From: Chloracidobacterium thermophilum B
Lineage (GTDB): Bacteria > Acidobacteriota > Blastocatellia > Chloracidobacteriales > Chloracidobacteriaceae
DNA length: 64,000 bases
Direction: 5' to 3'
Assembly: GCF_000226295.1 (NCBI RefSeq)
Contig: NC_016024.1
Location: forward strand, 2,525,501-2,589,500
Position 1 is the first letter of the stretch. Every line of letters begins with the position of its first letter. Below the pieces are notes generated by a model. That model saw only the letters and a program-made list of their open reading frames with translations, was not told where the DNA came from and ran no database searches. The position numbers were made by a program, and so were the translations under genes. Below are positions 1 through 64,000 of the stretch, piece after piece.

Positions 1-678
1 TCGCCGGGCAGTAATGGCCGGGAGTTTCTTGCCGACCGCATGGTGGCCACGGTCAACGGGGATGTCATCACCCAGAGCGATCTGGTGTGGTTTCTGGCCT
101 TTGATCCCGATGTCAACCTGGTCTCGATTTCGGAGGCTGACCTGCAACGGGTTTTGGCAGCGAAAATTGACCTGCTGTTGCTGGCGCAGGAAGCCGCCCG
201 CTTTCCGCTGGCCAACCTGACCGCCGAAGAAGTGGCGGCGGCCAAACAGCGCCTTATCAAACGTTTTCCTTCCGAAGCCGTCTTCCGGGAGCGATTGGAA
301 TTGGTTGGGCTGGACGCCGAAACCTTCGAGCGGCTCATCCGCGAGCGGTTGCAAGTGGAGAAGTACATCAACTTCCGGTTTCAGACCTTCGTACTGGTGA
401 CGGATGACGATGTGCTGGAGTATTACGCAACGCGGGTGCGCCCGGCGCTGGCCGCTTCCGGCACTGTGACCCCGGAAACACCCAACGACGAACAGCGGGC
501 GCTGATTACGGAGATTCTGTCACGGGAACGGGCCGAGCGGGAGCAACGGCAGTGGCTGGAAGCGGCCCGGCGGCGGGCCGATCTGGTGCCCATCGCGCCC
601 TACGCGCGGGCTGTCATTGGCGGGCAGGAGTCCAGGGGCGCAGCGACGCCGGAAGCCGGGCCGCCCCCCGCTCCGTAA
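1..678 (+). CDS. SurA N-terminal-domain periplasmic chaperone-like protein (5' end outside window)
   Basis: The frame is open from base 1 to the stop at 676-678, so the gene begins before the window. The visible 225 residues include the SurA N-domain signature VNGDVITQSDL, then a helical region that aligns by eye with the non-catalytic chaperone part of SurA. No parvulin-type rotamase domain follows; the protein ends in a short Pro/Ala tail. SurA_N proteins bind unfolded outer-membrane proteins in the periplasm, which fits a diderm host, and the missing signal peptide is presumably upstream. The ATG at 40 cannot be the true start, because the conserved region begins before it. A 75-bp stretch (133-207) recurs at 1595-1669. 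Confidence 0.7.
   Translation, partial: SPGSNGREFLADRMVATVNGDVITQSDLVWFLAFDPDVNLVSISEADLQRVLAAKIDLLLLAQEAARFPLANLTAEEVAAAKQRLIKRFPSEAVFRERLELVGLDAETFERLIRERLQVEKYINFRFQTFVLVTDDDVLEYYATRVRPALAASGTVTPETPNDEQRALITEILSRERAEREQRQWLEAARRRADLVPIAPYARAVIGGQESRGAATPEAGPPPAP
133..207 (+). repeat. Copy 1 of 75-bp dispersed direct repeat (inside SurA-like gene)
   Basis: Bases 133-207 match 1595-1669 with about three mismatches. This copy is part of the intact SurA-like coding sequence. The other copy is an isolated fragment, so this one is the source. Confidence 0.9.
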
Positions 679-699
679 CCGGCAGGCGCACATGTCACG

Positions 700-775
700 T
701 CCGTATTGGTTCGATTGTGTCCTTGGGTGGCGCTCAATCCGGGCGACCGGACTGGGCAACGGCGCGCAGATGTAA
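700..775 (-). pseudogene. Duplicated 3' end of the ECF sigma gene
   Basis: Read on the minus strand, 731-765 encodes LRAVAQSGRPD followed by TGA. This matches the C-terminus LRAIAQPGTQPSRPD plus TGA of the intact sigma factor gene ending at 1704. The flanking DNA (about 700-730) also resembles 1676-1700. No upstream sigma coding sequence is present, so this is a 3' remnant left next to the SurA-like gene. Confidence 0.75.
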
Positions 776-806
776 GCGCCTGCCAGACGCAACTCTCTGT
801 CAAAAT

Positions 807-1163
807 CTACTCGCTGACACGGCGAACACGAAATATCCCTGGCATGATGACTGCAAAGGAACGTGGAAGTTCACTCAGGTGCTCCCTGACAGCCAAAGCC
901 ACCAACTCCGCTTTGCGAACGGGTGTCACGCCTGCCAGACGAATCAGTATCACTCCATGCATGTGGAGGCGCTGACGAAATACCAGCTCGCCGAAATCCT
1001 TGTCTGTAGTCAGCAACAATGCCGTCTCCTGATTCGCCAGGTTCAAGACAGCATCATCAGGTATCCCTGGCTTCAATTCAGCAATGTATAAAACCTGATG
1101 CCCCTCCTGGCGCAGACGTTCCACAATGGGGCGGTCAACACTTTCGTCAGCCAAAAACTTCAT
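807..1163 (-). CDS. DUF5615-type PIN-like toxin
   Basis: This 118-residue protein opens with MKFLADESVD and carries TTDKDFGEL near residue 53. These are the acidic motifs of the DUF5615 (Mut7-C/PIN-like RNase fold) family, which usually pairs with a DUF433 protein. It lies 9 bp downstream of a DUF433 gene on the same strand, giving the usual antitoxin-toxin order. The predicted role is an RNase toxin neutralised by its partner. The ATG at 1163 gives the family's normal length. The pair sits between duplicated fragments of the neighbouring genes, suggesting it arrived as a cassette. Toxicity is inferred from family membership only. Confidence 0.8.
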   Translation of the reverse strand: MKFLADESVDRPIVERLRQEGHQVLYIAELKPGIPDDAVLNLANQETALLLTTDKDFGELVFRQRLHMHGVILIRLAGVTPVRKAELVALAVREHLSELPRSFAVIMPGIFRVRRVSE

Positions 1164-1172
1164 GAAAGTGTC

Positions 1173-1397
1173 TCAAGCCAGGGGGTAAACGACATCTGCA
1201 CGCAGGGCGTCTCTGGCAAATGCCAATGCGGACAGGATGGCTTCGCGGGTCAGGTGGGGATGTGCCTCAAGAACCTGCTCTATTGTTTCGCCCGCTGCGA
1301 GTTTCTCCAGGATGAGTTCAACGGTAATGCGTGTCCCAGCAATGACAGGTTTCCCCATCATCACCTTTGGGTTTGATACGATCCACTGCTTTTGCAT
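1173..1397 (-). CDS. DUF433 antitoxin
   Basis: This 74-residue protein has the DUF433 pattern: NPKVMMGKPVIAGTRITV, then a short helix-turn-helix-like segment (ILEKLAAGETIEQVLEAHP) and a second helical stretch. DUF433 proteins are small DNA-binding antitoxins encoded just before DUF5615 toxins, as here. The ATG at 1397 is preferred over an in-frame start at 1427 because GGAG lies a few bases upstream of it and the family motif begins directly after it. Autoregulation of the pair is likely from family knowledge; no operator is evident. Confidence 0.8.
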   Translation of the reverse strand: MQKQWIVSNPKVMMGKPVIAGTRITVELILEKLAAGETIEQVLEAHPHLTREAILSALAFARDALRADVVYPLA

Positions 1398-1594
1398 CTT
1401 CTCATCTCCACGATTGTTGCGTCGCACCCGACGACTCGCACTTCAGCCGCGCCGCAAAGCACAGCGGGGCGGCATCGGATGAAAGCGCATGCCGGGGGGC
1501 GTCTGTTTCTGATTCTACTGTGGCGAATCACGCATAACGATTAGAGAACACCGATTTTGGTGGACCAAACCGCCATCAGACATTCAGACATACT

Positions 1595-1669
1595 GAAGCT
1601 GACCTGCAACGGGTTCTGGCAGCGAAAATTGACCTGCTGTTGCTGGCGCAGGAAGCCGCCCGTTTTCCG
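1595..1669 (+). pseudogene. SurA-like gene fragment (copy 2 of 75-bp repeat)
   Basis: This 75-bp fragment is nearly identical to 133-207 within the SurA-like gene. It is followed directly by sequence matching the DNA just past that gene's stop (about 704-760). About 490 bp of the gene are therefore missing in this copy. It has no start codon and encodes nothing complete. It marks the right edge of the duplication bracketing the toxin-antitoxin pair. Confidence 0.85.
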
Positions 1670-1703
1670 CCGTACCTGGTTTCGTTGTGGCTTTTGGTGG
1701 CGC

Positions 1704-2273
1704 TCAATCCGGGCGACTGGGCTGGGTGCCAGGCTGGGCGATGGCGCGCAGTTTGTCCAGCGCCCGGGTGTAGCGCATTTTGGCTGCGGACAGTCCCAAG
1801 TCAAGGCTCGCGGCAATTTCGGAAAACTCCAGCCCCACGCTCAGGCGCAGCAGGACGATGAGCCGGTCTTCTGGCGTGAGACAGGCCAGCAGGCGTTCAG
1901 CGTCAAGGCGGGCTTCGGTCTGCTGGAGCTGGCGTTGTTTGTCGTCGGGCAGGTGGGCGGTTTCTTCACTCTCCAGGGTTTCCAACCGGTGGGTTTTCTG
2001 GCGGCGCTGATAATCCAGGCAATGGTTGGCCGTGACGCGCCACAGCCAGGTCTGGAAAGCCGCTTCGCCACGAAAGCGTGGCAGTTCAAAAAACACCTTG
2101 AGCATGACTTCCTGGGTGAGGTCTTCGGCTTCTTCGGTCTGGCGGGTGAAGCGCCGGCACAGGGCCTGGATATTCGGGCCGTGCCGGCGCATCAGTGTCT
2201 CGAAGGCGCCGGTGCGATAGGGCAGTTCCTGCTGTGCGCGGGAAACGAGGGTGGCATCGTCCTCACCGGTCAT
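1704..2273 (-). CDS. ECF-family RNA polymerase sigma factor
   Basis: This 189-residue protein has sigma region 2 (AEDLTQEVMLKVF, then FQTWLWRVTANHCLDYQRR) and region 4 (LTPEDRLIVLLRLSVGLEFSEIAASLDL, then AKMRYTRALDKLR). No region 1.1 or 3 is present, as in ECF sigmas that redirect RNA polymerase to stress or envelope genes. The ATG at 2273 is chosen because GAGGGG precedes it and it clears the upstream channel gene; an in-frame upstream start at 2348 would overlap that gene. The 49-bp spacing suggests co-transcription with the MscS-like gene. Its last codons are duplicated at 731-765. Confidence 0.9.
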   Translation of the reverse strand: MTGEDDATLVSRAQQELPYRTGAFETLMRRHGPNIQALCRRFTRQTEEAEDLTQEVMLKVFFELPRFRGEAAFQTWLWRVTANHCLDYQRRQKTHRLETLESEETAHLPDDKQRQLQQTEARLDAERLLACLTPEDRLIVLLRLSVGLEFSEIAASLDLGLSAAKMRYTRALDKLRAIAQPGTQPSRPD

Positions 2274-2322
2274 GGTCAGCCCCTCAGAAGTTGCCTTCAA
2301 ACTTCCCGTCAACGGCTTTCCG

Positions 2323-3156
2323 TCAACGCCGGGCGATAGCGACTTCATCGGCTATCAGGCGGGAGTTGGCGACGGTCAACAGCCGTCCGTCGTCGAGCCG
2401 GACGCTGGTCTTGATGGTGCCGACTTCATGAACGGTCGCCTTGATCCCTTGCCACTCGATGCGGTCGCCTTCCTGCAGAAGGTCGCGCATGTACACACCA
2501 GCCACGATTTCACCGGCCAGCGTGCGGGTGCCCAGCCCAAGGGACAGCGCCAGCGCCGCACCGACGGCAATGAGGGTAATGCCGATGACTTCCTGGAGCA
2601 GTGCCGTACGGATGTCGAGTTGCTCGATGGAGAGCAGCACTACCAGCGCCGTCAGGACGCCCATGGTGATGCGGGACAGGGTTTGGGCGTACTCGATGCC
2701 GGCACCGTCAGCCACCCGGCGGACAAGTTCAGCCAGCCAGCCGGCCACCATCAGCCCCACGACGAGTACGATTACGGCCGCCAGAAACTTGGGCAGAAAC
2801 AGCATGACGGAGGTAATCGCGACCCCGGCAGCGGCCAGGCCCAGGGCATCGGCAGCCGAGATGGTGAAGGCCAGCATCACAAAGGCAAAGACGAAGGTAC
2901 CGAGAACAGAAGACAGCGGGCGGGTCATGCCCCACTGCTGGGCAAAGGCCGTCAGGCCGGATTTTTCGGACAGGCGATCCACGCCGAGGCGTTCGAGCAG
3001 CCGCCGGGCCACGGAGCCGGCCACCTTGCCGAACAGGTAGCCGAAGGCCAGCAGAAGCAGGGCGCCAAGGATATTGGGAACGAGGCTGGCAAAGCGTTGG
3101 TAAAGCGAGACGAGTGGATCACTCATCCAGGTCAGGGTTCGGTTCAGAGTTTCCAT
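2323..3156 (-). CDS. MscS-family small-conductance mechanosensitive channel
   Basis: A 277-residue inner-membrane protein with several hydrophobic helices (about residues 20-40, 75-95, 105-135 and 155-205). It ends in a short beta domain with GDRIEWQGIKATVHEVG, resembling the start of the MscS cytoplasmic domain, and an N-terminal conserved-TM-helix type segment. Such channels release solutes on hypo-osmotic shock. The ATG at 3156 has a strong GGAGGA ribosome site; an earlier in-frame start lacks one. Its start overlaps the 3' end of the preceding small gene by 13 bp, indicating translational coupling. The C-terminal domain is shorter than in E. coli MscS. Confidence 0.82.
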   Translation of the reverse strand: METLNRTLTWMSDPLVSLYQRFASLVPNILGALLLLAFGYLFGKVAGSVARRLLERLGVDRLSEKSGLTAFAQQWGMTRPLSSVLGTFVFAFVMLAFTISAADALGLAAAGVAITSVMLFLPKFLAAVIVLVVGLMVAGWLAELVRRVADGAGIEYAQTLSRITMGVLTALVVLLSIEQLDIRTALLQEVIGITLIAVGAALALSLGLGTRTLAGEIVAGVYMRDLLQEGDRIEWQGIKATVHEVGTIKTSVRLDDGRLLTVANSRLIADEVAIARR

Positions 3157-3407
3157 GGAGTCCTCCTTTGGGTCTCGGTTAGTGGGTAGGGTTGTAGGGT
3201 CCGTTGGTGAACCCAGATGAAGAGCGGGGCGAGAAAACGCGCCAGAGCCAGCCACAGGCGGCCGAGCATCCAGCTCAGGATGTCGCGGGCAGCCACGCGG
3301 CGGCGGGCTTTGCGGATAACTGACGTAAGGTATGGCGGTGCGGGCGGCCCAACTCGGCGCAGCGCGGCCGCCAGTTCAGCTTCAAAGGGGTCTGGGTTGG
3401 AGGGCAT
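3144..3407 (-). CDS. Small single-pass membrane protein, possible anti-sigma factor
   Basis: This 87-residue protein has a soluble N-terminus with FEAELAAALRRVGPPAPP, a basic stretch, and one hydrophobic segment (about residues 45-65, rich in L, A and W). The N-terminal pattern resembles short anti-sigma-like proteins encoded beside ECF sigma genes, but I see no zinc-binding HXXXCXXC motif. It is the first gene of a run with the MscS-like channel and the ECF sigma factor, which supports a regulatory guess. The ATG at 3407 is chosen over a TTG at 3452. The function is not established. Confidence 0.5.
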   Translation of the reverse strand: MPSNPDPFEAELAAALRRVGPPAPPYLTSVIRKARRRVAARDILSWMLGRLWLALARFLAPLFIWVHQRTLQPYPLTETQRRTPWKL

Positions 3408-3733
3408 AGACCGCAGCCGTCCTTTCTTCAGGATGGCGATGGCTGTCCGCAAGAACAGCCATCACCCGGTATGACGGCACGGCGGGGCGAAAAGTCACAA
3501 CCGGCAGACACAACCTGCCGATGCCCTTTTCCGAATGAAGAACGGGGAATCGGGGAACTTCCGGCGTCAACGGCTTACTTTGCGGCAGAAGATGGTTTCA
3601 GGCCGCAGACCAGCCTGCCTGCTGCCGGGCCGAGTACCTGCTGCCAGGCCCGGCTCAGGCAGACCTGGCTCAAGTCAGCCTTGATGCACTGTAAAAAGTT
3701 TCGGAAAGCGTATGCGGGAAAGCCATTTGCGGC

Positions 3734-4642
3734 TTATCCGTTGTTGAAATAGTCGGAATCAACCCGCTTGAGCTGGTAGGTTGTCACAGGAGTAACGCCT
3801 ACATCGTAGTCAATCATGAGTTCTGCCAGGCGTTTCCCGTCAATAAGCACAATCCTGGCTTCAATGGTTGATACGTATCTTACAGCTTCCTGGGAGAACG
3901 AAGAAGTCGTGATAAAAACACCTTTTTTGGCCCGTTTTCCGGCAAGTGCGCCAACAAATCTCTGTATCTCCGGCCTTCCTACACACTGATCCCACTTCTT
4001 TGCCTGGATATAAATGGTGTCGAGTCCCAATCTGTCCTGATCAATAATGCCATCTATCCCTTCATCCCCGACCTGGCCGACCGCCCTCGCCGCCTCGCGG
4101 CGCGATCCTCCATATCCCATTCTGACCAAAAGCTCAACAACCAGTCTTTCAAAAAAGGCGGGGGTGCTTTTCTTGACAGTGTTGAGCAACTCCTGCGCCA
4201 GACTGTCCCTCAGCTCTGCGTAAGCTTCTTCCAGTACCTCCTCTGGAGTTTTTTCCTCCTTGCAGATTCCCTTTTTACTTTGCGTCTCTTTTTGTACTTC
4301 GCGTCTTCTGAACTCAGTGAACTCAGGGAATTGGGCGAGAAATTCGTTTTTGATTTCCGAAGGATTTTCATTCAAAACTTCTCTTCCCCTTCTGGTAATC
4401 ACATAATGTGAGCGGCGTACTTTATCAATGAGCCTTGCCTTTACCAGGTAGGTCTTTGCCCATCCTACACGGGAATAAAAGACAGGCTGCTTGCCACTTG
4501 GCAGAAGCTCTCTTAGCTCCTCTTCGGTCAGGGAAAATTCTCTGGCCAAAGTGTTCACCACATCCTGAACCGAATGTTCTTTTCCATCAGCGAAGCACCG
4601 CAGAAGCGGCAGCATTAACGTCTGGTAGTCAGGTATAGGCAT
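3734..4642 (-). CDS. mrr: Mrr-type restriction endonuclease
   Basis: A 302-residue protein with an Mrr N-terminal winged-helix region (residues 1-95), a charged linker (100-150), and a C-terminal Mrr catalytic domain. The PD-(D/E)XK core is visible as VGDEGIDGIID followed by IYIQAKKW near residues 205-235. Family members cut methylated foreign DNA. The gene is visibly richer in A and T than its neighbours, with many AAA, TTT and CTT codons, which suggests recent acquisition. No methyltransferase is adjacent, consistent with a modification-dependent enzyme. The start ATG at 4642 is followed immediately by conserved sequence. Confidence 0.88.
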   Translation of the reverse strand: MPIPDYQTLMLPLLRCFADGKEHSVQDVVNTLAREFSLTEEELRELLPSGKQPVFYSRVGWAKTYLVKARLIDKVRRSHYVITRRGREVLNENPSEIKNEFLAQFPEFTEFRRREVQKETQSKKGICKEEKTPEEVLEEAYAELRDSLAQELLNTVKKSTPAFFERLVVELLVRMGYGGSRREAARAVGQVGDEGIDGIIDQDRLGLDTIYIQAKKWDQCVGRPEIQRFVGALAGKRAKKGVFITTSSFSQEAVRYVSTIEARIVLIDGKRLAELMIDYDVGVTPVTTYQLKRVDSDYFNNG

Positions 4643-4675
4643 CAGACTTCTCCCGGCGACAGGCCGTACGAGGTT

Positions 4676-7348
4676 TCACTTCGCTTCCAGCCAGTTTGTC
4701 CCGATGCGCGCCTCGACCACCAACGGCACGCGCAACGTCGCCACCCCTTCCATCACCGACCTGACCAACGCCGCCACCCCCGGTGCGTCATCCGCCGGCG
4801 CCTCCAGCAACAACTCGTCATGCACCTGCAACACCAGCCGCGCCCGCGGAAAAGCCGCCGGCAGCCGCCGCGCGACCTCAATCATCGCCAGCTTCATCAA
4901 ATCCGCCGCCGTCCCCTGAATCGGCGCATTAATGGCCTCCCGCTCCGCCCGCGACCGCACCGTGAAATTCCGACTGTTCAGGTCCGGCATCCGCCGTAAA
5001 CGCCCATACAGCGTCCGTACCACACCCGTCCGCCGCGCGTTCTCCGGCGTCTCCTCCATGTAGCGCCGGATGCCGGGATATGCCGCAAAATACGCATCTA
5101 TTGCCTTTTTGGCCTCCTTGCGCCCGATGCCCACATTGCGCGCCAGACCATACGCCCCAACCCCGTAGGCAATCCCAAAATTCGTCGCCTTCGCCAGCCG
5201 CCGCGTCGCCTGAAGTTCCTCCGGCGTCTGCGCCCCAAACACATCCCGCGCCGTCCGCTCGTGGATGTCCTCCCCGGCCTGAAAGGCGGCCGTCATCCGG
5301 GCATCCTCCGTGATGTGCGCCAGCAAACGCAGCTCAATCTGCGAGTAGTCCGCCGAAATCAGCCGACAGCCTTCCTCCGCCACAAACGCCCGGCGCGTAC
5401 GCCGTCCCATTTCCGTCCGAATCGGAATGTTCTGCAGGTTCGGACGTACCGACGACAGCCGCCCCGTCGCCGTCACCGTCTGGGTAAACGTCGTGTGCAA
5501 ACGTCCCGTGGCCGGATGCACCAGACGCGGCAGGACTGTCACATACGTGTTCAGCAGCTTCTCATGCTCCCGGTATTCGAGAATCAACCGGGGCAGGTCG
5601 TACCTCTCCGCCAGCTCTTCCAGCACATCGGCGCTGGTCGAAATCCGGCCCGTGGCTGTCTTTTTTGAAGTCTCGTAGTTGAGCTTCTCAAAAATGTCGG
5701 CCACCTGCTGCGGTGAGTTGATGTTGAACGGCTCCCCGGCCAGTTCATAAATTTCGGTCGTCAACCGCTCCAGTTCCCGGCGCAGCTCGGCTTCAAGCTC
5801 AACCAACGGGGCGGGATCGATCCTGACACCGGCACATTCGACATCGTAGAGCACCGGCGTCAGCGGCAGTTCCATCGTCTCGTACACTGTCAGCAGCCCC
5901 TCGCTTTCCAACTTCGGGCGCAACACCGCCTGCAACCGGCTGACCACATCCGCCGGGTCAAGAGCCTGCACGGCCCCCGCCTCCAGCCCCAGATACGTTT
6001 CAGCCAACCCGGTCAGCGTCAACCGCTCGGCCTTGACGCCAGGATCAAGCAGATACCCCGCCAGATGTACGTCGTCACGCAGACTCTCAAACCGGAAGTC
6101 CTGCCCGGAAGCCAGCGCCTCCGTCGCCGGTACGCCACTGTGCGGCGGACAGTTGATGAGATACAGCGCACGCTTGGCGTCATGGCAGGCCTTGTTGACC
6201 AGCCCATTGGCCAGGATTTCCAGCAGACCATCCCGCGTCCCGGCATCCAGCGCGGCACGTTCAAAGCGCAGAGCATGCCCCGGGCCAAACGACAGGCTGC
6301 CGCGCGTCATCACGCCAGCGTCGTCTTCAAAGTGAAACGCAAAGCTGTCACGCGCATAGACGCTGTCAAACGCGCGGCGCAGGCCCTCGGAAGTGGCCAA
6401 CTCGTGGTAGCTGGTCGTCACGGCGGCGGTCGGCGTTGCGGACGGAACCTGCTCCGCTGCCGCCAGCAGTTTGGCAAATTCAGCCGTCAGTGCCTTGAAC
6501 TCCAGCGCCGAAAAAAGCTCATAGCAGGCGGCAGCGTCCGGCGGCTGGCTGCGAAAGGACTCCAGGTCCAGCGTCACAGGGGCTTCCTGGCAAATCGTCA
6601 CCAGCCGTTTCGCCAGCGCAATGGTCGCCTGGTGATCGCGCAGGGCTTCCCGGTACGTCTTGCGCGACACCTCCGCATGGCGCGCCAGGGCCTCATCCAG
6701 CGAGCCGAACTGGCGGATGAGCTGCACCGCTCCTTTTTCACCAATGCCGGGCGCACCGGGGATGTTGTCAGAGCTGTCGCCCCAGAGTGCCAGCACATCC
6801 ACGACCTGCTCCGGCGGCACACCTATCCAGGCTTCAACGCCGGCCCGGTCGCACCACACAAACTCACCGGACTTGTTATCCACCCGCAGAATGCTGATGC
6901 CGTCGCGGACAAGCTGCGTCATGTCCTTGTCGTTGCTGACAATGACCGCTTCCAGCCCCTGCTCCACGGCCAGCCGTGCCAGCGTGCCGATCAGATCATC
7001 GGCCTCGTAGCCATCCACCTTGACACGCGGAATCCGCAGCGCGTCACAGACTTTTTCGATGACCGGAATCTGCTCCTGCAAATCCGCCGGCATCTCGGCC
7101 CGGTTGGCCTTGTAGTTCTCAAACCACGCCTTGCGAAACGAAGGCGCGGCCGAATCCATCGCCACCACGAGGTACTCCGGCGCATAGGTCTTTTGCAGCT
7201 TGCGCACAATCGAGGTAAAGCCAAAAACGGCGTTGGTCGGCTGGCCGGACTTCGTCGCCAGCCCCCGTACGGCATAGTAGGCGCGGTAAATGTGCGCCAT
7301 GGCATCAATCAGAAACAGGCGGTGACGGGCGTTCGGTGAAGTCGGCAT
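4676..7348 (-). CDS. polA: DNA polymerase I
   Basis: About 890 residues. The N-terminal 5'-3' exonuclease (about 1-290) has FLIDAMAHIYRAYYA, DGYEADDLIGT and GIGEKGA. The middle 3'-5' exonuclease-like domain (about 310-500) is degenerate: FHFEDD occupies the place of the usual D-x-E motif. The C-terminal polymerase (about 510-890) has SADYSQIELRLLAH, RRLAKATNFGIAYGVG and LQVHDELLLEA. It fills gaps and removes RNA primers. The ATG at 7348 is preferred to a TTG at 7384, though no clear ribosome site precedes either. The aminotransferase gene ends 41 bp before it on the same strand, so the two may be co-transcribed. Confidence 0.95.
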   Translation of the reverse strand: MPTSPNARHRLFLIDAMAHIYRAYYAVRGLATKSGQPTNAVFGFTSIVRKLQKTYAPEYLVVAMDSAAPSFRKAWFENYKANRAEMPADLQEQIPVIEKVCDALRIPRVKVDGYEADDLIGTLARLAVEQGLEAVIVSNDKDMTQLVRDGISILRVDNKSGEFVWCDRAGVEAWIGVPPEQVVDVLALWGDSSDNIPGAPGIGEKGAVQLIRQFGSLDEALARHAEVSRKTYREALRDHQATIALAKRLVTICQEAPVTLDLESFRSQPPDAAACYELFSALEFKALTAEFAKLLAAAEQVPSATPTAAVTTSYHELATSEGLRRAFDSVYARDSFAFHFEDDAGVMTRGSLSFGPGHALRFERAALDAGTRDGLLEILANGLVNKACHDAKRALYLINCPPHSGVPATEALASGQDFRFESLRDDVHLAGYLLDPGVKAERLTLTGLAETYLGLEAGAVQALDPADVVSRLQAVLRPKLESEGLLTVYETMELPLTPVLYDVECAGVRIDPAPLVELEAELRRELERLTTEIYELAGEPFNINSPQQVADIFEKLNYETSKKTATGRISTSADVLEELAERYDLPRLILEYREHEKLLNTYVTVLPRLVHPATGRLHTTFTQTVTATGRLSSVRPNLQNIPIRTEMGRRTRRAFVAEEGCRLISADYSQIELRLLAHITEDARMTAAFQAGEDIHERTARDVFGAQTPEELQATRRLAKATNFGIAYGVGAYGLARNVGIGRKEAKKAIDAYFAAYPGIRRYMEETPENARRTGVVRTLYGRLRRMPDLNSRNFTVRSRAEREAINAPIQGTAADLMKLAMIEVARRLPAAFPRARLVLQVHDELLLEAPADDAPGVAALVRSVMEGVATLRVPLVVEARIGTNWLEAK

Positions 7349-7389
7349 ACGTAAAGTGGCGTGCCCGCGTACAGGGCCAGACAACGGCG

Positions 7390-8595
7390 CTAGACAGTGC
7401 GCTGGCGCAGATAATCGCTCAGCGCCGTCAACCCGCGCTCGATGGCTTCCAGCGAAAGTGAATAGCTCAAACGCAAGTGACCTTCACCGGCGCAGCCGAA
7501 GGCCGTCCCCGGTACGGTCGCCACCCGCGCTTCATCCAGCAGCCGCATGGCAATTTCGGCGCTTGTTCCCCCCAGCGCCGATACGTCGGGAAACACGTAA
7601 AACGCTCCGGCGGGCACCGGCTTTACCGGCAACCCAAGTTCGGCAAGCCCGGCTATCAGACGGTCGCGCCGCTGCCGGTATGCCGCCCGGCATTCCTCAA
7701 AAAAGCTCGCCGGTACATCGCGCAGGGCCGCCAGGGCTGCCCACTGCGTCGGCGTGCTGACCCCGTTGGTCGAGTAGAGCACCGAAGTCTTGATGCCGGT
7801 GATGAACGGCTCCGGCGCGACGGCGTAGCCCAGCCGCCAGCCCGTCATCCCGTAGGACTTCGACAGGGTATAGACCGAAATCGTCCGCGCGTACATCCCC
7901 GGCAGACTGGCGATGGAGATATGTTCGCCCTCATACACCAGGTCTTCGTAGGCTTCGTCCGATACCACTACGAGATCGTGCCGCTGGGCAAAACCGGCGA
8001 TGGCCTCCAGGTCGGCGCGGGTCAACACCTGCCCGGTCGGATTGTTGGGTGAGTTGACGAGAATCGCACGGGTACGTGGCGTCAATCGCGCTCTCAGCAC
8101 CGTCTCAATGCCTTCGGCGCGCATCCGGGCCGCTTCCACACACACGGCGCGGCCGCCGGTCATGTGGATGAGATCGCGCGTGGGCGTCCAGTAGGGCGAC
8201 GGCAGCAGAACTTCATCGCCCGGATCAAGCAGGGCATTGAACGCGCCATACAACCCCTGCATCCCGCCCACGCCGACAACCACGTGCGCCGGCTCGGCCG
8301 GAATGCCGTTTTTTGCCCGTACCTTGTCCACAATGGCTTCGATAAGCGGCGGAATGCCACTTGACGGCGCGTAGCGCGTCTTGTTTTCAGCCAGGGCACG
8401 GCGCATGGCTTCCTTGATAGGCTCCGGGGTCTCAAAGAACGGCTCGCCGCCCTCGAACTGATGGATGGTTTCACCGGCCGCCTTAAGTTCCAGGACGCGA
8501 TTCCGAATGCGCACGATTTCGGAAAAGCCGACATCAGCGAACCGGACGGACAAACGCAGGTTGGAGCCGGTTGGCAAAGGAGTGGGTGCAGACAT
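7390..8595 (-). CDS. Class I/II PLP-dependent aminotransferase
   Basis: This 401-residue fold-type I enzyme has the PLP-lysine motif TLSKSYGMTGWRLGYA and upstream NSPNNPTGQV and SDEAYEDLVYEG, with a C-terminal Arg in LRLSYS binding the substrate carboxylate. It is closest in pattern to aspartate/aromatic aminotransferases of subgroup I-gamma. The exact substrate cannot be read from sequence. The ATG at 8595 has AGGAAAAAG just upstream; the longer frame to 8745 has no family homology. It precedes polA with a small gap. A second, different aminotransferase lies at 38033-39217. Confidence 0.88.
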   Translation of the reverse strand: MSAPTPLPTGSNLRLSVRFADVGFSEIVRIRNRVLELKAAGETIHQFEGGEPFFETPEPIKEAMRRALAENKTRYAPSSGIPPLIEAIVDKVRAKNGIPAEPAHVVVGVGGMQGLYGAFNALLDPGDEVLLPSPYWTPTRDLIHMTGGRAVCVEAARMRAEGIETVLRARLTPRTRAILVNSPNNPTGQVLTRADLEAIAGFAQRHDLVVVSDEAYEDLVYEGEHISIASLPGMYARTISVYTLSKSYGMTGWRLGYAVAPEPFITGIKTSVLYSTNGVSTPTQWAALAALRDVPASFFEECRAAYRQRRDRLIAGLAELGLPVKPVPAGAFYVFPDVSALGGTSAEIAMRLLDEARVATVPGTAFGCAGEGHLRLSYSLSLEAIERGLTALSDYLRQRTV

Positions 8596-8943
8596 CTCTT
8601 TTTCCTCGATGACTTGGCTTCTTTCGATAGGCCGGGGTGAGCCGTACGTATGTTCCATCACACTGGATGAACAACCAACCTTACGCCATACCGGGCAGCG
8701 CCTGCCAGTCCAAAGGTTTCGGCCGGGGGCCGCAGGGCTGTCCACACCGCCTTGTGAAACATCTGTCCTTCAAGCACTTCTACGTTTTGGGCTAAAGTTT
8801 TGCTTTCGCTTTGACAACCCCCTGTGGCTCTGCTACGGTCGGGGCCTTGGAGTCAAGGCATCGTTCGACCAGGGATTCACCGGCTGCCCGCACCGATGGG
8901 TCTTCGCAACGGTGCCGGGGCACGTTTTCCGCAAGAAAACGTC
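8596..8943. promoter_or_regulatory. Divergent intergenic region with sigma-70-like promoter
   Basis: This 348-bp gap separates two divergent genes and contains no supported gene. On the plus strand it holds TTGACA (8811-8816), a 17-bp spacer and TACGGT (8834-8839). That is a good sigma-70-type match, placing transcription about 100 bp before the ATG at 8944. No clear minus-strand promoter was picked out. Confidence 0.55.
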
Positions 8944-10158
8944 ATGATTTGCTCTGTTTGTGGGTATATCCAGGCCGACACGGAACGGGTGTGTCGGCGC
9001 TGTGGTCACATCGCTCCAACGCGGAATAAACCTGCTTCTTTGGCACGTATGGAAAGCAACCTGCCACCGACGAATACCGAAGTGCCGGGCGCTGGCGGCC
9101 CCTTCCCACGCGAAGTGCAGTCCGCCGGTACCGTTCCGGCCTGGCGCGCCGAGTTGAGTGCGCGGGTGCGGCAGGTCAAGGCGCGGCGGATGATGGAATC
9201 CGAACTCGAAGCGGCCCGCCGTGAGCAGCGCGGCAGCGCCGGACGGATTGCAGCCCCCGGCGCGTCCGCCACAACAGCTTCCGCGCAGGCCGCGGACGAT
9301 CAGGCCGCAGAGATGACCGGGGCCGTCCCGTCGCCGGGCGCAGATACTCCGGCGGAATCCCTGCCGCTGGATGACCTGGAAGCCATCGAAAATCCCCTCG
9401 TGCGGGGCGCCCTGCGGCGCGTCCGCCGGGCGGCAGAATCACCGCGCCCACCCGCCAGCTTTCCGCCCCGGCGGGCAAGCAGCCTGACGCCGGAAGTTCT
9501 GACGGTCACAGCCACAGCCGTGACCACCACGGCACCAGCGGCCGAAGTCCCGCCGTATCTGGACATCAGCGAAATCGCCAGTGAACTCGATGCCGCGCTG
9601 GGCGACTTTGACCTGCCCACCGAACCGCCGGCCACGGAAACGAAACCTCCAGACACACCCGCTGCGGCCCCGGAATCAACGCCATTGCCTACGGCAGCGG
9701 CAGCTCCGAAACGACACCTGCGGCGCATCCGTCCGCTTGTGCGCGAACGGGTTTTGGCCGGCATCATGGATAGCGCCGTCGTGGCACTCTCGTGCCTGCC
9801 GCTGCTGTTCGTGGTTGTCCTGACGGGAACACCCCTGTTTCATCCGGGCGTGGCTGTGGTTGTCGCCTGCGCGGCGGCGCTTCTGGCGGGCATGTACCTG
9901 TTCGGCACCGTGACGGTCGCCGGGCAGACTTTCGGCATGATGTATATGGGCCTGCGCGTGGTGAGTATCTACGAAGACCACGACCTCAATCCCGTCCAGG
10001 CGCTGCTCCGTACCCTTGGCTGCGGGCTGTCCCTGCTGCCGCTCGGCGCGGGTTTTCTGTGGGTTCTCATTGACCGTGACCAGCGCGGTTGGCATGAATA
10101 CCTCTCGGCGACGCAAGTCGTGCGCGAGTGGTACGTCGAGACACTTCCCGAAGCGTGA
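8944..10158 (+). CDS. Zinc-ribbon and RDD-domain membrane protein
   Basis: A 404-residue protein. The N-terminus is a zinc ribbon (C3, C6, C17, C20: MICSVCGYIQ then CRRCGH). A long Pro/Ala/Thr-rich, probably disordered linker follows (about 35-255). The C-terminus is an RDD domain with RERVLAGIMDSAVV and two to three hydrophobic helices ending in DRDQRGWHEYLSATQVV. RDD proteins are inner-membrane proteins of mostly unknown or transport-related function. The ATG at 8944 begins exactly at the ribbon and lies about 100 bp after a good promoter. tRNA-Leu follows by 19 bp. Confidence 0.8.
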   Translation: MICSVCGYIQADTERVCRRCGHIAPTRNKPASLARMESNLPPTNTEVPGAGGPFPREVQSAGTVPAWRAELSARVRQVKARRMMESELEAARREQRGSAGRIAAPGASATTASAQAADDQAAEMTGAVPSPGADTPAESLPLDDLEAIENPLVRGALRRVRRAAESPRPPASFPPRRASSLTPEVLTVTATAVTTTAPAAEVPPYLDISEIASELDAALGDFDLPTEPPATETKPPDTPAAAPESTPLPTAAAAPKRHLRRIRPLVRERVLAGIMDSAVVALSCLPLLFVVVLTGTPLFHPGVAVVVACAAALLAGMYLFGTVTVAGQTFGMMYMGLRVVSIYEDHDLNPVQALLRTLGCGLSLLPLGAGFLWVLIDRDQRGWHEYLSATQVVREWYVETLPEA

Positions 10159-10177
10159 CACGTGGGAGTGAAAACGG

Positions 10178-10262
10178 GCCGGGGTGGCGGAATGGTAGAC
10201 GCAACGGACTTAAAATCCGTTGCTCCGCAAGGGGCGTGCGGGTTCGACTCCCGCCCTCGGCA
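10178..10262 (+). tRNA. tRNA-Leu (anticodon TAA)
   Basis: An 85-nt class II tRNA. The acceptor strands GCCGGGG and CCTCGGC pair with one G-U. The anticodon loop lies in GGACTTAAAATCC, giving TAA. The variable arm is TGCTCCGCAAGGGGCG-like, and the T arm is GCGGGTTCGACTCCCGC. The discriminator base is A10262 and CCA is not encoded. Confidence 0.95.
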
Positions 10263-10264
10263 CT

Positions 10265-10288
10265 CCCAGCAAAGGTCCCAGCAAAGGT
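10265..10288 (+). repeat. 12-bp perfect tandem duplication
   Basis: CCCAGCAAAGGT occurs twice in a row (10265-10276 and 10277-10288), just after tRNA-Leu and before lpxK. It is outside any supported coding sequence. Confidence 0.9.
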
Positions 10289-10303
10289 TCGGTGCGCAGT
10301 TTC

Positions 10304-11434
10304 ATGCCCTGGCCGCCGGCGGCCATTTCCGCTGAAACCCTGTCTCCTGCTGCGCGGGCGGCGCTGTACGTCCCGGCCAAAGTGTACGAACTGGGCGTGC
10401 GGCTGCGCATGGCGCTCTACGAGACGGCTTACCTCAAGCCCAGGCAGCTCAGCAAGCCGGTCATTGCTGTTGGCAACATCACGGTTGGCGGAACGGGCAA
10501 AACACCGCTGGTCGAATACATTGCCCGTTATCTCACCGACGAAGGCCATGAAACCGTCATCCTGACACGCGGCTACGGGCGTACGGCGACGGACCGGACG
10601 CGGGTGATACTCAACGACGGACAACCTCTGCCGGACTGGTCGCTGGCGGGCGACGAGCCGCTGATGCTGGCGCGCCGGTTGCCTGATGTCAAAATCATTG
10701 TGGGTGCTGACCGCTACGCCAACGGCCGCTTTGCCGAAACAACCTACGGTTGTGATGTGTTTGTCCTCGATGATGCGTTTCAGCACCTTCAGCTTGCGCG
10801 CGACCTGAACATTCTCGTCCTGGACGCCACTGACCCCTTCGGCAACGGGGACCTGCTCCCTTTCGGCCGCCTGCGTGAACCGCTCTATGCCCTTCGACGA
10901 GCTGATGCCATTGTGGTCACACGGACAGACCGCACCTTTGACCAGGAACACCTGTTGAGCGTGCTGGCGGCATGTGAAGTCACGGCTCCGGTGTTTTTTG
11001 CCTACCACGACATTGTGGGTGTCCACGAACTGGGAACGCGCCGGGCACAGGCGCAGCGCAGCCTCATCGGGACGCCGCTGGGCGTGTTTTCGGCGCTGGG
11101 CAATCCGACCATCTTTGAAGACGACCTGGCCAACCTGGGGGCCAATCTCGTTTTCAAAAAGCAATTTCCCGACCATCACCGCTACACGGCCGCCGACATC
11201 GCCGCCCTTGTTGCCGAGGCCAAAGCTGCTGGCGCGCAGCGGCTGGTGACGACCGAAAAGGATGCCGTCAAGGTCGAAGGCTTCGACTTTGGCGGTCTGC
11301 CGGTCTCGGTCGTCGAAATCAAGACCATGTTCGACGAAGAAGTGGGCTTGAAAAGTTTGCTGCTGCGAACGATTGTGAAAAAGAAGGGCAGGTTGGGTCG
11401 CCACGCAGGCAGTGCAGGCGGGAACAGTCGGTGA
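10304..11434 (+). CDS. lpxK: Tetraacyldisaccharide 4'-kinase LpxK
   Basis: This 376-residue enzyme phosphorylates the 4' position of the lipid A disaccharide at the inner membrane. The Walker A motif is VGGTGKTP (residues 61-68), preceded by VIAVGNIT as in LpxK. TRGYG, DDAFQH and LVTTEKDAVK are also LpxK signatures. An N-terminal amphipathic/hydrophobic stretch (about 15-45) fits membrane association. The frame extends upstream into tRNA-Leu, so the ATG at 10304 is the first plausible start. Its presence indicates a lipopolysaccharide-type outer membrane. Confidence 0.93.
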   Translation: MPWPPAAISAETLSPAARAALYVPAKVYELGVRLRMALYETAYLKPRQLSKPVIAVGNITVGGTGKTPLVEYIARYLTDEGHETVILTRGYGRTATDRTRVILNDGQPLPDWSLAGDEPLMLARRLPDVKIIVGADRYANGRFAETTYGCDVFVLDDAFQHLQLARDLNILVLDATDPFGNGDLLPFGRLREPLYALRRADAIVVTRTDRTFDQEHLLSVLAACEVTAPVFFAYHDIVGVHELGTRRAQAQRSLIGTPLGVFSALGNPTIFEDDLANLGANLVFKKQFPDHHRYTAADIAALVAEAKAAGAQRLVTTEKDAVKVEGFDFGGLPVSVVEIKTMFDEEVGLKSLLLRTIVKKKGRLGRHAGSAGGNSR

Positions 11435-11473
11435 TACTGTGTTTATATCTTGGCGTTTTCAGGAGTCAGGGCC

Positions 11474-11701
11474 GTGACAAAAGCATTCAAAATCATCGTG
11501 GAAAAGCACTCCGACGGCTATGTTGCCTACCCCCTTGGTCTAAAAGGTGTGGTGGTTGGTCAGGGAGATACCTATGAAGAAGCACTTGCCGATGTGAAAT
11601 CGGCGATCAGCTTCCATATTCAGACATTCGGGCCGGATGTTATTGAAGGTGAAGAAGCCATCCTGGAAGCGTTTATTGCAGAGACAAGCGTAGGGGTCTG
11701 A
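11474..11701 (+). CDS. hicB: HicB-family antitoxin
   Basis: This 75-residue protein has the HicB fold pattern: FKIIVEKHSDGYVAYPLGLKG then GDTYEEALADVKSAISFHI. Homologues bind and neutralise HicA RNases and often repress their own promoter. I choose the GTG at 11474, because AGGAG sits 8 bp before it and the homologous region starts right after; a TTG at 11450 would add eight unrelated residues. The stop overlaps the hicA ATG (TGATG), so the two are translationally coupled. It has no clear C-terminal DNA-binding domain. Confidence 0.85.
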   Translation: MTKAFKIIVEKHSDGYVAYPLGLKGVVVGQGDTYEEALADVKSAISFHIQTFGPDVIEGEEAILEAFIAETSVGV

Positions 11702-11940
11702 TGCCCAGGTTCCCAGTTGATGCGCCTGTTGAGCGAGTCATCAAGGCGCTGGAAATCCTGGGCTTTCGCCTACTCCGAGAAGGCAACCACATCGCGATGG
11801 CGCGCGAAAACCCGGACGGGACGCGAACGCCTTTGACAATCCCTAATCATCGTAAGATCAAGGGGTCAACGTTGCGGACAATTCTCACTCAATCCAGCAT
11901 ACCCAGAGAAGACTTCTTGAGAGCCTACGATGCTACATAA
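11701..11940 (+). CDS. hicA: HicA-family mRNA interferase toxin
   Basis: This 79-residue protein has the double-stranded-RNA-binding-like HicA fold: ALEILGFRLLREGNHIAMAR, then LTIPNHRKIKGSTLRTILTQ. The conserved His (in GNHIAM) is the expected catalytic residue for ribosome-independent mRNA cleavage. Its ATG overlaps the hicB stop. The order is antitoxin first, the reverse of the commonest hicAB arrangement. It lies 39 bp beyond lpxK (hicB start) with no gene on its far side for 180 bp. Confidence 0.87.
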   Translation: MPRFPVDAPVERVIKALEILGFRLLREGNHIAMARENPDGTRTPLTIPNHRKIKGSTLRTILTQSSIPREDFLRAYDAT

Positions 11941-12122
11941 TAGGGGGCGGCCCAACCTGCGCTGCAACCAACCGCCCTTCGCGCTGGCCTCCGCTGTGCT
12001 TCGGCTTTCTGCGCTTCGGGCGGCGGCTGAGCGCGAACGTTCTACCGCAAGTAGTTCCGTATCTTCTGCCAGTCGCCGTCCGCGCCCTTCGCTGGCGCGT
12101 TGCACACTGGCGGCGACCACGG

Positions 12123-12971
12123 ATGCACGTCACTATGTTTGTTATTCGCGCCACTTTACGGCGTATCTTCGAGGTGCCGGCCTCTATCGGGGAACTGTGT
12201 GAATTCTTCGCCGACCCACGCAGTTTCGCCCGCCACATGCCGATCATCGAACACATCACCCCGGTGGCTGACAGTGATGATGTCACCCGCTGGCGCTTCT
12301 GCGTCCGGGTGCCCATCGTGGCGCCCATCACGTGGGAGTTCGTTATGTACCGGCGCATCCGGGCGGAAACCGGCGAGATTGCCTACTCGGCCGCCGAAGA
12401 TTCACCCGACTTCTTCCAGTGCGACGTTCACGTGCGCCCCAACCCCAATGGCGCTACGGATGCCGATGTGCGCCTGCACATGCGCGTCTGGCGGCCGCGC
12501 GCGCGGGACATCCATCCGCTAGCCGGCATCGTTGGCGAACAGTGGATTTCGCGGGTCGTCACCGACCGGATGGACAAAATGGCCACGGCCTTTGTCACCA
12601 GCGGACTGCGTGAAATCCAGGCCCGCACTGCGGCCGCCCACACCACATCCCTATCGGTAACTCCCCTGCCCGATGCCGGTGCAACGTCTGAAGATCAGCC
12701 CTTGTCGCCACTAGTGGCGGCGACATTTGCCACAGCGCCGCACGCAACGCATGTCAACGGGTACGGTGAAGTCCCTCCCCCACTTGACCCGGAGCCGGTT
12801 CCAGCGTCCGCTGACCAACCTCAGCCGATGACGCCCAGCGTGCTGGAAACAACGTCGGCGTCCGACGATGCAACCTCCGAAGCAGAAGCCGTTGGCGTCA
12901 CGGAAGGCTTGTCATCGAAGCGTACGGAGAGCAGTTTGGAGACGCCCGGCTCCGGCATGGTCACGCCATAA
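12123..12971 (+). CDS. SRPBCC (START-like) family protein with low-complexity tail
   Basis: This 282-residue protein has an N-terminal SRPBCC/polyketide-cyclase-like domain (about residues 8-175), with FEVPASIGELCEFFADP, RWRFCVRVP and a C-terminal helix around RMDKMATAFVTSGLRE. These domains form a hydrophobic ligand pocket; the ligand here is unknown. Residues 180-282 are Pro/Ser/Thr/Ala-rich. The last 151 bp overlap the convergent smc gene, so the tail may be partly spurious or may constrain both proteins. Start could be the ATG at 12123 or 12135. Confidence 0.65.
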   Translation: MHVTMFVIRATLRRIFEVPASIGELCEFFADPRSFARHMPIIEHITPVADSDDVTRWRFCVRVPIVAPITWEFVMYRRIRAETGEIAYSAAEDSPDFFQCDVHVRPNPNGATDADVRLHMRVWRPRARDIHPLAGIVGEQWISRVVTDRMDKMATAFVTSGLREIQARTAAAHTTSLSVTPLPDAGATSEDQPLSPLVAATFATAPHATHVNGYGEVPPPLDPEPVPASADQPQPMTPSVLETTSASDDATSEAEAVGVTEGLSSKRTESSLETPGSGMVTP

Positions 12972-15900
12972 ATCGAGTCGGCGGCTTCCATGGTGCGCTT
13001 GTTGTGCGTGACCACGAGAAACTGCGTGTGCCGACTCATCGCCCGTACCTTTTCGGTGAAGCGGTCAATGTTGGCTTCGTCAAGCGGTGCATCCACTTCA
13101 TCCAGCACACAGAACGGACTCGGCCGGTAGCGGAAAATGGCCAGTATCAGCGCCATGGCCGCCATGGCCTTTTCGCCCCCGGAAAGCAGCAGCACCGACT
13201 GCAACCGCTTGCCCGGCGGCTGGGCGACAATCTCGATACCGGACTCCAGCGGGTCATCCGGCTCGATGAGCAGCATTTCGCCCCGGCCGCCTCCGAACAG
13301 TTCCTGGAAAATTTCCCCGAAATAGGCATTGATGCGGTCAAAAGCCTCGCGGAAGCGATGCTTCGTGCGCTGGCGGATTTCCCTGAGCGTCTCTTCCGTT
13401 GCCGCTATCGAATCCAGAACATCCGCCCGCTGCGCCGTTAGAAATTCGTGGCGGCTTTCGGCTTCAGCCAGTTCTTCCAGCGCCAGCATGTTGATGGAGC
13501 CAAGGGCCGCAATGGACTCCTTGAGTGTCGCTATCCGTTCTGACAGTTCCCGTTCCAGTGGCTCCGGGTCCGATGTCGGGACCTCGGCCGGTGGCAGCGC
13601 GTCCAGCGTGCAGCCCAACTCGGTCTGGCAGTGGCGGTCGAGATACTCCAGTTCAGCCGCGATTTTGGCGGCACTGACTTCAACCGTCGCCAGCCGTTCC
13701 CGAAGGTCACGTTCCACGGCCTGGGCCGCCTGCTGTTCACCGTCGAGACGTTCCAGTTCCCGGCGGCTGGCGGACAAACGGGCTTCGGCAGACGCTACCT
13801 GCTTCAGGGCTGCGGCAACGGCCGCTTCCGCTGCCACTTCCTGGCTCAGGCACGCGGCAAGCTGCTGCTGACAGTCACTGCGGCGCGTCTGAAGTGTGGC
13901 GCGCTCAACAGCCAGGTGCGCCAGGCGTTGTTCCAGTTCGCGCCATTCCCGTTCGAGCCGCCGCAGTTCCCCTTCGGCGGCGCGGTGACGTTCCAGCCGG
14001 CCGGCCGCCTGGGTACGCAACTCGGCCAACGCCTGCGCGGCCGTCTCAACCGCCGGACGAAGCTGCGCCAGGCGTTGCTGCCCGGCCAGCACAGCCTGTT
14101 CGGCGGTTTCCCGCTGGGCAATGGCTGCGGCAAGTTCGGTTTCCAGGGCGGTGCGCCGGGGCGCAAGCTGTCCGGCTTCAGCGTCGAGCTGGCGCTGCTC
14201 GGCGGCCACGACAGCGACGTGCTGGTTGGCCCGCTCCACGTCCCGGCGGCGCTGGGCAACCTCCACGGCCTGGGCGGCCCGGTGGGCTTCAAGCTGGCGC
14301 AGTTCGGCATCCAGGGCGTCGCACTGCTGCCGCGCCGCCGCCTGCCGGGTCGCCAGTTGCGCCTGTTCCTGCTCCAGTGTTGCCAGGGTTTCGGCGGCGG
14401 CCCGTGCCTCGGCATGCAGGGCGCGCAGTTCACGTTTGACACGCAGAATGCTCTTGGCCGTTCCCCGTCCGGCCGTCAGCCGCAGCGCACCCAAAACCTG
14501 CTCGCCGGCCGGAGTGATGAACAGCCGCGCCGGGTCATCGGCGGATGCTTCCAGAGCCGCCTCCAGCGACGGTACCAGCCGGGCTTCGGCCAGATGTGGG
14601 AAAGACTGCCGTACGGCGGCCGCAAGGTGCTCCGGTACACCCAGCACATCCCAGAAATGCGTCGGCGGCGATTCCGGTCTGGTGGCGGCCGCGCCGGCCC
14701 CATCGGCGCCGCCATGAATGCCCGTCACGAGCAGGGTGGCGCGTCCGGCCTGGGCAGCGGTCAACCAGTCGGCGGCCGCCCGCGCTGCGGCTACCGTTGG
14801 CACGATGACTGCCTGCAAAACTTCGCCCAGCACATCTTCCACGAGGCTTTCGTAGCCATCCCGCACCACGAGAACGTCAGCCAGCGTGCCAAGCGGCTGG
14901 AAACCGGGAATCTCCGCGGCCCGCTCAAAGAGCAGCCGCACCGTGGATGTGTAGTGGGCATGCTGCCGGTCGAGTTCCTCCAGTGCCTGCCGGCGGTCTT
15001 CGGCGCGCTGGTGCGCCCGCCGGACTTCAGCCAGCCGGTCGGTCAGTGCCCGGTGGGCGGTCTGCACTTCAGCAAGTGTTGTCTGCGCCGCCGTCAGTTC
15101 CGCCTGAACGGCGGCCAGCCGTTGCTCGTGATCGTGCAAAGCGGCCTCCGCCGCGGCGCATTCGGCCAGTGCCTGGGACTGCCGTTCGGCCGCGCGGCGC
15201 TGTTCCTGTTCCAGCGATTGCCGCTGCCGCGCCAGCCGGGTGGCTGCCTCGGTAAGCTGTTCAACCTGGTGCCGGAGTCGTTCGGCGCGGGTCAGGGCCG
15301 TCAAATGCTGCTGGCGGGCTTGTTCATAGTCCGTTTCGGCAGTGTGTACCTCGGCGACGGCCGCCTGATGCTTCCGGTTGGCCTGGGACAGTTCGGCCTC
15401 GATGGCCGCCAGTTCCGCGGCCAGTTGCGCCGTCTGTGTCTGCGCCTGTGCCAGAGCGTCCTGCAACCAGCGTTGACGTTCGGCCGTCTGCTCGCTGGCG
15501 GTGGCCAACTCGGCCGCCCGCTCATCGAGACGCAGCACCTCGGCTTCCAGACTGGCCTTGGCGTGTCGCAGCCGTTCGCGTTCGCGTTCGGCGGCCGACG
15601 CTGCCGAACGCGCGGCGGCAAGGTCATCTTCGGCCTGCCGGGTCGCTTCACGTGCGGCGGTCAGGGCCACGGTCAGGCGGGACAGTTCAGACCGGCACTG
15701 CGCATGCTCAGCCGCCAGCGCGGCCTGGGTTCCCGTCAGAGACACCCGGCTGGACTGCAAACGCGCGTAAGCCAGCGCCAGATATTGCCGCTGGGCCGCC
15801 CGGAGTTCTTCCCGCAGGGCGACGAACCGGCGTGATTTCTGCGCCTGACGCTTGAGATTGGCGATGGAGCGCTCAATTTCGCCGATGAGATCGGTGAGCC

Positions 15901-16603
15901 GGGCCAGGTTCTGGCGGGTGGCTTCGAGCTTGAGTTCGGTCTGGTGGCGTTTGGCTTTGAAACGTCCGATGCCGGCGGCTTCTTCGATGAGCGCCCGGCG
16001 TTCCTGGGGCTTTGCGGAAAGCACCTGTCCGATGCGTCCCTGCTCGATGATGGCATAGTGCGCCCGGCTCAGGCCCGTGCCGCTGAAAAAATCCTGGATG
16101 TCACGCAGCCGGCAGAGGCGGCCGTTCATCAGGTAGTCGCTGTCCCCGCTTCGGTACAGCCGGCGTCCGATGGTGATTTTCTCCCCGGCGAGCAGGCGTG
16201 GCAGCCGGGGACGCCGCCGGGCCGCAGCCGCCGGGGGATCGGTTGCCGTGGCGTCTTCCTGCACTGACTCGTTGGCGGCCAGCAGGGCGACGGTTGGCTC
16301 GTCAGCTTCCGCCAGCGGACGCCCCTCGGCAAGGTCCTCCACGGCGGTGAAGGTCAGCGTGACTTCCGCCAGGCCCAGCGGCTTCCGCTGCCGGGTTCCG
16401 TTGAAGATGACATCCTCCATTTTGCCGCCGCGCAGATTTTTGGCCGACTGTTCCCCCAGCACCCAGGTGATGGCATCCACGATGTTGCTTTTGCCGCAGC
16501 CGTTCGGACCCACAATGGCCGTGACGCCAGGATGGAACAGGACTTCGGTGGCGTCGCAAAAGCTTTTGAAACCACGGAGTTCGAGTTTATCGAGACGAAG
16601 CAT
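12821..16603 (-). CDS. smc: Chromosome segregation protein SMC
   Basis: A 1260-residue condensin ATPase. Walker A is GPNGCGKSNIVDAI near residue 30. Long coiled coils flank a hinge (about 500-660, GFQPLGTLADVLVV onward). The C-terminal half carries the signature LLSGGEKAMAAMALILAIF and Walker B FCVLDEVDAPLDEAN. It compacts and segregates the chromosome. The ATG at 16603 (MLRLDKLELRGFKSF) matches the family start; an upstream frame to 16699 is unrelated. After the usual end (EPGVSKLLSVRFD) there is a tail of about 30 Ser/Thr/Ala-rich residues, encoded opposite the SRPBCC gene. Confidence 0.96.
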   Translation of the reverse strand: MLRLDKLELRGFKSFCDATEVLFHPGVTAIVGPNGCGKSNIVDAITWVLGEQSAKNLRGGKMEDVIFNGTRQRKPLGLAEVTLTFTAVEDLAEGRPLAEADEPTVALLAANESVQEDATATDPPAAAARRRPRLPRLLAGEKITIGRRLYRSGDSDYLMNGRLCRLRDIQDFFSGTGLSRAHYAIIEQGRIGQVLSAKPQERRALIEEAAGIGRFKAKRHQTELKLEATRQNLARLTDLIGEIERSIANLKRQAQKSRRFVALREELRAAQRQYLALAYARLQSSRVSLTGTQAALAAEHAQCRSELSRLTVALTAAREATRQAEDDLAAARSAASAAERERERLRHAKASLEAEVLRLDERAAELATASEQTAERQRWLQDALAQAQTQTAQLAAELAAIEAELSQANRKHQAAVAEVHTAETDYEQARQQHLTALTRAERLRHQVEQLTEAATRLARQRQSLEQEQRRAAERQSQALAECAAAEAALHDHEQRLAAVQAELTAAQTTLAEVQTAHRALTDRLAEVRRAHQRAEDRRQALEELDRQHAHYTSTVRLLFERAAEIPGFQPLGTLADVLVVRDGYESLVEDVLGEVLQAVIVPTVAAARAAADWLTAAQAGRATLLVTGIHGGADGAGAAATRPESPPTHFWDVLGVPEHLAAAVRQSFPHLAEARLVPSLEAALEASADDPARLFITPAGEQVLGALRLTAGRGTAKSILRVKRELRALHAEARAAAETLATLEQEQAQLATRQAAARQQCDALDAELRQLEAHRAAQAVEVAQRRRDVERANQHVAVVAAEQRQLDAEAGQLAPRRTALETELAAAIAQRETAEQAVLAGQQRLAQLRPAVETAAQALAELRTQAAGRLERHRAAEGELRRLEREWRELEQRLAHLAVERATLQTRRSDCQQQLAACLSQEVAAEAAVAAALKQVASAEARLSASRRELERLDGEQQAAQAVERDLRERLATVEVSAAKIAAELEYLDRHCQTELGCTLDALPPAEVPTSDPEPLERELSERIATLKESIAALGSINMLALEELAEAESRHEFLTAQRADVLDSIAATEETLREIRQRTKHRFREAFDRINAYFGEIFQELFGGGRGEMLLIEPDDPLESGIEIVAQPPGKRLQSVLLLSGGEKAMAAMALILAIFRYRPSPFCVLDEVDAPLDEANIDRFTEKVRAMSRHTQFLVVTHNKRTMEAADSIYGVTMPEPGVSKLLSVRFDDKPSVTPTASASEVASSDADVVSSTLGVIG

Positions 16604-16802
16604 GGCGGGTTCAGACCGGGCGCCGGTGGAGGCCGTTCGCGCCGCAAAGCGCAAGATGTGCGCTTTCAAGCGATGCCAGACACTAAAGGTTGCGGCCACG
16701 GGCTGTCAATTGTTGACCTGCCGGGCGTTTCCGCCAGCGCGGACGACACCCGTGAACCGGCTTGGCGTAAGGCACACCTTGGGTTACAATCGCCGGTTAC
16801 GG

Positions 16803-16879
16803 GCCGCTATGGTGTAACCGGTTAACACGCCGCCCTCTCACGGCGGAGAGTACGGGTTCGAGCCCCGTTAGCGGTACCA
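16803..16879 (+). tRNA. tRNA-Glu (anticodon CTC)
   Basis: A 77-nt tRNA including an encoded CCA. The acceptor strands GCCGCTA and TAGCGGT pair with one G-U. The anticodon arm GCCGCCCTCTCACGGCG gives CTC, and the T arm is ACGGGTTCGAGCCCCGT. It lies between the smc start and an ABC ATPase gene. Confidence 0.94.
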
Positions 16880-16926
16880 CCCCGACCGCCTTCTCATCCC
16901 ATCCTGTCAGGTTGGCTTTCCCGCAC

Positions 16927-17883
16927 ATGGCCTTGCTCGTCGTCGAAGGGCTGCGGACGCACTTCCCTACCCGCGCGGGTGTCGTCCCGGCCGTGGATGA
17001 CGTGTCGTTGACCATTGAACGGGGCGAAACGCTGGCGCTGGTCGGCGAGTCGGGTTCGGGAAAGTCCGTGACGGCACTTTCGATCATGGGTCTGGTGTCG
17101 CCGCCCGGACGCATCGTTGCCGGCCGTATCAGCTTTGCCGGACGTGAGTTGCGTACGCCGGCCGAAGCTGCCGCGCTGCGCGGTTCGCACATGGCGATGA
17201 TTTTTCAGGACCCGATGACCTCGCTCAACCCGGTCTTTACCGTCGGGGAACAGATCGCGGAAGCTCTCCGCCGCCACAAGGGGCTTTCGTCCCGTCAGGC
17301 CTGGCAGCAGGCGGTGGAGGCGCTGGCGTCAGTGGCCATTCCCGATCCGGCACGGCGCGCCCGCCAGTATCCCCACGAAATGTCCGGCGGCATGCGCCAG
17401 CGCGTCATGATTGCCATGGCGCTCAGTTGCAACCCGCAGCTGCTTATTGCCGATGAACCAACCACGGCGCTCGATGTGACGATTCAGGCGCAGATTCTGG
17501 AACTCATCGCCGTCCAGCAGCGGGAGCGCAACCTGGGCGTGCTGCTCATCACGCACGACCTGGGCGTGGTGGCGCAGGTGGCCCACCGGGCCGCCGTGAT
17601 GTACGCCGGGCGCATTGTCGAGACCGCACCGGTCGAAATCCTGTTTTCACGTCCGCAACACCCGTACACGCAGGGACTTCTGGCAAGTGTGCCGCGTCTG
17701 GGGCGGCAGGAAGCGCGCCTGCCGACCATTGAAGGCGTCGTGCCCAAACTGACGGCCCTGCCGCCCGGCTGCGCCTTTGCCCCGCGCTGCCCGGAAGCCC
17801 GGCCGGAGTGTCGGCAGGGCGAGCTGGCCCTGAAAGTCCTCGACGCGCAACAGGGCCACGCCGTCCGCTGCGTCCGACGCTAA
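16927..17883 (+). CDS. OppD/DppD-type peptide ABC transporter ATP-binding protein
   Basis: This 318-residue ATPase has Walker [14 protein letters not shown]-loop [10 protein letters not shown], signature [15 protein letters not shown], Walker [13 protein letters not shown] and an H-loop in THDLGVVAQ. The C-terminal oligopeptide-transporter extension has [12 protein letters not shown] and a Cys-containing [14 protein letters not shown] segment typical of OppD/DppD. It would energise uptake of peptides or nickel-type substrates. No permease, binding protein or second ATPase is nearby, so its partners must be elsewhere. The ATG at 16927 is favoured over a TTG at 16912. Confidence 0.9.
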
Positions 17884-17894
17884 AGCCTTTGCCA

Positions 17895-18404
17895 TCAGGT
17901 GGCCGCCAGCAGCCGGAGTTGCTTTGGCGTGAGAAACCACCGCAGCGTCGCCTTGCCGCCGCCCAGCCCGAAGCGCCCGTCCACGCGGCAGAGAGCGCCT
18001 TTTTTGAAGTCCAGGCGGTCGGCATCGAGGCTTCCCCAGACCAGAAAGGCCACCAGCCGGCTCAGGTCAGGCTCATGCCCGACCAGCAGGACGCTGCTGC
18101 CGCGTTCCAGACGCAGCAGCGCCTGGATGACCCGTTCCGGTGCGGCACCCAGGGCGAGTTCCGGGACTTCCCGCAGGCAATGGGGCTTTTTGAGGACTTC
18201 CGCCACGATGTCCGCTGTCTGGCGCGCGCGTGCCAGCGGACTTGTCCAGATGGCGTCGAAGTCGAGTTCCAGCCGGCGCATGGCCTGGGCGGCCGCCCGC
18301 GTGTTGGCACGGCCTTCCGCCGTCAGTGTCCGTTCGGCATCCGTGCGCGAGCCATCGGCCCCCACGTCGTGGGCAATGGCGTGGCGCATCAGGTACAGTT
18401 CCAT
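17895..18404 (-). CDS. sixA: SixA-type phosphohistidine phosphatase
   Basis: This 169-residue histidine-phosphatase-superfamily protein has LMRHAIA at residues 5-11 (catalytic His in RHA), SPLARARQTADIV, and the second His in VGHEPDLSRL. It is the short form, lacking the extra subdomains of phosphoglycerate mutase, as in SixA. SixA removes phosphate from histidine in phosphotransfer domains. It is convergent with the ABC ATPase gene (11 bp apart) and divergent from the prephenate dehydratase gene, with about 53 bp between their starts. Confidence 0.85.
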   Translation of the reverse strand: MELYLMRHAIAHDVGADGSRTDAERTLTAEGRANTRAAAQAMRRLELDFDAIWTSPLARARQTADIVAEVLKKPHCLREVPELALGAAPERVIQALLRLERGSSVLLVGHEPDLSRLVAFLVWGSLDADRLDFKKGALCRVDGRFGLGGGKATLRWFLTPKQLRLLAAT

Positions 18405-18457
18405 GGCAAGTCACCTCTTTTCCTGAGCAAAGCATCGGCCGGCGGGAGCGCCAGGCA

Positions 18458-19039
18458 ATGACCACCGAAACCAACCTACCATCCCCGGCTTCCGCGCCGC
18501 GTGTGGCATTTCAGGGCGAACCGGGTGCGTACAGTGAAATGGCCGCGGCCCGGTTCGGGCTTCCACAGCCCTACCCGACCTTTGCCCGGGTGTGCGCCGC
18601 CCTGCTCGCACGGGAGGTCGAGTTGGGCGTCCTGCCGACGGAAAATGCCATTGCCGGCCCCGTTCCTGAAGTGCAACAGCTTCTCGCCACCCAGCCGCTG
18701 GTCGTGGTCACGACGCTGTGGCTCCCCATCGAACACTGCCTGCTGGGGCTGCCGGACGCCACGTTGGCCACGGCAACCCACGTTCTGTCGCACTGGCAGG
18801 CGCTGCGGCAGTGCCGCCGCTTTCTGGCCCGGCATCCGCACCTGCGCGCCACAACGGTCTATGACACCGCCGGCGCAGCGCGGCTGGTGCGGCAACAGGC
18901 GCGGCCCAACCTGCTGGCGATTGCCTCGCGCCAGGCCGCCCGGCACTACGGGTTACAGGTTGTGGCCGCGCAGATTGCCGACCGCCCGGACAACGCCACC
19001 CACTTCGTTCTGTGCCGCGCTGCGGCAGGCACTCCATAA
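18458..19039 (+). CDS. pheA: Prephenate dehydratase-like protein without ACT domain
   Basis: This 193-residue protein matches only the catalytic domain of prephenate dehydratase (phenylalanine synthesis): VAFQGEPGAYSEMAA, then LPTENAIAGPV and a second lobe ending DNATHFVLCR. The usual TRF active-site motif is THF, keeping the Thr but replacing the Arg. No ACT domain follows, so allosteric control by phenylalanine is not expected; typical bacterial enzymes have about 280 residues. The ATG at 18458 sits where homology begins. It may be an authentic short enzyme, or a related enzyme with altered activity. Confidence 0.72.
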   Translation: MTTETNLPSPASAPRVAFQGEPGAYSEMAAARFGLPQPYPTFARVCAALLAREVELGVLPTENAIAGPVPEVQQLLATQPLVVVTTLWLPIEHCLLGLPDATLATATHVLSHWQALRQCRRFLARHPHLRATTVYDTAGAARLVRQQARPNLLAIASRQAARHYGLQVVAAQIADRPDNATHFVLCRAAAGTP

Positions 19040-19050
19040 CAGCCGGGCAG

Positions 19051-19065
19051 GCCGTCTCCGACGGC
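19051..19065. terminator. Small hairpin between convergent genes
   Basis: GCCGTC-TCC-GACGGC is a perfect 6-bp stem between the convergent genes ending at 19039 and 19073. No T-tract follows on either strand, so its use as a terminator is uncertain. Confidence 0.3.
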
Positions 19066-19072
19066 GGCGCAC

Positions 19073-22000
19073 TCAGATTGCCTCTCCGTTCCGGGACGGG
19101 GATGGCAGCGCCACACGGAATCCGAACACCGTGATGTCATCCCGTTGGGCTTCAGCCCCCATGTGGGCCGCCAGCTCGGCTTCGAGCCGGACACACTGCT
19201 CGGCCGGCAGCAGCCCGGACACGCTGACCAGCACTTCCAGCAGGCGGCGCGCCCCGAACTTCTTTCCCCGGTCATTTGACTGGTCGGCAAAGCCGTCCGT
19301 GGTGAGATACAGCATCATGCCGGGCATCAGCGTCACCTGCTGCTGGGTGAAGCGCCGGGGGCTGCGTTCACGGCTGCTGCCGCCGACCGTCGCCCGGTCG
19401 CCTTTGAGTTCGGTCAGTACGCCGTCGGCCACAAGGTAGAGCGGTCGGCGCGCCCCGGCAAAAGTCAACCGCCCCGTTTCCCGCTGCAGGGTGCAGACGG
19501 CGGCATCCATCCCGTCCATCAGCGCTTGGCGTTCGCCCTGCCTGAGCACGCGCTGAATTCCGTGATGAAGCTGGTGCAGAATCTCGGCCGGCTGCCGTAC
19601 GCCCTGGTCAGCCACGATTTTCCCAAGCAGGTCACTCCCAATCGTGGACATAAACGCTCCCGGCACACCGTGACCGGTACAGTCGGCCACGACCAGCACC
19701 ACTTCCCCATCCTGCTGGTGCAGCCAGTAAAAATCGCCCGATACGATGTCCTTTGGCTTCCACAGGACGAAATGCTCGCCCAGTGCCGCCGTCAGTGTCT
19801 CGGCCGAAGGCAGCATCGCCTGCTGAATTGCCCGGGCATAGCTCAGGCTTTCCAGCATCTCATGCCGCTGGGTTTCGATTTCCAGGTTGCGCGCAGCAAG
19901 TTCCTCGTTCTTGCGCGTCACTTCCTGCGTTCGTTCGGCAACCTTCTCCTCCAGCCACCGGGTACGCGCCACCAACTGCCGCAGCCGCCAGCGCACGCCA
20001 CCGTACAGCGCCAGCCCGCCCAGCGTGACAAACCCGATGCAGGCCGGCCACGTCTGCCACCACGGCGGCCGTATCTCCAGCGTCAGCAATGGCTTTCCAG
20101 TCCCCCACACGCCGTCGTGATTGGCCGCCATCACCCAGAACCGATACTGCCCCGGCGGGAGATTCGTGTAACTCACCTCCCGGCGCTCTCCCATGTCGCG
20201 CCACTCACGGTCGAAGCCTTCCAGCCGACACCGGTAGCGATTGTCTTCCGGGACGTGAAAATCCAGCCCGGCGTAACCAAGGTCAAGGGCATTCCGGTCA
20301 TGCGGCAGCCTGAGCGCCATACCTTCCCACGCCGGCTGCGCCACGCCGCTGACCCGCACCTCCGTCAACACCACCGGCGGCGGGACCGGGTTGTTCACCA
20401 GATTGGACGGATGAAACACGTTGAGACCATTCGTGCCACCAAAAAACAGTTCCCCACGGGCATTGCGAAAGGCTGAAACGCGGTTGAATTCCGGCCCCTG
20501 AAGCCCATCGGCCACGGTGTAGGACCGGAAGTGCATCCTGACCGGGTCGAAGTGCACGATGCCGGCGTCGCTGCTGAGCCAGAAGGTTCCATCCGCGTCG
20601 GGAAACATCGCATAGCAGTTGTTGTGTGGCAGACCGTCCCGTTCCGTGATGTGGGTGAAGGTTTCCCGCGCGGCATCGAAGCGGCACAGCCCGGCCCCTT
20701 TCGTCACCATCCACAGCGTTCCCTCCCGGCCCTCGGCAAAGTGCGTGACATAAGGCATGCCATATTCCGGTCGTGTGTCCACGCGATACTCCCGGTACGA
20801 CTGGTGCACCGGGTCGTAGCGCAGGGCGCGATAGGCCAGGCCAATCCACATCTGTCCATCCCGTGGCGAGACATGGATGGTCTGAACATCAATCCGTCGT
20901 ACGGACGAGGCCTGCTGCACATCAGGCGTGTGGTCCCGGCATTGCCGTCGGTCGGGTGAGATTTCGTACAGGCCTTCTGCGCCGCCGACCCAGAGCGCGC
21001 CCCGGGCGTCTTCATATATGACCTGTACCCACACCTTGCCCGGCAGCGCCGGCAGGCTCTGGAAGCTTCCCCGCACCCGGTCCAGCCGCTGGAGGCCGAA
21101 CGTTGTTCCCACCCACAGGTCGCCCCGCCGGTCTTCATACACGGCCCAGACCTCATCTGAACGCAATCCCCGGGGATCGGCAGGGCGGGCGCGGTATCGC
21201 GTCACACGGCTGGTCTGCCGGTCAAGGCAGTTAAGGCCGCCGTGCTGGGTCGCCACCCAGACGTTCCCCTGCCGGTCTTCAAAGATGCCCCGGATGTAGT
21301 CATTCGACAGGGAGTTTTCGTCAAAAGGGTGATGCCGATAGAGTTCAAACCGGTTGCGGGTCGGGCAGAAGCAGAACAGTCCGGCAACGGCATCGCCAAA
21401 CCACAGCACGCCGGCACGGTCGCGCAACACGCAGTCCAACTTGGACGTGACCAAAGCGCCCGGGCGTTTCGGATTGGGCGCAAACGTCTGACAGGTGCGG
21501 CGGTGGAGATCGAGTTGCTGAAGCAGGCCGCCGGGTCTGCCCAACCAGACGGTCTGGTCTTCCCACAGGAGCACTGCCGCCCTGGATTGTCCCACAGCCA
21601 CTTCCGTCGGCAGGGCATCCAGTGCCCTGCCCATCGTATCCAGTTGCATTACGCAACGTTCCCGGACCGGGTCGAACAGTGCCAGGGCGGAATCCCCCAC
21701 GGCCAGGCGCAGCCAGCCCTCCGGCGTCATTCCATGGATTCGCCATCCTCCACCCTCCACGCCATCCTTTGAAACCAGCGCCGGAAACACCACCCTTGCC
21801 TCCCCGGCTGCCGGATCGAACCGCAGCACTCCACCCGCGCCGGAAAGCCAAAGTTGCCCCTCCCGATCTTCAAAGGTCTGATACACACCGCGGCCGGGTA
21901 TGTTCAAATCGCAGCGGCGGAAGTCTTCCCGCTGGCGGTCCAGTCGCCACAAGCCACCTTCGGCGCACACCCACAGGATGCCCTGCCGGTCTTCATAAAA

Positions 22001-22075
22001 ACTGTGGATTCGCTCGTACCGCGACTGGCTCGCGTAGCCAACAAAGGTAGCGGGTTTCATACAGTTGATGAACAA
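19073..22075 (-). CDS. Two-component-type propeller protein with SpoIIE-like PP2C phosphatase
   Basis: About 1000 residues in one frame. Residues 20-560 contain repeated blades of the regulator-propeller kind (FYEDRQGILWV, FEDREGQLWLSG, IFEDRQGNVWVATQHGG). A Y_Y_Y domain (about 570-660), one transmembrane segment (about 670-690) and a coiled coil follow. The SpoIIE/PP2C phosphatase (about 740-990) has VSGDFYW, VVADCTGHGVPGAFMS, LYLTTDGFADQ and QRDDITVFG. The propeller would sense a signal and the phosphatase would dephosphorylate an anti-sigma-antagonist-like protein. The only start in frame is a TTG at 22075; the natural N-terminus is in another frame (21993-22346). Confidence 0.8.
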   Translation of the reverse strand: MFINCMKPATFVGYASQSRYERIHSFYEDRQGILWVCAEGGLWRLDRQREDFRRCDLNIPGRGVYQTFEDREGQLWLSGAGGVLRFDPAAGEARVVFPALVSKDGVEGGGWRIHGMTPEGWLRLAVGDSALALFDPVRERCVMQLDTMGRALDALPTEVAVGQSRAAVLLWEDQTVWLGRPGGLLQQLDLHRRTCQTFAPNPKRPGALVTSKLDCVLRDRAGVLWFGDAVAGLFCFCPTRNRFELYRHHPFDENSLSNDYIRGIFEDRQGNVWVATQHGGLNCLDRQTSRVTRYRARPADPRGLRSDEVWAVYEDRRGDLWVGTTFGLQRLDRVRGSFQSLPALPGKVWVQVIYEDARGALWVGGAEGLYEISPDRRQCRDHTPDVQQASSVRRIDVQTIHVSPRDGQMWIGLAYRALRYDPVHQSYREYRVDTRPEYGMPYVTHFAEGREGTLWMVTKGAGLCRFDAARETFTHITERDGLPHNNCYAMFPDADGTFWLSSDAGIVHFDPVRMHFRSYTVADGLQGPEFNRVSAFRNARGELFFGGTNGLNVFHPSNLVNNPVPPPVVLTEVRVSGVAQPAWEGMALRLPHDRNALDLGYAGLDFHVPEDNRYRCRLEGFDREWRDMGERREVSYTNLPPGQYRFWVMAANHDGVWGTGKPLLTLEIRPPWWQTWPACIGFVTLGGLALYGGVRWRLRQLVARTRWLEEKVAERTQEVTRKNEELAARNLEIETQRHEMLESLSYARAIQQAMLPSAETLTAALGEHFVLWKPKDIVSGDFYWLHQQDGEVVLVVADCTGHGVPGAFMSTIGSDLLGKIVADQGVRQPAEILHQLHHGIQRVLRQGERQALMDGMDAAVCTLQRETGRLTFAGARRPLYLVADGVLTELKGDRATVGGSSRERSPRRFTQQQVTLMPGMMLYLTTDGFADQSNDRGKKFGARRLLEVLVSVSGLLPAEQCVRLEAELAAHMGAEAQRDDITVFGFRVALPSPSRNGEAI

Positions 22076-22346
22076 AGTTGCCCGGCAGGGAGCCGGGTTG
22101 GTCGGGCTGGTGGCGATACACCCTGAAGGTCCGCCCGTCGTAACGATTCAGTCCGTCTTCGGTGCCAATCCAGAGAAAGCCACGCTGGTCCTGCCAGAGG
22201 CAATGAATCGCATCACTGGACAGCCCTTGTTCACGGGTGAACCGCTCGAAGACGGTCGTCGCCGGACGTGGGTCGCCCAGGGCAGACAGAAGCGCCATCT
22301 GCCAGCCCATCAGGAGCACAAGACTACGGAGCCACCACCATCGCAT
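21993..22346 (-). pseudogene. Out-of-frame N-terminus of the propeller/SpoIIE protein
   Basis: From the ATG at 22346 this frame encodes a hydrophobic signal segment (MRWWWLRSLVLLMGW) and propeller blade 1: GLSSDAIHCLWQDQRGFLWI, then DGLNRYDG. It reaches NFVHQLYE, the start of the next blade, and then runs into unrelated sequence and a stop at 21993. The main frame is open from about 22154 and resumes recognisable blade sequence near 22010. The likeliest reading is one gene of about 1090 codons broken by an out-of-frame deletion or a sequencing error. If real, the downstream protein lacks its export signal. Confidence 0.65.
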
Positions 22347-22513
22347 GGGAAATACGTCGACACCCCGTTGCCTGTCCCGGACAGGGTGCACACGGAAATG
22401 CCTTGCAAGAGCGTCAGCTTACACACGCCGGGGGCACGAGTGTAACCACCGCCACACAACCGGGCAGCACTTTTTCACAGCCCTGGGCTGATGTCTATCC
22501 AGCCGTGCCCGGG

Positions 22514-23503
22514 TCAGCCGGGCATCTCGCTGAGGGCGGCAGCAAAGAGCGGAATGAGCAGCTCGTGATGCCCCGTCAGGGCAATGCCGCGGCCGCGGCT
22601 GCCGGCCACCGGACGGCGTACGACGTTGGTCAGCGGGCGATAGTGCTGGATGAAATCAAAGTTGACCGTCGTGAAGTCGGTCAACGGATAGCCCAAGTTG
22701 CGCACCGTCGTCACAGCCTTGAGAAACACTTCCGGCAGGATGACGGCCGAACCGAAGTTCAGGTACACGCCGCCGTCATGCAGTTCCCGCACGAGGCTGC
22801 ACAGCAGGCGGAAGTCGTGGTGCGTGGCCGCGCCGATGTGCGCCCCGACGGCCGTAGGGTGAATGTGCGTGATGTCCGTGCCGATGGCGACGTGTACCGT
22901 AACCGGGATGCGCCGCCGGTATGCCTGGACGAGCACCGACTGGTCGGCGTAAGGCGGCTGTGCCGCTTCCAGCCAGCGGCCAAGTGCCTCGCCCAGCCCG
23001 ATGCCATCCGCTGCGGCGGCTGTGCAGGCGGCATTGATGCCCCGCCCGGTTTCCTCCGCGCCACCAAAAGCGCCGCGCCCCAGGGTGGCATCCACGTCTT
23101 CCGAAGTCGCCCCGACGAGCGCAATTTCAAAGTCGTGAATGGCGCTTGACCCGTTGCCGGCAAGGGCCGTAATGAAACCCCGCGCCATGAGGTCAATCAG
23201 GATGGGGCCCAGCCCACACTTGATGACGTGGCCGCCGAAACCGGCAATCACCGCGCGCCCCCGGCTCCGGGCAGACCGCACGGCCGTAACGGCGGCGCGC
23301 AGTTCATTGACGGCAAGCAGGTTGGGCAGGGAAGCGAAAAAGGTCTGGAGACTCGCCCCCGGCGGACATGGACGGGACAGATCACGCGCCGAAACCTTGC
23401 TCGGACGTTCCGCCAGCGGATAAGTGTTCAGTCCCGTGAACTCCAGCGGCGGCGTGGCATAGCAACTTTTCGGCGGCAGATCATCCACGACAACGCACCT
23501 CAA
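22514..23503 (-). CDS. Deoxyhypusine synthase-like protein
   Basis: This 329-residue protein has a Rossmann-like NAD-binding pattern: VIAGFGGHVIKCGLGPILID, then ALAGNGSSAIHDFEIALVG and a late NFGSAVILPEVFL. I associate these with bacterial deoxyhypusine synthase-like proteins, whose substrates are usually unknown since bacteria lack eIF5A. A TTG at 23503 overlaps the upstream kinase stop, and a GTG at 23488 has GAGG nine bases before it; either could be the start. Coupling to the kinase gene upstream suggests co-expression. The assignment is at fold level only. Confidence 0.5.
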   Translation of the reverse strand: MRCVVVDDLPPKSCYATPPLEFTGLNTYPLAERPSKVSARDLSRPCPPGASLQTFFASLPNLLAVNELRAAVTAVRSARSRGRAVIAGFGGHVIKCGLGPILIDLMARGFITALAGNGSSAIHDFEIALVGATSEDVDATLGRGAFGGAEETGRGINAACTAAAADGIGLGEALGRWLEAAQPPYADQSVLVQAYRRRIPVTVHVAIGTDITHIHPTAVGAHIGAATHHDFRLLCSLVRELHDGGVYLNFGSAVILPEVFLKAVTTVRNLGYPLTDFTTVNFDFIQHYRPLTNVVRRPVAGSRGRGIALTGHHELLIPLFAAALSEMPG

Positions 23504-25971
23504 CTCCCGGCAGGGGCCGCCTGCAACAGCTCACCGCGTGGCAGGAAAATGCGGAAGGTTGTCCCTTTGCCGACTTCGCTTTCGACGGTGATGAACCCTT
23601 TGTTCTGGGCAATGATGCCTTCAACCACGGACAGGCCCAGCCCCGTGCCCTTACCGACGGGTTTGGTCGTGAAAAACGGCTCGAAGATGCGCTGGCGCAC
23701 CTCCTCGCTCATCCCCGTGCCGGTATCGGACACGGCCAGCATGACGTAGGGGTGCATCTGCATGGTTTCGTCGCGGACGGCCTTCCGCCGGAACATTGCC
23801 CGGCTGCGCGTTTCCGGCCGGGCCTCATGCCAGACATTGAGTGTCATCAGCGTCAGCGTACCGCCCTTGGGCATGGCATCCCGCGCATTGACGGCCAGGT
23901 TTGTCAGCACCTGCTCCAGTTGTTGCCGGTCAGCCACCACGATGCCCAAATCCGGCGACAGGTCGGTGACGAGGGTAATGTGCGGCTCCAGCAGCGGGCG
24001 CAGCATACGGACGGCATCGAGTACCAGATCATTGAGATTGAGGGGTGCAAGCTGCTGCGGCTGTTTGCGCCCGAAGGCCAGCAACTGCCCGGTCAGGACG
24101 GAAGCCCGCGAAACGGCCGTCAGAATGTCCCTGGCGTAGCGGTGGAGCAGATCAGGCGAGGAACGCTCGACCGAAGTCGGCGCAAGGCGGCGTTCGAGCA
24201 GACCGGCGTACCCGGCAACAACCGTCAACAGGTTGTTGAACTCGTGGGCAATCCCGGCGGCCAATTGTCCCGCGGCTTCCATTTTCTGGGCATGCCGCAC
24301 CTGTTCTTCCAGCAGGCGCTGCTGGGTGATGTCCTCGATCATGCCCAGCAGGTACTGTGGCTGCTCCTCGCCGTTGCGCAAGGCTACGACCGTCAGCCGT
24401 CCCCATACCACCTGACCATGTTTGGTAAGGTAGCGTCTTTCCGTCTGAAAACTGGACAGCTTGGCGTCTTCGACCAGCCGGCGGGCCAGGCGCATGGACT
24501 CTTCAGTGTCTTCAGGCGGAATGAAATCCGTATGCGGCCGTCCGACGATCTCTTCCGGCGCGTAGCCCAGCCACTCACAAACCGCACGATTGGCACGCAA
24601 AATCTGTCCGGTCAGCGACACGAGGACAATGCCCAGTGGGGCGGCATCGAAAATCCGGCGGAAACGTTCCTCACTTTCGCGCAGGGCGCGTTCGGACAGC
24701 CGCCGCTCGGTCAGGTCCCGCCCAATCCCCTGAAAGGCCACCGGCGTGCCGTTTTCCAGCACGAGCCAGGTGATCATCTCCAGGGTAATCCGGCGGCCGT
24801 CGCGGGCCAGCAGGGTTGCCTCATAGCGAACCGTTGTTTCCGTGCCATCGAGCAGGGGTTTGATGGCCGCCAGTGCAACCGGGCGGCTTTCCGGCAGGAG
24901 GAGGTCCACCACATTGATGGAACGCGCCTCGTCCCGCCGATACCCGAACAGCTTTTCCGCTGCCGGATTGATGTCCAGAACGTGACCCTGCAGGTCATGG
25001 CAGTAAATGACATCCTGGGCGCTGTCAAACAGGGTGCGATAGCGCGCCTCGCTTTCGCGCAGGGCTTTTTCCATCTGCCGGCGCTTGGTCACGTCCCGCG
25101 CCGTGCCGTGGATGCCTACCGGTACGCCGTGCTCATAAAACAGCCGGGAGCTGATTTCGAGCGTAACGCGCTGTCCGTTTTTGGCAATGACATCGAGTTC
25201 GTACTGTGTCGTTTCCGTCTTCCCGGCGAGTTTGTCGGCAATGGCTTGCAGCGCCCGCGCCCGGTGCTCCGGCGTAACGATGTGGGTCAGCGTCAGGTGC
25301 CTGGTATCCGCCGGGGTGTAGCCCAAAACCCGCTCGACCTTGCGGTTGATGGAGAGAAAACGGCCCTCGAAGTCGTGGACATAGACGATGTCGTTGGCAT
25401 TCTCGAACAGGTCACGGTAGCGCGCTTCGCTTTCACGCAACGCCTGCTCGATGTGCTTGCGGTTGGTGATGTCGCGCAAGATACCCTGGATGGCGACTGG
25501 CCGGCCATCCCGAAACAGAAGCCGGGAGTTGACTTCAAGCGTCACCCGCCGCCCATCCTTGGCGATGAAATCCGCCTCGTAGTGCAACTCGACGTTCCCG
25601 CCTTCAACTTTGTCACGCAGCGCCCGGCGTACCCGTTCGCGGTGCTCAGGAACGACGAGGTGTGAAAACTCCCGCACCGACATCGCCTGAATTTCCTCGG
25701 CGCTGTAGCCCAGAATGCGCTCGCCGGCCGGACTCCAGGCCAGACGGCGGCCATCGAGTCCCAGTACGAGGATGATGTCGGAAGCGCCGTCAAAGATTTC
25801 CCGGTAACGCAGTTCGCTTTCGCGCAGGGACTGAATCGTCCGGCCGGCTTCCTGCAGCGCCGCTTCAAGCTGGGCGATGCGCTGCTGTGCTGCCGCCAAG
25901 GACGTGTCCCCGGCTGGCAGCGGCTCACACTGACCTTCAAAACCGGTTGCCGTCCCAGCTTCGTCCATCAT
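23500..25971 (-). CDS. Multi-PAS sensor histidine kinase
   Basis: This 823-residue soluble kinase has an N-terminal coiled coil and four consecutive PAS domains (about 50-170, 175-300, 305-420, 430-550), each starting with an ESEARYR- or ESEERFR-like linker and ending in DITNRK-type sequence. The HisKA dimerisation domain has the phosphorylatable His in GIAHEFNNLL. The HATPase domain has NLAVNARDAMPKGG, VSDTGTGMS and GKGTGLGLS. No transmembrane segment or receiver domain is seen, so it probably senses a cytoplasmic signal and passes phosphate to a separate regulator. It ends overlapping the next gene's start. Confidence 0.92.
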   Translation of the reverse strand: MMDEAGTATGFEGQCEPLPAGDTSLAAAQQRIAQLEAALQEAGRTIQSLRESELRYREIFDGASDIILVLGLDGRRLAWSPAGERILGYSAEEIQAMSVREFSHLVVPEHRERVRRALRDKVEGGNVELHYEADFIAKDGRRVTLEVNSRLLFRDGRPVAIQGILRDITNRKHIEQALRESEARYRDLFENANDIVYVHDFEGRFLSINRKVERVLGYTPADTRHLTLTHIVTPEHRARALQAIADKLAGKTETTQYELDVIAKNGQRVTLEISSRLFYEHGVPVGIHGTARDVTKRRQMEKALRESEARYRTLFDSAQDVIYCHDLQGHVLDINPAAEKLFGYRRDEARSINVVDLLLPESRPVALAAIKPLLDGTETTVRYEATLLARDGRRITLEMITWLVLENGTPVAFQGIGRDLTERRLSERALRESEERFRRIFDAAPLGIVLVSLTGQILRANRAVCEWLGYAPEEIVGRPHTDFIPPEDTEESMRLARRLVEDAKLSSFQTERRYLTKHGQVVWGRLTVVALRNGEEQPQYLLGMIEDITQQRLLEEQVRHAQKMEAAGQLAAGIAHEFNNLLTVVAGYAGLLERRLAPTSVERSSPDLLHRYARDILTAVSRASVLTGQLLAFGRKQPQQLAPLNLNDLVLDAVRMLRPLLEPHITLVTDLSPDLGIVVADRQQLEQVLTNLAVNARDAMPKGGTLTLMTLNVWHEARPETRSRAMFRRKAVRDETMQMHPYVMLAVSDTGTGMSEEVRQRIFEPFFTTKPVGKGTGLGLSVVEGIIAQNKGFITVESEVGKGTTFRIFLPRGELLQAAPAGS

Positions 25972-25975
25972 TGGC

Positions 25976-26293
25976 TTATGCGCGCTCTTCCACCGTGGTC
26001 AGACGGTCGCCGGCGTAAAAGCCATAGCGCCCCGCAATCTGCTCGTAGCCCGGTTTTGGGCTTGGATACACCCAGGCCACCTGCGGCGTCGCATGTGCGC
26101 CGTCGTCAAAGTTCACCCAGTTGCACGTGCCTTTGTAACCGCACGTGTAGGTGTTGGCCGTCACCTTGAGCACGTCCTGATTGACGGCCGCCGGCGCAAA
26201 ATACCAGTTGCCTTCAAAGGCAAGCACCTGGTTGGGATCATCCGTTGTGGCAAGCACAGTTCCCGTCGCGCGTTCCTTGATTGTCACCCGCAT
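25976..26293 (-). CDS. DUF427 domain protein
   Basis: This 105-residue protein has the DUF427 beta-rich pattern: FEGNWYFAPAAV, then YTCGYKGTCNWVNF and VAWVYPSPKPGY, with YGFYAG near the end. The family is widespread and uncharacterised. The ATG at 26293 (MRVTIKERATGTVLA) coincides with the start of family similarity; the frame continues upstream to 26425 without homology. The kinase ATG lies 5 bp beyond its stop, so the two probably share a transcript. Confidence 0.8.
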   Translation of the reverse strand: MRVTIKERATGTVLATTDDPNQVLAFEGNWYFAPAAVNQDVLKVTANTYTCGYKGTCNWVNFDDGAHATPQVAWVYPSPKPGYEQIAGRYGFYAGDRLTTVEERA

Positions 26294-26550
26294 ATTTTGA
26301 CACCACTGACTGAACCTACGGTTTCGGGAACGGCCGTCTGCCGGCCGCAAAACATCGTGATAGTAACACTTGAAGGCGTTCTGGCGCTGGTTGCGTTCCG
26401 CATCATAGCGCGATTTGCCGCTCATGCCAGCACGGGCAGTCCGAACATCTGGCAGCAGCGGCTACCCTCGTGGCAACGTTTGGCGTACAGTTACGCCCAC
26501 TCACGAACCGGCCACAACGGTCACTGGCAGTCTGGAGGTTGCGCTGCACG

Positions 26551-27039
26551 ATGACGGACCCGGCTTCAACGTCACCCCCCGCACCGGTCGTTTTTCGCCA
26601 GACCTTTCTTTTTGTCGGGCTGTGGTATGGGTTGGCTGTGGTGCTCACGCTGATTCTGGTTGTTCTGGGTGGCATTGTGGAAGCCCTCATCTGGACGCGC
26701 CTGGCTCCGGCTGTTCCCTTTCTCACGATTGGCCTCTGCCTGGTGCCCTTTGGCGTGGCGCTGTGGAAACATGCCCACCAGTGGGCTGAAACCTACACGC
26801 TGACACCGGACAAAATCGAAATCAGCACCGGGATTTTCTCCAAAACGGTACGCAACATCCCCCTCTCCAAAGTGCAGGACGTGACCGTGGAGCAGACGCT
26901 GCTGCAACGCCTGTTTGGGTTGGGCCATGTGATTGTGGACAGCGCCGCCGCGACAGGAAACATCACCCTGCGGCATATTCATCAACCACGCGCCGTGGCA
27001 GATCAGATTCTCCAGCGCGCCGGAGTCCAACACCCATGA
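26551..27039 (+). CDS. Bacterial PH-domain (bPH2) membrane protein
   Basis: This 162-residue protein has two hydrophobic helices (about residues 18-42 and 50-72) followed by a bacterial pleckstrin-homology domain: YTLTPDKIEISTGIFSKTVRNIPLSKVQDVTVEQTLLQRLFGLG. The pattern matches YdbS/YdbT-type proteins, whose role is unclear. The ATG at 26551 has GGAGG in a good position; an in-frame ATG at 26470 does not. The stop overlaps the next gene's start (ATGA), indicating coupling. Confidence 0.8.
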   Translation: MTDPASTSPPAPVVFRQTFLFVGLWYGLAVVLTLILVVLGGIVEALIWTRLAPAVPFLTIGLCLVPFGVALWKHAHQWAETYTLTPDKIEISTGIFSKTVRNIPLSKVQDVTVEQTLLQRLFGLGHVIVDSAAATGNITLRHIHQPRAVADQILQRAGVQHP

Positions 27040-28169
27040 CGCAAATATGGCGCTCCCGGCAAAGAGAACGTCTGTGGTGGTGCGTGGTGTGGGGCTGGCT
27101 GCTTCTGAGCAGCGCCACGGCGCTTTCCGGGCCGGCGGCCCCAGGGCAGCGCGTCATGCGCGACGAAACCGCCGGACGGCCGTTTCCCACCCGCGAGTTG
27201 GGCATCCGCCAGAGCTTTTCGCCAAACGCGCCGTGGCCGGCCGACATTGCAGCCGCTGATGAGCGTGCTCTGGCACGGGAATTTGGCGTGACCTGGCTGC
27301 ACCGCGGCCGGCGGGAGGCCATCAGCTTTGTGATGTACCGGTGTCCGAACCAGGGGCGCGCCTTGGGACTGGCCAGGCTGATTGGCGGCGAGGCCCTGGG
27401 CGACACCGTGCTGACGCTCGCCGCTGGTGACGACACAGAAAAACGCGCTGCCGTCCGGTCTTTTCTGCGGGACAAACTCACGGCCTGGCAGGCGACGCTT
27501 CCGCCGGAAGAAACCGATCCACGTCCGGTCGTGCTACGCAAGCTCCCCACCCAGGCCCTCCGGCCCGACACGGAGCACTATGTGGTTGGGGCATTGGGAC
27601 TGGGACGCGCCACCTGGTTGCCGGCCCCGGCTCTGCTGACGCCGCCGGGCAGCGCCTTTGCCTGGGCCGACTACACGCCCGCCGCGCCCTTTGACCACTT
27701 TCTGATCGCTGAATATCCCACGCCGCAGGATGCCACGGCCGCCATGGAAGCCGCCCGGCGGCTGGCTTCGGCCACCTGTCTGGTGGCACGCCGGGGCAAT
27801 TTCATTGTGATTGCCGACGGCATCCGCGACCTGCTCCGCGCGCAGGCGGCGGTGGAGCGCGTTGAGTACGACTATGTTGTACGCTGGCTGGGAGCCCCCC
27901 CACCCCGTTTCGGTACGCCAGCCCGCACACCGCAACAGGACATTCGCAACGTCGGCCAGCTTCTCGTCAGCGTTGCTTCCTTTGTCGTCCTGGCCGGGTT
28001 TGGCATGGTGGTGCTTGGCACAGTGGCCGGCGGGGCATTCTTCTACTGGCGCCGACAGCGGGCCGGCGATGGCTTCATTGCGGCCGACACGATGCTGCGG
28101 CTCGATCTTCACGAAAGCCGGACGCTGCCCGACACCCGGAGGGCGTCCGTCAAGCGGTTGACCGATTGA
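27036..28169 (+). CDS. Uncharacterised membrane-anchored secreted protein
   Basis: This 377-residue protein begins with a basic region and hydrophobic signal (about residues 12-30, ending near ATALSGPAA). It has a large extracytoplasmic domain (about 40-305) and a C-terminal transmembrane helix (about 308-335) before a short basic tail. I do not recognise a catalytic motif; by eye it resembles uncharacterised acidobacterial secreted proteins. It overlaps the PH-domain gene by 4 bp, and its stop overlaps the hydrolase start, so three genes form one operon. Confidence 0.6.
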   Translation: MTQIWRSRQRERLWWCVVWGWLLLSSATALSGPAAPGQRVMRDETAGRPFPTRELGIRQSFSPNAPWPADIAAADERALAREFGVTWLHRGRREAISFVMYRCPNQGRALGLARLIGGEALGDTVLTLAAGDDTEKRAAVRSFLRDKLTAWQATLPPEETDPRPVVLRKLPTQALRPDTEHYVVGALGLGRATWLPAPALLTPPGSAFAWADYTPAAPFDHFLIAEYPTPQDATAAMEAARRLASATCLVARRGNFIVIADGIRDLLRAQAAVERVEYDYVVRWLGAPPPRFGTPARTPQQDIRNVGQLLVSVASFVVLAGFGMVVLGTVAGGAFFYWRRQRAGDGFIAADTMLRLDLHESRTLPDTRRASVKRLTD

Positions 28170-29119
28170 CCACCCAACCAGAGTTTGTATTTGCCACCGA
28201 AAAGTTCTGCCGCCATCTCGATGAGCTTGCCGCACGGGAACGGCGTGAAACTGCCCCGCTCCAACTGGCGGTCCTGGCCACGATGCGCGAGTTTGCCAGC
28301 CGGGCCCGGTTTATCCGGCTGGGCGGTATCCGGCATCACGCCTATGAGTACGGCCCGGTGGACGGCCCTGCCGTGATGCTTCTGCACGGCTGGGACTGTT
28401 CTTCCTACTGGTTCTATCGGCTTGCCCCCGCGCTTGGGCAGCACGGCTTCCGGGTCATTGCCTTCGACTTTCGCGGCCATGGCTTTTCCGACGCCGATCC
28501 ACAGGATGACTACACCCTGCCCACCCTGGCGCAGGATACACTCCGCCTGGCTGACCTGCTGGGCATCCAACGCTTTCACCTGGTGTCGTTTTCGCTCGGT
28601 TCGGCCGTGGCGCTGCTGGTCGGCAGGCTGGCGCCGGAGCGCGTCGGACGCCAGGTGGTGATGAACTTTGGACTCTTTGACTACAGCGCGCTGCGGGCGC
28701 AGCTTTTGCCTCCCATTCTCAAGACGATCTTCGACACCCTTCGGCGCATCCCTTCAAAAACCCTGGTGTATCGCTACGTTTCCCTGACGCTTGCGCAACG
28801 GGAAGTTACGTGGTGCGACGTTGAAATGGGATTCACCAGCCTGGTGTACTGCCATTCCCAGGCCGCTTTTTTAGCCGTTACCGACCTGGTCCGCCAGGAA
28901 CGGGTGGCACAGGTGCAACAAGCCACCGGACAGGCGCATCCGACGCTGGTCATCACGGGCGAATTTGATCCCGTCGTTCCCTTTGCCGACAGCTTACGGC
29001 TGGCCCAGACCATCCCGGTGGCCCGCCTGCACATTCTGCTGCGCACCGGACACCTGGTGCTGTTTGAGCGGCCGGACGACATTGAACGGCTGACCGCCGA
29101 GTGGCTGGCGGCTGACTGA
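28166..29119 (+). CDS. Alpha/beta hydrolase
   Basis: This 317-residue protein has the alpha/beta-hydrolase core: oxyanion region LLHGWDCSSYWF, FDFRGHGFSD, nucleophile Ser in SFSLGSA, acid in GEFDPVVPF and catalytic His in RTGHLVLFE. The substrate is unknown; carboxylic ester or haloalkane-like compounds are possible. The proposed start is a TTG overlapping the preceding stop (TTGA), as no ATG precedes conserved sequence, so the exact N-terminus is uncertain. It is co-directional with the ABC permease gene 40 bp later. Confidence 0.82.
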   Translation: MTTQPEFVFATEKFCRHLDELAARERRETAPLQLAVLATMREFASRARFIRLGGIRHHAYEYGPVDGPAVMLLHGWDCSSYWFYRLAPALGQHGFRVIAFDFRGHGFSDADPQDDYTLPTLAQDTLRLADLLGIQRFHLVSFSLGSAVALLVGRLAPERVGRQVVMNFGLFDYSALRAQLLPPILKTIFDTLRRIPSKTLVYRYVSLTLAQREVTWCDVEMGFTSLVYCHSQAAFLAVTDLVRQERVAQVQQATGQAHPTLVITGEFDPVVPFADSLRLAQTIPVARLHILLRTGHLVLFERPDDIERLTAEWLAAD

Positions 29120-29128
29120 GGCACCGTT

Positions 29129-29158
29129 GGCGCGGAGCCTACCGGCGCGGAGCCTACC
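29129..29158 (+). repeat. 15-bp perfect tandem duplication containing the ribosome-binding site
   Basis: GGCGCGGAGCCTACC occurs twice in direct succession (29129-29143 and 29144-29158). Both copies carry a GGAG core. The second is well placed for the ATG at 29160 and the first is 15 bp too far upstream. Confidence 0.9.
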
Positions 29159-29159
29159 C

Positions 29160-29999
29160 ATGAGAGACGATCTGCGTGGCATCATCGCCCTGACGGCACT
29201 GACCTTCCACGAAGCGCGCCAGCGCAAGGTGCTGCTGCTGGCCTTTCTTCTGGGTCTTCTGTTTCTGGGGCTGTTTGCGTGGGGCGCCCGCGCCACGGCC
29301 CGGCAGGCGGACGACCTGCCGCTGGCCATTGCCCGCATGCAGTTGAATTTTCTGACGCTGGCCGGGCTGTACGTCGTCAACTTCCTCGTTGCTGTCACCG
29401 CTGTGGCGCTGCCGGTGGACACGCTGTCGGGCGACATGGCTTCGGGCATCATCCACACCCTGCTGACGAAGCCGTTGCACCGTGCGGCGATTGTCATCGG
29501 CAAGTGGCTGGGCTTTCTGGCGCTGCTGACGCTCTACTTCAGCTTTATGGCCGGGGGTGTCCTGGGGGCGACGTGGCTGCTGGCTGGGTACGTCCCGCCC
29601 GGCGTCTCTGCCGCCTTTCCTCTGATGTGGCTGGGAGCCGTCGTGCTGCTGACGATGACCATTGCCGGCGGCACACGGCTTTCGACGCTGGCCAACGGCG
29701 TCGTCATTTTCGGGCTGTACGGCATTGCCTTCATTGGCGGCTGGATGGAACGCATCGGGACAGCGCTGGGAAATGCCACGGCGCGGAATCTGGGCATTGT
29801 CTCAAGCCTGCTCGTGCCGACCGAAGTGATGTGGCAATACGCAGCAACTTTCATGCAGCCCGCCCTGCTGCGGCAGGCGGGACTGACGCCCTTTTCGGCA
29901 GCTTCCACACCGTCGCCGCTGATGGTGGTCTGGGCCATAGGCTGCATTGCCGTCAATCTGGCGCTGGCCATGTGGTGGTTTGCCCGGCGCGACCTGTGA
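29160..29999 (+). CDS. ABC-2 type transporter permease subunit
   Basis: This 279-residue integral membrane protein has about six hydrophobic helices. It begins with a helix after FHEARQRKVLLLAFLLG and contains DTLSGDMASGIIHTLLTKPLHR, the re-entrant region typical of ABC-2/NosY-like permeases that export lipids, drugs or assist copper-site assembly. No ATPase gene is adjacent, so its partner is unassigned. The ATG at 29160 follows the second GGAG of the 15-bp duplication. Confidence 0.78.
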   Translation: MRDDLRGIIALTALTFHEARQRKVLLLAFLLGLLFLGLFAWGARATARQADDLPLAIARMQLNFLTLAGLYVVNFLVAVTAVALPVDTLSGDMASGIIHTLLTKPLHRAAIVIGKWLGFLALLTLYFSFMAGGVLGATWLLAGYVPPGVSAAFPLMWLGAVVLLTMTIAGGTRLSTLANGVVIFGLYGIAFIGGWMERIGTALGNATARNLGIVSSLLVPTEVMWQYAATFMQPALLRQAGLTPFSAASTPSPLMVVWAIGCIAVNLALAMWWFARRDL

Positions 30000-31837
<1,838 letters not shown>

Positions 31838-32024
31838 CGGGCAGGCTTTCCGGGCCGCGGCCCATTGGCTGCAAATTCGCTCCAAATGGCTGTTGCACCG
31901 GGTGAAGCCAAAGGCTTACCGTGAAGGTTTGCAGGCCGTGTTGGTTTGCAGAACCTTCACCCCCGTGCCTGATGCAGCCAGCCTGCGTCTTCACTGTGTC
32001 TGTTTTTGGAGGAAAGTAACCCTG
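31838..32024 (+). promoter_or_regulatory. Structured leader before pdxS
   Basis: This 187-bp gap holds several inverted repeats: AAGCC-AAA-GGCTT (31905-31917), and a perfect 9-bp stem GTGAAGGTT/AACCTTCAC (31921-31929 with 31952-31960). The second loop repeats GGTTTGCAG. A strong GGAGG follows just before pdxS. This may be a regulatory 5' leader; no known riboswitch motif was recognised. Confidence 0.4.
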
Positions 32025-32921
32025 ATGCCTGATACCCAGCAGCATGAGATGCGACTCAAAACCGGTCTGGCGGAAATGCTCAAAGGCGGCGTCATCATGG
32101 ATGTCGTCAACGTCGAGCAGGCGCGCATTGCTGAAGAAGCCGGCGCCGTGGCCGTGATGGCGCTGGAGCGCGTCCCGGCCGACATTCGCCGCGATGGCGG
32201 GGTGGCGCGGATGTCCAACCCGCGCATGATCCGCCAGATTATGGAGGCCGTCTCGATTCCCGTCATGGCCAAGGTACGTATCGGACATACGGCTGAGGCC
32301 CAGGTGCTTGAAGCCCTTGGGGTGGACTTCATTGACGAGTCGGAGGTCCTTACTCCGGCCGACCCCTATCATCACGTCAACAAGTTTGCTTTCCGCGTCC
32401 CGTTCGTCTGCGGGGCGACCAACCTGGGTGAGGCGCTGCGCCGCATTGGCGAGGGCGCGGCCATGATTCGGAGCAAAGGGGAAGCCGGGACGGGCAACAT
32501 CATCGAGGCGGTGCGCCACCTGCGGGAAATCCGCCGCGACATCCGCCTGCTGACCGTTCTCGACGAAGACGAGCTGATGGCCGAGGCCAAGCGGCTTCAG
32601 GCCCCCTATGAACTCGTGCGCTACGTGGCGCAGCACGGCAAGCTGCCGGTGCCGCTCTTTGCGGCCGGTGGCGTCGCCACTCCGGCCGATGCGGCGCTTT
32701 GCATGCAACTGGGTGCTGAAACCGTGTTCGTTGGTTCGGGCGTCTTCAAATCCAATGACCCGGCCCGCTTTGCCCGCGCCATCGTCAAAGCCGTGACGTT
32801 TTATCAGGACCCGGCCAAGGTGCTCGAAGCCTGCGAGGAAATCGAAGACGGACAGCCCATGCGCGGGCTGGCAATTGAAACCCTCCCAGCCGAACAGGTG
32901 CTTGCCGCGCGCGGCTGGTAG
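32025..32921 (+). CDS. pdxS: Pyridoxal 5'-phosphate synthase subunit PdxS
   Basis: This 298-residue TIM barrel makes PLP from ribose 5-phosphate, glyceraldehyde 3-phosphate and ammonia. Family motifs are [39 protein letters not shown], the catalytic Lys in VMAKVRIGH, and GEAGTGN. Ammonia comes from the glutaminase PdxT, which is not in the window. The ATG at 32025 has GGAGG 9 bp upstream. An intrinsic terminator lies 55 bp past its stop. Confidence 0.96.
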
Positions 32922-32961
32922 CCCAACCTTCCTGACCGTCTGCAAACCCTCGCGGACGGCG

Positions 32962-32992
32962 TTGGACATCCATCCTGGGCGTTGCCTATGCT
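32962..32992 (+). promoter_or_regulatory. Candidate promoter for the dnaE C-terminal gene
   Basis: TTGGAC (32962-32967) and TATGCT (32987-32992) are separated by 19 bp, overlapping the pdxS terminator stem. Transcription would begin near 33000 and give a very short leader. The match is weak and the spacer long. Confidence 0.25.
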
Positions 32993-33019
32993 GTAAAGGC
33001 TTTTCGGCAACGCCCTTTT
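32977..33019 (+). terminator. Rho-independent terminator after pdxS
   Basis: A perfect 10-bp inverted repeat, GGGCGTTGCC (32977-32986) and GGCAACGCCC (33006-33015), has a 19-nt loop and is followed by TTTT (33016-33019). It ends only 7 bp before the first ATG of the dnaE fragment, so pdxS read-through into that gene should be poor. Confidence 0.75.
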
Positions 33020-33035
33020 GTTCTGGATGCCCACG

Positions 33036-34352
33036 ATGTCACTGCGTGAAATCAGAATTACCCGTGTGACACCCGTCGGACCGGCGCCGACCTACAACGT
33101 GACCATGCGGGCACCGCTGCACAACTATTTTGTCAACGACCTTCTGACGGCCAACAGCCACTCGGTCTGCTACGGTGTGCTCGCCTACCGCACGGCCTAT
33201 CTCAAGGCACACTATCCGGCGCACTTCTGGGCGGCGGTGCTGACCAGCGAGCTGAACGACAGCGACAAGGTTGCCCGTTACATCGAGCGGGCACGGGCGC
33301 AGGGCGTCGAAATTCTGCCGCCGGATGTCAACATCAGCGAGCACGGTTTTACGGCGACCGCCGGCCGGATTCGGTTTGGTCTGATGGCCATCAAGGGCAT
33401 CGGGGAAGCCACGGTGGATGCCATCCTCGAAGCCCGCGCGCAAGGCGGTCCGTTCCGTTCGCTGTTTGACTTCACCGAGCGGATTGATCCCAAGACGCTC
33501 AACCGGCGGGTGCTGGAAAGCCTGGTCAAGTCGGGTGCGCTGGACAGCCTGCCGGGGACGCGCGCCCAGAAGTTTGCCGCCATCGAAGCTGCACTCGAAC
33601 AGGGGCTACAGGCGCACCGCGCCGCTGCAGCGGGACAGGTCTCCCTGTTTGACACACTGGCGGCTGACTCCGACCAGCCCCCGGAAACTGAACTGCCCAG
33701 GGTTCCCGACTGGACGGCCGAGGAAAGCCTGGCCGGTGAAAAAGCCACTCTTGGGTTTTACCTGACCGGCCATCCTCTGGCCGGCTTCCGTGAAACCCTG
33801 GCGGCGTTCAAAAGCCTGTCCTACGCCCAACTGGCCGGTCAGACGGCGGGCGATACCGTCAGCATGGGCGGCGTCATCAGCGAATTTACCGTGAAAAACA
33901 CGAAGAAGGGCGACCGCTTTGCCGTCTTCAGCCTCGAAGACGAAACCGGAAGCATCGAGGTCATTGCCTGGCCCGAAACCTTCAGGCGGCTTGGCGAGCA
34001 GGTGGCGGATGGAGCCGCCGTACTGGTCACCGGCCGGCTGGAAATCGAAGACGGCAAGCCGACCAGAATCGTGGCCGAAGCGGCCGAACCGCTGGAAGGG
34101 CTGCGGGAGCGGCATGCCAAAAGCGTCATGCTGCGCTTTGCAGCGGACGCACTCGATACTGCACAACTTGAAAAGCTCCGGGATGTGCTTGACCGCCATC
34201 GCGGAGAACGCCCCCTGATCTTCGTGCTCTCTCTGCCGAATGGTGTGGAAGCCCGCCTTCGCGCGCACCACACCTTCAGCGTGCGGCCCTCACTGGCGCT
34301 CGTGGAAGAACTGCAAGCTGGCTTCCCCGGCTGTACGGTTGTGCTTCAGTGA
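33036..34352 (+). CDS. dnaE: Split-intein C-half fused to DNA polymerase III alpha C-terminal part
   Basis: 438 residues from ATG 33036 (ATG 33027 is also possible). Residues 1-40 look like a split-intein C-fragment: VTPVGPAPTYNVTM then PLHNYFVNDLLTAN, matching intein blocks F and G and ending in Asn40. Ser41 starts the extein at SHSVCYGVLAYRTAYLKAHYP, a conserved DnaE segment normally preceded by FNK. The extein (398 residues) holds helix-hairpin-helix (GIGEATVDAI) and OB-fold regions (FAVFSLEDETGSIEV), matching the last third of DnaE. A TAA at 32994 closes the frame just upstream. The N-terminal polymerase piece with its intein half is not in this window. Confidence 0.88.
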   Translation: MSLREIRITRVTPVGPAPTYNVTMRAPLHNYFVNDLLTANSHSVCYGVLAYRTAYLKAHYPAHFWAAVLTSELNDSDKVARYIERARAQGVEILPPDVNISEHGFTATAGRIRFGLMAIKGIGEATVDAILEARAQGGPFRSLFDFTERIDPKTLNRRVLESLVKSGALDSLPGTRAQKFAAIEAALEQGLQAHRAAAAGQVSLFDTLAADSDQPPETELPRVPDWTAEESLAGEKATLGFYLTGHPLAGFRETLAAFKSLSYAQLAGQTAGDTVSMGGVISEFTVKNTKKGDRFAVFSLEDETGSIEVIAWPETFRRLGEQVADGAAVLVTGRLEIEDGKPTRIVAEAAEPLEGLRERHAKSVMLRFAADALDTAQLEKLRDVLDRHRGERPLIFVLSLPNGVEARLRAHHTFSVRPSLALVEELQAGFPGCTVVLQ

Positions 34353-34386
34353 ACGAAGCGCGCCATTTCTGGACGCAGGTTTGCTT

Positions 34387-35307
34387 ATGACATCCCAGGT
34401 TGTCTCGCCCCAGCCCGAACCGGCAGCACCAACCCCTGAACTGGCAGCGTCGGCCGTCGCGCCGGAGCTGCCGCCGGAATTCAACAGCATCATCAACCTT
34501 CAACTCCCGGTCGAGGATGGTGTCCCCTTGGAAAGCGTCTGGCATCGGCTGCAAATCAATCTGCTCGACGACTGCCTGCACCAGCACTGGCGTGGGCGGA
34601 CGGACTTTTTCGCCAGCGGCAACATGTTTGTGTACTACAGCCTGCAACAGGTGAAGACGATGGAGTACAAGGGGCCGGACTTCTTCGTGGTGAAGGACGT
34701 GGACGGCTCCTTCATCCGTGGGGCGTGGGTGGCCTGGGAGGAAGGCGGACGGCTCCCGGATGTCATCGTCGAGTTGCTCTCGCCTTCAACCCAGGCGGTC
34801 GATCTGGGTCAGAAAAAACAGCTCTACGAGCGGGTCTTTCGGACGGCCGAGTATTTCTGCTACGGCCCTGACCCGACGTTTGGCAAAACGCCGACACTTC
34901 AGGGCTGGGTGCTTGTCCGCGGGCAGTACGAAGCCATTGAACCCGATGCCCGTGGGTGGCTGTGGAGTCACCAGCTTGGAGCCTGGCTCGGTGAGTGGGA
35001 AGGGCAGTACCACGCGATGCAGAATCGGTGGCTGCGACTTTACGACCCCACGGGGCAGCTTATCCCAACCCGGGCCGAAGCGGCGGAAGCCGAGGCCGAA
35101 CGCGCTCAGGCTGAAGCTGAACGCGCTCAGGCCGCAGCCGAGCGTGCTCAGCTGGAAGCCAGACAAGCCCGCGACGAAGCGGAAGCCGAGCGCACCCGCG
35201 CTGAAGCCGCCGAGGCCCGGGCCGCCGCCCTCGCCGCCGAGATAGAGCGTCTGCGGTCCAGTCTGAAGGGAACGGACCAGGGCCCCGGCCTCGACGAACC
35301 GGCCTAG
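34387..35307 (+). CDS. Uma2-family (DUF820) putative endonuclease with coiled-coil tail
   Basis: A 306-residue protein. Residues about 25-220 match the Uma2/DUF820 PD-(D/E)XK-like fold: GPDFFVVKDVDG, then LPDVIVELLSPSTQ and KKQLYERVFRTAEYFCYGP, with EWEGQYHAMQNRWLRLY. The tail (about 225-295) is a coiled coil of Ala/Glu/Arg repeats with units like EAERAQA. Such proteins are common in cyanobacteria and filamentous phototrophs; their function is not established. The ATG at 34387 follows the dnaE fragment by 34 bp. The 3' end overlaps gyrA by 4 bp. Confidence 0.78.
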   Translation: MTSQVVSPQPEPAAPTPELAASAVAPELPPEFNSIINLQLPVEDGVPLESVWHRLQINLLDDCLHQHWRGRTDFFASGNMFVYYSLQQVKTMEYKGPDFFVVKDVDGSFIRGAWVAWEEGGRLPDVIVELLSPSTQAVDLGQKKQLYERVFRTAEYFCYGPDPTFGKTPTLQGWVLVRGQYEAIEPDARGWLWSHQLGAWLGEWEGQYHAMQNRWLRLYDPTGQLIPTRAEAAEAEAERAQAEAERAQAAAERAQLEARQARDEAEAERTRAEAAEARAAALAAEIERLRSSLKGTDQGPGLDEPA

Positions 35308-37754
35308 TCCGCTCCTGTCTCCTCACCGGAGGACTCCACCAGGCTCGCATCCACCACCCGGTCGTCTTCTGCCAGGGTGATGATCTTGACCCCCTGGGCA
35401 TGGCGTCCGGTTTGCCGGATCGAGGCCACATCCACCCGGACAATCTGCCCCTGCTGTGTGATGACCATCAGCTCCTTGCTCTCCTGGACAGGAAGCACTT
35501 TGACCACACCGCCGGTTCGCTCCGTGACGTTCAGCGTGACCACCCCCTTCCCGCCCCGGTGCTGAACGGGATACTCCATGATGGGCGTCCGCTTGCCGAG
35601 ACCGAGTTCAGACACGGAAAGAATCTCTTCGGTTCTCCCGACGACGGACATCCCCGTGACGTAATCGTTTTCCTCCAGCCGGATGCCAATGACGCCGTGC
35701 GCCGGGCGGCCCATCGGGCGCACGTCGCTTTCGTTGAAGCAGATCGCCTGGCCGCCAAAGGTCGAAATGAGGATATGCTGGTTGCCGTCGCTCTTCTGGA
35801 CGGCAATGAGTTCGTCATCCTCCGCCACCCCCATGGCAATAAGCCCGTTGGAGCGGATGTTGGCGTATTCCGACAGTTCGGTTTTTTTGATCATCCCCCG
35901 GCGGGTCACAAAGACGACGAATTTCCCCGGCGTAAATTCACGCACCGCGATGGTTCCGGCCACCCGTTCGCCTTCCGGCAGTTCAATGAGGTTGACGATG
36001 GCTTTGCCGCGCCCGGCCGTGGCGGCATCGGGGATTTCATGCACCTTGATCTTATAGACCTGCCCCTTGGCGGTGAAAATGAGCAGAAAGCTGTGCGTTG
36101 AGGCAATGTCGAGGAATTCGACGACATCCTCGGCCTTGGTCGTCATCCCCCGCCGCCCTGTACCGCCACGTTTTTGCGTGCGATAGGCCGAAAGCGGTGT
36201 GCGCTTGATGTAACCTCCGCGCGTGATGGTGATGACCACTTCCTCATTCGGGATGAGGTCTTCAATCGTGAAATCCGTGCCTTCATCCACAATCTGGGTC
36301 CGGCGGGGTGTGCTGTAGGCTTTGCGCACTTCCTGGAGTTCCTGCACGATGACCGCCCGGAGCCTGGTTTCCTTTTCCAGAATCTCCCGCAACTCGGCCA
36401 TGCGTTTGAGGAGATTTTCGTATTCGTCCAGCAGCTTCTGGCGCTCCATTCCGGTCAGCCGCTGAAGCTGCATTTCAAGGATGGACTGCGCCTGAACCTG
36501 GCTCAGGGCAAAGCGCGTCATCAACCCCTCGCGGGCTTCGGCGCTGGATTTGGCTCCGCGAATCAGGGCGATGACGGCATCCAGAACATCCAGGGCTTTC
36601 TTGAAACCCTCCAGAATATGCGCCCGGTGCTCGGCCTTGCGTAGCTCAAAGGCCGTCCGCCGCCGGACAACCTCGCGCCGGTGCTCGATGAAGTGACGTA
36701 GTATCTCCGCCAGGTCGAGAATCTGGGGCTGCCGGTTGACGATGGCCAGCATAATGATGCTGAATTTTTCCTGCATCGGCGTATGCTTGAACAGGTTGTT
36801 GAGCACCACCTGCGCCACCGCGCCGCGTTTCAACTCAATGACAATGCGCATGCCTTCCCGGTCGCTTTCGTCCCGCAGGTCCGCAATGTCCTCGATTTTT
36901 TTCTCGCTGACCAACTCGGCAATCTTTTCAAGCAAACTGGCCTTGTTGACCTGATAGGGCAACTCGGTCACGACAATCGCCTGGCGCTCCCGTTCCCCCT
37001 TGCCGGCGACGTAGTCAATCGCGGCCCGGGCGCGCATCGTCACCGAGCCACGTCCGGTCAGGTAGGCGTCCCGAATGCCCTTGCGCCCGCAAATAAAACC
37101 GGCCGTCGGGAAATCCGGCCCCTGGATGAACTGCATCAGCTCCTCCACGGTGGCCTCTGGATGGTTGACAAGATGGATAGTGGCATCGAGCACCTCAGCC
37201 AGATTGTGCGGCGGGATGCTCGTGGACATCCCAACGGCAATCCCAGCGGCGCCATTGACCAGGACATTCGGAAAGCGGGCCGGCAGGACAACCGGCTCCC
37301 GAAGTGAGTTGTCGTAGTTTTCCTGAAAATCAACTGTTTCCTTCTCGATGTCGGCCAGCAGCATCTCGGCAATCGGTGCCAGACGCACCTCGGTGTAACG
37401 CATCGCAGCCGCAGCATCCCCATCCACACTGCCAAAGTTGCCCTGCCCATCAATGAGCGGCATGCGCATGGAGAAGTCCTGGGCCATGCGCACGATGGTG
37501 TCATAGACCGGCTGGTCGCCGTGCGGGTGATACTTACCAATGGCATCCCCAACCACACGGGCGCTCTTCTTGTAGGGCTTGTCGTAGGTGTTGCCCAGCT
37601 CGTGCATCGTCCACAGGACGCGCCGCTGCACAGGTTTGAGGCCATCACGGACATCCGGCAATGCCCGGCTGATGATGACCGACATCGCATAGTCGAGGTA
37701 ACTCCGGCGCATCTCATCTTCGATGTTCGCCGGGATGATTTTTTGTTCCGTCAT
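35304..37754 (-). CDS. gyrA: DNA gyrase subunit A
   Basis: An 816-residue type IIA topoisomerase subunit. The catalytic Tyr120 is in AAAMRYTEVRL. The quinolone-resistance region reads GDAIGKYHPHGDQPVYDTIV, with Gln81 where E. coli has Ser83. The breakage-reunion core extends to about 500. The C-terminal beta-pinwheel contains a GyrA-box-like QKRGGTG (near residue 535), which supports gyrase over topoisomerase IV. It introduces negative supercoils with GyrB, which is not in the window. The start ATG at 37754 fits the family's MTEQKIIPANIEDEM-type N-terminus. Confidence 0.95.
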   Translation of the reverse strand: MTEQKIIPANIEDEMRRSYLDYAMSVIISRALPDVRDGLKPVQRRVLWTMHELGNTYDKPYKKSARVVGDAIGKYHPHGDQPVYDTIVRMAQDFSMRMPLIDGQGNFGSVDGDAAAAMRYTEVRLAPIAEMLLADIEKETVDFQENYDNSLREPVVLPARFPNVLVNGAAGIAVGMSTSIPPHNLAEVLDATIHLVNHPEATVEELMQFIQGPDFPTAGFICGRKGIRDAYLTGRGSVTMRARAAIDYVAGKGERERQAIVVTELPYQVNKASLLEKIAELVSEKKIEDIADLRDESDREGMRIVIELKRGAVAQVVLNNLFKHTPMQEKFSIIMLAIVNRQPQILDLAEILRHFIEHRREVVRRRTAFELRKAEHRAHILEGFKKALDVLDAVIALIRGAKSSAEAREGLMTRFALSQVQAQSILEMQLQRLTGMERQKLLDEYENLLKRMAELREILEKETRLRAVIVQELQEVRKAYSTPRRTQIVDEGTDFTIEDLIPNEEVVITITRGGYIKRTPLSAYRTQKRGGTGRRGMTTKAEDVVEFLDIASTHSFLLIFTAKGQVYKIKVHEIPDAATAGRGKAIVNLIELPEGERVAGTIAVREFTPGKFVVFVTRRGMIKKTELSEYANIRSNGLIAMGVAEDDELIAVQKSDGNQHILISTFGGQAICFNESDVRPMGRPAHGVIGIRLEENDYVTGMSVVGRTEEILSVSELGLGKRTPIMEYPVQHRGGKGVVTLNVTERTGGVVKVLPVQESKELMVITQQGQIVRVDVASIRQTGRHAQGVKIITLAEDDRVVDASLVESSGEETGAD

Positions 37755-38032
37755 AACGCCACTTCAGAAAACAAAGTTGAACCAGCCTGGAAAAACATCA
37801 TCGGCTCAGACGCAGGGCAGACTGGCGCATCTGTCAGAGGGGCAGCCGCCAGGCCAACTGCCCGACTTGTCACCACTGCGCTGGCTTCAATGGCTTGCTT
37901 CACACCTCGGCGAACTGGCTCGGCCAACTGCTGAAGCAACCCACGATCACTCACACCTGTACTCCTTGAGTTTGATGGGATACGCCTTTCCGTGCCCGTC
38001 TGATCCGCACGGCACAACCCAAACTGCAGGGA

Positions 38033-39217
38033 CTACCCTAGCCGCTCGATGAGGGCGCGGATGTTTTCGACGCCACGCTGCAGGTTGTCGAGCGAATTGG
38101 CGTAGGAAATCCGCAGGTAGCCCTCGGCCCCGAAGGCCGAGCCGGCCGTGACAACGACATGCGCTTCTTCGAGCAGACGTTGGGCGAAGTCCACATCGCG
38201 CAGCCCGGTTTTTTCCAGAACAGCCGAAATGTCGGGAAAGGCATAAAAAGCCCCTTCCGGCATCCGGCACCGTACCCCCGGCAGGGCCGCCAGCGCCGAC
38301 ACAATCCAATCCCGCCGCGTGCGATATTCCGCCAGCATGGCAGCGACCGAATCCTGGCTGCCGCGCAGGGCCTCGATGGCGGCCCACTGGGCAAAGGTCG
38401 TCGGATTTGAGGTCGAATGGCTCTGCACCTTGGTCATCTCAGCCACCCAATCCGGGTGCGCCAGAGCATAGCCAATCCGCCACCCCGTCATGGCGTAGGT
38501 CTTTGACAGCGAGCCGGACACCAGCACCCGCTCCCGCAGCGCCGCCGGTAACGCTGCCGCCGAAAACGGACGCCCCGGCGGATAGACAAACCGGTAGTAG
38601 CACTCATCCGAAATGAGCCATAGGTCCCGCGCGGCGCACAGCTCGGCAATCTGGTGAATGTCCTCCGGCGCGATGACCGCCCCCGACGGATTGGAAGGTG
38701 AGTTGAGAATGACGACCCTGGTGCGTGGCGTCAAAACGCGCTCCACCATCGCAGCCGTCAGCCGGAAGTCGTGCTCGTGCGTCGGAATGAAGACGCTGAC
38801 GCCGCCGCAAAAGGCGACGATTTCGGGAAACGTTACCCAGTAGGGCGCCGGAATGACCACCTCATCCCCCGGATTGACCACACTCACCAGGGCATTGAAC
38901 AACGTCTGCTTCCCGCCGGCCGACACGATGACGGCGCTGGCGGGATAGGTCGTTCCCGTCTCGCGCGCCATGTAGTCCACAATGGCCTGCTTGAGTTCGG
39001 CAATACCCGAAGCCGGCGTGTAGCGCGTCTTGCCTGTTTCGAGCGCCTGGATGGCCGCTTGGCGGATGTTCTCCGGGGTGTCGAAATCCGGTTCTCCGGC
39101 CCCCAGGTCAATCACCGTATGCCCTTGGGCGCGAAGCCGGGCCGCCGCCGCCGTGGCGGCCATGGTTGAAGAAGACTGCATGTGATCGAGCCGCAGGGCA
39201 CGCCGAAACACCACCAT
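38033..39217 (-). CDS. Class I aspartate-type aminotransferase
   Basis: This 394-residue PLP enzyme of the subgroup Ib aspartate/prephenate aminotransferase type has IDLGAGEPDFDTPENI, RYTPASGIAELKQAI, LNSPSNPSGAV, PLP-Lys motif SGSLSKTYAMTGWRIGYA, and the C-terminal Arg in LRISYAN. It likely transaminates aspartate or prephenate, making amino donors for amino-acid synthesis. The ATG at 39217 has GAGG upstream and is preferred over a TTG two codons earlier. It differs clearly from the aminotransferase at 7390-8595. Confidence 0.9.
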   Translation of the reverse strand: MVVFRRALRLDHMQSSSTMAATAAAARLRAQGHTVIDLGAGEPDFDTPENIRQAAIQALETGKTRYTPASGIAELKQAIVDYMARETGTTYPASAVIVSAGGKQTLFNALVSVVNPGDEVVIPAPYWVTFPEIVAFCGGVSVFIPTHEHDFRLTAAMVERVLTPRTRVVILNSPSNPSGAVIAPEDIHQIAELCAARDLWLISDECYYRFVYPPGRPFSAAALPAALRERVLVSGSLSKTYAMTGWRIGYALAHPDWVAEMTKVQSHSTSNPTTFAQWAAIEALRGSQDSVAAMLAEYRTRRDWIVSALAALPGVRCRMPEGAFYAFPDISAVLEKTGLRDVDFAQRLLEEAHVVVTAGSAFGAEGYLRISYANSLDNLQRGVENIRALIERLG

Positions 39218-39357
39218 AGCCAAGCCTCAGACAACCTTGTTTTGCAACTGCATAGACTGCGGATTGTGACCGAAAACCCACGTGGTGTCGAGTCAGGGCG
39301 TCGCACAGGGCTTCATTTCCGACGCCCCGTGTTGATCACGACGAGGATGCCACCGGC

Positions 39358-39399
39358 AAAAAACGGGCGGCGGTGAATGGAAACCATCCACCGCCGCCG
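39358..39399 (-). terminator. Rho-independent terminator of the Gly/Arg-rich gene
   Basis: A long stem (39365-39380 with 39384-39399, one G-T wobble) has an AAA/TTT loop. On the minus strand it is followed by TTTTTT (A-tract at 39358-39363). It lies 26 bp past the stop of the gene ending at 39425. Confidence 0.85.
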
Positions 39400-39424
39400 T
39401 ACTCTTCAGACCTGCCCGGTGACA

Positions 39425-40240
39425 TCAATCAAACCGGCCGTTGCCGCGTCCCTGCTGCCAGCCCCACTCACGATTGCCGCGCCAGTCGGGGCCATAGTCA
39501 TTGCCGCGTCCGCGTCCCCGTGGTCCGCGTCCCCGTCCGGGTGCGCCACGCAGATCGTTGTACCCCTGCTCATAGCCGGCGCGATAGCCATCACGGAAGC
39601 CGCGCCGGTAGTTGCCATCGTGCCGCCACTCACGCTGGAAGCCCTGCATGGCATTCTCATAGGTTGCATTGCGGAAGTTCGGCAGGAATCCCTGGCGGCG
39701 GTCCTGGCGTCCCTGTTCAAAACCAAGCTGAAATCCGATGCCCCGCCCGCGCTCACGTACCCACTGCTCCGAAGGTGGGCGGCGATTGAAGCGCGGGTCA
39801 CTGACGCCCCACGGGTCCCGGTTTTGCGCCACAGCCGGTTGTGGTCCGCGTCCCCGTCCGCGTGCGCCACGCAGATCGTTGTACCCCTGCTCATAGCCGG
39901 CGCGATAGCCATCACGGAAGCCGCGCCGGTAGTTGCCATCGTGCCGCCACTCACGCTGGAAGCCCTGCATGGCATTCTCATAGGTTGCATTGCGGAAGTT
40001 CGGCAGGAATCCCTGGCGGCGGTCCTGGCGTCCCTGTTCAAAACCAAGCTGAAATCCGATGCCCCGCCCGCGCTCGCGTACCCACTGCTCCGAAGGTGGG
40101 CGGCGATTGAAGCGCGGGTCACTGACGCCCCACGGGTCCCAGTTTTGCGCCACAGCCGGTTGCGGCGTTCCAGCCAGAAACAACACACCAAACAACACGG
40201 CGCTCAAGATGAAGATTCGGCTTCGCAGGGTGATCATCAT
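39425..40240 (-). CDS. Secreted Gly/Arg-rich protein with two 107-residue tandem repeats
   Basis: A 271-residue protein with an N-terminal signal (MITLRSRIFILSAVLFGVLF, cleavage likely near AVAQ). Two nearly identical 107-residue units follow, each running from about DPWGVSDPRFNRR through NFRNATYENAMQGFQREW and GYRAGYEQGYNDLRG to GRGRGPQPAVAQ. The tail is Gly/Arg/Trp-rich. The unit resembles no enzyme I know; its GFQLGFEQGRQDRR and GFRDGYRAGYEQG motifs recall small secreted YGxxxG-type repeat proteins. The second unit even retains the signal-end sequence PQPAVAQN, so the duplication includes the signal cleavage region. Start could also be a GTG at 40255. Confidence 0.65.
   Translation of the reverse strand: MMITLRSRIFILSAVLFGVLFLAGTPQPAVAQNWDPWGVSDPRFNRRPPSEQWVRERGRGIGFQLGFEQGRQDRRQGFLPNFRNATYENAMQGFQREWRHDGNYRRGFRDGYRAGYEQGYNDLRGARGRGRGPQPAVAQNRDPWGVSDPRFNRRPPSEQWVRERGRGIGFQLGFEQGRQDRRQGFLPNFRNATYENAMQGFQREWRHDGNYRRGFRDGYRAGYEQGYNDLRGAPGRGRGPRGRGRGNDYGPDWRGNREWGWQQGRGNGRFD
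39520..40161 (-). repeat. 321-bp in-frame tandem duplication
   Basis: Bases 39520-39840 and 39841-40161 are head-to-tail copies differing at only a few positions. The unit is 107 codons, so the reading frame is kept. Confidence 0.95.
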
Positions 40241-40620
40241 CGCGTTGTCCGCCACGATCAAAGATGTTCACCTGCCATGGAGAATAACCCGCGTGCCACA
40301 CCTCGGACAATGGCGTTTTTCAGGCGTTTTTCGGGTTGACCGGCGGGTTCCTCCACCGTCTTGCCCAAATGACTAACCCATATCGTGCAGCGCTGTTTGG
40401 ACGGACACCCCAAACCGTCACCGGCCAGCCAGCCGTTGTCTGGCAGCATGTTCAGAGCAGGATGCAAAAAAACTGACTTTGTGCCCTTCTACAGCGTCCA
40501 ACCGCACTGTGTTGGCATACGCTGCCGGAAGTTCCGGGAGCACCCGGCCGACCAAAGGAAAGGCGACTGATGACAGACTCCGCCGGGCTTTCGGGCCATT
40601 ATTCCGTGAGGAAAAGCCCT
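40241..40620. other. Divergent intergenic region, no gene seen
   Basis: About 380 bp between two divergent genes for secreted proteins. No frame here has a family match. It must contain promoters in both directions, but no consensus -35/-10 pair was convincing. A short duplicated GCGTTTTTC-type sequence (near 40313-40335) is the only structure noticed. Confidence 0.4.
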
Positions 40621-41574
40621 ATGACCTTCCGTTTCATCCTGTGGCTCAGTTTGTGTGGGTTGGTGAGCGGCTGCCTCACCGCCCACCCGGCGCAGTCCCA
40701 GGCCCTGCCCAATCTCACCCGACACACCCTGTCACACGGCGGTCGGACACGTACCTACCACTTCCACCGGCCCAGCCGCCTGGCCACGACGCCCGCGCCA
40801 ATCGTCTTCGTGCTGCACGGCGGCGGCGGCGCTGGCGCTGAAGAGCTGGAACGCCGCCTTGGTTTTGCCCGGCTTGGCGAACAGAAAGGCTTCATCACCG
40901 TCTATCCGGCCGGCGTGGACGGGCAGTGGAATGACGGACGTGGCAAGACCTTCCGCCGCGCACGCGGCAACACCGACGTGGACGATGTCGGCTTCTTCCG
41001 GGCGTTGATTGACCACCTCGTGAAAACCGGGCAGGCGGACCCACAGCGCATCTATGCCACCGGCTTTTCCAACGGCGGCATGATGACCTACCGCCTGGGC
41101 ATCGAGCTGGGCGACAGGCTGGCCGCCATCGCCGCCGGGATAGCCAACCTGCCGACCCGGTGGCGCGATACCACGCCGCCGCACCCGCTGCCTGTTCTCA
41201 TTATGAACGGCACGGATGACCCGATGATGCCCTGGAACGGCGGCGAAGTACGGGTTCTCGGACGGGGCTACGGCACAGTGCTTTCAACCCGGGAAACGGC
41301 TGATTTCTGGCGCCGGGCCGCCGGACTGCCGGAAGAGCCAGCCGTGGAACGCCTCCCTGACCGCATACCGGATGACAACTGCCGGGTGGAGGTGCGCCGC
41401 TGGGCCGGCCGGGACGCGGCCCATGAAGTCGTGCTCTACGCCCTGCTGGGCGGCGGCCACCAGATACCCGGCGGCCAAACGCCCAAAGCTCCCCGTCTTG
41501 TCGGCAACCAGTGCATGGAGATTCAGGCCACTGAAGTCATCTGGGAGTTCTTTGCCCGCCATCGCCGCCGGTGA
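40621..41574 (+). CDS. PHB-depolymerase-family esterase (LpqC-like) lipoprotein
   Basis: A 317-residue protein. The N-terminus is a lipoprotein signal with lipobox LVSGC. The catalytic domain is an alpha/beta hydrolase of the PHB depolymerase/feruloyl esterase (LpqC) type: FVLHGGGGAGAEE, nucleophile in GFSNGGMMTYRL, NGTDDPMMPWNGG and a His in GGGHQIPGG. It would act on esters outside the cytoplasm, anchored to a membrane. The ATG at 40621 has GAGGAAAA 9 bp upstream and starts at the signal peptide; an in-frame ATG at 40570 does not. Confidence 0.85.
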   Translation: MTFRFILWLSLCGLVSGCLTAHPAQSQALPNLTRHTLSHGGRTRTYHFHRPSRLATTPAPIVFVLHGGGGAGAEELERRLGFARLGEQKGFITVYPAGVDGQWNDGRGKTFRRARGNTDVDDVGFFRALIDHLVKTGQADPQRIYATGFSNGGMMTYRLGIELGDRLAAIAAGIANLPTRWRDTTPPHPLPVLIMNGTDDPMMPWNGGEVRVLGRGYGTVLSTRETADFWRRAAGLPEEPAVERLPDRIPDDNCRVEVRRWAGRDAAHEVVLYALLGGGHQIPGGQTPKAPRLVGNQCMEIQATEVIWEFFARHRRR

Positions 41575-41682
41575 CAGAGCCGGCACCCGGGCCGGACGCC
41601 AACCCGCTTTCCGGCTTGTTCTCCGGCTGGCGGATTTGCAGCATGGACACCAGACCCATTCCGCAAGGCAGGTAGCCGTCCC

Positions 41683-42213
41683 GTGGTGCACGTCGTCAAC
41701 CGCCAACGCCATGAACGCCTTGACCGCGCCGGACTGGCGCAGCTTGCCCAGGCAACGCTGGAAGCCGTCCTCGGCCCCCGTCTTGCAACGGCCGTGGATG
41801 TCAACCTCGTTTTTGTTGGCGACACCGCTATCCGGCGGCTCAACCACACCTACCGGGGCGTGGATGCCCCAACGGATGTCCTGTCTTTCGTTCACCTGGA
41901 ACTGCCTTCACCCTACACGCACCGGCCGGCCCAGCGTGAAGCCTGGTTTTTCAGCCAGCCGGCAACGGGTCTCAATGGCGAACGTCCGCTTTTGGGCGAA
42001 GTCATCATTTCCACACCGACCGCGCGGCGCTATGCCGAACGCCATGCCTTGACATGCGCGGAAGAAATCCAAAGACTCGTCATCCATGGCATCATTCATC
42101 TGTGTGGGTACGACCATGAGACCGATACCGGGCAAATGACGCGCCTGGAACGTCGGCTTCGGCGGCGCTTCCTGCCTGCCGCCACAAACGCGCCGCCGGC
42201 TCATCAGCCGTGA
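41683..42213 (+). CDS. ybeY: Endoribonuclease YbeY (rRNA maturation factor)
   Basis: This 176-residue metal-dependent RNase acts in 16S rRNA 3'-end processing and ribosome quality control. The three-His zinc motif is HGIIHLCGYDHETD near residue 130. VNLVFVGDTAIRRLNHTYRGVDAPTDVLSF is the family's N-terminal signature. The start is probably GTG at 41683, with GGCAGG upstream; no ATG precedes conserved sequence. The CBS-domain membrane protein follows by 42 bp, the usual ybeY-corC-type neighbourhood. Confidence 0.93.
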   Translation: MVHVVNRQRHERLDRAGLAQLAQATLEAVLGPRLATAVDVNLVFVGDTAIRRLNHTYRGVDAPTDVLSFVHLELPSPYTHRPAQREAWFFSQPATGLNGERPLLGEVIISTPTARRYAERHALTCAEEIQRLVIHGIIHLCGYDHETDTGQMTRLERRLRRRFLPAATNAPPAHQP

Positions 42214-42255
42214 GCCGCACACCGGCGCAGCGGGTGGAATAGTGTACGTCGTTCT

Positions 42256-43539
42256 ATGGAGTATGAGCTAGCCTTTGTGCTTCTGACCATTGGCGGCCTG
42301 TTTTTCCTGGCTCTCGTCGAAAGCGCCCACGGCTCGATTTCTGAAGTCACCCTCCGCTCACTGGCTGCCGAGTTGCCCGATCCTTCGCCGCAGCGCGCCT
42401 TTCTGCGCCATCTGCTCAGCCACCGGCTGGATTTCTGGTTGAGTCTTTCACTCGGTCTCCAGTCGGGAACGCTCATCCTGACGGCGCTGGCCGTTCTGCT
42501 GGCCAATCGTTTTTCCTCGCCATGGGCATTGCCCGTGGCACTGGTCACGACGCTGTTTCTGGTCATCCCGGCCCGCCAAATCCTGCCGCGCATCCTTGTC
42601 CAGAATCAGCCCGAAGCCTATCTGCTCCGGCTGCTGCCCTGGTTTCGGTTGTACTTCCAAGCCGTCCAGCCCCTCGTCCGTCCCATGCGGCAGCTTATCC
42701 AGTGGTTTCGCATCGAGCCGGAGCGCAGCCTGGTTCCTGACTCGACGCCCCCCAACGAAGAGGAGAGCATTCAGGCGCTGATTGATGTCGGCGAAGAAGC
42801 CGGCATCATCGAGGAAGACGAAGGCGAACTCATCCAGTCGGTCATCGAGTTCAGCGACACAGCCGTGCGCGAAATCATGACGCAGCGCCCGGAAATCATT
42901 TCAGTTCGTGCGTCAGCCACTGTCCGTGAAGCCAGTGAAACCATGACGCGCGAACGGCACTCGCGGCTGCCGGTTTTCGAGCAGGACTCCGATGACATCG
43001 TGGGTTTTGTCTTCATCCGGGATGTCCTCGATTGCCTGCTCAACGGACGTGACCAGGAGCCGGTACGCAACATCGTCCGCCCGGCCTACTTCGTCCCCGA
43101 AAGCAAGAGCATCGCCGATCTGCTCGAAGACATGCGCAAGTCCGCCATGCAGATTGCCCTCGTCATTGACGAATACGGCGACGTGGCCGGACTCGTCACC
43201 ATTGAGGACATCCTCGAAGAAATCGTCGGCGAAATCGAAGACGAAGACCAACAGTCAGAAGAAGCAGAAGTGCTTCAGGAAACCGATGGCGCGTGGCTGG
43301 TGCGCGGCAATACCGAAATTCGCAAGATCGAACTCGTCACGGAGCGCGAGCTGTCCGGCGACGACTTCCAGACGGTCAACGGCTTCATTGTCTCCGAGTT
43401 GGAGCGCGTACCTTCGACAGGCGAACACTTCATCGTCCGCGGGCTGGAAGTTGAAGTCCTTGAAAGCGACGGGCGCGCCATCCGCCGCGCGCGGCTGCGC
43501 AAAGCCGCCTCCACGTCACCAGCGACTGAAGAAACTTAG
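42256..43539 (+). CDS. HlyC/CorC (CNNM) family transporter with CBS domains
   Basis: A 427-residue protein. The N-terminal DUF21/CNNM membrane region (about 1-150) has three to four helices. A CBS pair follows (about 200-325): REIMTQRPEIISV to VIDEYGDVAGLVTIEDILEEIVGEI. The C-terminal CorC/HlyC transporter-associated domain (about 345-420) has TVNGFIVSELERVPSTGEHF. Relatives are implicated in Mg or Na/Mg export. The gene overlaps rsmD by 24 bp at their 3' ends. Confidence 0.88.
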   Translation: MEYELAFVLLTIGGLFFLALVESAHGSISEVTLRSLAAELPDPSPQRAFLRHLLSHRLDFWLSLSLGLQSGTLILTALAVLLANRFSSPWALPVALVTTLFLVIPARQILPRILVQNQPEAYLLRLLPWFRLYFQAVQPLVRPMRQLIQWFRIEPERSLVPDSTPPNEEESIQALIDVGEEAGIIEEDEGELIQSVIEFSDTAVREIMTQRPEIISVRASATVREASETMTRERHSRLPVFEQDSDDIVGFVFIRDVLDCLLNGRDQEPVRNIVRPAYFVPESKSIADLLEDMRKSAMQIALVIDEYGDVAGLVTIEDILEEIVGEIEDEDQQSEEAEVLQETDGAWLVRGNTEIRKIELVTERELSGDDFQTVNGFIVSELERVPSTGEHFIVRGLEVEVLESDGRAIRRARLRKAASTSPATEET

Positions 43540-44067
43540 CGTGGATTCACCCTGCTGGACGGCGCGGAAGCGGCGCAAGTCGCCAATCGTTTCCACCACG
43601 GCATGCTTGGCGTGGTGCTCGACGATGAACCAGCCGTCCTCGTCCAGAAGCGGCTGGGTTCCCAACAACTCAAACAGCGGATCGTACAGCGGTGAAGCGT
43701 AGGGCGGGTCACAGAAGATAAGATCGAAGCGCCGCCCGACCTGGATGAACTGTTTGACGGCGCTGACGGCATCGCGCTGGACAACTTCCGCTTCCTCACC
43801 AATGCCGCACCGCGCCAGGTTTTCCATCAATGCCACCAGCGCACGGCGCGAGTGTTCCACGAAGGTTGCCCGCGCTGCCCCCCGGCTGAGCGCCTCGATA
43901 CCCACGGCGCCCGAACCGGCGCACAAATCCAGAAACGTCTTATCGCCGATGCGCGGAGCAAGAATGTTGAACAGGGTCTCGCGCAACCGGTCAGACGTGG
44001 GACGCACACGCAAACCCGGTTCACTTCGCAGGCGCCTGCCTTTGTGAATCCCCGCGATGACACGCAT
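43516..44067 (-). CDS. rsmD: 16S rRNA (guanine966-N2)-methyltransferase RsmD
   Basis: This 183-residue Rossmann-fold SAM-dependent enzyme starts MRVIAGIHKGRRL, with VRPTSDRLRETLFNIL, the SAM loop LDLCAGSGAVGIEALSRGA, and the catalytic DPPY in FCDPPYASPLY. It methylates guanine 966 of 16S rRNA. The ATG at 44067 is the family start. It is convergent and overlapping with the CorC-like gene, and downstream of lolD on the same strand (90-bp gap). Confidence 0.93.
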   Translation of the reverse strand: MRVIAGIHKGRRLRSEPGLRVRPTSDRLRETLFNILAPRIGDKTFLDLCAGSGAVGIEALSRGAARATFVEHSRRALVALMENLARCGIGEEAEVVQRDAVSAVKQFIQVGRRFDLIFCDPPYASPLYDPLFELLGTQPLLDEDGWFIVEHHAKHAVVETIGDLRRFRAVQQGESTLSFFSRW

Positions 44068-44157
44068 AGGCTACTCGGCCGCCAAGACCAAACCGACGGC
44101 GTTCCAAAACCGTTGCCCGTGGGCCATCGGCAAGCATGCCGCGCCCGGAGACCGGCT

Positions 44158-44841
44158 TCAAGCCACGACCGGCGTCAGTTGACCACGTTCCAACCGCCAG
44201 ACCTGCTGACAGGTGGCGGCCAGCCGGCTGTCGTGCGTGACAAGCACCAGCGTCAGACCCTGGTCGCGCTGAAGTTCATGGAGCAGACCGAGAACGTCAG
44301 CCGCTGTCCGCTCATCGAGGTTGCCGGTTGGCTCGTCGGCCAGCAGCAGCGGCGGCGCATTGGCCAGCGCCCGCGCCAGCGCCACCCGCTGACTTTCCCC
44401 GCCGGAAAGCTCTGCCGGCAGGTGATGCTGGCGCTGCTCCAGACCGACGCGCTCCAGCAGCCGCCGGGCCCGCCGGCAGCTTTCATCCCATCTGACGCCG
44501 GCCATCCGCATCGGCAGGGCGACGTTTTCCAGGGCCGTGAACTCCGGCAGCAGGTGGTGGAACTGAAAGACGAAGCCGATGCTCCGGTTCCGAAAGCGCG
44601 CGCGCTCCGTTGGCGACAGTTCCCACAGGGACGTGCTGCCAATGCGTACTTCACCGGCCGCTGGCGCATCGAGGCCGCCCAGAACGTGCAGCAGCGTGGA
44701 CTTTCCCACGCCCGACGCGCCCACAATGGCGGCCGCCGCTCTGCCTTCCACCGCCCACGACAGGTTTTCAAAAACCACGAGCGGCGGCTGTCCGGGCGAC
44801 GCTGGCGGATAGCGGTAGGTCAGTTGGTGGACGGTGAGCAC
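44158..44841 (-). CDS. lolD: LolD-type lipoprotein-releasing ABC ATPase
   Basis: This 227-residue ATPase has Walker A GASGVGKSTLLHVLGGLD, Q-loop FVFQFHHLLPEFTALENV (a LolD/MacB-class feature), signature ELSGGESQRVALARAL, Walker B LLADEPTGNLD and H-loop THDSRLA. With LolC/E it would release lipoproteins from the inner membrane; these partners are not adjacent, so a MacB-like role is also possible. It precedes rsmD and follows typA (60-bp gap) on the minus strand. Confidence 0.85.
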   Translation of the reverse strand: MLTVHQLTYRYPPASPGQPPLVVFENLSWAVEGRAAAAIVGASGVGKSTLLHVLGGLDAPAAGEVRIGSTSLWELSPTERARFRNRSIGFVFQFHHLLPEFTALENVALPMRMAGVRWDESCRRARRLLERVGLEQRQHHLPAELSGGESQRVALARALANAPPLLLADEPTGNLDERTAADVLGLLHELQRDQGLTLVLVTHDSRLAATCQQVWRLERGQLTPVVA

Positions 44842-44901
44842 GGCTGACAGAACATGACGGCTGGACTCCGGCCGGGCCCGACACCGGGTAGGCGCTGCCG
44901 G

Positions 44902-46713
44902 TCATTCCTTGCGTTTGGGCCGCAGGTTGGATGCCAACACCCGCTTACGCAGACGAATGGACTTGGGCGTGACTTCAACCAGCTCATCCTCAGCAATGAA
45001 CTCCAGGGCCTGTTCAAGCGAAAGCTCCCGCGCCGGCACGAGCCGGATGCCTTCATCGGCCGTCGAAGCCCGCATGTTGGTGAGCTTTTTCTCGCGGATG
45101 ACGTTCACATCCAGGTCATTTTCACGGGAGTTCTCACCCACGATCATGCCCTCATAGACGGGCGTGCCGGGCTTGATGAACATTTCGCCGCGCTCCTGCA
45201 GGTTGTAGAGCGCATAGGCCGTCGCCTCGCCGGCGCGGTCGGCCACCAGGACGCCATTGAGCCGGGAAGGAATCGGCCCCAGCCAGGCGTCCCAGCGCAG
45301 AAACATCGTGTTGAGCAGGCCCGTGCCTTTCGTGTCGGTCAGAAACTCGGAGCGGAACCCAATCAGGCCCCGCGAGGGCACTTCAAACTCCATGCGGACG
45401 CGGCCCGTGCCGTGGTTGATCATTTTGGTCATCACGCCGCGCCGCCGGCCCATCGCCTCGGTGACGACGCCCACGAAGGTATCGGGGCAGTCCACCACGG
45501 CCAGCTCAATGGGTTCCTTGAGCACTCCCTGTTCGTAGCGCGTCACCACTTCCGGCTTGGAGACCTGAATTTCATAGCCTTCGCGGCGCATCTGTTCGAT
45601 GAGGATGGCAAGCTGCAACTCCCCGCGGCCCGTCACCTTGAAGGCATCGGGTGAGTCGGTGTCCTCGACGCGGATGGAAACATTGCCCAGCAGTTCTTTT
45701 TCCAGCCGTTCCCGAATCTGGCGCGAGGTCACATACTTGCCCTCACGTCCGGCAAAGGGCGAGGTATTGACGCCAAAGACCATCGAGATGGTGGGTTCGT
45801 CAATCTGAATGAGCGGCAGGGCTTTGGGCTGTTCGGCATCGGCGATGGTTTCGCCGATGTTGATGTCGGGCACCCCGGCTACGGTGATGATGTCTCCCGA
45901 AGCGGCGCGCTCACACGGCACGCGCTTGAGGCCCTCAAAGGTGTAAAGCTGCGTGATGCGGTGCTTCTCGACCGAGCCATCCCGCTTGCACAGGCTGACC
46001 GCCTGCCCGGTTGTCAACTCGCCGGCGACGATGCGGCCAATCCCCAGGCGGCCCACATACTCGTCATAGCCGATGTTTGTCACCAGCACCTGCAGGGGGT
46101 CCTGCCGCCGGTCAAGCGGCGCCGGGATGGTCTCAATGATCTGCTCGAACAGCACCCGCAGGTCAGAAGCGTCATCTTCCGGCCGCCGCTTGGCAATCCC
46201 GTCGCGTCCAATCGTATAGACAATCGGAAACTCAATCTGTTCCTCGTTGGCGTCGAGGTCAATGAACAGGTCATAGACTTCGTTGACCACTTCCTGAATG
46301 CGCGCATCGGGGCGGTCAATCTTGTTGATGACGACAATGGCCCTGAGATTGAGTTCCAAGGCTTTGGAAAGCACATAGCGCGTCTGCGGCAGCGGCCCTT
46401 CCGAGGCATCCACGAGCAGGATGACGCCGTCCACCATTTTCAGAATGCGCTGCACTTCGCCGCCAAAATCAGCGTGTCCGGGCGTATCCACGATGTTGAT
46501 TTTGACATCGCCATAACGCACGGCCGTGTTTTTGGCCATAATCGTGATGCCGCGCTCGCGTTCGAGGTCGAGGTTGTCCATGACGCGCTCGGCCACTTTT
46601 TCATTGGGGCGGAAGGTGCCTGACTGGCGCAGCATCGCATCCACCAGCGTGGTCTTTCCGTGGTCAACGTGGGCAATGATGGCAACATTTCGCAGATCGG
46701 CGCGGGTTTTCAC
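44902..46713 (-). CDS. typA: Ribosome-associated GTPase TypA/BipA
   Basis: A 603-residue translational GTPase. G1 is [15 protein letters not shown], the switch I region contains [15 protein letters not shown]3 is [13 protein letters not shown] and G4 is NKIDRPDA. Domain II, the EF-G-like domains III/V and the BipA-specific C-terminal domain (about 480-600, including [16 protein letters not shown]) follow. It aids ribosome assembly and stress adaptation. It starts 243 bp from the divergent mnmA, so that gap should hold promoters for both. Confidence 0.96.
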
Positions 46714-46956
46714 AGCATCTACCTCATCTCAGGCTTCAGCCGTCGGGCATCCGGCTGGAAAGTTCAAAAAAGGGCGTAGAGTAGCGCACATCCACTGAAA
46801 ACGGCTACCGGACTTTGCACGAAAGGCCCTGCCGGTAACGTCTGTTGCGCGAAGCCGGCTTGGTGGCTTCCATCCCGGCACGGTAGATTGTGCCGCCAGT
46901 GGGTGGTGGGCAGGATGGAAGGGGTCAAGAAAACCGTTTTGAGCGAGGCAGGACCA

Positions 46957-48135
46957 ATGACCGAACGCATTGCCGTGGCGATGTCAGGGGGCGTGGACAG
47001 TTCCACTGTGGCGGCCCTGCTCAAGGAGCAAGGGTACGACATTATCGGTTTCTCCATGCAGCTTTGGAACCAGCGCCGCATCAACGTGGATGCCGACGGC
47101 AATCCGCTGCCGTCCCGGTGCTGCTCCCTCGACGACCTCTACGATGCGCGGGCCGTGGCCGAGGCGCTGGGCATTCCTTTCTACGTCCTCAACTTCGAGG
47201 ACGACTTCGAGGCCCGTGTGGTACGGCCGTTCGTCGTGAGCTACCTCAACGGCAACACGCCCAGCCCGTGTGTGGCCTGTAACAGCCGGATGAAGTTTGA
47301 CACCCTCGTGGCGCTGGCCCGGGATGTCGGCGCGGCGAAAGTCGCCACCGGACACTACGCCCGCGTGCAGTTCAACACCACGACCGGACGCTGGGAACTG
47401 CGCAAGGGCCGCGATGCCCGCAAGGACCAGTCCTACTTCCTCTTTGAACTCACCCAGGAGCAGCTTGCCAGTGCGCTGTTTCCGCTGGGCGAACTGTCGA
47501 AGGCTGAAACGCGCGCCATTGCGCGCCGCCATGGTCTGCCGACCGCCGAAAAGGCCGAAAGCCAGGAAATCTGCTTCATTCCCGACGGCAACTATGCCCG
47601 GTTCATCGAACGCTATCTTGCGGAAGCCGGTGGTACGGTTGCCGGCGAGCCGCAGTCTCCGGTAGCGCCGCGGCTGGTTCAACTTGGATTGCGTCGCAAC
47701 CTGCCGCAACCGGGCGAGATTGTCACCACGGACGGACGCGTGCTTGGACGGCACAACGGCATTCATCGCTACACCATCGGCCAGCGCCGCGGCCTTGGCA
47801 TCACGGCCGGCGACGGCCGCCCGCTCTACGTCGTCGGCCTCGACGCCGCCCGGGGGCAGGTCATCGTCGGGCCCGAAGAAGCCCTGCCGGGCAAGGCCCT
47901 GACGGCGACGCGCGTCAACTGGATTGCCCTGCCAGAGCTGACCGCGCCCCGCCGCTGTGCCGCACGCATCCGCTACCGCCACGAAGAAGCGCCCGCGACG
48001 CTCCATCCGCTGCCCGACGGCAATGTGCAGGTGGTTTTCGATACTCCACAAAAGGCTATCACGCCGGGACAGGCGGTGGTGTTTTACGAAGGTGAGCTGG
48101 TGCTGGGCGGCGGCTGGATCACTGCACAAGACTGA
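46957..48135 (+). CDS. mnmA: tRNA-specific 2-thiouridylase MnmA
   Basis: This 392-residue ATP-pyrophosphatase puts sulfur on U34 of Lys, Glu and Gln tRNAs. The PP-loop is [15 protein letters not shown] (residues 8-22). One catalytic Cys is in [11 protein letters not shown] and the other in [25 protein letters not shown] is the typical central-domain motif, with a beta-barrel C-terminus. The ATG at 46957 has AGGCAGGA upstream; the frame before it has no homology. Sulfur would come from IscS/Tus proteins elsewhere. Confidence 0.95.
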
Positions 48136-48295
48136 AACACCTGCGCTGCCGGGCAGAGGTTTCAGGGACAACCGCGCCACGGATGGACGAAGACCCGGAA
48201 AAACCTTTCAGAGTGTAAGATTTTTGTTGCCTGGCGGGAGACGGCTGTTGCAGAGTTAGGAACTCTCAACGACGCATAGGTTTCAAACAAGCGCC

Positions 48296-48748
48296 ATGGC
48301 AACGACCCCGACAACCTGTGTCTGGCTGCACGGCGACGGGCTGTCTCCCTATGATGCTGCGTTGCAGGCCTATCCGGCCGCGCCGGTCATTTTTGTCTTC
48401 GATGAACCGCTGCTGACGGAAGGCTATCGCCTGACGTTCAAGCGGCTGTTTTTCATCTACGAGTGCATCGTGGACCTGTACGAACGCATCCCGAATCCGG
48501 TCAAGGAACTGCGGCGCGGAAACGTCGTCGAGGAGGTGCTCGACTTCTGCCGGACGCACAGGGCCACGCATCTGGCCGTCACAGAGACCTATGCCCCACG
48601 GTATCGGGAGTTCGTGCGCCTGTTTGAGCAGCAGGGATTGAACGTGCAACAGTTTCCAAAACCCAAACTCGTGCCGTATAGTGGCCCTGCGCCCAAGCGC
48701 TTCATGCCTTTCTGGAAAAACATCGAACGTACTGCTTTTCGTGACTGA
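48296..48748 (+). CDS. Stand-alone photolyase-N-like alpha/beta domain protein
   Basis: This 150-residue protein resembles the N-terminal Rossmann-like domain of photolyases: TTCVWLHGDGLSPYDAAL, PVIFVFDEPLL, then RLTFKRLFFIYECI. It stops where the FAD-binding domain would begin. The C-terminal GPAPKRFMPFWKNIE is well ordered in composition. It may be a remnant or an independent domain; no function can be assigned. The ATG at 48296 is the first in frame. The metallophosphoesterase gene follows within about 50 bp. Confidence 0.55.
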   Translation: MATTPTTCVWLHGDGLSPYDAALQAYPAAPVIFVFDEPLLTEGYRLTFKRLFFIYECIVDLYERIPNPVKELRRGNVVEEVLDFCRTHRATHLAVTETYAPRYREFVRLFEQQGLNVQQFPKPKLVPYSGPAPKRFMPFWKNIERTAFRD

Positions 48749-48799
48749 AAACCTTGTGACGTGCCTGTGCGCCGTCCTTGTTCCGACTCGTGGTTAACC

Positions 48800-49684
48800 A
48801 TGCCCCTCGCGCGCCTTCTTCACCGCACCACGGCCAAGCATCCGCGCAGCCTCAAGCAACGGGATGCACTCATCGAACTGACGGCTGACCTCATTGAGCG
48901 GGCCAACCTGGAAGTCAAGGAAACCTACCGTTTTCAGATTGACCGGCAGGACATCGTGATTCCCAATCTGCCGGATGATTTTCACGGATTCACGATTGCC
49001 CAGCTTTCAGACATCCACCACAGCCCGTATCTCTCGCTGGAGCACCTGGCCGAAGCCGTGACGGAAACCAATGCCCTGCAACCGGATGTCATTGTGCTGA
49101 CAGGAGATTACGTCACGCACACGGCGCGCTATGTTGAGCCATGCGCCGAATGTCTGGGACGGCTGCGGGCACGGTTCGGGGTCTTTGCCGTTCTGGGCAA
49201 CCACGATGTCTGGGTTGGAGCCTCTGCCGTCACCCAGGCTTTCGAGCGGCACGGCATCCCGGTACTGCACAACACCAACCTTCCGCTCTACATCGGTGGA
49301 CGGTTCATTTACCTGTGCGGCCTCGGCGATACGACGACGCGCAACCACGACCTTGTCGCGGCCCTCAAGGGCACCCGCCGCCGGGACGTGCGCATCCTGC
49401 TTTCACACAATCCCAACATCATCAAGGAAGCTTCACTCGCCGAGTGTGATCTTGTGCTGTCGGGACATACGCACGGCGGGCAGGTCAAGCTGCCGGTCAT
49501 TGGTGCCCCGATTTCCTACAACCGCCACGGCAAGCAGTACACCCGTGGCTGGGCGCAGATGAAAAAGACCCAGATTTATGTCAACCGTGGGCTGGGAACA
49601 ATCTTTCTGCCGATTCGCTATCAGTGCCCACCGGAAATTTCCCTGCTGCGGCTTCTTCGGACGCCTGACCAAAGACCAACCTGA
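48800..49684 (+). CDS. YkuE-like metallophosphoesterase
   Basis: This 294-residue calcineurin-like phosphoesterase has metal motifs QLSDIHHSPYL, VLTGDYV, LGNHDVW, LLSHNP and SGHTHGGQVKLP. The YkuE-like subgroup acts on membrane- or lipid-linked phosphoesters, often after an N-terminal membrane anchor, but only a basic N-terminus without a clear transmembrane helix is seen. The ATG at 48800 is one candidate; a GTG at 48761 is another, and neither has a strong ribosome site. The substrate is unknown. Confidence 0.85.
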   Translation: MPLARLLHRTTAKHPRSLKQRDALIELTADLIERANLEVKETYRFQIDRQDIVIPNLPDDFHGFTIAQLSDIHHSPYLSLEHLAEAVTETNALQPDVIVLTGDYVTHTARYVEPCAECLGRLRARFGVFAVLGNHDVWVGASAVTQAFERHGIPVLHNTNLPLYIGGRFIYLCGLGDTTTRNHDLVAALKGTRRRDVRILLSHNPNIIKEASLAECDLVLSGHTHGGQVKLPVIGAPISYNRHGKQYTRGWAQMKKTQIYVNRGLGTIFLPIRYQCPPEISLLRLLRTPDQRPT

Positions 49685-49693
49685 ACCAACTCC

Positions 49694-50458
49694 ATGACGC
49701 ACGGACGACCACGACAACGCGGCGCCGAGCGGGGAAGCGGATTTCAGGAAGCGATCAACCATACCAACGAAGCGTATGAGAAACTCGGACGGGCGTGCAT
49801 TACACGCAAAGCCATTCCGGGAAAATACGTTGTGCCCATCGGTATCCGTCGCCGGGGGCTGGCAGTGCCGCTTCCTCCCTCGCTTGCGCCCCTGAAAACC
49901 GGGGATGCCCTCACCACCACGGCATTTCGGCAGGCGCTGGCCGCCGGCCGGGAAGGCGACCCGCGCGCGTTCATCCCGGAATCGCGCGGCGAACCGGATT
50001 ACGGCGGGGTTGTGGCCCCGCACGGACGGGGCATCTTCTACGATGCCAAGACCACCAGGCGCGACCTGCTGGACTTCGACAACCTGCACCCCCACCAGGT
50101 GACATTTCTGGAAAGAATGGCCGCCTGTGGGGCCATTGCCGGGTTTCTCGTCGAGTTCGCCAAACACGGAGCGGTTTTTTTCATCCCCATTCAGATGGTC
50201 ACGCTCTTTCGCGCCGCCCGTCGCCGCAAGAGCATTCCCTACCACGTCTGCGCCGCGCACCTCACACCGGTCCGGGCCGGGCGCGGATTGGTCATTTACG
50301 ACTACCTGCCGGCCATCGAGCAGCAGGAACAGCGGTATGGGCCGGACTACGCCTGCCTGTGCTCCAGCATCAAAGGTGCGACACCCTCCCTGACAGCCCC
50401 AAGGCATGAGGCTGATGACCCCGCACCAGTTCCCCGCCTGCCGGAAAAGCGGAGCTAA
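49694..50458 (+). CDS. recU: RecU-like Holliday junction resolvase
   Basis: A 254-residue protein. The N-terminal FQEAINHTNEAYEKLGRACITRK parallels RecU's opening helix. The catalytic core shows EPDYGGVV, FYDAKTTRRD (D-x-K-type site), then FDNLHPHQVTFLERMAACGAIAGFLVEF and VFFIPI, matching RecU motif order. RecU cuts Holliday junctions and is best known from Firmicutes. The insert between residues 55 and 95 and a Pro-rich C-terminus are longer than in B. subtilis. It ends 5 bp before the response regulator gene, so the two are probably co-transcribed. Confidence 0.72.
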   Translation: MTHGRPRQRGAERGSGFQEAINHTNEAYEKLGRACITRKAIPGKYVVPIGIRRRGLAVPLPPSLAPLKTGDALTTTAFRQALAAGREGDPRAFIPESRGEPDYGGVVAPHGRGIFYDAKTTRRDLLDFDNLHPHQVTFLERMAACGAIAGFLVEFAKHGAVFFIPIQMVTLFRAARRRKSIPYHVCAAHLTPVRAGRGLVIYDYLPAIEQQEQRYGPDYACLCSSIKGATPSLTAPRHEADDPAPVPRLPEKRS

Positions 50459-50463
50459 AGCCG

Positions 50464-50841
50464 ATGCCGAAGCCACTCATCCTCATTGCCGATGATGAAG
50501 AACTGCTGCGCGAGCTGTATGCCGAACTGCTTCAGCCGCACTATGAGATTGTCCTGTCGCGCAACGGGACAGAAGCCAGGGAGAAAGCTCTTTCCACGCC
50601 GGGTCTGCGCGGCATCCTGATGGATGTCCAGATGCCCGGCATGAACGGCCTGCAGGTTGCCAGGGAAGTTCTTGTCAAACGTCCCGAAGTGCGGATCATC
50701 ATCATGTCCGGCACAGACGTGACCTACCGCGTACGGCAGATGTTTGCCTCTGAACAGGTGGCTTTTCTCGTCAAGCCCTTTGAGCTGGAAGCCTTGCTGT
50801 TGCTGGCAAAACAGCATTTCAGCCCGCCGGTCCCGGAGTAA
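50464..50841 (+). CDS. Single-domain response regulator (CheY-like)
   Basis: This 125-residue receiver domain has the acidic pair in ILIADDEELL, phospho-acceptor Asp in LMDVQMPGMNG (about residue 54), a Ser switch in IIMSGTD and Lys in FLVKPFEL. No output domain follows. It would act by protein contact after phosphorylation by a kinase, possibly the multi-PAS kinase at 23500-25971, but no sequence evidence links them. It follows the RecU-like gene closely. Confidence 0.9.
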   Translation: MPKPLILIADDEELLRELYAELLQPHYEIVLSRNGTEAREKALSTPGLRGILMDVQMPGMNGLQVAREVLVKRPEVRIIIMSGTDVTYRVRQMFASEQVAFLVKPFELEALLLLAKQHFSPPVPE

Positions 50842-50859
50842 ACCGGGTAAAAACCAGGC

Positions 50860-51684
50860 TCAGCGGTCAAACCCCACAATCAGCTCCGGCATTTCGGCGG
50901 ACAGAATCCGTTTGACCAGCGAGAACTTGTGTTCCTGCCACCGCTGCTGGAACACCTTGACGGTCGGAGCTTCCGGCGTGGCGTATGTGGGATCAAATAA
51001 TGGATTGCTGCCGCCAAAAACCACACCTTCTCCGGCGCGCCGGATGTAGCCGCCACCCACCGTAAAAAACTCGACGATGAGTTCATCAGCCTTTTCACCC
51101 AACTGGTTTTCGATGAGCTGGCGCAGGCGTCCCAGGGCCGGCGTGGTTTCTGTCGTCTGACTCGGCAGCACAACCAGAAACAGGTGATCAGCCAGAATGA
51201 CCAGGAGAAACCGCAGGGTGGCTTCGCCGGGATGAGTCTTCATAAGCTGGAGCAACGCCTGCCGGTCATCGGGCGGCAGCGAGGGGAAATCCTCCATGGC
51301 CTTGTCCACGTCGAGACGGAACATTTCCGTGCCATCGAGGTGTTTCTCCACCTGGTCGCGCTTCATCACCTGCACGGTGTTGCCCTCGGCCCCGTAGCTC
51401 TGCGACAGGTCAAACATGATGCTGTGCAGGTTGGGCAATACGCCGGGAAAGCTCAGCAACAAATCCCGCTGGCGGATGTTGGGGATGGCCTGCTCGAACA
51501 TCGTCCGCAGGACCATCGTTTCGCGCACAACGTCGCGCAGATCGCCCCGGCGCAACAGCGTACCGACCTTGAGAAACGATACCGGGTCGTCAAGACGCTT
51601 GCCCAGGAAATCCACGTAGAAGCGATTGAACAGATCAATATCCGCTTCGGTGAGAGGTGAGTCGCTGGCCTGACGGTGCTCCAT
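50860..51684 (-). CDS. Uncharacterised protein
   Basis: I do not recognise this 274-residue soluble protein. The N-terminal half is helical and charged (FNRFYVDFLGKRLDDPVSF, VVRETMVLRTMFEQAIPN). The C-terminal half has a short hydrophobic strand (FLLVILADHLFLVVLPS) and Gly-rich FFTVGGGYIRRAGEGVVFGG. No signal, transmembrane helix or cofactor motif is seen. It is convergent with the response regulator gene (18 bp) and divergent from the TPR gene. Confidence 0.6.
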   Translation of the reverse strand: MEHRQASDSPLTEADIDLFNRFYVDFLGKRLDDPVSFLKVGTLLRRGDLRDVVRETMVLRTMFEQAIPNIRQRDLLLSFPGVLPNLHSIMFDLSQSYGAEGNTVQVMKRDQVEKHLDGTEMFRLDVDKAMEDFPSLPPDDRQALLQLMKTHPGEATLRFLLVILADHLFLVVLPSQTTETTPALGRLRQLIENQLGEKADELIVEFFTVGGGYIRRAGEGVVFGGSNPLFDPTYATPEAPTVKVFQQRWQEHKFSLVKRILSAEMPELIVGFDR

Positions 51685-51822
51685 GGTGAACCTGGTCGTA
51701 CTTCAAAACATTGCCCTCTGGAAAGCCGGAGCCTGCTGAAAAAAATGTGCAACCACAGGATGAAAACGACGTGAAGACAGAAACACCATGGTAATCATTC
51801 ACTCCGGGAGTGTCCATACGGG

Positions 51823-52854
51823 ATGTGGCGGCATCAACGACCCAGCAGCGTGACGTACCGGCACCAGACTCGGTACTGGTGGAGTCTCTGGCTTGCCGTT
51901 TGTCTGACCGGGATGGCCTGGGGGCAGGAAAGCCGCCCCCCCTTTGCCGAAGACGAAGAGGCGCAGAACCGTCTCCAGCGGGGGATTTCCCTGTATCAGC
52001 AAAGCCAGTATGCGGCAGCCCTGGAAGTACTTGAACCGCTCGTCATTCACCATCCCGAACAGGCGGTCGCCTATCGGATGCTGGGTTTGTGCTACTTGCA
52101 ACTCAAGCAGTACCAGCCGGCCGTCACGGCACTGCGCAAGGCTATTGAGCTGACACGCGCCCAGGAAAAACGGGAGGACGCCGTTGCCCGTCTGGCGCTG
52201 GGCAGGGCACTGTTTCTGGCGGGAGACCCGGCGGCAGCCCTTCCCGAACTGGAATACGCCGCGCAGCGCCCCGAAGCCGACGCTGCGACCCTGACACTTC
52301 TGGGCTATGCCTACTACCGGCAGGGGAACGAAGCCGCCGCGCGGAAAACCCTGCTCCAGTCCGTGGCGCGGGATGAGCGGCAGACCGAGGCGTGGCGGCT
52401 GCTGGCCGAACTCGATGTTCAGGCGGTTACGGCGACCCCGGATGACCCGGCCGCCGTCAAACGCGCTCAGTCCAGTATCGAGAAAGTCAACCGTTTCGAG
52501 CCAGTCGTTGCGGCCGGACTGCGGGGGCGACTGCTCGTGGCCCAGCGCCAGTTCGCCAAGGCCATCCCGGAACTCGACCGCGCCCTGACGGCCCAACCCG
52601 ATGAAGCGACGCTCGTGTTTGCTCTGGGGCTGGCGCTGTCCCGCGAGGGGCAGCTTGAGCGCGCCACAACCACACTGACCAGGGCGACTTCCCTGTTGCC
52701 GCAGGAAGCCGGCGTCTGGCGGGAGTTGGGTTACGTCCACGAACGTGCCGGGCGTACCGAAGCGGCCATTGCCGCCTATGAAAAGGCCGCAGCGCTGACC
52801 AACGGCCAGGATGCCTTCGTCACGCGCGCCCTGGAACGGCTCAAAACACCGTAA
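51823..52854 (+). CDS. Exported TPR-repeat protein
   Basis: This 343-residue protein begins with a hydrophobic signal (about 17-34, WWSLWLAVCLTGMAWGQ), then about eight tetratricopeptide-like helical repeats (LQRGISLYQQSQYAAALEVL, AYRMLGLCYLQLKQYQPAV, LGRALFLAGDPAAALPELE, LGYAYYRQGNEAAA and others). It is likely a periplasmic scaffold; the partner is unknown. The ATG at 51823 begins the signal. It ends 5 bp from the convergent HEAT-repeat gene. Confidence 0.8.
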   Translation: MWRHQRPSSVTYRHQTRYWWSLWLAVCLTGMAWGQESRPPFAEDEEAQNRLQRGISLYQQSQYAAALEVLEPLVIHHPEQAVAYRMLGLCYLQLKQYQPAVTALRKAIELTRAQEKREDAVARLALGRALFLAGDPAAALPELEYAAQRPEADAATLTLLGYAYYRQGNEAAARKTLLQSVARDERQTEAWRLLAELDVQAVTATPDDPAAVKRAQSSIEKVNRFEPVVAAGLRGRLLVAQRQFAKAIPELDRALTAQPDEATLVFALGLALSREGQLERATTTLTRATSLLPQEAGVWRELGYVHERAGRTEAAIAAYEKAAALTNGQDAFVTRALERLKTP

Positions 52855-52859
52855 CTTTC

Positions 52860-53474
52860 TCATTCCTCCTCGCCAGGCGAGCCGTTCCAGATCAGACGCA
52901 GAGCTTCCAGGGCATCGGCGCGCACCAGCTCGTTGTCGTCCTTCACCACTGCCCGCCGCAGCGGCCGGATGGCTTTTGGGTGCCGGATGCGGCCCAGTGA
53001 ACGGGCTGCGCCAGCGCGCACGAGGTAATCCGCATCACCGGCAAGCAGAGGAATCAGGGCGTCCACGGCGCGCACGTCTTCCAGCTCCCCAAGGGCAACG
53101 GCGGCGGCATAGCGTACCCAGTGGTGGTCATCTTCCAGCATGGCCAGCATCGTCTCGAAATTCGGCTTGTAGCGCAGCCGTCCGAGCGCCAGTGTGACCG
53201 AACTCCGCACCAGCGGGTCAGCGTGGTGCAGATCAGGCAACAGCGTCTGGGCCGTGCCTTCATCGCCCAACTCCCCGATGGCATCGGCCACAGCCACTCG
53301 TACCCACCAGTCCGGGTCATGCAGAAGCGGCAGAAGTTTTGGCAGGGCAGACACTTCTCTTTGCAACCGCAACGCTTCCACCGCCTGCAGGCGAACCTGG
53401 GCGGAAACATCCGACAACTGTTCGATGAGCAGTTCCACGGGCGGAGAGGAGGGAGAATCAGTGGCGTGACTCAT
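52860..53474 (-). CDS. HEAT-repeat (PBS-lyase type) protein
   Basis: This 204-residue protein is made of about five HEAT repeats with the PBS-lyase-like rhythm: DVSAQVRLQAVEALR, DPDWWVRVAVADAIGELGD, DPLVRSSVTLALGRL, DHHWVRYAAAVALGELED, DADYLVRAGAARSLGRI, DNELVRADALEALR. It is probably a protein-interaction platform. The bilin-lyase relatives in cyanobacteria should not be read as function here, since no phycobiliproteins are seen. The ATG at 53474 sits just before homology; the frame runs upstream without matches. Confidence 0.82.
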   Translation of the reverse strand: MSHATDSPSSPPVELLIEQLSDVSAQVRLQAVEALRLQREVSALPKLLPLLHDPDWWVRVAVADAIGELGDEGTAQTLLPDLHHADPLVRSSVTLALGRLRYKPNFETMLAMLEDDHHWVRYAAAVALGELEDVRAVDALIPLLAGDADYLVRAGAARSLGRIRHPKAIRPLRRAVVKDDNELVRADALEALRLIWNGSPGEEE

Positions 53475-53677
53475 ACAGGCTATGACCGTCTGCAACGCCA
53501 GCGACCGGCCCAACGGGACTGGCAGCCGCACCGGCAATTCAGGGTGTGTTGACGCTCGCGGAAAGCAAAACTTACACTCTATGCTGCTTTGTGAACAAGG
53601 ACCCGCCGCCCGCCGGCAACTGTACCAAAGCCAACCGCCCGGCAGCGATTCGCTGTGAACTCTTCTGACAAAGCCAC

Positions 53678-55048
53678 ATGACGACAACGTACCTGGTGCA
53701 CAAACAACCCGGCTTTGCCCTTACCCGACGGGGAAAAGTTGTCCGCTGGATCGCTGTCACCCTGGGTTTTTGTCTGGTGGCGGCTCTGGTCAGCGCTGGG
53801 ATTCTGCTCTACGTCCGGTATCCGTCCGCCTTGGGCACACTGGATGTGGTGACGACCCCACCGGGCGCTGAAGTCTGGCTCGATGGGCGGCGCGTGGGCA
53901 CGTCCCCCTGCACGATTGAACGGGTTGGCTCCGGCTTTCATACGCTGCGCGCAGTGCACGAAGGGTTCCTGCTGGCCGAGCGCGAAGTTCTGGTTGAGCC
54001 AGGTGAACAGCCGGAAGCCGTCAGCTTCGTCCTGCAACCCATCAAGGCTGAACCACCGCCGGCAGCGCGCGCCAGTGACAGCGCGCCGACCGAGCGGATT
54101 GCTGAGTTCATGCAGCGCGCCGAAGAGGCTTTTCAGCGCGGCGACTGGGTGACACCGGCCAATGACAACGCGCTGTACTACGCCGATGCGGTGCTGCTCA
54201 TTCAACCGGACAATGAACCGGCGCGCGCCATGCGCACCAGAGTGCAAAACGCCCTTGTGCGGCAGGCTGAGCTGGCTGCCGGCCGTGGCGACCTGGCCCT
54301 GGCCCAGTCCACCTACAACCTGCTGCTCAACCGCTTTCCCAGCGACGAACGCAGCCAGTCCGGCATAACGCGCATTGCCAACCTGATTGATGCCAACCGG
54401 GGGCAGGCCGCACACTTTCTCGCTCTGGCAGAAGCGGCCTTTGCCGCCGGGCGCTACCTTGATCCGCCTCACAACAACGCCTACTTCTACCTGTCGCAGG
54501 TTCTGGCCCACGAGCGTGGGCATCCACAGGCGCAAGCCCTGCGGGCGGAAATCCGCCAGCGCATGCAAGCGCAGGCTGAAGCGCGGGTGGAAGAAGGCGC
54601 GCTGGAACAGGCCATTGGCGAATACCGGCGGCTGGCACGTCTTTTCCCGGAAGACCGGACACTGCTCTACCGCGCCGGACAGCTCGAACGGCAGCGCACG
54701 GCTGACCGGTCACGCGCTGTCTCGGCCGTTTCGGTGCCGGCGGTTCGTCAGATGCCAGGACATCATTCCGAAACCACCGGAACCCTGCGCTTTTCCGCCA
54801 CGGGTCTGGTTTTCGCCGCCCCACGTGGCACAGAAAGCCTTTCCCTTGCCACAGAAGACATTGCTGAACTGCGTCTGGTGCGCCACGAGCTTTGCGTGAC
54901 CACAACCAAAGGCGTGCGGTATCGGTTTACCGGCCGCGACCTCAAACACGGCGTCGCCCTCTGGCAGGTGCTGCGCCGGTCCCCAACTCCAGCTTCCCCA
55001 TCCTCCAAACAGGAATCTTCTGCGCACCCCAACCACCAGCCCCAATGA
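53678..55048 (+). CDS. Membrane-anchored PEGA-domain and TPR protein
   Basis: A 456-residue protein with one N-terminal transmembrane helix (about 23-46). A PEGA domain follows (about 52-118, VVTTPPGAEVWLDGRRVGTSPCTI), then tetratricopeptide-like repeats (about 135-330). A C-terminal beta domain (about 350-435, TGTLRFSATGLVFAAP to HELCVTTTKGVRYRF) resembles a PH-like fold by eye. It is probably a surface or periplasmic scaffold. Its stop overlaps the next gene's ATG (ATGA). Confidence 0.78.
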   Translation: MTTTYLVHKQPGFALTRRGKVVRWIAVTLGFCLVAALVSAGILLYVRYPSALGTLDVVTTPPGAEVWLDGRRVGTSPCTIERVGSGFHTLRAVHEGFLLAEREVLVEPGEQPEAVSFVLQPIKAEPPPAARASDSAPTERIAEFMQRAEEAFQRGDWVTPANDNALYYADAVLLIQPDNEPARAMRTRVQNALVRQAELAAGRGDLALAQSTYNLLLNRFPSDERSQSGITRIANLIDANRGQAAHFLALAEAAFAAGRYLDPPHNNAYFYLSQVLAHERGHPQAQALRAEIRQRMQAQAEARVEEGALEQAIGEYRRLARLFPEDRTLLYRAGQLERQRTADRSRAVSAVSVPAVRQMPGHHSETTGTLRFSATGLVFAAPRGTESLSLATEDIAELRLVRHELCVTTTKGVRYRFTGRDLKHGVALWQVLRRSPTPASPSSKQESSAHPNHQPQ

Positions 55049-56154
55049 ATTCACCCAACGACAACAACCGACTCCCGCGCCCGACGGACAAGCTCACCGC
55101 TTTCCTCAGTGAACACTTCCCGGCGGCCATCCTCTCCATCGAACCCCTCCTGGGTGATGCGTCAACCCGCATGTACTTCCGCATTCGCCGGGAGCGTGAA
55201 ACCTTCATTGCGGCGGTCTATGCCGAACCGTTTGATGTCACGACATTTGCCTACCTGGATGTCACCCGGCTTTTCCAGTCGGCCGGCATTCCTGTGCCCC
55301 AGGTGTTTGCGGTGGATGGCCGCCGGGGTGTGGTGCTTCAGCAGGATGTCGGTGACTGGCGGCTTCAGGATGTGCTGACCAATCAACCGGACGTGGCCCG
55401 CCGGGTGGACTACGACCTGGCGCTTCACCTGATTGTGGATATCCAGAAGACAACCCCACTGGCCCAGGCCTGCAACTCTGTCGCCTGGCGGCAGGCGTTT
55501 GACGACGAAAAGCTGTTCTGGGAAATGAACTACTTTTTCCGTAACTACGTCGAACGCTACGGCCGCTGGGTGTTGTCGGCGGAACAGGAAGCTCTGGTGC
55601 TGGGCGAACTCTTTGCCCTCACCTACCGTCTGGCGCGGGTCCCGCGCGTTGTCTGTCACCGCGACTACCACGCGCGCAACCTCATGCACCACGCCGGACG
55701 GCTCTGGGTCATTGATCATCAGGATGCCCGCATGGGGCCGGCCACTTACGATCTGGCCTCGCTTCTGGGTGACCCCTACGCGGCACTGGACGAGGACTTT
55801 CAGGCCACACTCAGGGAGCGGTTCTGGCAGCTCCACCGGGCTGCCTTTGGCGCGCAATACTACGCCTCCCGCCGCCAGTTCGAGCAGGAATACCAACTCA
55901 TGCTGGTGCAACGCCTGCTCAAGGCCATTGGGACCTATGCCTATCAGTTCGCCGTGCGCAACAATCCGGTTTATTTGGGCTACATCCCGATTGCCCTGCA
56001 CACGACGGCCCGTGCTCTGGAAGGCATTGCCGACCTGCCCATGGTGAAGTGGCTCGTCGAGTCGGCTATCGAGCGTGAGGCGCCACGGGCTGCCGCTGCG
56101 CCGGAAGTGGCCTTCACGGCGCCCCTTCCCACAACACCTCTGGCCGGTACGTGA
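55045..56154 (+). CDS. amgK: AmgK-like sugar kinase (aminoglycoside phosphotransferase family)
   Basis: A 369-residue APH-fold kinase: GDASTRMYFRIR near residue 37, catalytic loop VCHRDYHARNLM and metal-binding VIDHQDARMGPATYDLASLL. The size and these motifs fit AmgK, which phosphorylates N-acetylmuramate/N-acetylglucosamine at C1 in peptidoglycan recycling; homoserine-kinase-like relatives cannot be excluded. MurU, the usual partner, is not adjacent. The ATG at 55045 overlaps the preceding stop, so translation is coupled. Confidence 0.8.
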   Translation: MNSPNDNNRLPRPTDKLTAFLSEHFPAAILSIEPLLGDASTRMYFRIRRERETFIAAVYAEPFDVTTFAYLDVTRLFQSAGIPVPQVFAVDGRRGVVLQQDVGDWRLQDVLTNQPDVARRVDYDLALHLIVDIQKTTPLAQACNSVAWRQAFDDEKLFWEMNYFFRNYVERYGRWVLSAEQEALVLGELFALTYRLARVPRVVCHRDYHARNLMHHAGRLWVIDHQDARMGPATYDLASLLGDPYAALDEDFQATLRERFWQLHRAAFGAQYYASRRQFEQEYQLMLVQRLLKAIGTYAYQFAVRNNPVYLGYIPIALHTTARALEGIADLPMVKWLVESAIEREAPRAAAAPEVAFTAPLPTTPLAGT

Positions 56155-56225
56155 AACAGAACCACGCACCGGCCAGAGACAAAAAGGGCATCCGATTGGG
56201 CGCATCCGGTTTGGGAACCAGCCCT

Positions 56226-56795
56226 TCAGCGCTGCGCCGTGGCTTCTGCCACCGGCAGTTCGGCGGGCGTCGTTGTGCCAGAAGGGATGCCGGCGGTGAT
56301 GGGCGCTGCGTCCGTGCGCTTCTTCTCGAAGCGCCGGATGTATTCGACCAGGTAGTTGATCTGTTGCAGGGTCAGCTTGTCCTTGTAGGCCGGCATGACC
56401 TTGCCCTTGCCGTTGACAATGGAAGTGACCATCCCCGGTGATGAGTTATTGGCCTGCCAGCCGGCATCCTGAAAGTTCGTGGCATTGATGGCTTTGTTTC
56501 CTCCACCGTTGACCTGATGGCATCCGGCGCAGGCCGCGTAGTTGCGGGTTTGCAGCTCGGCCAGCATCGCCTTGTAGTGGGCGATTTCATCCGCCGGCGT
56601 GTCTTTGGGAAGACCGTCCGTTGAGCCTTCGTACAGCACTTGCGCCTCCCGCAGATAGGCCGGGGCCGTACGCGAAGCGGCGATGGAAGAACTCCCCAGA
56701 CGCGGTTCACTGGCATTGCGCGCGCCAACAAAACACCCCGTGGCCATCACTGCCGTCAGGCCCAGCAGGGCGACTGTTTTCACTTTGTCCGTCAT
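56226..56795 (-). CDS. Lipoprotein mono-haem cytochrome c (second of pair)
   Basis: A 189-residue protein. The lipobox VMATGC places an acylated Cys at residue 21. A single haem site CAGCH is at residues 89-93, with Met134 in GKVMPAYKD as the likely sixth ligand. It shares TNFxDxGWQxNNS and the GCFVGxR N-terminus with the next cytochrome, so they are paralogues. AAGGAG precedes the ATG at 56795. As the last gene of the reaction-centre cluster, it is a good candidate electron donor to the oxidised special pair. Confidence 0.88.
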   Translation of the reverse strand: MTDKVKTVALLGLTAVMATGCFVGARNASEPRLGSSSIAASRTAPAYLREAQVLYEGSTDGLPKDTPADEIAHYKAMLAELQTRNYAACAGCHQVNGGGNKAINATNFQDAGWQANNSSPGMVTSIVNGKGKVMPAYKDKLTLQQINYLVEYIRRFEKKRTDAAPITAGIPSGTTTPAELPVAEATAQR

Positions 56796-56914
56796 GATCG
56801 TACTCCTTGTGCAAGCCTCCGGGTCGTAAGGCATAAGCCACGCTTCCTGCCGGGTGTCAACCGGGGATTCCCGGCACACGCGCCTTGTTTGACCACTGGG
56901 GGACCACGCCAGCA

Positions 56915-57580
56915 CTAAGGCTTGTTCTGGCGCTCGGCCACCATGCGCTCAACATCGCTCAGGGTCGGCAAACCATTACACTGCCTTCCCTTGAAGGCGC
57001 GCAGATAGGCCACCAGGTAGCGAATCTGCTGGGGACTCAACTGGTTGTAGTAGGCCGGCATGGCCCCGCCGCCGTTGCCAATCCCCTTGCCGTTGTAAAT
57101 CGAGGAATAAATCCCGCCGTCCGAGTTGTTTTCCTGCCAGCCGGGGTCGGTGAAGTTCGTCGAACGTGGCACGTTCCCACAACCGTTGTGCCCGTGGCAG
57201 CCGACGCAGTTGTTTTGAAAGAGGGCGCGCCCTTCACGATAGATTTCAACCGGATCGCGGTACATTTCGCCCTCATCCAGCACCACCCGCGCTGGCGAGC
57301 CCAGAGGGTCATTTCCGGCCACGTCCTGCTCATTGACCTGTTGCAGGTTGAGCGGCGTCACCCGGTCACGTAACGCGGCGGCCTCACGTGCGCCCGGCGT
57401 GTTTTGCGCCACACTTTCGCGCCGGATTTCCTCTGCCGTCTTGAGTGTAGATGTCTGATTCTGAAGCGGCATCGGTGCCTTCGGATAGCGGGTTTCATTC
57501 GGATCACGTGAGCCGACGAAGCAGCCACCGACCAGAAGCGCCAAGGCACTGCCAAGGACGATGATCTTGATGCTTTTCAT
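56915..57580 (-). CDS. Lipoprotein mono-haem cytochrome c (first of pair)
   Basis: A 221-residue protein. The lipobox LLVGGC puts the acylated Cys at residue 20. The haem site is CVGCH (125-129), with Met174 in GGAMPAYYN as axial ligand. The roughly 100-residue spacer before the haem domain is longer than in the paralogue. Extra Cys134 and Cys201 could form a disulfide. GAGG precedes the ATG at 57580. It starts 41 bp after the ArsA-like gene, indicating co-transcription with the photosynthesis genes. A role feeding electrons to PscA is inferred from context. Confidence 0.9.
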   Translation of the reverse strand: MKSIKIIVLGSALALLVGGCFVGSRDPNETRYPKAPMPLQNQTSTLKTAEEIRRESVAQNTPGAREAAALRDRVTPLNLQQVNEQDVAGNDPLGSPARVVLDEGEMYRDPVEIYREGRALFQNNCVGCHGHNGCGNVPRSTNFTDPGWQENNSDGGIYSSIYNGKGIGNGGGAMPAYYNQLSPQQIRYLVAYLRAFKGRQCNGLPTLSDVERMVAERQNKP

Positions 57581-57621
57581 GGTTCAACCTCGCGCACGTC
57601 GTGGGACGCATTCACGACAAA

Positions 57622-58884
57622 TCAAGCACTGGCGGGGGAACGCCGCAGCCGTGTCAACCGGGGGGGTTCAGGCTCACGCGCCCGTTCACGAAAGGTCACG
57701 GTGAGCAGTTCACCGTTGGCGACATAATCCACCATGTCAGCGTTTGACAGGATTCTCGGCAGCGAAACACTGCGGGCAATCCTCCCAACACACATATACA
57801 GGTCCATACCCACCCGCTGAACCTCGATGTGCTCGTTTTCGGTCAGGAACGGAATCCGTACAACAAAGCGCCGAATGTCCGGGTCATCCGTGGGCTGGCG
57901 TTCTTCGACCCACATGTTTTTCTTGCTGTAGAGCACCTGCCCGATGTCGGTTTCACCGAAGGCCTTGGCGCCGACCTGGCGCAGCGCTTCGACTCCCAAC
58001 GGTTCGCAGGGTTCCAGAAACAGTTTGAAAATCGGCAACGGGGCAAAGGCTGACTCGATATCTTCGAGGTATCGCCCGTGCAGCTTGGCCCAGTAATCGA
58101 AGTAGCTGCCGAGTTGGGCTCCGTGCAGTGCCTCGCCCACGGGGTAAATCTTGTTGACAACGACGGCATCAATCGTCAGGCCATAGATGTGGGTGAAAGT
58201 GTAAGCCCGCTTGCTTTCCAGAATCGAAAGCTTTTCCGGGTTGATCACCAGGCGCAGAGTGACGTTTTCTCCGGTCAGAAACGTGCTGACCTGGTTCATC
58301 GCATCCAGCAACTGGTTGACTTCGTTAAAGAATTCCGGGTCAGGACCATTCGACGAACCAAACGGCTTCATCATCGAGGACATCCCTTGGTACACCCGAA
58401 ACAGCTTCTTGCCCATGCTTCCGCCGACGATGAGTTCGGGGTAGGCCAGCAGCCGCAAGGTGTTGCCGGTCGGCGACGTGTCGAGAATGACGACCTCCCA
58501 CAGTCCCGACAGTGCCTCGCGGTGGAGGCGTACCAGGGAGAAAATCTCATCCAGCCCCGGCTGTGTAGAAAGTTCCGACGCCACCGAAGAGCGGATGCCA
58601 CGTTTTTCGTAGCTTTCAGACACGAACTTCTCGAAGTTGCCCATGTTGCGCTTGGCTTCGTAGAGCGTGTCGATTTCGAGACCGAACAGGTTTTCGGCAA
58701 TGGGGGTCGGGTCTGTCCGCGAAAGCGACATCTGAAAGACATCGCCCAGCGAATGGGCCGGATCGCTGGAGATGACCAGCACCCGCTTGCCAGCCGCTGC
58801 CAAGGTCACGGCGGTGGCCGCCGAGACAGTCGTTTTGCCCGTCCCCCCTTTGCCGGAGTAGATGATGACTCGTGTGTTCGTCAT
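57622..58884 (-). CDS. ArsA/Get3d-like ATPase with alpha-crystallin-like domain
   Basis: This 420-residue deviant Walker-A ATPase has GKGGTGKTT (residues 11-19), switch I SSDPAHSLGDVF and switch II ILDTSPTGNTLRLLAYPE. The C-terminus (about 330-405) is an ArsA_HSP20/alpha-crystallin-like domain (RFVVRIPFLTENEHIEV, LYMCVGRI). This layout matches Get3d-type proteins of cyanobacteria, plastids and green sulfur bacteria. I see neither the metal Cys pair of ArsA nor arsenic genes nearby. It sits between fmoA (74 bp) and two cytochromes, so a chaperone or targeting role in reaction-centre assembly is plausible but unproven. Confidence 0.85.
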   Translation of the reverse strand: MTNTRVIIYSGKGGTGKTTVSAATAVTLAAAGKRVLVISSDPAHSLGDVFQMSLSRTDPTPIAENLFGLEIDTLYEAKRNMGNFEKFVSESYEKRGIRSSVASELSTQPGLDEIFSLVRLHREALSGLWEVVILDTSPTGNTLRLLAYPELIVGGSMGKKLFRVYQGMSSMMKPFGSSNGPDPEFFNEVNQLLDAMNQVSTFLTGENVTLRLVINPEKLSILESKRAYTFTHIYGLTIDAVVVNKIYPVGEALHGAQLGSYFDYWAKLHGRYLEDIESAFAPLPIFKLFLEPCEPLGVEALRQVGAKAFGETDIGQVLYSKKNMWVEERQPTDDPDIRRFVVRIPFLTENEHIEVQRVGMDLYMCVGRIARSVSLPRILSNADMVDYVANGELLTVTFRERAREPEPPRLTRLRRSPASA

Positions 58885-58958
58885 GATAACCCTTTTCGGT
58901 GTATGCCGCCGGTTTGCCTGACACACCGTGGCGAAAGACCGGTGATGATGCCCATAAA

Positions 58959-60056
58959 TCAACCAAAGAAGATGTCAAAGGGTGAGTAGCTGCCCTTGCA
59001 GATACCCTCTGCCCAGGCTTTGTAGCGACCACCCGTGAAGACCCGGACGTTTTCCGCCACCCGGTCCCACTCAAAGCTGTTGGCTGTCTCGATAAACTTC
59101 TTGCCCTTTGGAATGGAAACCTTGAAGCGAATGGCCAGGTCAGCCGGCTCGGAGTTGACCGCAATACCGTGGTGTGCCAAAGGCACCAGCGGATGGTTGA
59201 GAACTTTCCGTTTGCCGCCTTCAATAGGGACACTAAAGCCCGGCAACTCAACGAACAGCTTGACTTCAATCCCCTGTACGCTGGCGTTGAAGTTCCCCTG
59301 CAGGCGGGCCACCCGCCCACCCTGATTGACCGGTTTGCCCAAGCCATCAATAGGGAACAATTCGAGCCAGCGGCTGATTGAATCCACAATCCCTGTGCCG
59401 CCGCCGGCAAAGCGGAAGTCAATGCGTGATTTTTCGCCGCCTTCGACTTCCGAGAAGTAATACACGTCAATGTTGTCGAGGCTCTGCCCGGTCTGTTCCA
59501 GTGCGTTCCACAGCGGCCCAATCAGCCACACATCCTTGATGTAGTCGCCAAAGTTGGGCGAGTTGCGGAAGGCGTCCTGCATCTCCAGCCAGGTATCAAT
59601 GACCTCCTCGCTGTCGAGCGGCACGCGCACGGACAGATCGTGAAAAAGATTGCCGCACAGCAGGCGCTGTTTCCGTGCGATGATGTTGTCGTCTATGGCT
59701 TTCGACCGCCAGTACCGCAGACAATCCACAACGCCTTCAAACTCAAAGCGGTGTGAGAACTTGCCGACTGTAATCTTGCCGTCACCGGCCGCCACCCGGC
59801 GCGTCGGTGATTCGTTGGCAATGTCGGATTCTCCTTCCACCCGGCCCAGAATGCCATCCACGATGGATTGCCCAAAGAAGGTGAGCCGGACAACATCATC
59901 CTCAATCTTTTTGGCCTCAAGCTTCAGCTCGCCGTCAATCGGCAACAGCGGCGAAGCCGATGGTACATTGGAAATTCGGGCCTCGGCCCGCAGCGTTCCC
60001 CAACCTGTGGCATCCAGGTCGAGGTCGTAGTTTGAAGTGGTGAGTTTGCTTGCCAT
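58959..60056 (-). CDS. fmoA: Fenna-Matthews-Olson bacteriochlorophyll a protein
   Basis: This 365-residue protein is rich in beta strands. N-terminal and C-terminal regions match FMO: LDATGWGTLRAEARISN, LVPLAHHGIAVNSEPADL and a GGRYKAWAEGICKGSYSPF end. FMO trimers bind bacteriochlorophyll a and pass excitation from the chlorosome baseplate to the reaction centre. Several His residues (NLFHDLS, NHPLVPLAHHG) are candidate Mg ligands. AGGAG precedes the ATG at 60056. FMO is known only from green sulfur bacteria and the acidobacterial Chloracidobacterium group. Confidence 0.96.
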   Translation of the reverse strand: MASKLTTSNYDLDLDATGWGTLRAEARISNVPSASPLLPIDGELKLEAKKIEDDVVRLTFFGQSIVDGILGRVEGESDIANESPTRRVAAGDGKITVGKFSHRFEFEGVVDCLRYWRSKAIDDNIIARKQRLLCGNLFHDLSVRVPLDSEEVIDTWLEMQDAFRNSPNFGDYIKDVWLIGPLWNALEQTGQSLDNIDVYYFSEVEGGEKSRIDFRFAGGGTGIVDSISRWLELFPIDGLGKPVNQGGRVARLQGNFNASVQGIEVKLFVELPGFSVPIEGGKRKVLNHPLVPLAHHGIAVNSEPADLAIRFKVSIPKGKKFIETANSFEWDRVAENVRVFTGGRYKAWAEGICKGSYSPFDIFFG

Positions 60057-60335
60057 ACAGCGGTCTCCTGCGGGAGGAACTCAAAGAAGGAAATCTCGGC
60101 TGACAACCGACATCAGCCCTCGGCCCCGGTTCTGCGACACGGGGCGGAGTATCAACACTGGCAGGGGACGCAAAGGGCGGAAGCCTTGTTTTCGGACGTG
60201 GCTTCCATCCGTCCGGGTCCGCAGTCGCCGTCAGGTGTTACCGTCAGGTGGTGCCTTCGGGCGGCTGCGGACGGCTCCGGGGTTGAGATTTCACGGCTTT
60301 TCAAGCCGCCTGGGGAGGCTTACTTCCAGTGTACT
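60057..60335 (-). promoter_or_regulatory. fmoA-pscB spacer with direct repeats and hairpins
   Basis: This 279-bp gap has no gene. It holds a 10-bp direct repeat CCGTCAGGTG (60228-60237 and 60241-60250), a 7-bp inverted repeat GGAAGCC/GGCTTCC (60179-60185 and 60200-60206), and a CGGCTT-TTC-AAGCCG hairpin (60294-60308) just after pscB. No T-tract follows the hairpin on the minus strand. The length suggests fmoA may have its own promoter; a GATACT -10-like box (minus strand, near 60150) is a weak candidate. Confidence 0.35.
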
Positions 60336-60857
60336 TCACAGGATTGAACCAATCCGCGACAATTCGTTGCGTTGACGCCAGTACGGCTCATCCACCATCT
60401 CGATGTGCAGGTAGTCCTCCATGTACTGCGTCCGTGACACCCCACCTTCCGTAAAGACGACGGCATCGGTCGGGCAGGTGCCGGCCACAAAGCACAGCGA
60501 ACAACTGATGCACCGGGTTTGGTCAATCCAGTAGGTTTCGCCACCGTCGAGGACCGCCTCAACATCCCGTGGCAGGATGGCATTCACCTTGGGCGGACAT
60601 TCATCCGTGCAGAAGCCGCACCCGATGCACAACTCCTCGATGATGGTGTAAATCTGCCGCTCGCGCTTCTTTTTCGGCGCCGCTGTCTTCGGACGCGACA
60701 AGCGACTTGGCGGCCCTGGAATGGGCGGCGGGGCCGCTTTGGCTGCGGCTTTGGCCGGAGCTTTGGCCGCGGCCTTGGCGGCGGCCTTGGCGGGTGCCAA
60801 GGCCGGTGTTTCCGCCGGCGCGCCGTTGGTCGTTTCTGCTTTCTCCTCTGCTGCCAT
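60336..60857 (-). CDS. pscB: Reaction-centre iron-sulfur subunit PscB
   Basis: A 173-residue protein. An Ala/Lys/Pro-rich N-terminal arm (about 18-65) precedes a bacterial ferredoxin domain with two 4Fe-4S motifs: Cys77-80-83-87 (CIGCGFCTDECP) and Cys116-119-122-128 (CISCSLC then CP). These hold the FA/FB-type clusters that take electrons from FX in PscA. The second motif has five residues before its last Cys instead of three. The ATG at 60857 is preferred; a GTG at 60875 lacks a ribosome site. Confidence 0.93.
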   Translation of the reverse strand: MAAEEKAETTNGAPAETPALAPAKAAAKAAAKAPAKAAAKAAPPPIPGPPSRLSRPKTAAPKKKRERQIYTIIEELCIGCGFCTDECPPKVNAILPRDVEAVLDGGETYWIDQTRCISCSLCFVAGTCPTDAVVFTEGGVSRTQYMEDYLHIEMVDEPYWRQRNELSRIGSIL

Positions 60858-60988
60858 GGTGACTTTGCCTTTCACACCGCGAAAATAACGGAGACTTTTT
60901 TCAAGTTCCGTGTTGAAAAAATGTCCACAACCGTCACCAGCGGCAATGTGAACTTTGTTACATGCTTCGGCACAGGGCCGGGAAAGAG

Positions 60989-61021
60989 CCGGCGGATGAC
61001 AGACAGACGGCCATCCGCCGG
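60989..61021 (-). terminator. Strong stem-loop just after pscA
   Basis: A perfect 10-bp stem CCGGCGGATG/CATCCGCCGG (60989-60998 and 61012-61021), 10 bp past the pscA stop. On the minus strand it is followed by CTCTTTCC rather than a T-run, so partial termination or mRNA 3'-end protection is likelier than full termination. Confidence 0.5.
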
Positions 61022-61031
61022 TTTCGGCTGC

Positions 61032-63629
61032 CTACCGGTTCTGGAAGAAACCATCGGCAAAGTAGAGGAACACCAGCACAAAGGTTCCGGTGTAGAAGAA
61101 CACCGTACCCCACAGCTTGGCAGTGGCCAGGTTTGAGACCGGGAAACGCACTTCCTGGAGGGTCTTGATGCCCAACCGTTTGCCCATCAGGCGCACCCAG
61201 CGGCTCTGGATGTCACCTCCCTCAGCCCGCGAGCCGCGATCCTTGAACCAGAGCGCGAAGCTCACGAACCAGATGAGGTGCCCGAGCAGCAGCATGGCCG
61301 TCAGGTGATTGTCGGTCCAAATCCAGGTTGTTTCGTTCCACATGTAGAGGAACACCCCGCCCGTGTGACTGATGTTGTGCGTGAGGTAGTACGCTTCATT
61401 TCCACGGGCCATCATCGTCGCAATCCAGCCACCATCCAGATACCAGGCAATGGCCGAGAGCGGCTTGATGGAGAACAGGATGCAGAACCACAACTGGTCC
61501 TGAATCGAAACACCGCACGTACCGCCCTTGACCGGCCCGATGCACGGGAAGTCCGGCGACTGTTTCCGCCACTCAAAGTCGCGGTACCACGGGCTTTGAT
61601 AGTTGTGGAAGGCAATGCGCAGCAGCGGAATGAACCCGAACAACCAGCCGCCAATCATCAGCCAGAAGAAGATGGCGTCGTTGATCTCACCATCGCGGTG
61701 CTGATCGCGCAGGTTGGAATAAAGCACGGCCGGCGTGCTGGCCAACCGCTCGTTCCACTCAAGCATGTTGGCATGCGCTTTTTCGAGTTCCGGGCGGAAC
61801 TTGTCCAACTCGGCCTGGGCTTTCTGCTTTGCCTCTTCCGTCTGGGCATCGTCAATCTGGTTGAGCAGGCTTACGGCCTTGAGATGCGCGGCCAGATAGG
61901 CTTCATCAGCCTTGCGGGTCGCTTCAAAGGTCTTCTGGTTCTGGAGATACCAGATGCCCTTGTCCACCCAGAACAGGGGGTTGACCTTGCGCAGGAAATG
62001 CGTCCAGCTTCCCCACTGCACGGCATACAGTTTCGGCTGCCCCCATTCCGGCTTGTAGTTGATTTCCTCAATGGTCGTGAAACTGTAGGTTGGAGAGGAC
62101 CCGATGCCGAGTTCTTCATTGAGAATGCGGTCGCCGACCTGCAGGTTACGTGCCTTGACCAGCTTGGCGGTTCCGTCCGGGTTCTTCACCCAGTCTCCAC
62201 CGGCCGTGGGGTCCCACGGATTCTTCGGACGAAACACCCGGTAGCCGATATTGCCGGCTTCGCCATCCATCTGAATGGCCCGGAAGGAGCGGAACTGATA
62301 GATACCAAAGTTGAGATCGAGTTCTGCGCCGGTGTTCCAGCAGATCATGCCGTAGCCAAAGACCACGGTGACGAAGCTGACAAACATGGTCGTCCCGACG
62401 ATCTTCGTCTGGAGGTCGGGATTCTGGAACCAGGTGATGAACTTCGAGCGCGCCTGCTTGTACGCGCCGGAAATGTTCAGCCCATGCAGGTACTGCCCGC
62501 CGTGGAAGACGCCCGCCGCCACATAGAGCAACCCGACCTGCACGTGGTTGAACGTGATCATGTTGTGAATCATCCGACCGGGATTGACGATCTTCTTCCC
62601 GTAGATGATCACGTTCATGTCATTGAGCATCAGGTACGACGGGTGATTGCGCAGCGCCAGGAAGCCGACGATGGCCAGGGCAAAACTCACGTACCCGATG
62701 GCCGTCAGGTGCACGTGGAAGACGGCCTTGGTGTCTTCCAGGTGCGTAATGTTGATACTGCGCGGCGGCCGATACCACCAGTACGCCCCAAGGGCCACGA
62801 ACAGTACCCCCCAGACGAAACACATCGTGGTTTCGCCGTTGATGGTGTTCATCGGGTGCATGACCTGGTTGAGGTAGGGGTCAAACCAGCCATAAGGAAA
62901 CGGTGCCTGTTCGAGGGGCATCAGCCCATTGGGCGTCATCACCTGGGCCGGCTGCAGCGGGACTGGCGGCTTGTCCAGCACAAACCACAGCACAAAGCCC
63001 CAGATGAAAAACAACAACCCGATGTAAATCGTGTGTGGACTCAGGGCGTCGGCGTAGGTGCGCCGCAGAATCGGCCAGGGCGTATTGGCAAAGCTCCCCC
63101 ACGGCAGCCCGACCTTGTACCACGGCCCTTCGGGCGTGAACCACTTGATCTGGCACAGTCCCTTGAGTCCGGGGACGTAGGGCAGGAGCCAGAAAATTTC
63201 GCCGATCGTGGCGCCCCCCCGCGCCCCGTAGTAGTGGGCAGCGCCGGCATAGACGAGCCAGAGTCCCAGGCCAATGTGGAAGCACCCCCAGCCAAAGAGC
63301 CGGAAATCGGTCATCGTCAGAGGATACTGTCCAAAAAACGGGAGCTTACTGGTGCTGAACTCACCAATGAGCGGCAGCCACACCCTCTGAATCTGTTCTG
63401 TGTCGTACGGGTCGTAAATCCCCAGTGAAATGAGACGTGGACGCAGCGTGAGATTCACATACCCGTCGTTCCACATCGTCATACTGGCGAAAAAGTACGT
63501 CCCAATCAGACATGCCAGCCCACCAATCAACATCATGTGCGCACCGAAAATGCGCTCCGGTGGCATCGGTAGTTCCAGCTTCTGGTACCACCGCTTCACC
63601 CCGTTGGCGTAGGACGAAAAGCTAGCCAT
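61032..63629 (-). CDS. pscA: Type I homodimeric reaction-centre core protein PscA
   Basis: An 865-residue membrane protein that binds the bacteriochlorophyll/chlorophyll antenna and redox cofactors as a homodimer. Hydrophobic helices include about 32-52, 112-135, 200-220, 268-288, 308-328, 360-380 and 410-432, then 650-675, 710-735, 770-795 and 838-860. The FX cluster loop has Cys696 and Cys705 (FPCIGPVKGGTCGVSIQDQ). Between about 433 and 650 lies a large soluble insertion containing a charged helical segment (about 565-630). GGGAG precedes the ATG at 63629; a longer frame to 63779 is unsupported. It heads the photosynthesis cluster. Confidence 0.97.
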   Translation of the reverse strand: MASFSSYANGVKRWYQKLELPMPPERIFGAHMMLIGGLACLIGTYFFASMTMWNDGYVNLTLRPRLISLGIYDPYDTEQIQRVWLPLIGEFSTSKLPFFGQYPLTMTDFRLFGWGCFHIGLGLWLVYAGAAHYYGARGGATIGEIFWLLPYVPGLKGLCQIKWFTPEGPWYKVGLPWGSFANTPWPILRRTYADALSPHTIYIGLLFFIWGFVLWFVLDKPPVPLQPAQVMTPNGLMPLEQAPFPYGWFDPYLNQVMHPMNTINGETTMCFVWGVLFVALGAYWWYRPPRSINITHLEDTKAVFHVHLTAIGYVSFALAIVGFLALRNHPSYLMLNDMNVIIYGKKIVNPGRMIHNMITFNHVQVGLLYVAAGVFHGGQYLHGLNISGAYKQARSKFITWFQNPDLQTKIVGTTMFVSFVTVVFGYGMICWNTGAELDLNFGIYQFRSFRAIQMDGEAGNIGYRVFRPKNPWDPTAGGDWVKNPDGTAKLVKARNLQVGDRILNEELGIGSSPTYSFTTIEEINYKPEWGQPKLYAVQWGSWTHFLRKVNPLFWVDKGIWYLQNQKTFEATRKADEAYLAAHLKAVSLLNQIDDAQTEEAKQKAQAELDKFRPELEKAHANMLEWNERLASTPAVLYSNLRDQHRDGEINDAIFFWLMIGGWLFGFIPLLRIAFHNYQSPWYRDFEWRKQSPDFPCIGPVKGGTCGVSIQDQLWFCILFSIKPLSAIAWYLDGGWIATMMARGNEAYYLTHNISHTGGVFLYMWNETTWIWTDNHLTAMLLLGHLIWFVSFALWFKDRGSRAEGGDIQSRWVRLMGKRLGIKTLQEVRFPVSNLATAKLWGTVFFYTGTFVLVFLYFADGFFQNR

Positions 63630-64000
63630 AAGCAACTCCCTACTACAGAGGACTTTCTCACCAACCACAGCCGCCACGTGGAAGCCACCTGGACGAGGCG
63701 TGGTGTCGTCAGCAACTTGACTTACGGGGACGCCGAAGCGGGGACGGAAACAATCCAGGACGGCGCGAGCGCGCCTCATTACAGGCCTTCTGCCGTCGCC
63801 CGTTCATCATGGAATCAGTGCGTAGAAAGTATCGGTGGCAACCGGCAGCGCTACCTGAACGTGATGGTTTCAACCTACTTTGACGGTCAATCGAGATCAA
63901 ACATTACTTCAGCGTCAGGCTTTGCCCGGCGCTTCAGAACCAGTTGACGGTCGCCCCAGGGACACGTGCATTGGTCATAACCCGGCGTCCGTGTTAGGTT
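63630..64000 (-). promoter_or_regulatory. Region upstream of pscA, no gene seen
   Basis: These 371 bp hold no supported gene and should carry the pscA promoter. An 11-bp palindrome TTGACGGTCAA (63880-63890) and a partial copy TTGACGGTC (63944-63952) lie about 250 and 315 bp before the start. They could be operator sites. No convincing -35/-10 pair was found. Confidence 0.35.

What the first reader, a model, noticed from the sequence alone, without database searches (positions are those of the whole stretch)
32994..34352. DnaE encoded as a separate C-terminal piece behind a split-intein C-fragment
The gene begins with about 40 residues ending in block F/G-like PLHNYFVNDLLTAN. It then enters DnaE precisely at SHSVCYGVLAYRTAYLKAHYP. 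A TAA at 32994 closes the frame upstream, so there is no room for an intein N-half or endonuclease. The neighbour is pdxS, not dnaE. Cyanobacteria have a split DnaE intein; there the extein resumes with C-F-N-K-S-H-S, whereas here the junction falls after the FNK position with Ser as +1 residue. A trans-spliced DnaE with a shifted site and Ser nucleophile in an acidobacterial phototroph would be a notable, possibly undescribed case. The penultimate residue is Ala, as in cyanobacterial DnaE inteins.
Basis: partly seen in the sequence, partly recalled or inferred. Interest (0 to 1): 0.92.

Follow-up and report, generated by a model that had tools for sequence, protein, structure and literature searches.

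The report
Split replication polymerase rejoined by intein
In a light-using acidobacterium the DNA-copying enzyme is coded in two pieces more than a million bases apart that most likely rejoin themselves by protein splicing, and relatives show what look like stages by which a mobile element produced this arrangement.

Summary
Window 33036-34352 encodes a 40-residue C-intein (ending TAN) directly followed by the last 398 residues of DnaE (SHSVCYG...). The missing half exists: the only other dnaE sequence found in this genome, 1.44 Mb away, is a 907-residue ORF ending ...ADYAFNK|C plus a 142-residue N-intein. No second dnaE was found, so trans-splicing at FNK|SHS (Cys1, Ser+1), four residues downstream of the cyanobacterial site (recalled), is very probably needed for replication. 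All 7 genomes of the genus share it, with both intein halves under purifying selection. It does not look like a cyanobacterial import: 15 of 162 Blastocatellia genomes carry this intein, in five arrangements: fused mini-intein (1); adjacent halves with an overlapping free-standing LAGLIDADG endonuclease gene between (5); that gene deleted to a 22-codon relic (1); a Uma2 gene in its place (1); dispersed halves (7, the window's genus). Intein similarity across families (74% against 54% for DnaE) and flanking codons point to homing. This looks like an independent, non-cyanobacterial split DnaE that probably began as a mobile 'fractured-gene' intein. Splicing is inferred, not shown; the order of steps is not proven. 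I found no report in the papers searchable here.

The parts
32963..32992 (+). promoter-like site for the C-half gene: TGGACA-N18-TATGCT
   Evidence: 1 found in 32850-33200 against a mean of 0.1 in shuffles; TGGAC and TATGCT invariant with ungapped spacing in 7 of 7 genus genomes. Function inferred.
32977..33015 (.). inverted repeat GGGCGTTGCC/GGCAACGCCC around the -10-like hexamer, followed by TTTT; possible pdxS terminator or operator
   Evidence: read; arms recognisable in 6 of 7 genus members, right arm missing in G006. The terminator scan did not report it (its loop limit is 8). Function unknown.
33036..33155 (+). C-intein (IntC), 40 residues MSLREI...HNYFVNDLLTAN, blocks F and G
   Evidence: mean dN/dS 0.158 within the genus
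33156..34352 (+). C-extein: DnaE residues from SHSVCYG to the end (398 aa + stop); HHH_6 and OB domains
   Evidence: Pfam HHH_6 2.8e-32, OB-fold tRNA_anti-codon 2.4e-11; NCBIfam DnaE 4e-101

Best explanation
DnaE of this organism is made as two polypeptides. The N-precursor (765 aa of DnaE + 142 aa IntN) comes from what is probably the ancestral dnaE locus at 1.11 Mb. The C-precursor (40 aa IntC + 398 aa of DnaE) comes from the window, between pdxS and a Uma2 gene. IntN and IntC associate into one Hint fold, Cys1 and Ser+1 act as nucleophiles, Asn40 of IntC cyclises, and the 1163-aa DnaE is joined at FNK-SHS. Shown: both genes, their catalytic residues, no other dnaE found, presence in 7 of 7 genus genomes, purifying selection on both halves, and a confident Hint model of the fused relative. 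Inferred: association, splicing, and the need for it. Origin (inferred): a mobile intein in dnaE whose halves lay next to each other around a free-standing LAGLIDADG endonuclease gene; the endonuclease was lost, and in the ancestor of this genus the C-half moved behind pdxS, where it has a conserved promoter-like site.
For: N-half ...FNK|CVTGEATLRD...TLDH.... One PF07733 place and one DnaE C-part in the genome. 7 of 7 genus genomes split likewise. Cys1, the block B T..H, the block F HN and terminal AN invariant in 9 of 9. IntN matches DnaE inteins of the PDB at 4.6e-7. Mean dN/dS: IntN core 0.16, IntC 0.158, against 0.70 for the IntN tail. AF2 model of the fused relative: pLDDT 90.4, best Foldseek match Ssp DnaE intein 1zd7, TM 0.83, VIA Z 20.2. 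IntN acidic (-8 to -19 over its first 108 residues), IntC basic (+2 to +6) in 14 of 14 split genomes. Endonuclease-bearing, relic and Uma2 forms. The gene after uninterrupted dnaE in 3 of 3 order relatives examined follows dnaE-N in 5 of 7 genus loci.
Against: No splicing experiment, transcript or peptide was available. IntC alone has no phmmer match in the PDB up to E 10, and IntN is below Pfam's cut-off (21.1 against 35.8 bits). The charge pattern is the same in the fused relative, so it is not specific to split forms. The gene that follows dnaE-N in the genus was not found near dnaE in G008 or G009, nor in the short flanks of G002 and G005. The intein tree is weakly resolved, and a single f9 clade is not rejected (p-AU 0.0745), so the order of steps is not proven. 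The origin of the fused form in G008 is ambiguous.
Confidence: 0.9

Rival explanations
1. The split dnaE was acquired from cyanobacteria, the known owners of split DnaE inteins and frequent mat neighbours.
For: IntN's best solved relatives are DnaE inteins, the named ones cyanobacterial; the organism is a mat phototroph (recalled).
Against: The insertion site differs by four residues (cyanobacterial sequence recalled) and +1 is Ser, not Cys. The DnaE exteins fall with the order's uninterrupted dnaE genes (SH-aLRT 94; no cyanobacterial row was in that tree). Fused and in-place split forms exist in other Blastocatellia.
Confidence: 0.03
2. The two polypeptides work as a two-subunit polymerase by non-covalent association; the intein pieces are inert leftovers.
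For: No direct proof of splicing.
Against: Catalytic residues invariant in 9 of 9; purifying selection on IntN core and IntC but little on the IntN tail. An unspliced intein would lie inside a conserved DnaE motif.
Confidence: 0.05
3. Trans-splicing is right but the origin is simpler: an ancestral fused mini-intein, as in G008 and the Chloroflexi relative, broke by rearrangement; the endonuclease-bearing split forms are a separate side branch.
For: G008 and L071 carry fused mini-inteins at the same site; the intein tree puts the genus with G008 and G009 (88/88); no endonuclease homologue was found in the genus.
Against: G009, a close relative, is split in place with a gene exactly where the endonuclease gene lies elsewhere. 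The G008 linker resembles the IntN-frame reading of the endonuclease start region in G156 (by eye), which suggests re-fusion.
Confidence: 0.3
4. The window gene is a pseudogene fragment.
For: Truncated relative to normal DnaE.
Against: Only copy of the DnaE C-terminal part found in the genome; mean dN/dS 0.10; conserved promoter-like site and start.
Confidence: 0.01

Closest known systems
Cyanobacterial split DnaE intein (Ssp/Npu DnaE)
   Same: Same host protein, two separate genes (distant in cyanobacteria, passage in PMC7765530), IntN on dnaE-N and IntC on dnaE-C, same fold (1zd7, TM 0.83).
   Different: Different phylum; site FNK|SHS instead of Y|CFNKSHS (cyanobacterial site recalled); Ser+1 instead of Cys+1; relatives with endonuclease genes between the halves.
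'Fractured genes' with split inteins and free-standing endonuclease (Dassa et al. 2009; paper not held, recalled and seen only as cited)
   Same: In 5 Blastocatellia genomes the intein halves flank a free-standing homing endonuclease gene.
   Different: LAGLIDADG type here, not the other endonuclease family reported there (recalled); bacterial chromosomal dnaE rather than phage or environmental genes (recalled); in the window's genus the endonuclease gene is gone and the halves are dispersed.
Mini-inteins in cis (for example Ssp DnaB, Mtu RecA mini)
   Same: Hint fold, size, no endonuclease.
   Different: In the window's genome the intein is split across two genes; the fused form is found in G008 and in the Chloroflexi contig L071.

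Membership tests
naturally split intein (class 1) | two separate ORFs, IntN fused to the N-extein and IntC to the C-extein of one protein | tested here: met
naturally split intein (class 1) | Cys/Ser1, block B TxxH, C-terminal Asn, Cys/Ser/Thr at +1 | tested here: met
   C1, T70/H73 and N35 (numbering of the first rows of A1 and A2) invariant in 9 of 9; Ser+1 in all 16 intein-bearing sequences compared
naturally split intein (class 1) | Hint fold | tested here: met
   for the fused relative G008 with split halves as alignment rows: pLDDT 90.4, TM 0.83 to 1zd7; the joined window intein itself was not modelled
naturally split intein (class 1) | trans-splicing activity | not testable with these tools
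   needs an experiment
cyanobacterial split DnaE intein | insertion before Cys of CFNKSHS, Cys at +1 | tested here: not met
   here FNK|SHS with Ser+1; cyanobacterial junction recalled
fractured-gene arrangement | free-standing homing endonuclease gene between the intein halves | tested here: not met
   not in the window's genus; met in relatives G127, G130, G131, G155, G161
LAGLIDADG endonuclease (relatives' middle ORF) | LAGLIDADG repeats and fold | tested here: met
   PF14528 2e-13 to 1.5e-9 in the 3 of 5 ORFs scanned; all 5 align along their length; AF2 of one, pLDDT 71, matches LAGLIDADG enzymes such as I-AniI, bI3 maturase, E-DreI at TM about 0.5; cleavage not tested

The most novel reading that the evidence does not exclude
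A bacterial replicative polymerase became obligatorily split through a selfish element: a mobile split intein with an overlapping free-standing LAGLIDADG gene spread between dnaE genes of Blastocatellia by homing, lost its endonuclease, and then dispersed across the chromosome. Surviving genomes preserve each stage, and this happened independently of cyanobacteria at a neighbouring site of the same conserved DnaE motif.
Probability: 0.6. Interest if true: 0.87.

Novelty: new variant of a known kind. Interest (0 to 1): 0.8.

Why it matters
The split DnaE intein of cyanobacteria is discussed as a case of a selfish element made indispensable by neutral steps (passages in PMC3403396). Here is a second case in another phylum, with relatives in what look like intermediate states: endonuclease-bearing split, endonuclease relic, gene replacement, fused form, dispersed halves. 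That makes the route testable, suggests that one DnaE motif is prone to this fate, and supplies new split inteins with Ser+1 for protein ligation.

Tried and rejected
Uma2 link: a Uma2 gene follows the C-half in the window, G001 and G006, and one sits between the halves in G009, but Uma2 is multicopy (5 in G000, 15 in G009, 50 in G008) and the two are only 27.8% identical, so I treat this as coincidence. Endonuclease homologue in the own genome: only E=0.014. Relatives of the endonuclease in viral contigs: none confirmed of 96 pattern matches. The fused intein in plasmids: no match. Phage collection: 133 records match the endonuclease, the ten listed at 26-33% identity. A single f9 intein clade was not rejected (p-AU 0.0745), so transfer rests on the identity contrast and junction codons, not on the tree. 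My first figure for DnaE identity in that contrast (47.6%) came from an alignment of about 615 columns disturbed by a second intein; realigned over the full length it is 54.1%, which I use. Literature: 10 searches; of those with more than 20 papers I saw only the first 20 (20 of 52, 20 of 100). None of the listings or passages that I saw reports a split dnaE in Chloracidobacterium or Blastocatellia. Dassa 2009, Caspi 2003 and the C. thermophilum genome paper (DOI recalled) are not held, so absence from print is not established.

Full report
WHAT IS THERE. The window gene is real and read correctly. From ATG 33036 it encodes MSLREIRITRVTPVGPAPTYNVTMRAPLHNYFVNDLLTAN (40 residues) and then DnaE from SHSVCYGVLAYRTAYLKAHYP to its end, stop at 34350-34352. 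DnaE models of NCBIfam match from residue 45-47 on, the two PolC models only from residue 94; PRK07373, a 449-residue model, matches from residue 12. Pfam gives HHH_6 and an OB fold.

THE MISSING HALF. A search of the own genome (3.70 Mb, 2 contigs) with PF07733 gives one place, C1:1114498-1115313. The ORF around it is 907 aa: DnaE up to ...GFADYAFNK, then CVTGEATLRDAVTG...LEDGRTLRCTLDHKFYT...GLCR*, a 142-residue N-intein. A search with the C-half protein finds itself and one weak match (E 0.064) elsewhere. So one DnaE was found, in two pieces: C1:1113592-1116312 and C1:2558518-2559849, on the same strand and 1.44 Mb apart in contig coordinates (about 1.24 Mb the other way round if the replicon is circular).

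INTEIN FEATURES. IntN matches DnaE inteins in the PDB (best E 4.6e-7), then DnaB and gp41-1 inteins; IntC gives no phmmer match, and IntN is below Pfam's cut-off for PF14890 (21.1 against 35.8 bits). In the family, Cys1, T70, H73, block F HN and terminal AN are invariant in 9 of 9. Ser is at +1 in 16 of 16 intein-bearing sequences compared. AlphaFold2 of the fused homologue from G008, with split halves among the 20 alignment rows, gives pLDDT 90.4; the best Foldseek match is the Ssp DnaE intein (TM 0.83) and, by VIA-align, Npu DnaB Z 21.0, Ssp DnaB 20.6 and Ssp DnaE 20.2, which are tied. The joined window intein itself was not modelled. IntN is acidic (-8 to -19 over 108 residues) and IntC basic (+2 to +6) in 14 of 14 split genomes, but G008's fused intein has the same pattern.

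THE GENUS. Seven of 7 genomes of the genus (G000-G006) have both halves. In the three genomes of two contigs both lie on C1: G000 and G001 1.4 Mb apart, G006 0.72 Mb; in the four drafts they lie on different contigs. Mean pairwise dN/dS within the genus (21 pairs; pairs with saturated sites dropped: 1 of 21 for IntN core, 9 of 21 for the tail) is 0.062 for the N-extein, 0.160 for IntN core, 0.70 for the IntN tail, 0.158 for IntC, 0.102 for the C-extein: both intein halves are kept, and the free end made by the split drifts. The ntrC-like gene that follows uninterrupted dnaE in 3 of 3 order relatives examined (G010, G012, G013) follows dnaE-N in 5 of 7 genus loci; it was not matched in the short flanks of G002 and G005, nor near dnaE in G008 and G009. 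This suggests that the N-half sits at the ancestral place and the C-half has moved to lie behind pdxS (ORFs read). Ahead of the C-half all 7 genomes keep TGGAC and TATGCT with ungapped spacing; a scan scores it as a promoter (1 found, mean 0.1 in shuffles).

THE CLASS. With the IntN profile, 15 of 162 Blastocatellia genomes give strong matches (E below 1e-30); 32 other genomes have matches at E 2.9e-8 or weaker, which I did not follow individually. In a search of 396 genomes drawn from the phylum, at E up to 1e-9, 7 matched, all among these 15. The 15 fall into five arrangements. (1) Dispersed: 7, the genus. (2) Fused mini-intein of 160 aa in one 1702-aa frame: G008. (3) Halves adjacent with a free-standing ORF of 268-270 aa between: G127, G130, G131, G155, G161. 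The five ORFs align along their length; the three that I scanned match Pfam LAGLIDADG_3 (2e-13 to 1.5e-9), and the model of one (pLDDT 71) matches bI3 maturase, E-DreI and I-AniI at TM about 0.5. Its start lies inside the end of the IntN ORF and its stop overlaps an IntC start codon (ATGA) in 5 of 5 (G130 and G131 also have an ATG six bases earlier), which suggests translational coupling. (4) Relic: G156 has ATGCCCCGAACAGCTTGGAACAAACGGCTCACACCGGAAATTGAAGAACGGATCACGAGGTATTTATGA in that place, 22 codons with the first residues of the endonuclease (MPRTAWNKRLTPE) and the same ATGA overlap, leaving IntN and IntC in one frame with a single stop between. (5) G009: a Uma2-family gene in that place, its stop overlapping the IntC start. 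A Chloroflexi contig (L071) carries a fused 176-aa intein at the same site. The twenty other Blastocatellia dnaE loci that I fetched are uninterrupted at the site; G007 of the same family is cut off by a contig end before the site and was not counted.

MOBILITY. The endonuclease profile finds strong matches (E below 1e-150) only in the 5 dnaE loci of 162 genomes; one further genome has a weaker match (6e-22), not followed. Endonuclease dN/dS is 0.21 (G130-G131) and 0.095 (G127-G130); 6 of 10 pairs are saturated. Between families the intein is 74.0% (G161-G130) and 70.5% (G161-G127) identical while DnaE is 54.1% and 52.4%; within f9 (G161-G155) it is 71.2% against 77.0% (which replaces lower DnaE values from shorter alignments). 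On the DnaE tree (SH-aLRT only) the intein-bearing f6 genomes are nested with uninterrupted congeners G128 and G132. At the junction the endonuclease-bearing and relic genomes read CGC|AGCCA(C/T)TC in 6 of 6, while G132 reads CGC|TCGCAC and G128 AGA|TCGCAC, as co-conversion would leave it; some more distant uninterrupted loci also have AGC. Against this, the intein tree does not reject a single f9 clade (p-AU 0.0745). Three uninterrupted f9 loci and one f5 locus have Ala at +1, which would not support splicing.

HOW IT MOST LIKELY WORKS. Two genes make two precursors; IntN and IntC find each other; the Hint domain forms a thioester at Cys1, passes the N-extein to Ser+1, cyclises the terminal Asn and leaves a 1163-aa DnaE. 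The gene structure, catalytic residues and selection are shown; association, splicing and essentiality are inferred from established intein chemistry and from the lack of any other dnaE found. The likely history is a mobile split intein carrying its endonuclease as an overlapping middle gene, loss of that gene, then dispersal in the genus. Whether the genus passed through the endonuclease-bearing stage is not settled; a simple break of a fused mini-intein remains possible (I give it 0.3).

COMPARISON. Cyanobacterial split DnaE is the closest case, but the insertion here is four residues downstream, Ser replaces Cys at +1, and the DnaE sequences group with those of its own order (cyanobacterial junction recalled; no cyanobacterial row was in the tree). 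Passages in PMC3403396 and PMC9403480 describe split dnaE in cyanobacteria; PMC6390638 (passages) reports a dnaE coded in two adjacent frames with a separate intein in a deltaproteobacterium and says that it is not a split-intein case. PMC4071816 (one passage) lists a C. thermophilum B protein in an intein paper whose text does not mention dnaE; which gene it is was not checked. Ten literature searches gave no report of this split dnaE in what I saw of them (calls and limits under Tried and rejected), and the held library is partial.

Noticed in passing
L028/L031 (G009), L029/L032 (G008), L063/L098 (G161): A second, larger intein with LAGLIDADG-like motifs interrupts the same dnaE at NTFGV|CTYQEQ (G008 and G009; G161 has a second intein match in the same dnaE frame), so these dnaE genes carry two inteins.
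   Followed up: partly
L043/L097 (G156): Single in-frame stop between IntN and IntC where the endonuclease gene was deleted; reinitiation or read-through would decide whether this is a split or a nearly fused intein.
   Followed up: partly
window 34387-35304: Uma2-family gene with a coiled-coil-like tail right after the C-half; present in G000, G001 and G006 but not seen there in the other 4 genus members.
   Followed up: yes
L081-L083 (G157-G159), L102 (G023): Uninterrupted dnaE loci with Ala instead of Ser at the +1 position of the insertion site, possibly immune to the intein.
   Followed up: partly
window 32977-33015: Perfect 10-bp inverted repeat overlapping the -10-like hexamer ahead of the C-half gene, recognisable in 6 of 7 genus genomes; possible regulation of the dnaE C-half.
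   Followed up: partly
L076 (G000:C2:56831-57091): Weak match (E 0.014) of the endonuclease in a 1592-aa frame on the second contig; may be another intein.
   Followed up: no
phages collection H1-H10: Phage endonucleases 26-33% identical to the middle ORF, some annotated as intron-encoded, hint at where it came from.
   Followed up: no
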